A program made the translations under genes and the position numbers. 10,558 nucleotides of DNA from Patescibacteria group bacterium. GTDB taxonomy: Bacteria; Patescibacteriota; Minisyncoccia; UBA9983. This document shows, in pieces, positions 1-10,558 of the stretch; the stretch's first letter is position 1; the number at the start of each line of letters is the position of its first letter. The notes beneath the pieces were generated by a model. The model was not told the DNA's origin, made no database searches, and was given only the letters and a program-made list of their open reading frames with translations. The stretch spans positions 1 through 10,558 of the forward strand of contig JAHJXC010000033.1 in NCBI GenBank assembly GCA_018827845.1. Direction: 5' to 3'.

Positions 1-581
1 AGATCTGAAAGCGATGTTTGGCATCTTGTACACCAGTTTACAACTCGGTCTCCCTGATAAATCCATCCTTTTTTATAGTAATGAAGAAAAGCGGTTTCCA
101 CTGATTTTACATATCCCTCATCCATTGTAAAGCGCGTGCGTGACCAGTCGCAGGAGGAGCCCAGTTTTTTCAATTGGTCCAAGATTATGTTCCCGTATTT
201 TTCTTTCCATTCCCAGACTTTTTGGATAAATTTTTCTCTGCCCAAATCGTGTCTGCTTAATCCCTGCTTTTTTAATTCTTTCTCAACAACATTTTGAGTG
301 GCAATGCCAGCATGGTCTGTGCCGGGCAGCCATAATGTTTTATATCCTTGCATTCTTTTTTTACGAATTAAAATATCCTGAATCGTGGCATTAAGAGCGT
401 GGCCCATATGCAGAGAGCCTGTAATATTGGGCGGGGGAATGGTGATGCAATAGTTTTTGGTTTTTAGTTTGTGGTTTTTAGGAAGATTGTCAGGATTAAA
501 AAAGCCAGATTCTTCCCAGAGTTTATAAATCCTGTCTTCAGTAGCCTTCGGATCATACGGTTTTAAAAGTTTTTCATCCAT
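1..581 (-). CDS. valS: Valine--tRNA ligase, N-terminal part (runs off left edge)
   Basis: Class I aminoacyl-tRNA synthetase that charges tRNA-Val in the cytoplasm. About 193 residues are visible out of the roughly 750-950 usual for the family; the 3' end lies outside the window. Motifs seen: PPPNITGSLHMGHA (residues 49-62, with the HIGH-type ATP signature HMGH), GTDHAGIATQ (typical of ValS rather than IleS or LeuS), CDWSRTRFTMDE, and NWCTRCQTSLSD at the start of the editing-domain region. The start ATG (579-581) gives MDEKLLKPYDPKATEDRIYKLW, a normal ValS N-terminus. There is no Shine-Dalgarno sequence; a TAATAT box ends 7 nt before the ATG, so a leaderless message is likely. It lies 26 nt downstream of tsaD on the same strand. 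Residues 35-44 are encoded by a heptamer repeat tract (451-478) in the variable linker before the PPPN motif. Confidence 0.95.
   Translation of the reverse strand, partial: MDEKLLKPYDPKATEDRIYKLWEESGFFNPDNLPKNHKLKTKNYCITIPPPNITGSLHMGHALNATIQDILIRKKRMQGYKTLWLPGTDHAGIATQNVVEKELKKQGLSRHDLGREKFIQKVWEWKEKYGNIILDQLKKLGSSCDWSRTRFTMDEGYVKSVETAFLHYYKKGWIYQGDRVVNWCTRCQTSLSD
451..478. repeat. Heptamer tandem repeat tract in valS (4 x 7 nt)
   Basis: Four 7-nt units of form T(A/G)GTTTT (TAGTTTT TGGTTTT TAGTTTG TGGTTTT on the plus strand), equal to two 14-nt units with one mismatch. They encode the basic linker KNHKLKTKNY just before the PPPN motif of ValS. Confidence 0.75.
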
Positions 582-588
582 TAGTTAA

Positions 589-616
589 ATATTAGCAAAA
601 TTAAGGATTATTTCAA
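589..616 (-). promoter_or_regulatory. Promoter of valS
   Basis: On the minus strand, TTGAAA (616-611) is followed after 16 nt by an extended -10, TGC TAATAT (TAATAT at 594-589). The ATG begins 7 nt after the -10, so transcription would start at or next to the start codon. The -35 lies inside the last codons of tsaD. Seen by eye only; strength unknown. Confidence 0.55.
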
Positions 617-1678
617 AATTAGATTTCCGTTGGCTTTGAGAGACTGGGGGCTTGCCCTGAGTTTGCCGAAGGGTTTTTTTAGTGCGCGGAAATAGGCGGC
701 AACGCTGATCATGGCGGCGTTGTCGGTTGTGAATTTAGTATCTGGTATTAAGAATTTAGTATTTGGTATATTTTTTTCTATTGTTTCGTTAAGTTGTTTT
801 CTTAACTCATTGTTGGCAATGACCCCGCCGCCGGCAATGATTGATTTTACTTTATATTCTTTGGCAGCGCGGATTGTTTTGGCAATTAGCACATCAATTA
901 CCGCTTGCTGAAATTCATGACAAATGGCAATTTTTAATTCTTTATTCATAATTCCTAACTCTTTTAATTTGTACAATACAGCAGTTTTTAATCCAGAGAA
1001 ACTGAAATCATAATCTTTTGAATTGATCATCGGCCGAGGCAAGTTAATCTTGAAGCTTGAATCTTGAAACTTGAATTTTTCTGCAAGTTTGGCAACTTGC
1101 GGGCCGCCGGGATAGGGAAGTTTGAGCATCTTCGCAACTTTATCAAAAGCCTCGCCAGCCGCATCATCCCGCGTTTGCCCGATTATTTTGTATTTTAACC
1201 AATTTTTTATAAGTACCAATTCCGTGTGCCCACCAGAAACCAGCAACGCCATTACTGGAAATTTCCATAATTTTGATTTTTGATATTTGATTTTTGAATT
1301 TAGGAGCGAAGCGACGATATGTCCTTCCATATGATTTATTCCAATTATTGGTTTGTCCCAAACCTTGTTTAGGTCACGGGCAAAATTTATTCCGGTCCAA
1401 AGCGCCGGTTCCAATCCTGGCCCAATTGTTACGGCAATTAAATCAATATCTTTTATTTTAATTTTTCCTAGAGCCTTTTTTAAAACCACAGGAAGATTTT
1501 TTAAATGTTCTCTTTTTGCAAGATTAGGAACAACTCCACCCCATTTGGCATGAATTTTAATCTGTGAAGCCACCACATTAGATAAAATTTTAAATTTAGG
1601 TTTTGAAAAACCTTCAGAACATTCAACAACGCTTATTGCTGTCTCATCGCAAGATGTTTCTATGGCTAAAATACGCAT
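608..1678 (-). CDS. tsaD: tRNA N6-adenosine threonylcarbamoyltransferase TsaD
   Basis: Transfers threonylcarbamoyl from threonylcarbamoyl-AMP to A37 of tRNAs reading ANN codons (t6A), as part of the TsaBDE machinery. The 356-residue product starts MRILAIETSCDETAISVV, the canonical N-terminus, so ATG 1676-1678 is chosen over an upstream ATG at 1729 that lies within tRNA-Ser. Other motifs: the metal-binding pair H116/H120 in NHMEGH, SGGHTEL (148-154), GEAFDKVAKML, DFSFSGLKTA (224-233), GGGVIANN, and TTDNAAM with metal ligand D319. It is longer than the usual 335-345 residues. The extra residues fall in loops encoded by heptamer repeat tracts (731-772, 936-963, 1046-1073, 1273-1300) and in a C-terminal tail, PFGKLRASPQS, that matches a dispersed repeat. 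There is no Shine-Dalgarno sequence; the start codon lies 2 nt after tRNA-Ser, suggesting cotranscription. Confidence 0.97.
   Translation of the reverse strand: MRILAIETSCDETAISVVECSEGFSKPKFKILSNVVASQIKIHAKWGGVVPNLAKREHLKNLPVVLKKALGKIKIKDIDLIAVTIGPGLEPALWTGINFARDLNKVWDKPIIGINHMEGHIVASLLNSKIKYQKSKLWKFPVMALLVSGGHTELVLIKNWLKYKIIGQTRDDAAGEAFDKVAKMLKLPYPGGPQVAKLAEKFKFQDSSFKINLPRPMINSKDYDFSFSGLKTAVLYKLKELGIMNKELKIAICHEFQQAVIDVLIAKTIRAAKEYKVKSIIAGGGVIANNELRKQLNETIEKNIPNTKFLIPDTKFTTDNAAMISVAAYFRALKKPFGKLRASPQSLKANGNLILK
651..673. repeat. Dispersed repeat-like element fused to the tsaD 3' end
   Basis: On the minus strand this reads CCCTTCGGCAAACTCAGGGC plus AAG. It resembles the short CTTCG(A/G)CAAGCTCAG-type interspersed repeat known from many bacterial genomes, including candidate phyla. 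Here it is translated as PFGKLRA in the extra tail of TsaD. Only one copy is in the window, so its repetitive nature rests on recall of other genomes. Confidence 0.5.
731..772. repeat. Tandem 21-nt duplication in tsaD (6 x 7 nt)
   Basis: Two 21-nt units (731-751 and 752-772) that begin GAATTTAGTAT and differ at a few positions. Each can be read as three degenerate heptamers. Because 21 is a multiple of three, the protein shows a repeated heptapeptide, IPNTKFL then IPDTKFT (residues 304-317), just before the conserved TDNAAM motif. Confidence 0.75.
936..963. repeat. Degenerate heptamer tract in tsaD (4 x 7 nt)
   Basis: AATTCTT TATTCAT AATTCCT AACTCTT on the plus strand, consensus AATTCNT. It encodes the ELGIMNKELK loop of TsaD (residues 240-249). 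More degenerate than the other tracts. Confidence 0.55.
1046..1073. repeat. Heptamer tandem repeat tract in tsaD (4 x 7 nt)
   Basis: AATCTTG AAGCTTG AATCTTG AAACTTG on the plus strand: two 14-nt units with one mismatch. It encodes KFQDSSFKI (about residues 203-211), a loop before the conserved LPRPM and DFSFSGLK segments. Confidence 0.8.
1273..1300. repeat. Heptamer tandem repeat tract in tsaD (4 x 7 nt)
   Basis: TTGATTT TTGATAT TTGATTT TTGAATT on the plus strand. It encodes NSKIKYQKSK (about residues 127-136), an insertion between the HMEGH metal motif and the SGGHTEL strand where other TsaD proteins have a short loop. Confidence 0.8.
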
Positions 1679-1680
1679 AG

Positions 1681-1767
1681 CGGAGGATACAGGATTTGAA
1701 CCTGTGAGGGGATTTCTCCCCAACCGCATTTCGAGTGCGGCGCATTAGTCCACTCTGCCAATCCTCC
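1681..1767 (-). tRNA. tRNA-Ser (anticodon CGA)
   Basis: An 87-nt class II tRNA. Acceptor arms GGAGGAT/ATCCTCC pair fully. The anticodon stem-loop CCGCA-CTCGAAA-TGCGG has anticodon CGA at 1733-1731. The long variable arm has stem GGGGA/TCCCC, and the T arm is ACAGG-TTCAAAT-CCTGT. The discriminator base is G. CCA is not encoded: the next bases are CTA, and the A of that triplet begins the tsaD start codon. The 5' end is 4 nt from the stop of the GIY-YIG gene and the 3' end is 2 nt from the tsaD ATG, so the tRNA is probably cut out of a longer messenger-like transcript. Confidence 0.96.
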
Positions 1768-1771
1768 AAGA

Positions 1772-2011
1772 TTAAATAAATCTTTTGTTTGTAAAAGCGT
1801 AACCTGAACTCGATTTAAGATATTTTTCAAAATCATATGCTTTTTGTTTATTTCTAAAAGCAGAATACCAAATCAAATGGTATGGCCGTTTAAATCTTGA
1901 ATACTTTGAAGATCCTGAATTGTGTTCTTGGACTCTTCTTTTAAGATCGTTGGTTGTTCCAATATAACGGCTGTTATCTTTTTTACTTTGTAATATGTAG
2001 ACATAATACAT
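1772..2011 (-). CDS. Small GIY-YIG nuclease superfamily protein (UPF0213/YhbQ-like)
   Basis: A 79-residue single-domain protein. The start MYYVYILQS matches the GIY half (here YVYIL), and RYIGTTNDLKRRVQEHNSG matches the YIG half with the conserved arginine and the R-x3-H pattern. A family-typical WYSAF-x-K-x-A-x2-FEKYLKS segment follows. A catalytic glutamate is plausible at E62 in DFEKYLK. Family members are compact stand-alone nucleases of largely unknown role, very common in candidate-phyla genomes, and usually 80-95 residues; this one lacks any extra domain. ATG 2009-2011 is preceded by TACAAT 6 nt upstream and by no Shine-Dalgarno sequence. It sits between tRNA-Glu and tRNA-Ser on the same strand. 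Nuclease activity is inferred from the fold only. Confidence 0.85.
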   Translation of the reverse strand: MYYVYILQSKKDNSRYIGTTNDLKRRVQEHNSGSSKYSRFKRPYHLIWYSAFRNKQKAYDFEKYLKSSSGYAFTNKRFI

Positions 2012-2017
2012 AAATTA

Positions 2018-2023
2018 ATTGTA
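2018..2023 (-). promoter_or_regulatory. Putative -10 of the GIY-YIG gene
   Basis: TACAAT on the minus strand ends 6 nt before the ATG at 2011, giving a start site at or beside the start codon. No convincing -35 is seen (TTTACA lies 15 nt upstream). It could drive the GIY-YIG, tRNA-Ser and tsaD unit. Confidence 0.4.
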
Positions 2024-2087
2024 GTCCCACTCCGCTTCTGTAAAAAATACTCTATAATAAATTCTTGAAAAGTGCTTGCACCGCGAA

Positions 2088-2109
2088 GCTCCTTGAGTAA
2101 TCAAGGAGC
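2088..2109. other. Stem-loop just after tRNA-Glu
   Basis: An 8-bp perfect stem, GCTCCTTG/CAAGGAGC, with a 6-nt loop, starting 4 nt past the encoded CCA of tRNA-Glu. There is no T-run, so it is a poor intrinsic terminator; a 3'-processing or repeat-derived hairpin is possible. A second pairing, CCACTCCGC (2027-2035) with GCGGAGTGG (2108-2116), competes with it and would include the tRNA 3' CCA. Confidence 0.45.
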
Positions 2110-2113
2110 GGAG

Positions 2114-2188
2114 TGGTGACCCTACCGGGAATCGAACCCGGGTTGCCACATTGAAAGCGTGGCGTCCTAACCACTAGACGATAGGGCC
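2114..2188 (-). tRNA. tRNA-Glu (anticodon TTC)
   Basis: Acceptor arms GGCCCTA/TAGGGTC (one G-T pair) and D-arm CGTCTAGTGGTTAGGACG. The anticodon arm CCACG-CTTTCAA-TGTGG has anticodon TTC at 2155-2153. The T arm is CCCGG-GTTCGATT-CCCGG-like, and the discriminator is A. The tRNA body is 2117-2188 (72 nt) and the next three bases read CCA (2116-2114), so the CCA end appears encoded, unlike in the neighbouring tRNA-Ser. The short variable region is as expected for tRNA-Glu. Confidence 0.96.
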
Positions 2189-2201
2189 AAAATTTATTAA
2201 A

Positions 2202-2230
2202 ATGATACCATAAAATCTTATGAAAAACAA
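2202..2230. promoter_or_regulatory. Divergent overlapping promoters for tRNA-Glu (-) and the GGDEF gene (+)
   Basis: On the minus strand an extended -10, TGG TATCAT (2210-2202), has TTGTTT 17 nt upstream (2230-2225) and would start transcription about 6 nt before tRNA-Glu. On the plus strand TGA TACCAT (2203-2211) ends 8 nt before the GGDEF ATG. The two -10 hexamers overlap almost completely, so only one polymerase could bind at a time. The minus-strand promoter is the more convincing of the two. Confidence 0.5.
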
Positions 2231-2825
2231 AAAAACAATAGAATTGCAAAAAGAGATAAAAAGATTAAAAAGCCTTCTTATTAAAGACGAACTAACAGGT
2301 GTTTTAAACAGGCGGGGTTTTAAAGAAGAACTTTCTAGAATTCTGAAAGAGGTGATTTTTTATAAAATTGCCAAAGAGACAAGAAAAAAAATACCCAGAA
2401 AGAAGTTTTTAATCAAAGATTTCTCTGTTTTATTTATAGATATTGATGGCTTGAAGAAAACAAACGATATTTATGGCCACAAGGCAGGCGACAAACTCAT
2501 AAAAACAGTCGCTCATATCATTGAAAGCAATATCAGAGAGACCGATTTTGCGGGAAGGTTGGCTGGAGATGAGTTTATAGTGGCGCTTTTGGGATCTTCA
2601 GAAAAAGATGCTTATAAAATTGCTGAAAAAATTAGAAAATCAGTTGAAACAAGCAAAAAATTATCAGAATTTGACAAGATTCAGCCTACCTTGAGCATTG
2701 GAGTGGCAGAAGTCACTGGCCTTATGTCGGAAAACGAGCTTATTGAACGCGCAGATACTGCCATGTACGAAGCTAAACACAAAAGAGGTAAAAACAATAC
2801 TGTAAAATACAGCGAAATCTCTTAA
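2220..2825 (+). CDS. Stand-alone GGDEF-domain protein, probable diguanylate cyclase
   Basis: A 201-residue soluble protein that would make cyclic di-GMP from two GTP. A short basic helix (1-22) leads into DELTGVLNRRGF (23-34), the usual GGDEF-domain entry motif. Metal-binding D74 lies in FIDIDGLK, substrate-binding N82 and D91 in KKTNDIYGHKAGD, and the signature is AGDEF (115-119) instead of GGDEF. An RxxD inhibitory-site motif (R106-D109) sits five residues before the signature, the position used for product feedback. The C-terminal LSIGVAE and ADTAMYEAKHKRGKN motifs are intact. There is no transmembrane or sensor domain. Some AGDEF proteins are reported as active, so activity is plausible but not certain. 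ATG 2220 is the first in frame, has no Shine-Dalgarno sequence and lies 8 nt after a weak -10. No c-di-GMP effector is visible nearby. Confidence 0.9.
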   Translation: MKNKKTIELQKEIKRLKSLLIKDELTGVLNRRGFKEELSRILKEVIFYKIAKETRKKIPRKKFLIKDFSVLFIDIDGLKKTNDIYGHKAGDKLIKTVAHIIESNIRETDFAGRLAGDEFIVALLGSSEKDAYKIAEKIRKSVETSKKLSEFDKIQPTLSIGVAEVTGLMSENELIERADTAMYEAKHKRGKNNTVKYSEIS

Positions 2826-2875
2826 ATTAGGGTTTACACTCTCACCTTTTTGTTTTTGAATGCATTTTTTGCGGG

Positions 2876-2884
2876 TTATCCACA
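2876..2884 (+). promoter_or_regulatory. Perfect DnaA-box sequence upstream of nrdJ
   Basis: TTATCCACA matches the consensus DnaA box exactly. It is centred roughly 50 nt upstream of the predicted nrdJ start site. DnaA boxes control ribonucleotide reductase operons in E. coli and B. subtilis. A single 9-mer can occur by chance, so a regulatory role is inference. Confidence 0.5.
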
Positions 2885-2886
2885 AA

Positions 2887-2906
2887 CCTGCCGGCCGGCA
2901 GGCAGG
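2887..2906. repeat. GC-rich palindrome in the nrdJ promoter region
   Basis: CCTGCCGG/CCGGCAGG (2887-2902) is a perfect 16-bp palindrome followed by CAGG. It resembles the CCTGCCTGCCGGCAGGCAGG-type short repeats seen across candidate-phyla genomes. It replaces the -35 region of the nrdJ promoter and stands out against the AT-rich surroundings. Confidence 0.6.
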
Positions 2907-2913
2907 ATTTTTT

Positions 2914-2922
2914 TGCTATAAT
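2914..2922 (+). promoter_or_regulatory. Extended -10 promoter of nrdJ
   Basis: TGC TATAAT is a consensus extended -10, directly preceded by a T-run (2908-2914). The ATG begins 8 nt after TATAAT, so the transcript should start on or within 2 nt of the start codon. No -35 is recognisable; the GC palindrome occupies its place. Confidence 0.75.
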
Positions 2923-2930
2923 AATGATAC

Positions 2931-5543
2931 ATGTTGAAAACTTCTAAAAAATCTCTCAGACCTCCCAGGGAAATACGAAAAAGAGACGGCCGTATTGTTT
3001 CTTTTGACCTTTCTAGAATTACTAGCGCCATCTTCAAGGCATTTGAAGCAAGCGGGAATCCCAATCACAAAATAGCCAATGAACTGGCAGATATAGTTTT
3101 GCAAAAACTTCTTAAAAAACATAAAAGTTCCACAAAATTTACCCCTACTATTGAAGAAATCCAGGATATTGTAGAAGAAACTCTCATTGAAAAAGGTCAT
3201 GCCAGAATTGCCAAGGCCTATATTTTATATCGCGAGAAAAGAGCGGAGATAAGAACGGAAAAACAGCAGATTTTGGATAAAGAGGAAATTGATGAAATTG
3301 ACAAGAAATTTGATTCTAATTCGCTCAGGGTTTTGAAAAGCAGATATTTGCGCAAAGACGAATCAGGAAAAGCGATTGAGTCCCCTAAAGAACTTTTTAC
3401 CAGGGTAGCCATCCACGCGTCTCTTCCTGATATCATTTATGACAAGAGAGTTTCAACTAAAAAATCAAGCGATAAAAAATTTTCAGGCGGGGAAGATTTA
3501 TGGAGTGATAAAAAATTATTTGAACTGGAAGGAAAATTAAGAATCGGAAAGTTTACCTTGAATCGTTTCCATATCAAAGGGCTGCACAAAATGTTTTTGA
3601 GATTGGAAAAAGAGGGACGGGCTAAAATAAATTTGGAGAAACTTATTCAGATGCTCAAGAAAAACCAGTTTAAAGAAATTGAAAATCGCATAGAAGAATT
3701 TTTTAACATCATGGTGGAGAGACGCTTTATGCCCAACACTCCGGCTGTGGCGAATTTTGGAAATTATCTTGGCATGGGGTCTGCTTGTTTTGCCTTAGAC
3801 ATAGAAGATTCAATTGATTCCATAATGGATACCCTAAAAAATGCAGCCGTCATTTTTAAATCAGGCGGAGGGCTGGGATATAATTTTTCTAAATTAAGGC
3901 CAGAGGGTGATTATATTAAAACCACTGGCGGAACTTCTTCAGGCCCGCTTATATTTATGCGGCTTTTTGATACTATGACTGAAGTTATAAAACAAGGAGG
4001 AATCAGAAGAGGGGCCAATATGGGAATTATGAATTCCAATCATCCTGATATTGAAAAATTCGTAGTGGCTAAAACAGGCAATAAGGCCTTGAGGAATTTT
4101 AATATTTCAGTGATGCTCATGCCCGATTTTTGGGAATATTATAAAAAAGACAAGCCTTATCCCTTGGTTAATCCAAGAACAGGAAAGGTTGAAAAATTCA
4201 TATCATCGCGCATTTTGCTTGATAGAATTGCCTATCAGGCATGGGAATCCGGGGAGCCGGGTGTGATTTTTCATGACCGTATAAACGAAACCAACCCATT
4301 TTTCAAATCATTGGGCCCTATTATGACCACTAATCCATGCGGAGAGGTGTTGCTTTATCCCAATGAATCATGCAATCTCGGCTCCATTAATGTCTGGTCT
4401 TTTGTTAAAAAAGATAAACATGACAGAAAAACAATAGAATGGGACCGGCTTGAAAAAGTTATTAGAACAGCAGTGAGATTTTTGGACAATGTTATTGATG
4501 TTAATTCTTTTCCGCTTCAGCAAATAGAGGAGATGTCTCTTAATACCAGAAAAATTGGCCTGGGCATTATGGGAGTGGGCAACTTGATGTACGAAATGGA
4601 AATTCCCTTCAATTCCCAACAAGGCAGGAATTTAATGGAAAAAATTATGGAATTTATAAATTATCATTCCAAACTGGAATCAGTTGAGATGGCAAAAGAG
4701 AGGGGGCCGTTTCCTTATTACAAAAAAAGTTTTTATCCTGAAGGAAAATTTCCTTTCAAGGGATTTTATGATAAAAAATCCTGGAATTTTGACTGGAGCA
4801 ATGTGGCTAAGGCCGTAAAAAAATACGGCATCAGAAATAGTTATACAACAGTTATTGCTCCCACTGGCTCAATTTCCATGATTACGGGATGTTCTTCTGG
4901 CATTGAGCCGGTTTTCTCTCTTGCATTTGAGAAAAGCGTGACAGTGGGTTCGTTTTATTACATCGACCCTGTTTTTGAAAAAGTAATGCTAAGAGAAGGC
5001 CTTTTTGATGAAATGCTGATCAGGGATGTTATAACTCATAATGGTTCTGTGGCTAATGTTTCTTATATTCCTCCCAAATTTAAGAAAATTTTTGTAAGCG
5101 CGCACGACATTACTCCGGAAGATCATGTTAAAACTTTGGCAACTTTTCAAAAATGGGTGGATTCATCAATTTCAAAAACAAATAATTTTCCCCATGATGC
5201 CACTGTTGATGATGTAAAAAAGAGCTATCTTCTTGCTTATGAAATCGGCTGCAAGGCAGTGACTGTATTCAGAGATAGATCAATTAAAGACCAGGTTTTG
5301 GTTACCAGAGATAAAAAGAAAGAAAAAAAAGAAGAATTGATAAGAATAACAGATGTTAAGGCAGAAGGTATGGCTGTTTATAAAGATGCTTCTGTGACTG
5401 CAGGAGTTTTTAATGGCGGAAATTATATTAACGGGGAAAATGGGGGAGGAAAGCCAACCCATTGCCCTAATTGCAAAATTCCTCTTACGCACAAAGAAGG
5501 ATGTATTTCCTGCTCTGTCTGCGGCTGGGGCCTGTGCGCTTAA
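2931..5543 (+). CDS. nrdJ: Adenosylcobalamin-dependent (class II) ribonucleoside-diphosphate reductase
   Basis: Reduces ribonucleotides to deoxyribonucleotides using adenosylcobalamin to generate the thiyl radical; no small subunit is needed. The 870-residue protein begins with an ATP cone (about 14-105, starting REIRKRDGRIVSFD). The catalytic core has C286 (SACFALD, one half of the active-site disulfide), NPCGE at 468-472 with radical C470 flanked by N468 and E472, and C481 in NESCNLGSIN, the partner of C286. RRGANMGIM and APTGSISMITGCSSGIEPVF are also conserved. The tail carries C845, C848, C858, C861, C864 and C869, a cysteine-rich redox or zinc segment typical of NrdJ. The ATG at 2931 lacks a Shine-Dalgarno sequence but follows a consensus -10 by 8 nt. 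The stop TAA overlaps the downstream terminator hairpin. Cobalamin must be scavenged or made elsewhere; no cobalamin riboswitch is seen upstream. Confidence 0.96.
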   Translation: MLKTSKKSLRPPREIRKRDGRIVSFDLSRITSAIFKAFEASGNPNHKIANELADIVLQKLLKKHKSSTKFTPTIEEIQDIVEETLIEKGHARIAKAYILYREKRAEIRTEKQQILDKEEIDEIDKKFDSNSLRVLKSRYLRKDESGKAIESPKELFTRVAIHASLPDIIYDKRVSTKKSSDKKFSGGEDLWSDKKLFELEGKLRIGKFTLNRFHIKGLHKMFLRLEKEGRAKINLEKLIQMLKKNQFKEIENRIEEFFNIMVERRFMPNTPAVANFGNYLGMGSACFALDIEDSIDSIMDTLKNAAVIFKSGGGLGYNFSKLRPEGDYIKTTGGTSSGPLIFMRLFDTMTEVIKQGGIRRGANMGIMNSNHPDIEKFVVAKTGNKALRNFNISVMLMPDFWEYYKKDKPYPLVNPRTGKVEKFISSRILLDRIAYQAWESGEPGVIFHDRINETNPFFKSLGPIMTTNPCGEVLLYPNESCNLGSINVWSFVKKDKHDRKTIEWDRLEKVIRTAVRFLDNVIDVNSFPLQQIEEMSLNTRKIGLGIMGVGNLMYEMEIPFNSQQGRNLMEKIMEFINYHSKLESVEMAKERGPFPYYKKSFYPEGKFPFKGFYDKKSWNFDWSNVAKAVKKYGIRNSYTTVIAPTGSISMITGCSSGIEPVFSLAFEKSVTVGSFYYIDPVFEKVMLREGLFDEMLIRDVITHNGSVANVSYIPPKFKKIFVSAHDITPEDHVKTLATFQKWVDSSISKTNNFPHDATVDDVKKSYLLAYEIGCKAVTVFRDRSIKDQVLVTRDKKKEKKEELIRITDVKAEGMAVYKDASVTAGVFNGGNYINGENGGGKPTHCPNCKIPLTHKEGCISCSVCGWGLCA

Positions 5544-5580
5544 ATCAAAAAATTCCGCTTTTAACGGAATTTTTTGATTT
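5542..5580. terminator. Bidirectional intrinsic terminator between nrdJ and rnpB
   Basis: A perfect 16-bp inverted repeat (5542-5557 and 5565-5580) with a 7-nt loop, CTTTTAA. The core CCG/CGG stem is followed by a six-T run on either strand, so it can end both nrdJ (plus) and rnpB (minus). It begins inside the nrdJ stop codon. Confidence 0.88.
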
Positions 5581-5581
5581 T

Positions 5582-6023
5582 GTTATTACATGTCTATAAG
5601 CCGAATTCTGTATCCCGCTGTTAGCGGGATGATAGCCATATATCTGTTCGCGATAGTTGCCTATCGGAATCAAGCGGCTCTCCGAGCACATAAAGCATTA
5701 TGTGCTTCGGCTCGGCCTTGCACCAGATAAGGTTTTCAATCCCGCTATCTCACGAAAGCGGGACGTGAGCTCTTACTTTACCCCGTTTGGCGGGGCTATC
5801 CCCGACTATTCGGGGCTCACGATTTCACCCTTACCTCGCCAAAAGCTTTCGCATTTAGGCGGGCGGTATATTTTCTGTTGCACTTTTCTGTCCCTAGAAA
5901 ATTTCTTTTCTAAAGCGTGGCTGTTAGCCACTATCTATTTCTCCGGCAAAAACCGGTGGTGTTCGGACTTTCCTACCGCCACAACTTCGAAGATGTTGGC
6001 GGTCGGCTACCCAACATATAACT
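5582..6023 (-). ncRNA. rnpB: RNase P RNA, bacterial type A-like
   Basis: Catalytic RNA that matures tRNA 5' ends. On the minus strand the 5' region carries GGCGGTAGGAAAGTCCGAAC (conserved region I). Further on come GTGCAACAGAAA, GAGGTAAGGGTGAAA, GTAAGAGCTCACG, GGTGCAAGGCCGAG and the 3' hallmark ACAGAATTCGGCTTATAGA. The ends are set from a P1-like pairing of GTTAT (6022-6018) with ATAAC (5586-5582), extended by ATGT/ACAT. At about 440 nt it is somewhat longer than usual, with added GC hairpins at 5612-5630 and 5740-5763. The L15 segment reads CGGAGAG (5684-5678) where E. coli has GGGTAGG, so the tRNA CCA-binding GGU appears to be missing. Exact ends are uncertain by several nt. Confidence 0.93.
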
Positions 6024-6029
6024 ATTGTT

Positions 6030-6057
6030 ATTATACTATAATGTCAAAAAATTTCAA
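6030..6057 (-). promoter_or_regulatory. Promoter of rnpB
   Basis: On the minus strand, TTGAAA (6057-6052), a 16-nt spacer and TATAAT (6035-6030). Transcription would start near 6023, matching the P1-derived 5' end of the RNA. Confidence 0.75.
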
Positions 6058-6061
6058 GTTT

Positions 6062-6090
6062 TTGCTTTTTGTTTAAATTTAAATTAAAAT
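6062..6090 (+). promoter_or_regulatory. Promoter of murJ
   Basis: TTGCTT (6062-6067), a 17-nt spacer and TAAAAT (6085-6090). The ATG follows 7 nt later, so a leaderless transcript is expected. It stands back to back with the rnpB promoter, the two -35 boxes being 4 nt apart. Confidence 0.6.
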
Positions 6091-6097
6091 TAAGTAA

Positions 6098-7777
6098 ATG
6101 GTCAAAAATATACTGAAACTTTTTCACCGCGAATTCGGCGGTCTGCACAAAGCTGCTTTTCTTTTGGCTTTATCTGCGGCCGGCTCAAGCATCCTCGGAC
6201 TTTTCAGAGACCGTCTTTTAGCAGGAACTTTTGGCGCAGGCAAATCACTTGATATTTACTATGCTTCATTCAGATTGCCGGATCTTTTATACAATGTAGT
6301 TGCTCTCTCCATTGTTTCCATTACGGTTTTAATCCCTTTTTTCCTGGAGCGACTGTCTAAATCAAAAGAAAAAGCCCTTTCTTTTTTTAATCAGATTTTT
6401 ACCTTCTTTTTATTTGCCATGATTGTTTTAGGCGCAGTTTTCTTTTTCCTGGCGCCTTTGTTAAAAAATTTTATTGCACCCGGTTTTTCTCCGGCAGACC
6501 AGAATCATCTCGTTCTTTTAACCAGGATTATGCTTCTTTCGCCGATTCTCTTGGGTATTTCAAACCTTCTTTCCTGCGTGATCCAATCTTTCAGGAGATT
6601 TTTTATTTATGCCCTAAGCCCTCTTTTTTATAATTTAGGCATTATTTTAGGTATTCTTTTTCTTTATCCTTTATGGGGATTGAAGGGCATAGTAATAGGG
6701 GTTGTTTTAGGCGCTTTTTTGCATGCCTTTATTCAGGTGCCGGGATTAATAAGATTGGGTTTCCTGCCAAAATTTGATTTTAAAATAAGTTTTTCAGAAA
6801 TTAGAAAAGTTGTTCAATTTTCTTTGCCGAGGTCATTAGGTTTAGGTTTATACCAGATTACTTTAATTTTTATCACAGCCCTGGCTTCTTTTCTGGCTGT
6901 GGGAAGTATTGCTGTTTTTAATCTGGCTATGAACCTGCAATCTGTTTTGCTGACCGTCATAGGCGTCAGTTACAGCGTGGCTGCTTTTCCCATTTTAGCG
7001 CGGCTTTTTGTAAACAACCAGAAAGAAAAATTTTTAAGCCAGACTTTTTCCGCTGCGCGCCAGATTATTTTTTGGTCTTTGCCAGCATCAATACTTTTAA
7101 TTATTCTTCGCGCCCAGATAGTGCGGGTAATTTTAGGAACCGGCGCCTTTGGCTGGACAGATACCCGTTTGGTGGCAGCGGCCTTGGCTCTTTTTTCCAT
7201 TTCCATCACTAGCCAGGCCCTGAATATTCTTTTTATCAGGGCATTTTACGCAGCAGGCAGGACCATAAGGCCGCTTCTGGTTAATATTTTTTCTTTTCTA
7301 TTTATCGTCGGCTCCTCTTTTTTGTTTGTTAAAATTCTTGAAAAAAACGCATTGATAAAAGATGTGTTTGGAAAAATTTTAAGAGTGGATGATGTTCCGG
7401 GCATAGCCATGCTGGCGCTCCCGCTTGCTTTTTCCTTGGGAACAATTTTCAATACAATTTTACTTGCTAAATTTTTTAAGAAAGATTTGGGCTGGCAAAA
7501 GGCAATAAGCAGAGTCTTTAATCATGTTTTTACGGCTTCAATTCTAATGGGTGCTGTTTCCTATTTCTCATTGCGCGTTTTGGATAATATTTTTGACATC
7601 CATACCTTTGCCGGCATCTTTATGCAGGGTTTTGTATCAGGAATTCTTGGCATTGCAGTCGGCTATGCTTTCTTGTGGTTTATAAAGAATCCGGAATTAA
7701 GGGAATTTGTTCAGGCTTTGCGCCAGAAATTCTGGTGGAAAACCCCAACCATCGCCTCCGAACCAGAGAAGTTATAA
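6098..7777 (+). CDS. murJ: MurJ/MviN-family lipid II flippase
   Basis: A polytopic inner-membrane protein of the MOP exporter superfamily that moves lipid II to the outer face for peptidoglycan synthesis. It has 559 residues, slightly longer than the usual 500-530, with about 14 hydrophobic segments. The N-terminal signature GLFRDRLLAGTFGAGKSLD (34-52) and SFRLPDLL (57-64) are MurJ-like; R37 and D52 align with E. coli R24 and D39. By recalled alignment, positions equivalent to the functionally important E. coli R18, R52 and R270 are S31, Y65 and N279 here. The middle segment ASFLAVGSIAVFNLAMNLQS is a clear family match. The C-terminus is a short charged tail. ATG 6098 has no Shine-Dalgarno sequence and follows TAAAAT by 7 nt. 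It diverges from rnpB and no other cell-wall gene is adjacent. Confidence 0.9.
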   Translation: MVKNILKLFHREFGGLHKAAFLLALSAAGSSILGLFRDRLLAGTFGAGKSLDIYYASFRLPDLLYNVVALSIVSITVLIPFFLERLSKSKEKALSFFNQIFTFFLFAMIVLGAVFFFLAPLLKNFIAPGFSPADQNHLVLLTRIMLLSPILLGISNLLSCVIQSFRRFFIYALSPLFYNLGIILGILFLYPLWGLKGIVIGVVLGAFLHAFIQVPGLIRLGFLPKFDFKISFSEIRKVVQFSLPRSLGLGLYQITLIFITALASFLAVGSIAVFNLAMNLQSVLLTVIGVSYSVAAFPILARLFVNNQKEKFLSQTFSAARQIIFWSLPASILLIILRAQIVRVILGTGAFGWTDTRLVAAALALFSISITSQALNILFIRAFYAAGRTIRPLLVNIFSFLFIVGSSFLFVKILEKNALIKDVFGKILRVDDVPGIAMLALPLAFSLGTIFNTILLAKFFKKDLGWQKAISRVFNHVFTASILMGAVSYFSLRVLDNIFDIHTFAGIFMQGFVSGILGIAVGYAFLWFIKNPELREFVQALRQKFWWKTPTIASEPEKL

Positions 7778-7791
7778 ATATTCTAAAAACA

Positions 7792-7820
7792 TTGCATAAA
7801 ATAGTTTAATTTGCTAAAAT
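7792..7820 (+). promoter_or_regulatory. Promoter of the hicB-like gene
   Basis: TTGCAT (7792-7797), a 17-nt spacer and an extended -10, TGC TAAAAT (hexamer 7815-7820). The ATG is 13 nt further on, leaving a leader of about 6 nt that is too short for a Shine-Dalgarno site. Confidence 0.65.
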
Positions 7821-7833
7821 ACTAAATAATAAC

Positions 7834-8067
7834 ATGCTAAGTGAATTTATCATAAAAAAACTAAAAAACGCGCGATACAAACTACTTAAAGACGGAACTT
7901 ATTTTGCTGAAATCCCGGGATTAAGAGGGATATGGGCTAATGCCAAAAATCTTGAAGATTGCAGGCGAGAGCTTCAAGAGGTGTTGGAGGACTGGCTTTT
8001 GTTAAAGGTAAGAAGCAAAGAACAAATTCCTGGTTTTGTAAAAATCGCCAAGAGGACGTTTTTTTGA
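7834..8067 (+). CDS. HicB-family antitoxin-like protein, orphan
   Basis: A 77-residue protein with the HicB core: ARYKLLKDGTYFAEIPGLRGIWANAKNLEDCRRELQEVL, that is, a strand, the E-I-P-G-L turn, a G-x-W-A strand and an amphipathic helix. It then ends in WLLLKVRSKEQIPGF. In known systems HicB neutralises the HicA mRNA interferase and often represses its own operon through an added C-terminal DNA-binding domain. That domain is absent here, so only the partial RNase H-like fold remains. No hicA-like small basic protein is found on either side: murJ lies upstream and an anchored protein downstream. It has its own promoter and a TGA stop that overlaps the next gene's -35. It could be a remnant, an antitoxin acting in trans, or a HicB-fold protein with another role. 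Confidence 0.8.
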   Translation: MLSEFIIKKLKNARYKLLKDGTYFAEIPGLRGIWANAKNLEDCRRELQEVLEDWLLLKVRSKEQIPGFVKIAKRTFF

Positions 8068-8091
8068 TTTATAGGAAATATCTGGTATAAT
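8064..8091 (+). promoter_or_regulatory. Promoter of the anchored-protein gene
   Basis: TTGATT (8064-8069), a 16-nt spacer and an extended -10, TGG TATAAT (hexamer 8086-8091). The ATG follows after 8 nt, the same spacing as nrdJ. The -35 overlaps the TGA stop of the hicB-like gene. Confidence 0.7.
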
Positions 8092-8099
8092 AAAACCAT

Positions 8100-8876
8100 A
8101 TGAGCCAAAAAGGAATTACACCAATAATTATACTTTTGATTATCATTGGAATCTTAGTATTGTGTGGAGGAATTTATTACTATCAATTTCAAAAACAAAA
8201 AATCCAAAATCAGGAGGTAATACGAGATGGAACAAAAAAGGATTTTCAATATAAAGAACTGGAAAATCAAAAAATTTTTCCACTAATACGGTTTAGTTTA
8301 AAACAAGGCGCTAACCCAGAAATTATAAAAGAAGTCATAAAAAACACAGACGGAGAACTGATAACTGAAAAACAAATTACAGATTTTGGTTGGGATTATT
8401 ACTATGTAAAATTTAAAACACCTAGAACAACCAATGAGTTAAATAATCTCATCAATGAATTAAAAGAAAAATCAAAAAATATTCCAGATATAATAAGTAT
8501 ATGGTTTGTTTCAAGTAATGAAGGACTATATCAAAAAATATTTGAAAAAGAATTAGAAGCTATTTATGGTAAATCACTTTCACCCAATGAAGTTATGCTA
8601 AAATTTTCTGAAGCCTTAGAAAAAGAAAACATAGATGAGGCGGTTAGTTATTTAAGAGCAAGTATCAGGGAAGATTATAAGAATGCTTTTTATCAAGCAC
8701 AAAAAGATGGGATTTTGCAAGAGATTGCGAATCTCTTTAAGAGTTTTGAAGAAAAGTATATTAACGATGATACTGCAGAATTCATAATTAAATATGAAAA
8801 AGAAGGGAAAACTCTTGGTTCTCCTGTTATTTTAATGAGAGACATACAAGGACACTGGAAAATCCATTCTTTTTAA
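8100..8876 (+). CDS. N-terminally anchored envelope protein of unknown function
   Basis: 258 residues. MSQKG is followed by a single hydrophobic segment (about 6-26, ITPIIILLIIIGILVLCGG) and then YYYQFQKQK, consistent with an uncleaved signal anchor or pilin-like leader (K4-G5 junction) that exports the remainder. C22 is not in a good lipobox, because the residue before it is leucine, so a lipoprotein is unlikely. The exported part has two halves. Residues 57-135 alternate strands and helices, with an ITDFGWDYYYVKF strand. Residues 155-258 form a helical then stranded module, from SPNEVMLKFSEALEKENIDEAVSYL to GSPVILMRDIQGHWKIHSF, reminiscent of NTF2-like or DUF4878-type folds. That resemblance is weak. 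It has its own leaderless-type promoter, and I do not recognise a family. Confidence 0.8.
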   Translation: MSQKGITPIIILLIIIGILVLCGGIYYYQFQKQKIQNQEVIRDGTKKDFQYKELENQKIFPLIRFSLKQGANPEIIKEVIKNTDGELITEKQITDFGWDYYYVKFKTPRTTNELNNLINELKEKSKNIPDIISIWFVSSNEGLYQKIFEKELEAIYGKSLSPNEVMLKFSEALEKENIDEAVSYLRASIREDYKNAFYQAQKDGILQEIANLFKSFEEKYINDDTAEFIIKYEKEGKTLGSPVILMRDIQGHWKIHSF

Positions 8877-9063
8877 TAAATGGGAATAGTATCAAGAATT
8901 ATAATTATTTAATAGAATTATTGAATCTTTTAAATCATAGATTTCTTTAATATTCAACATTAGCTGATGCCAAGGCTGATGCAGATAAATGTTTTAAAGA
9001 AGAGTTATAACTTTTTCCATTCGTACGGCATATCAAAAAATGTTATCTTGGGAAGTAAAAAAT

Positions 9064-9083
9064 CGCCAAATCGGCGGATTTTT
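9064..9083 (+). terminator. Small hairpin with T-run, merging into the next promoter
   Basis: CGCC (9064-9067) pairs with GGCG (9073-9076) around AAATC, flanked by an A-run before and GATTTTT after. It is short, so termination is uncertain. The T-run continues straight into TGG TAGGAT, the -10 of the broken gene. Confidence 0.4.
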
Positions 9084-9092
9084 GGTAGGATA
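9073..9092 (+). promoter_or_regulatory. T-run plus extended -10 module, copy 1 (before the pseudogene)
   Basis: GGCGGATTTTTGGTAGGATA. The extended -10, TGG TAGGAT (hexamer 9086-9091), ends 8 nt before ATG 9100. It matches copy 2 at 9286-9305 in 18 of 20 positions. Confidence 0.5.
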
Positions 9093-9099
9093 AAATGAT

Positions 9100-9268
9100 A
9101 TGAAATTATTAACTTGGAATTGTTGTCTCCCGCCTTGGTCAATAAGCAGAAAAAGAAAGACTGGATTATATTTTTATAAGAAACCCTATTCCCAATTCAA
9201 CCACCGAACTTGTCTTAAAAGACAGAAATCTTTCAGATCATTCAGGATTATTAATAATAGATATCTAA
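9100..9268 (+). pseudogene. Decayed endonuclease/exonuclease/phosphatase (DNase I-like) family gene
   Basis: The intact promoter and start encode MKLLTWNCCLPPWSISRKRK, the typical start of this metal-dependent phosphoesterase fold: a TWN strand carrying the metal-site Asn, then a sphingomyelinase-like LPPWS. The reading frame then shifts +1. In the new frame, from about 9145, it reads ERLDYIFIRNPIPNSTTE and ends LSDHSGLLIIDI and stop at 9266-9268. RLDYIF and SDH are the C-terminal motifs of the same family, SDH being the catalytic Asp-His pair. Family members have about 230-300 residues; only the first 20 and last 40 remain, so most of the core was deleted and the frame changed. An uninterrupted frame 0 continues to 9306 but has no family resemblance beyond the first residues. 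The join lies within an A-rich run near 9147-9160. Confidence 0.75.
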
Positions 9269-9285
9269 CGTGCCCTTTCGGCAGA

Positions 9286-9305
9286 GGCGGTTTTTTGGTA
9301 GAATA
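9286..9305 (+). promoter_or_regulatory. T-run plus extended -10 module, copy 2 (DUF6879-like gene promoter)
   Basis: GGCGGTTTTTTGGTAGAATA. The extended -10, TGG TAGAAT (hexamer 9299-9304), ends 6 nt before ATG 9311. No good -35 is seen. It is a near copy of the module at 9073-9092. Confidence 0.5.
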
Positions 9306-9310
9306 GGAAT

Positions 9311-9850
9311 ATGAAGAGATTTAACAGAGAAGAAAGTTTTAAGGTTTTTGATAAATATTGGGATGATCTTCAAAAAGAATGGTTCAAAGTTGAAGTTCTG
9401 CAAGATTACTCAGCTGAGGACGATTGTCCTTCTTTAAAAGAATGGTTGGCTGGTAATAAACAAAAATCAATTGATCTTTTACAACAAGATAATGAAATAA
9501 ACGAATGGACAGATATTAGTTTAAGTAAACCAAAGGTAAAGAAAATTAGGATACACATTATTGAAAAACCATTTACACCCTATCTCGAATGGGAAATTGA
9601 ACATTACAAACATATTAATATTCCGCTTGGAAAAGAATCAGTGTATTTAGTGCCAAAGGAAAAAATTTCTCATCTTAAATTACCTGATGGAGACTTTTCT
9701 ATCTTTGACAACCAAAGAGTAATAAAAAATATATATTCGCAAGAAAGAAAAGTTATCGGTGCGGATATTTATGAGTCAGGAGATAACATTGATTATTTCT
9801 TGGAATTAAAAAGGGAATTAGTAAAAATTGCCGAACCTTTAGTTGTTTAA
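9311..9850 (+). CDS. DUF6879-like protein
   Basis: 179 residues, soluble, acidic and aromatic-rich. The layout resembles DUF6879 proteins, best known from actinobacteria: an N-terminal F-x-L-E-like segment (KEWFKVEVLQDYSAEDDCPSLKEWLAG), a central strand pair KVKKIRIHIIEKPFTPYLEWE (charged pair near Y92 and E95), then ESVYLVPKEKISHLKLPDGDFSIFDNQRVI, matching the family's D-F-x-x-F-D signature, and a C-terminal helix ending in AEPLVV. The function is unknown; in actinobacteria such genes often neighbour XRE-type regulators, but none is seen here. ATG 9311 lacks a Shine-Dalgarno sequence and sits 6 nt after a -10. The family assignment is from recalled pattern and not from a search. Transfer from an actinobacterium is possible, but base composition matches the surroundings. 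Confidence 0.65.
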   Translation: MKRFNREESFKVFDKYWDDLQKEWFKVEVLQDYSAEDDCPSLKEWLAGNKQKSIDLLQQDNEINEWTDISLSKPKVKKIRIHIIEKPFTPYLEWEIEHYKHINIPLGKESVYLVPKEKISHLKLPDGDFSIFDNQRVIKNIYSQERKVIGADIYESGDNIDYFLELKRELVKIAEPLVV

Positions 9851-9871
9851 TTTAATGCCCAATAATTTTTT

Positions 9872-10429
9872 ATGCAGGAATTTATAACTCAATTACTCTT
9901 AGATCATTCTGTGCTTGCTCCTGTTATTTTTATAATTATCAGGATTTTATCTGTTATCTTTTCTCCTATTCCGGGTTTTGCCATTGATATCCCGGGCATT
10001 CTTGTTTTTGGCTGGCTGCCGGCTTTTATTTATTCAGAGATAGGAGTAATAACAGGAGCCATGATAGCGTTTTTTATTGCCAGAAAATTCAAAGAGCCAT
10101 TAATAAGAAAATTTGTCTCTTTGCAGAAATTACATACTTGGGAGAATAAACTTTCAGAGAAACAAGAATTCTGGACTTTTGTTTCTCTTAGATTAATCAG
10201 TAAACCGTTTTTTGATTATATTAGCTATGCTGCGGGACTAGGAAGGATCAGTGCCAAAAAGTTTTTCCTAGCCACAATAATAGGTGTGATACCTGTTGAA
10301 TTTTTATTTTTCTATTTTGGCGGAATCTTTCTAAATAAGGGAATTTATTATGCAATATTATTTATCATAGCCATAATTATAATCGGCCTTGTTTTTAAAA
10401 AAATTAGTTTAAAAAACAAAACTTGGTAA
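9872..10429 (+). CDS. VTT-domain (DedA/TVP38/TMEM64-like) membrane protein
   Basis: 185 residues with several membrane segments (about 15-35, 42-70, 110-135, 136-152, 158-176). The VTT (SNARE-associated Golgi) domain is indicated by FSPIPGFAIDIPGILVFG, then SEIGVITGAMIAFFIARKF with glycine spacing typical of the re-entrant region, and SLRLISKPFFDYISYAAGLG, containing the conserved arginine and the glycine-rich membrane re-entry. Family members are linked to lipid scrambling or flipping, including undecaprenyl phosphate recycling for DedA proteins, which would fit with MurJ; the exact substrate is not readable. It starts 21 nt after the DUF6879-like gene, so may be cotranscribed. There is no Shine-Dalgarno sequence; only a weak AATAAT lies 5 nt before the ATG. 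Confidence 0.85.
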   Translation: MQEFITQLLLDHSVLAPVIFIIIRILSVIFSPIPGFAIDIPGILVFGWLPAFIYSEIGVITGAMIAFFIARKFKEPLIRKFVSLQKLHTWENKLSEKQEFWTFVSLRLISKPFFDYISYAAGLGRISAKKFFLATIIGVIPVEFLFFYFGGIFLNKGIYYAILFIIAIIIIGLVFKKISLKNKTW

Positions 10430-10436
10430 TAACCTC

Positions 10437-10465
10437 TTGATTTTTGTGGTATTTGTTGGTAGGAA
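10437..10465 (+). promoter_or_regulatory. Putative promoter of the last gene
   Basis: TTGATT (10437-10442), a 17-nt spacer and an extended -10-like TGG TAGGAA (10460-10465). An alternative TAGAAT lies at 10471-10476. Unlike other promoters here, it would leave a leader of about 25 nt carrying a Shine-Dalgarno site. Confidence 0.35.
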
Positions 10466-10485
10466 TTAAGTAGAATTGAACCTTG

Positions 10486-10493
10486 AAAGGAGG
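10486..10493 (+). promoter_or_regulatory. Strong Shine-Dalgarno sequence
   Basis: AAAGGAGG lies 4 nt before ATG 10498 (with a further AGGG in between). It is the only clear Shine-Dalgarno site in the window and it fixes the start of the last gene. The spacing is slightly short. Confidence 0.8.
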
Positions 10494-10497
10494 AGGG

Positions 10498-10558
10498 ATG
10501 GAAAAATACAAGCCCAGTTTTATCAAAAGAAATGGTGCCGCAAAAATTGATCCAAAAT
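10498..10558 (+). CDS. Start of an unrecognised gene (runs off right edge)
   Basis: Twenty codons are visible, starting MEKYKPSFIKRNGAAKIDPK. The strong AAAGGAGG site upstream and the uninterrupted frame support a real gene, probably well translated. The basic, non-hydrophobic start suggests a cytosolic protein. Too little is present to name a family. Confidence 0.6.
   Translation, partial: MEKYKPSFIKRNGAAKIDPK

Follow-up and report, generated by a model that had tools for sequence, protein, structure and literature searches.

The window, by which I mean the whole stretch of 10,558 nucleotides analysed here, contains two minus-strand genes that carry short tandem repeats within their reading frames. 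One, tsaD, occupies 611..1678 (stop codon at 608-610) and is identified by NCBIfam TIGR03723 (E = 1.6e-112, over the cut-off); the AlphaFold model of its product matches solved TsaD structures. The other is the N-terminal part of valS (3..581), truncated by the end of the contig and recognized through a partial match to NCBIfam PRK05729 (valine--tRNA ligase, E = 1.6e-90). The earlier note had described five tracts, four of them in tsaD, and rechecking the sequence gives the same coordinates and units, all read here on the minus strand. The tract at 1273..1300 (unit AATCAAA, residues 127-136) lies in TsaD loop A, before FPVMALLVSGGHTE, and has a lag-7 score of 16.5, while that at 1046..1073 (unit TTCAAGN, residues 202-211) lies in loop B, before LPRPM, and scores 15.5. 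A weak tract at 936..963 (residues 239-248), after GLKTAVLY, scores 11, and 731..772 (residues 303-316) is a 21-nt compound repeat with a period-21 score of 15.5. The valS tract, 451..478 (unit AAAACYA), falls between NPDNLP and CITIPPPNITG and scores 14.5 at period 14 and 10.5 at period 7.

TRF calls repeats of period 7, 14 or both at 451-481, 733-769, 1046-1076 and 1271-1301, and makes no call at 936-963. Scanning the window gives lag-7 scores of at least 9 only at 453-477, 929-961, 1046-1075 and 1271-1301, with 731-769 scoring at period 21. Elsewhere the scan meets only marginal segments, 10394-10416 (period 14, score 9) and 8432-8464 (period 21, score 9.5), and the codon-permutation analysis finds no period-7 array in the eight other ORFs of the window, in agreement with the claim that no other gene here has such tracts. 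Within the two genes the arrays are beyond chance, because permuted codons give far fewer than observed: 2000 permutations of tsaD yield a mean of 0.017 period-7 arrays and a maximum of 1, as against 3 observed, and the valS part yields a mean of 0.0075 as against 1 (P = 0.0075). The idea had been exposed to refutation by a lack of excess over shuffled codons, and the excess is there. As observations the tracts were thus mostly described correctly, though this is a partial confirmation.

One qualification concerns where the tracts lie. All were said to fall in loops, and in the AlphaFold model of TsaD this is clearly so for 1273-1300, a coil with pLDDT under 50 at residues 131-135, and mostly so for 1046-1073, which runs from a helix end into coil. 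The tract at 936-963 spans a helix-turn-helix, and 731-772 includes a strand. Alignment of TsaD to relatives, the check that had been suggested, finds tracts present, absent or different at identical loops, and arrays found in one species may be missing or different in a congener. Conservation of the tract residues in relatives would have spoken against insertion, and 731-772 is the case where it does: congener G001, with no called array at the site, aligns there without gaps and with similar residues (the window's own IPNTKFLIPDTKFTTDN, G001's LPNTLYLIPDIKYTTDN), and the segment is 29 aa long in 4 of 4 array-bearing TsaD and likewise in 24 of 43 without an array. On this sequence comparison the tract is probably inherited conserved sequence, not an insertion.

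Loop lengths tell how much an array adds. Among 28 array-bearing TsaD, 12 have a loop A of 26, 27 or 29 aa; among the 92 without an array (a set that includes other bacteria), 51 have one of 19, 20 or 22 aa. The difference has P = 8e-9, and the commonest lengths are shifted by +7 aa; the window's own loop A has 27 aa, and the commonest array-less lengths are 19 and 20. Loop B, which like segments C to E was scored only at regular-expression matches, has 20 aa, the window's own length, in 8 of 16 array-bearing TsaD versus 16 aa, the commonest array-less length, in 31 of 76 without. Its gain is therefore +4 aa, or +12 nt, which counts against slippage by multiples of 7, since deletion or rewriting would be needed as well. 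Array-bearing proteins are not significantly longer in segments C, D and E (P = 0.18, 0.99 and 0.10). Because 5 of 32 loop A arrays contain conserved Phe-Pro codons, the unit can match local host sequence. Local seeding at those codons was considered as a general rule and dropped, being visible only in these 5.

The earlier note took the tracts to reflect amplification with a period of 7 and not one copied sequence, and this finds backing in the tandem-repeat scan it asked for, which shows period 7 to be markedly over-represented both in the genome of the window and in its class. About 852 kb from 22 genomes contain 74 arrays of period 7, compared with 4 of period 8, 5 of period 10 and 3 of period 11. 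Runs of at least 11 exact lag matches number 53 at period 7, at most 6 at each of the other periods from 5 to 11, and 1 in simulated sequence. The arrays are about ten times denser in tsaD than in the rest of 41 loci from other genomes of the class (24 in 43 kb versus 37 in 647 kb). In a sample pooled from loci of several origins and enriched for tsaD, with ORFs called by length, 158 of 216 arrays are genic, 39 intergenic and 19 at an edge; stretches not chosen around tsaD give 70, 28 and 27, respectively. Per base, the intergenic rate in the tsaD-enriched sample is the higher, 1.19 versus 0.67 per 10 kb, and tolerance of insertions alone may not explain tsaD, because tsaD is denser in arrays even than intergenic DNA. 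The 24 loci termed CPR-like were chosen by record title, some of which read only 'bacterium isolate'.

The number of copies differs between genes and other DNA. A length of 28-34 nt, about four copies, is found for 104 of 156 genic arrays versus 16 of 47 not wholly genic (P = 9e-5), and for 36 of 55 versus 7 of 30 in stretches not chosen around tsaD (P = 2.6e-4); as with the counts of distinct units and inverted repeats below, part of the copy-number analysis pools loci of several origins. Genic arrays of purity at least 0.9 peak at 30-31 nt and simulated arrays of exactly four copies at 28, so that a partial copy of 2-6 nt is usual. Slippage through microhomology predicts such a partial extra copy, and it requires what is seen in genes, a frame-compatible number of copies (1 + 3k) plus that remainder. 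It had been suggested that tract length may vary between strains; the genic peak, from one genome per species, suggests something other than free variation.

Judged from the window, the heptamers had seemed unrelated to one another. At the scale of genomes this is wrong: units share the grammar RAAATYN and a recurring dictionary. There are 86 distinct canonical units among 175, and pairs of arrays have identical units in 41 of 519 comparisons within a genome and 167 of 5922 between genomes, as compared with 0.15% and 0.19% for random heptamers. For the count of distinct units, and for the comparison of genic with non-genic units below, random heptamers were drawn from all loci longer than 5 kb, some of them non-Patescibacteria and viral contigs. 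Recurrence between genomes, about 15 times that of random heptamers, counts against random local DNA as the source of seeds, because random seeds would not recur in this way. Taken together with the period-7 excess, the interpretation first offered is partly supported.

A further feature, absent from the earlier note, is an inverted repeat beside some of the arrays. Flush inverted repeats with a score of at least 9 occur on the coding-sense 5' side of 25 of 170 genic arrays and on the 3' side of 0 of 170, with 6 of 680 at control positions and 1 of 1700 in shuffled flanks. Outside genes hardly any flank reaches even a score of 8: 0 of 66 on one side of the arrays, 1 of 66 on the other. The loop of the hairpin is 4 nt in 17 of 35, and by eye its arms are host codons that differ from site to site. 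The hairpin accompanies roughly one genic array in five, and most have none; outside tsaD and the class I synthetases it is present at 4 of 62. Four of the window's own arrays were scored, and only 1046-1073 has one, an imperfect inverted repeat at 1081..1102 (minus strand; 9-bp stem with one mismatch, 4-nt loop) that a gap of 4 nt separates from the coding-sense 5' end of the array. Its flush score is 6, a value reached by 23 of 680 control positions, and genome G004 of the same family has a longer form (locus L003) with an 11-bp stem, also with a mismatch. At 1273-1300 and at 451-478 in valS there is no flush hairpin (score 0). An origin on the leading strand was considered for the polarity, and neither GC skew nor gene orientation settles the matter: at hairpin cases the coding strand is G-rich in 6 and G-poor in 13, which does not point to the leading strand, and, of 19 cases, 3 have the remaining genes of the locus mainly on the opposite strand and 6 have them mixed. 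A generic replication error does not explain the coding-sense polarity of the hairpin or its near absence outside genes. These points, the scarcity of hairpins among arrays at large, and the lack of one at three of the window's four scored arrays weigh against the model proposed next.

I propose, with middling confidence, that the tracts are products of local DNA amplification in this class of Patescibacteria (Paceibacteria-like), by snap-back and a 7-nt stutter on a strand of coding polarity, kept where the product is in frame. Such a strand would fold back on a loop of 3-6 nt and copy in inverted form some 7-16 nt of host-gene sequence lying immediately upstream, the heptads coming after the inverted copy; this direct succession of snap-back and array would apply to at most a fifth of the genic arrays. 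Extension by repeated back-steps of 7 nt would yield a short A/T-rich unit in about four copies. Within genes, products would survive only if they are in frame and free of stop codons, the simplest being one original unit with three copies, a gain of 21 nt and 7 residues. Once fixed, the array could not lose a single unit without a frameshift, a ratchet that may hold arrays of essential genes near four copies, and arrays would gather in tolerant loops, above all those of tsaD and the class I aminoacyl-tRNA synthetases. It is possible, though doubtful, that the process is a dedicated or enzyme-specific one of Patescibacteria (perhaps of other lineages too), which couples snap-back to a stutter of about 30 nt with a 7-nt period, prefers RAAATYN and favours transcribed genes, giving essential tRNA enzymes new surface loops that are locked in frame. 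Being tied to coding polarity, such a process would presumably be coupled with transcription or with an RNA intermediate.

Could a very small dispersed element account for the same facts, the array being copied, alone or together with its hairpin, to new sites in its own genome and in others, in the manner of short dispersed repeats or Rickettsia palindromic elements? The recurrence of identical units speaks for it, and so do arrays of tsaD and valS in one genus whose unit variants come in identical order (L211 9885; L212 10382 and 13389). Three tandem copies of AAGCACG occur in 3 of 286 genomes of the phylum, in frames that by eye look like SecA (the window's own genome), RecJ and ArgS, versus 0 of 286 for a permuted unit; the backwards control is uninformative, AAGCACG backwards being a rotation of itself. 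Viral contigs gave a mixed outcome, with 1 stretch of (AAGCACG)4 against 1 for the permuted control and 11 of (GAATTAC)4 against 0. I nevertheless consider copying rather unlikely, given the diversity of units, the site-specific arms made of host codons, and the sharing of 9 of 22 distinct non-genic units with genes, which is not above a matched null of 10.8. A mobile element with a fixed AAACAAA tail, an impression gained by eye, was rejected as a general feature: the sequence lies within 20 nt downstream of 5% of 111 grammar-matching arrays and upstream of 5%. Ordinary stepwise slippage of 7 nt during replication, followed by selection, with the hairpin a stall site or incidental, seems about equally improbable. 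It has precedent in the reported excess of prokaryotic heptamers, which outnumber the other classes of longer repeat in the majority of surveyed genomes and for which contacts with the polymerase have been suggested (PMC4692102, PMC4679880, in their accessible parts). It might also draw on missing mismatch repair, for none of 43 genomes of the class gave a MutS hit, as against 11 of 14 controls. Array-rich and array-poor genomes alike lack MutS, however, and its loss was rejected as the cause; nor does the Pol IV domain, present in 5 of 43, separate the two. From most array-poor genomes the sample was only 10-20 kb, which makes zero arrays weak evidence of scarcity. Against slippage by steps stand also the intermediates of +7 and +14, which would break essential genes, the one-sidedness of the inverted repeats, and the +4 aa of loop B.

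Two readings appeal to selection on a gene product. The hairpin and array might together be an element selected in the mRNA, causing pausing or forming a gap like those that ribosomes bypass, hence the coding-sense order and the restriction to genes. The 25 to 0 polarity, the scarcity outside genes and the frequent 4-nt loop would suit this. Open frames and a frame-compatible copy number would be needless in a bypassed gap, though, most genic arrays lack the hairpin, and congeners L225 and L226 differ at the same loop, one having it and the other not, all of which makes the idea very improbable. I likewise give little credence to convergence under selection for longer, basic or hydrophilic loops in the protein. 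Several tracts do lie in TsaD loops and add residues, but period-7 arrays also occur outside genes (the 39 intergenic and 19 edge cases), a period of 7 is out of phase with codons, and near-perfect inverted repeats have no reason at the level of protein.

Snap-back followed by stutter would give a concrete origin, at the level of DNA, to many of the loop insertions that these small genomes carry in their TsaD and class I aminoacyl-tRNA synthetases, and a reason for their staying near four repeat copies. Simple slippage does not predict the polarity of the inverted repeat, which stands on one side in coding sense and is almost confined to genes. If this holds, the question of why bacteria prefer 7-nt repeats becomes testable. 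In the literature searched, which leaves most subscription papers outside, neither heptad arrays of Patescibacteria nor hairpins linked with genic heptad arrays turned up.

Cyanobacterial STRR heptamers resemble the present arrays in being dispersed heptad arrays, and differ in having few fixed units and lying mainly between genes. Rickettsia palindromic elements, related palindromic sequences, offer another likeness, since there too repeat DNA enters protein-coding genes in frame; here the arms copy the host gene, varying by site and matching its codons (by eye), and the remainder is a heptad array. A review treats the Rickettsia elements (PMC10969869), and heptamers of Calothrix are mentioned in PMC4692102. 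Small rearranged copies also arise by short-range template switching of a polymerase, with no tie to period-7 arrays or coding polarity described in the accessible part of PMC7954356. In Xanthomonas and Nostoc, GGGAATC / GGGGA(C/T)T forms heptad arrays with inverted pairs, four units being commonest in Xanthomonas, but with one G-rich type of unit, over-represented in intergenic regions (PMC4692102, accessible part). TAACTGA repeats of Beggiatoaceae, Cyanobacteria and Bacteroidetes likewise have one fixed unit, placed for the most part right before start codons, with longer arrays of up to 43 copies elsewhere (PMC4679880, accessible part). Unlike these families, as far as those sources describe them, and unlike STRR, the arrays studied here have no dominant unit despite their shared grammar, and by count most sampled ones are genic (tsaD-enriched), though the intergenic rate per base is higher. 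As for the over-representation of heptameric SSRs in prokaryotes, from a 2007 survey as cited in PMC4692102 and PMC4679880, the likeness is the preference for period 7, seen here too as an excess over neighbouring periods, for which a polymerase-sized slippage step was proposed; from what those citations relate, the present arrays stand apart in being mostly genic, in their approximately four copies, in their common grammar and in the inverted repeat on one side only.

The window is one entire contig (C67, 10,558 bases) of a genome of 558,660 bases in 95 contigs. Its first genes, valS (3-581, N-terminal part) and tsaD (611-1678), are both encoded on the minus strand, and next come genes for tRNA-Ser and tRNA-Glu. 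A re-scan of the window bore out the tract positions in the earlier note: 451-478 in valS and 731-772, 936-963, 1046-1073 and 1273-1300 in tsaD. Shuffled codons do not recreate them: tsaD has three period-7 arrays as against a mean of 0.017 and a maximum of 1 in 2000 codon permutations, and eight other window ORFs have no period-7 array. Tract 936-963 is present, as had been claimed, but its signal is weak and it is missing from the TRF calls. The 42-nt tract at 731-772 did not hold up as an insertion. A congener with no called array there has similar residues with no gap, the segment is of equal length in TsaD proteins with and without arrays, and it includes a strand in the modelled protein, all of which argues that it is probably inherited sequence.

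Period 7 is in excess in the sampled part of the window's genome and in its class. Arrays here and below were called with a home-made lag-7 score, and ORFs by their length rather than from gene annotation. In 148 kb of the genome (the window and 20 other contigs), 13 arrays have period 7. The same sequence gives no arrays at periods 5 and 8 and seven at period 12, and none at period 7 after Markov shuffling. Across 22 genomes (about 852 kb), 74 arrays have period 7, as against 3-5 at periods 5, 8, 10 and 11; the 16-20 at periods 6, 9 and 12 would be expected from codon structure. Twenty further tsaD-centred loci contain 35 arrays at period 7 versus 2 at period 8. The excess is weak in 56 loci set apart as other bacteria: ten arrays at period 7, 2-4 at periods 5, 8, 10 and 11, and 20 at each of periods 9 and 12. 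The ten are spread over seven loci, five of them metagenome-assembled, and in three (L121, Saganbacteria; L124, untitled; L177, Omnitrophota) an array lies, by position, in tsaD. Density is patchy even within one genus, where three genomes, G069, G163 and G272, have 5.0, 1.5 and 0 arrays per 10 kb (18-20 kb each).

The units of these arrays are many, yet not random. There are 86 distinct canonical units among 175, and identical-unit pairs number 203 in 142 genic arrays (32.5 expected) and 27 in 33 others (4.4 expected), under a null matched for G+C and stop codons. The pattern RAAATYN fits 35% of genic and 45% of other units, where matched controls reach 8% and 18%, and its information content is 4.9 bits, as against 2.9-3.1 in four null sets. 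Nine of 22 distinct non-genic units also occur in the genic set, no more than the null value of 10.8, which argues against one shared dictionary. Coding strands of genic arrays have C over G in 104 cases, G over C in 40 and equality in 13, a bias that may be due to stop avoidance. Of 286 phylum genomes, 3 contain three tandem copies of AAGCACG and 0 those of a permuted word; one such copy set, in the window's genome, lies in a frame that reads like SecA, judged by a motif. Two congeners have arrays of the same unit at corresponding positions (L066:18990-19025 and L068:12298-12341), with the A/G variants at one unit position ordered differently. By eye, pair alignments also show related heptad units facing each other (L225:18976-19055, L068:12098-12168, L225:7631-7696), as where AGGTTAC x4 and CCTGANN-like units flank a T-rich spacer; such pairs could form long imperfect hairpins.

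Copy number appears to be tied to the reading frame. Lengths of 28-34 nt are found in 104 of 156 genic arrays versus 16 of 47 not wholly genic (purity at least 0.8; P = 9e-5). The loci share ancestry, so this and the other P values count related events as if they were independent, and the sample is enriched for tsaD with one genome per species. In stretches not picked around tsaD, a few of which contain it nonetheless, the counts are 36 of 55 versus 7 of 30 (P = 2.6e-4). A 7-nt step shifts the codon phase, so the smallest frame-neutral gain is 21 nt: three added copies, leaving four. This gain shows in the commonest lengths of TsaD loop A (before the Phe-Pro/SGGHT motif), which are 19, 20 or 22 residues for 51 of 92 loops without an array and 26, 27 or 29 for 12 of 28 with one, the remainder of these 28 spanning 25 to 43 (P = 8e-9 for the difference). 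High-purity arrays peak at 30-31 nt, simulated exact four-copy arrays at 28, so arrays usually include 2-6 nt of a fifth copy. Slippage through microhomology would give such a remnant.

tsaD is a hot spot, with 24 arrays in 43 kb versus 37 in the other 647 kb (ratio 9.7, binomial P = 8e-14) of 41 loci from other genomes of the class, picked around tsaD and, for the most part, because they have congeners; 18 of the 41 tsaD genes have at least one. Loop A and loop B (before PRPM) are the two main sites, reused repeatedly with differing units. Arrays come and go between congeners: in loop A, (GAATTAC)4 is present in locus L223 and missing from L224 and L222, while L225 has one array and L226 two different ones. 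A TsaD match at G019:C41:4056-4970 contains one in-frame TGA, for which a pseudogene, a sequencing error and recoding are candidates.

Genic arrays have an excess of inverted repeats flush with their 5' side in the coding sense; the stems are 7-16 bp long and the loops 3-6 nt, in 34 of 35 cases. Scores of at least 9 occur on 25 of 170 genic 5' sides and 0 of 170 3' sides, on 0 and 1 of 66 for the two sides of non-genic arrays, at 6 of 680 random genic positions and in 1 of 1700 shuffled flanks. At score 7 the genic counts are 35 (5') versus 8 (3') of 170, with 2 and 1 of 66 for non-genic arrays and 15 of the 680 random positions. The 28 score-8 cases come from 25 loci, and some within a family (L005 and L011) may be one event. 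Hairpins accompany arrays that are well preserved (34 of 141 with a purity of at least 0.8 versus 1 of 29 below that) and are found at 24 of 77 arrays in tsaD, 7 of 31 in a class I synthetase cluster (named through NCBIfam matches of some members and by eye) and 4 of 62 elsewhere. The window has an imperfect one at 1081-1102, which scores 6 and is separated by 4 nt from tract 1046-1073, with a longer form in a same-family genome, G004; the window's other three arrays that were scored have no flush hairpin (scores 0, 0 and 1). Palindromes occur elsewhere too: short inserts CTTCGCCAAGGCTTCG, CCGCCAGCTGGCGG and TCCCG..CGGGA (L212 near 13990, L066 near 9690 and 10020) lie in or beside arrays and loops, one apparently within a heptad array, and ACCTGCCGGCCGGCAGGCAGG lies at 2886-2906 of the window, between a GGDEF gene and a ribonucleotide reductase gene. 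The window's class A RNase P RNA (5582-6021, minus strand) seems to carry insertions, at 440 nt versus 367 model positions.

The simplest account joining these facts is that a strand of coding polarity would fold back on a short loop, make an inverted copy of a few codons and, on its return, stutter over some 30 nt in steps of 7 nt. Products in frame and free of stops, in a tolerant loop, would survive, and the frame would thereafter prevent loss of single units. At loop A, by eye, the left arm consists of conserved host codons (e.g. YSNWL), and the right arm, an inverted copy of it, codes for the beginning of the added loop. Loop B is evidence against so simple a model. It has 16 residues in 31 of 76 proteins without an array and 20 in 8 of 16 with one (P = 0.03), which points to replacement besides insertion, and its right arm coincides with residues partly shared by relatives without an array, hence a rewriting rather than an insertion. 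Significant lengthening was not found in the three other TsaD segments compared. The loop A hairpins of loci L196, L210 and L225, from three families, occupy corresponding codons with arms that differ and stay nearly complementary, through recurrent events or compensatory change.

Neither of two indicators shows that the polarity simply follows the leading strand: by GC skew the coding strand is G-rich in 6 cases and G-poor in 13, and neighbouring genes have the same orientation in 10, mixed in 6 and opposite in 3. The source may be linked to transcription. MutS (MutS1) was found in 0 of 43 genomes of the class and in 11 of 14 control genomes; its absence is a permissive background, not the cause of differences between the 43. 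As for the steps of 7 nt, the idea that they reflect contacts of the polymerase is already in print (PMC4692102, PMC4679880).
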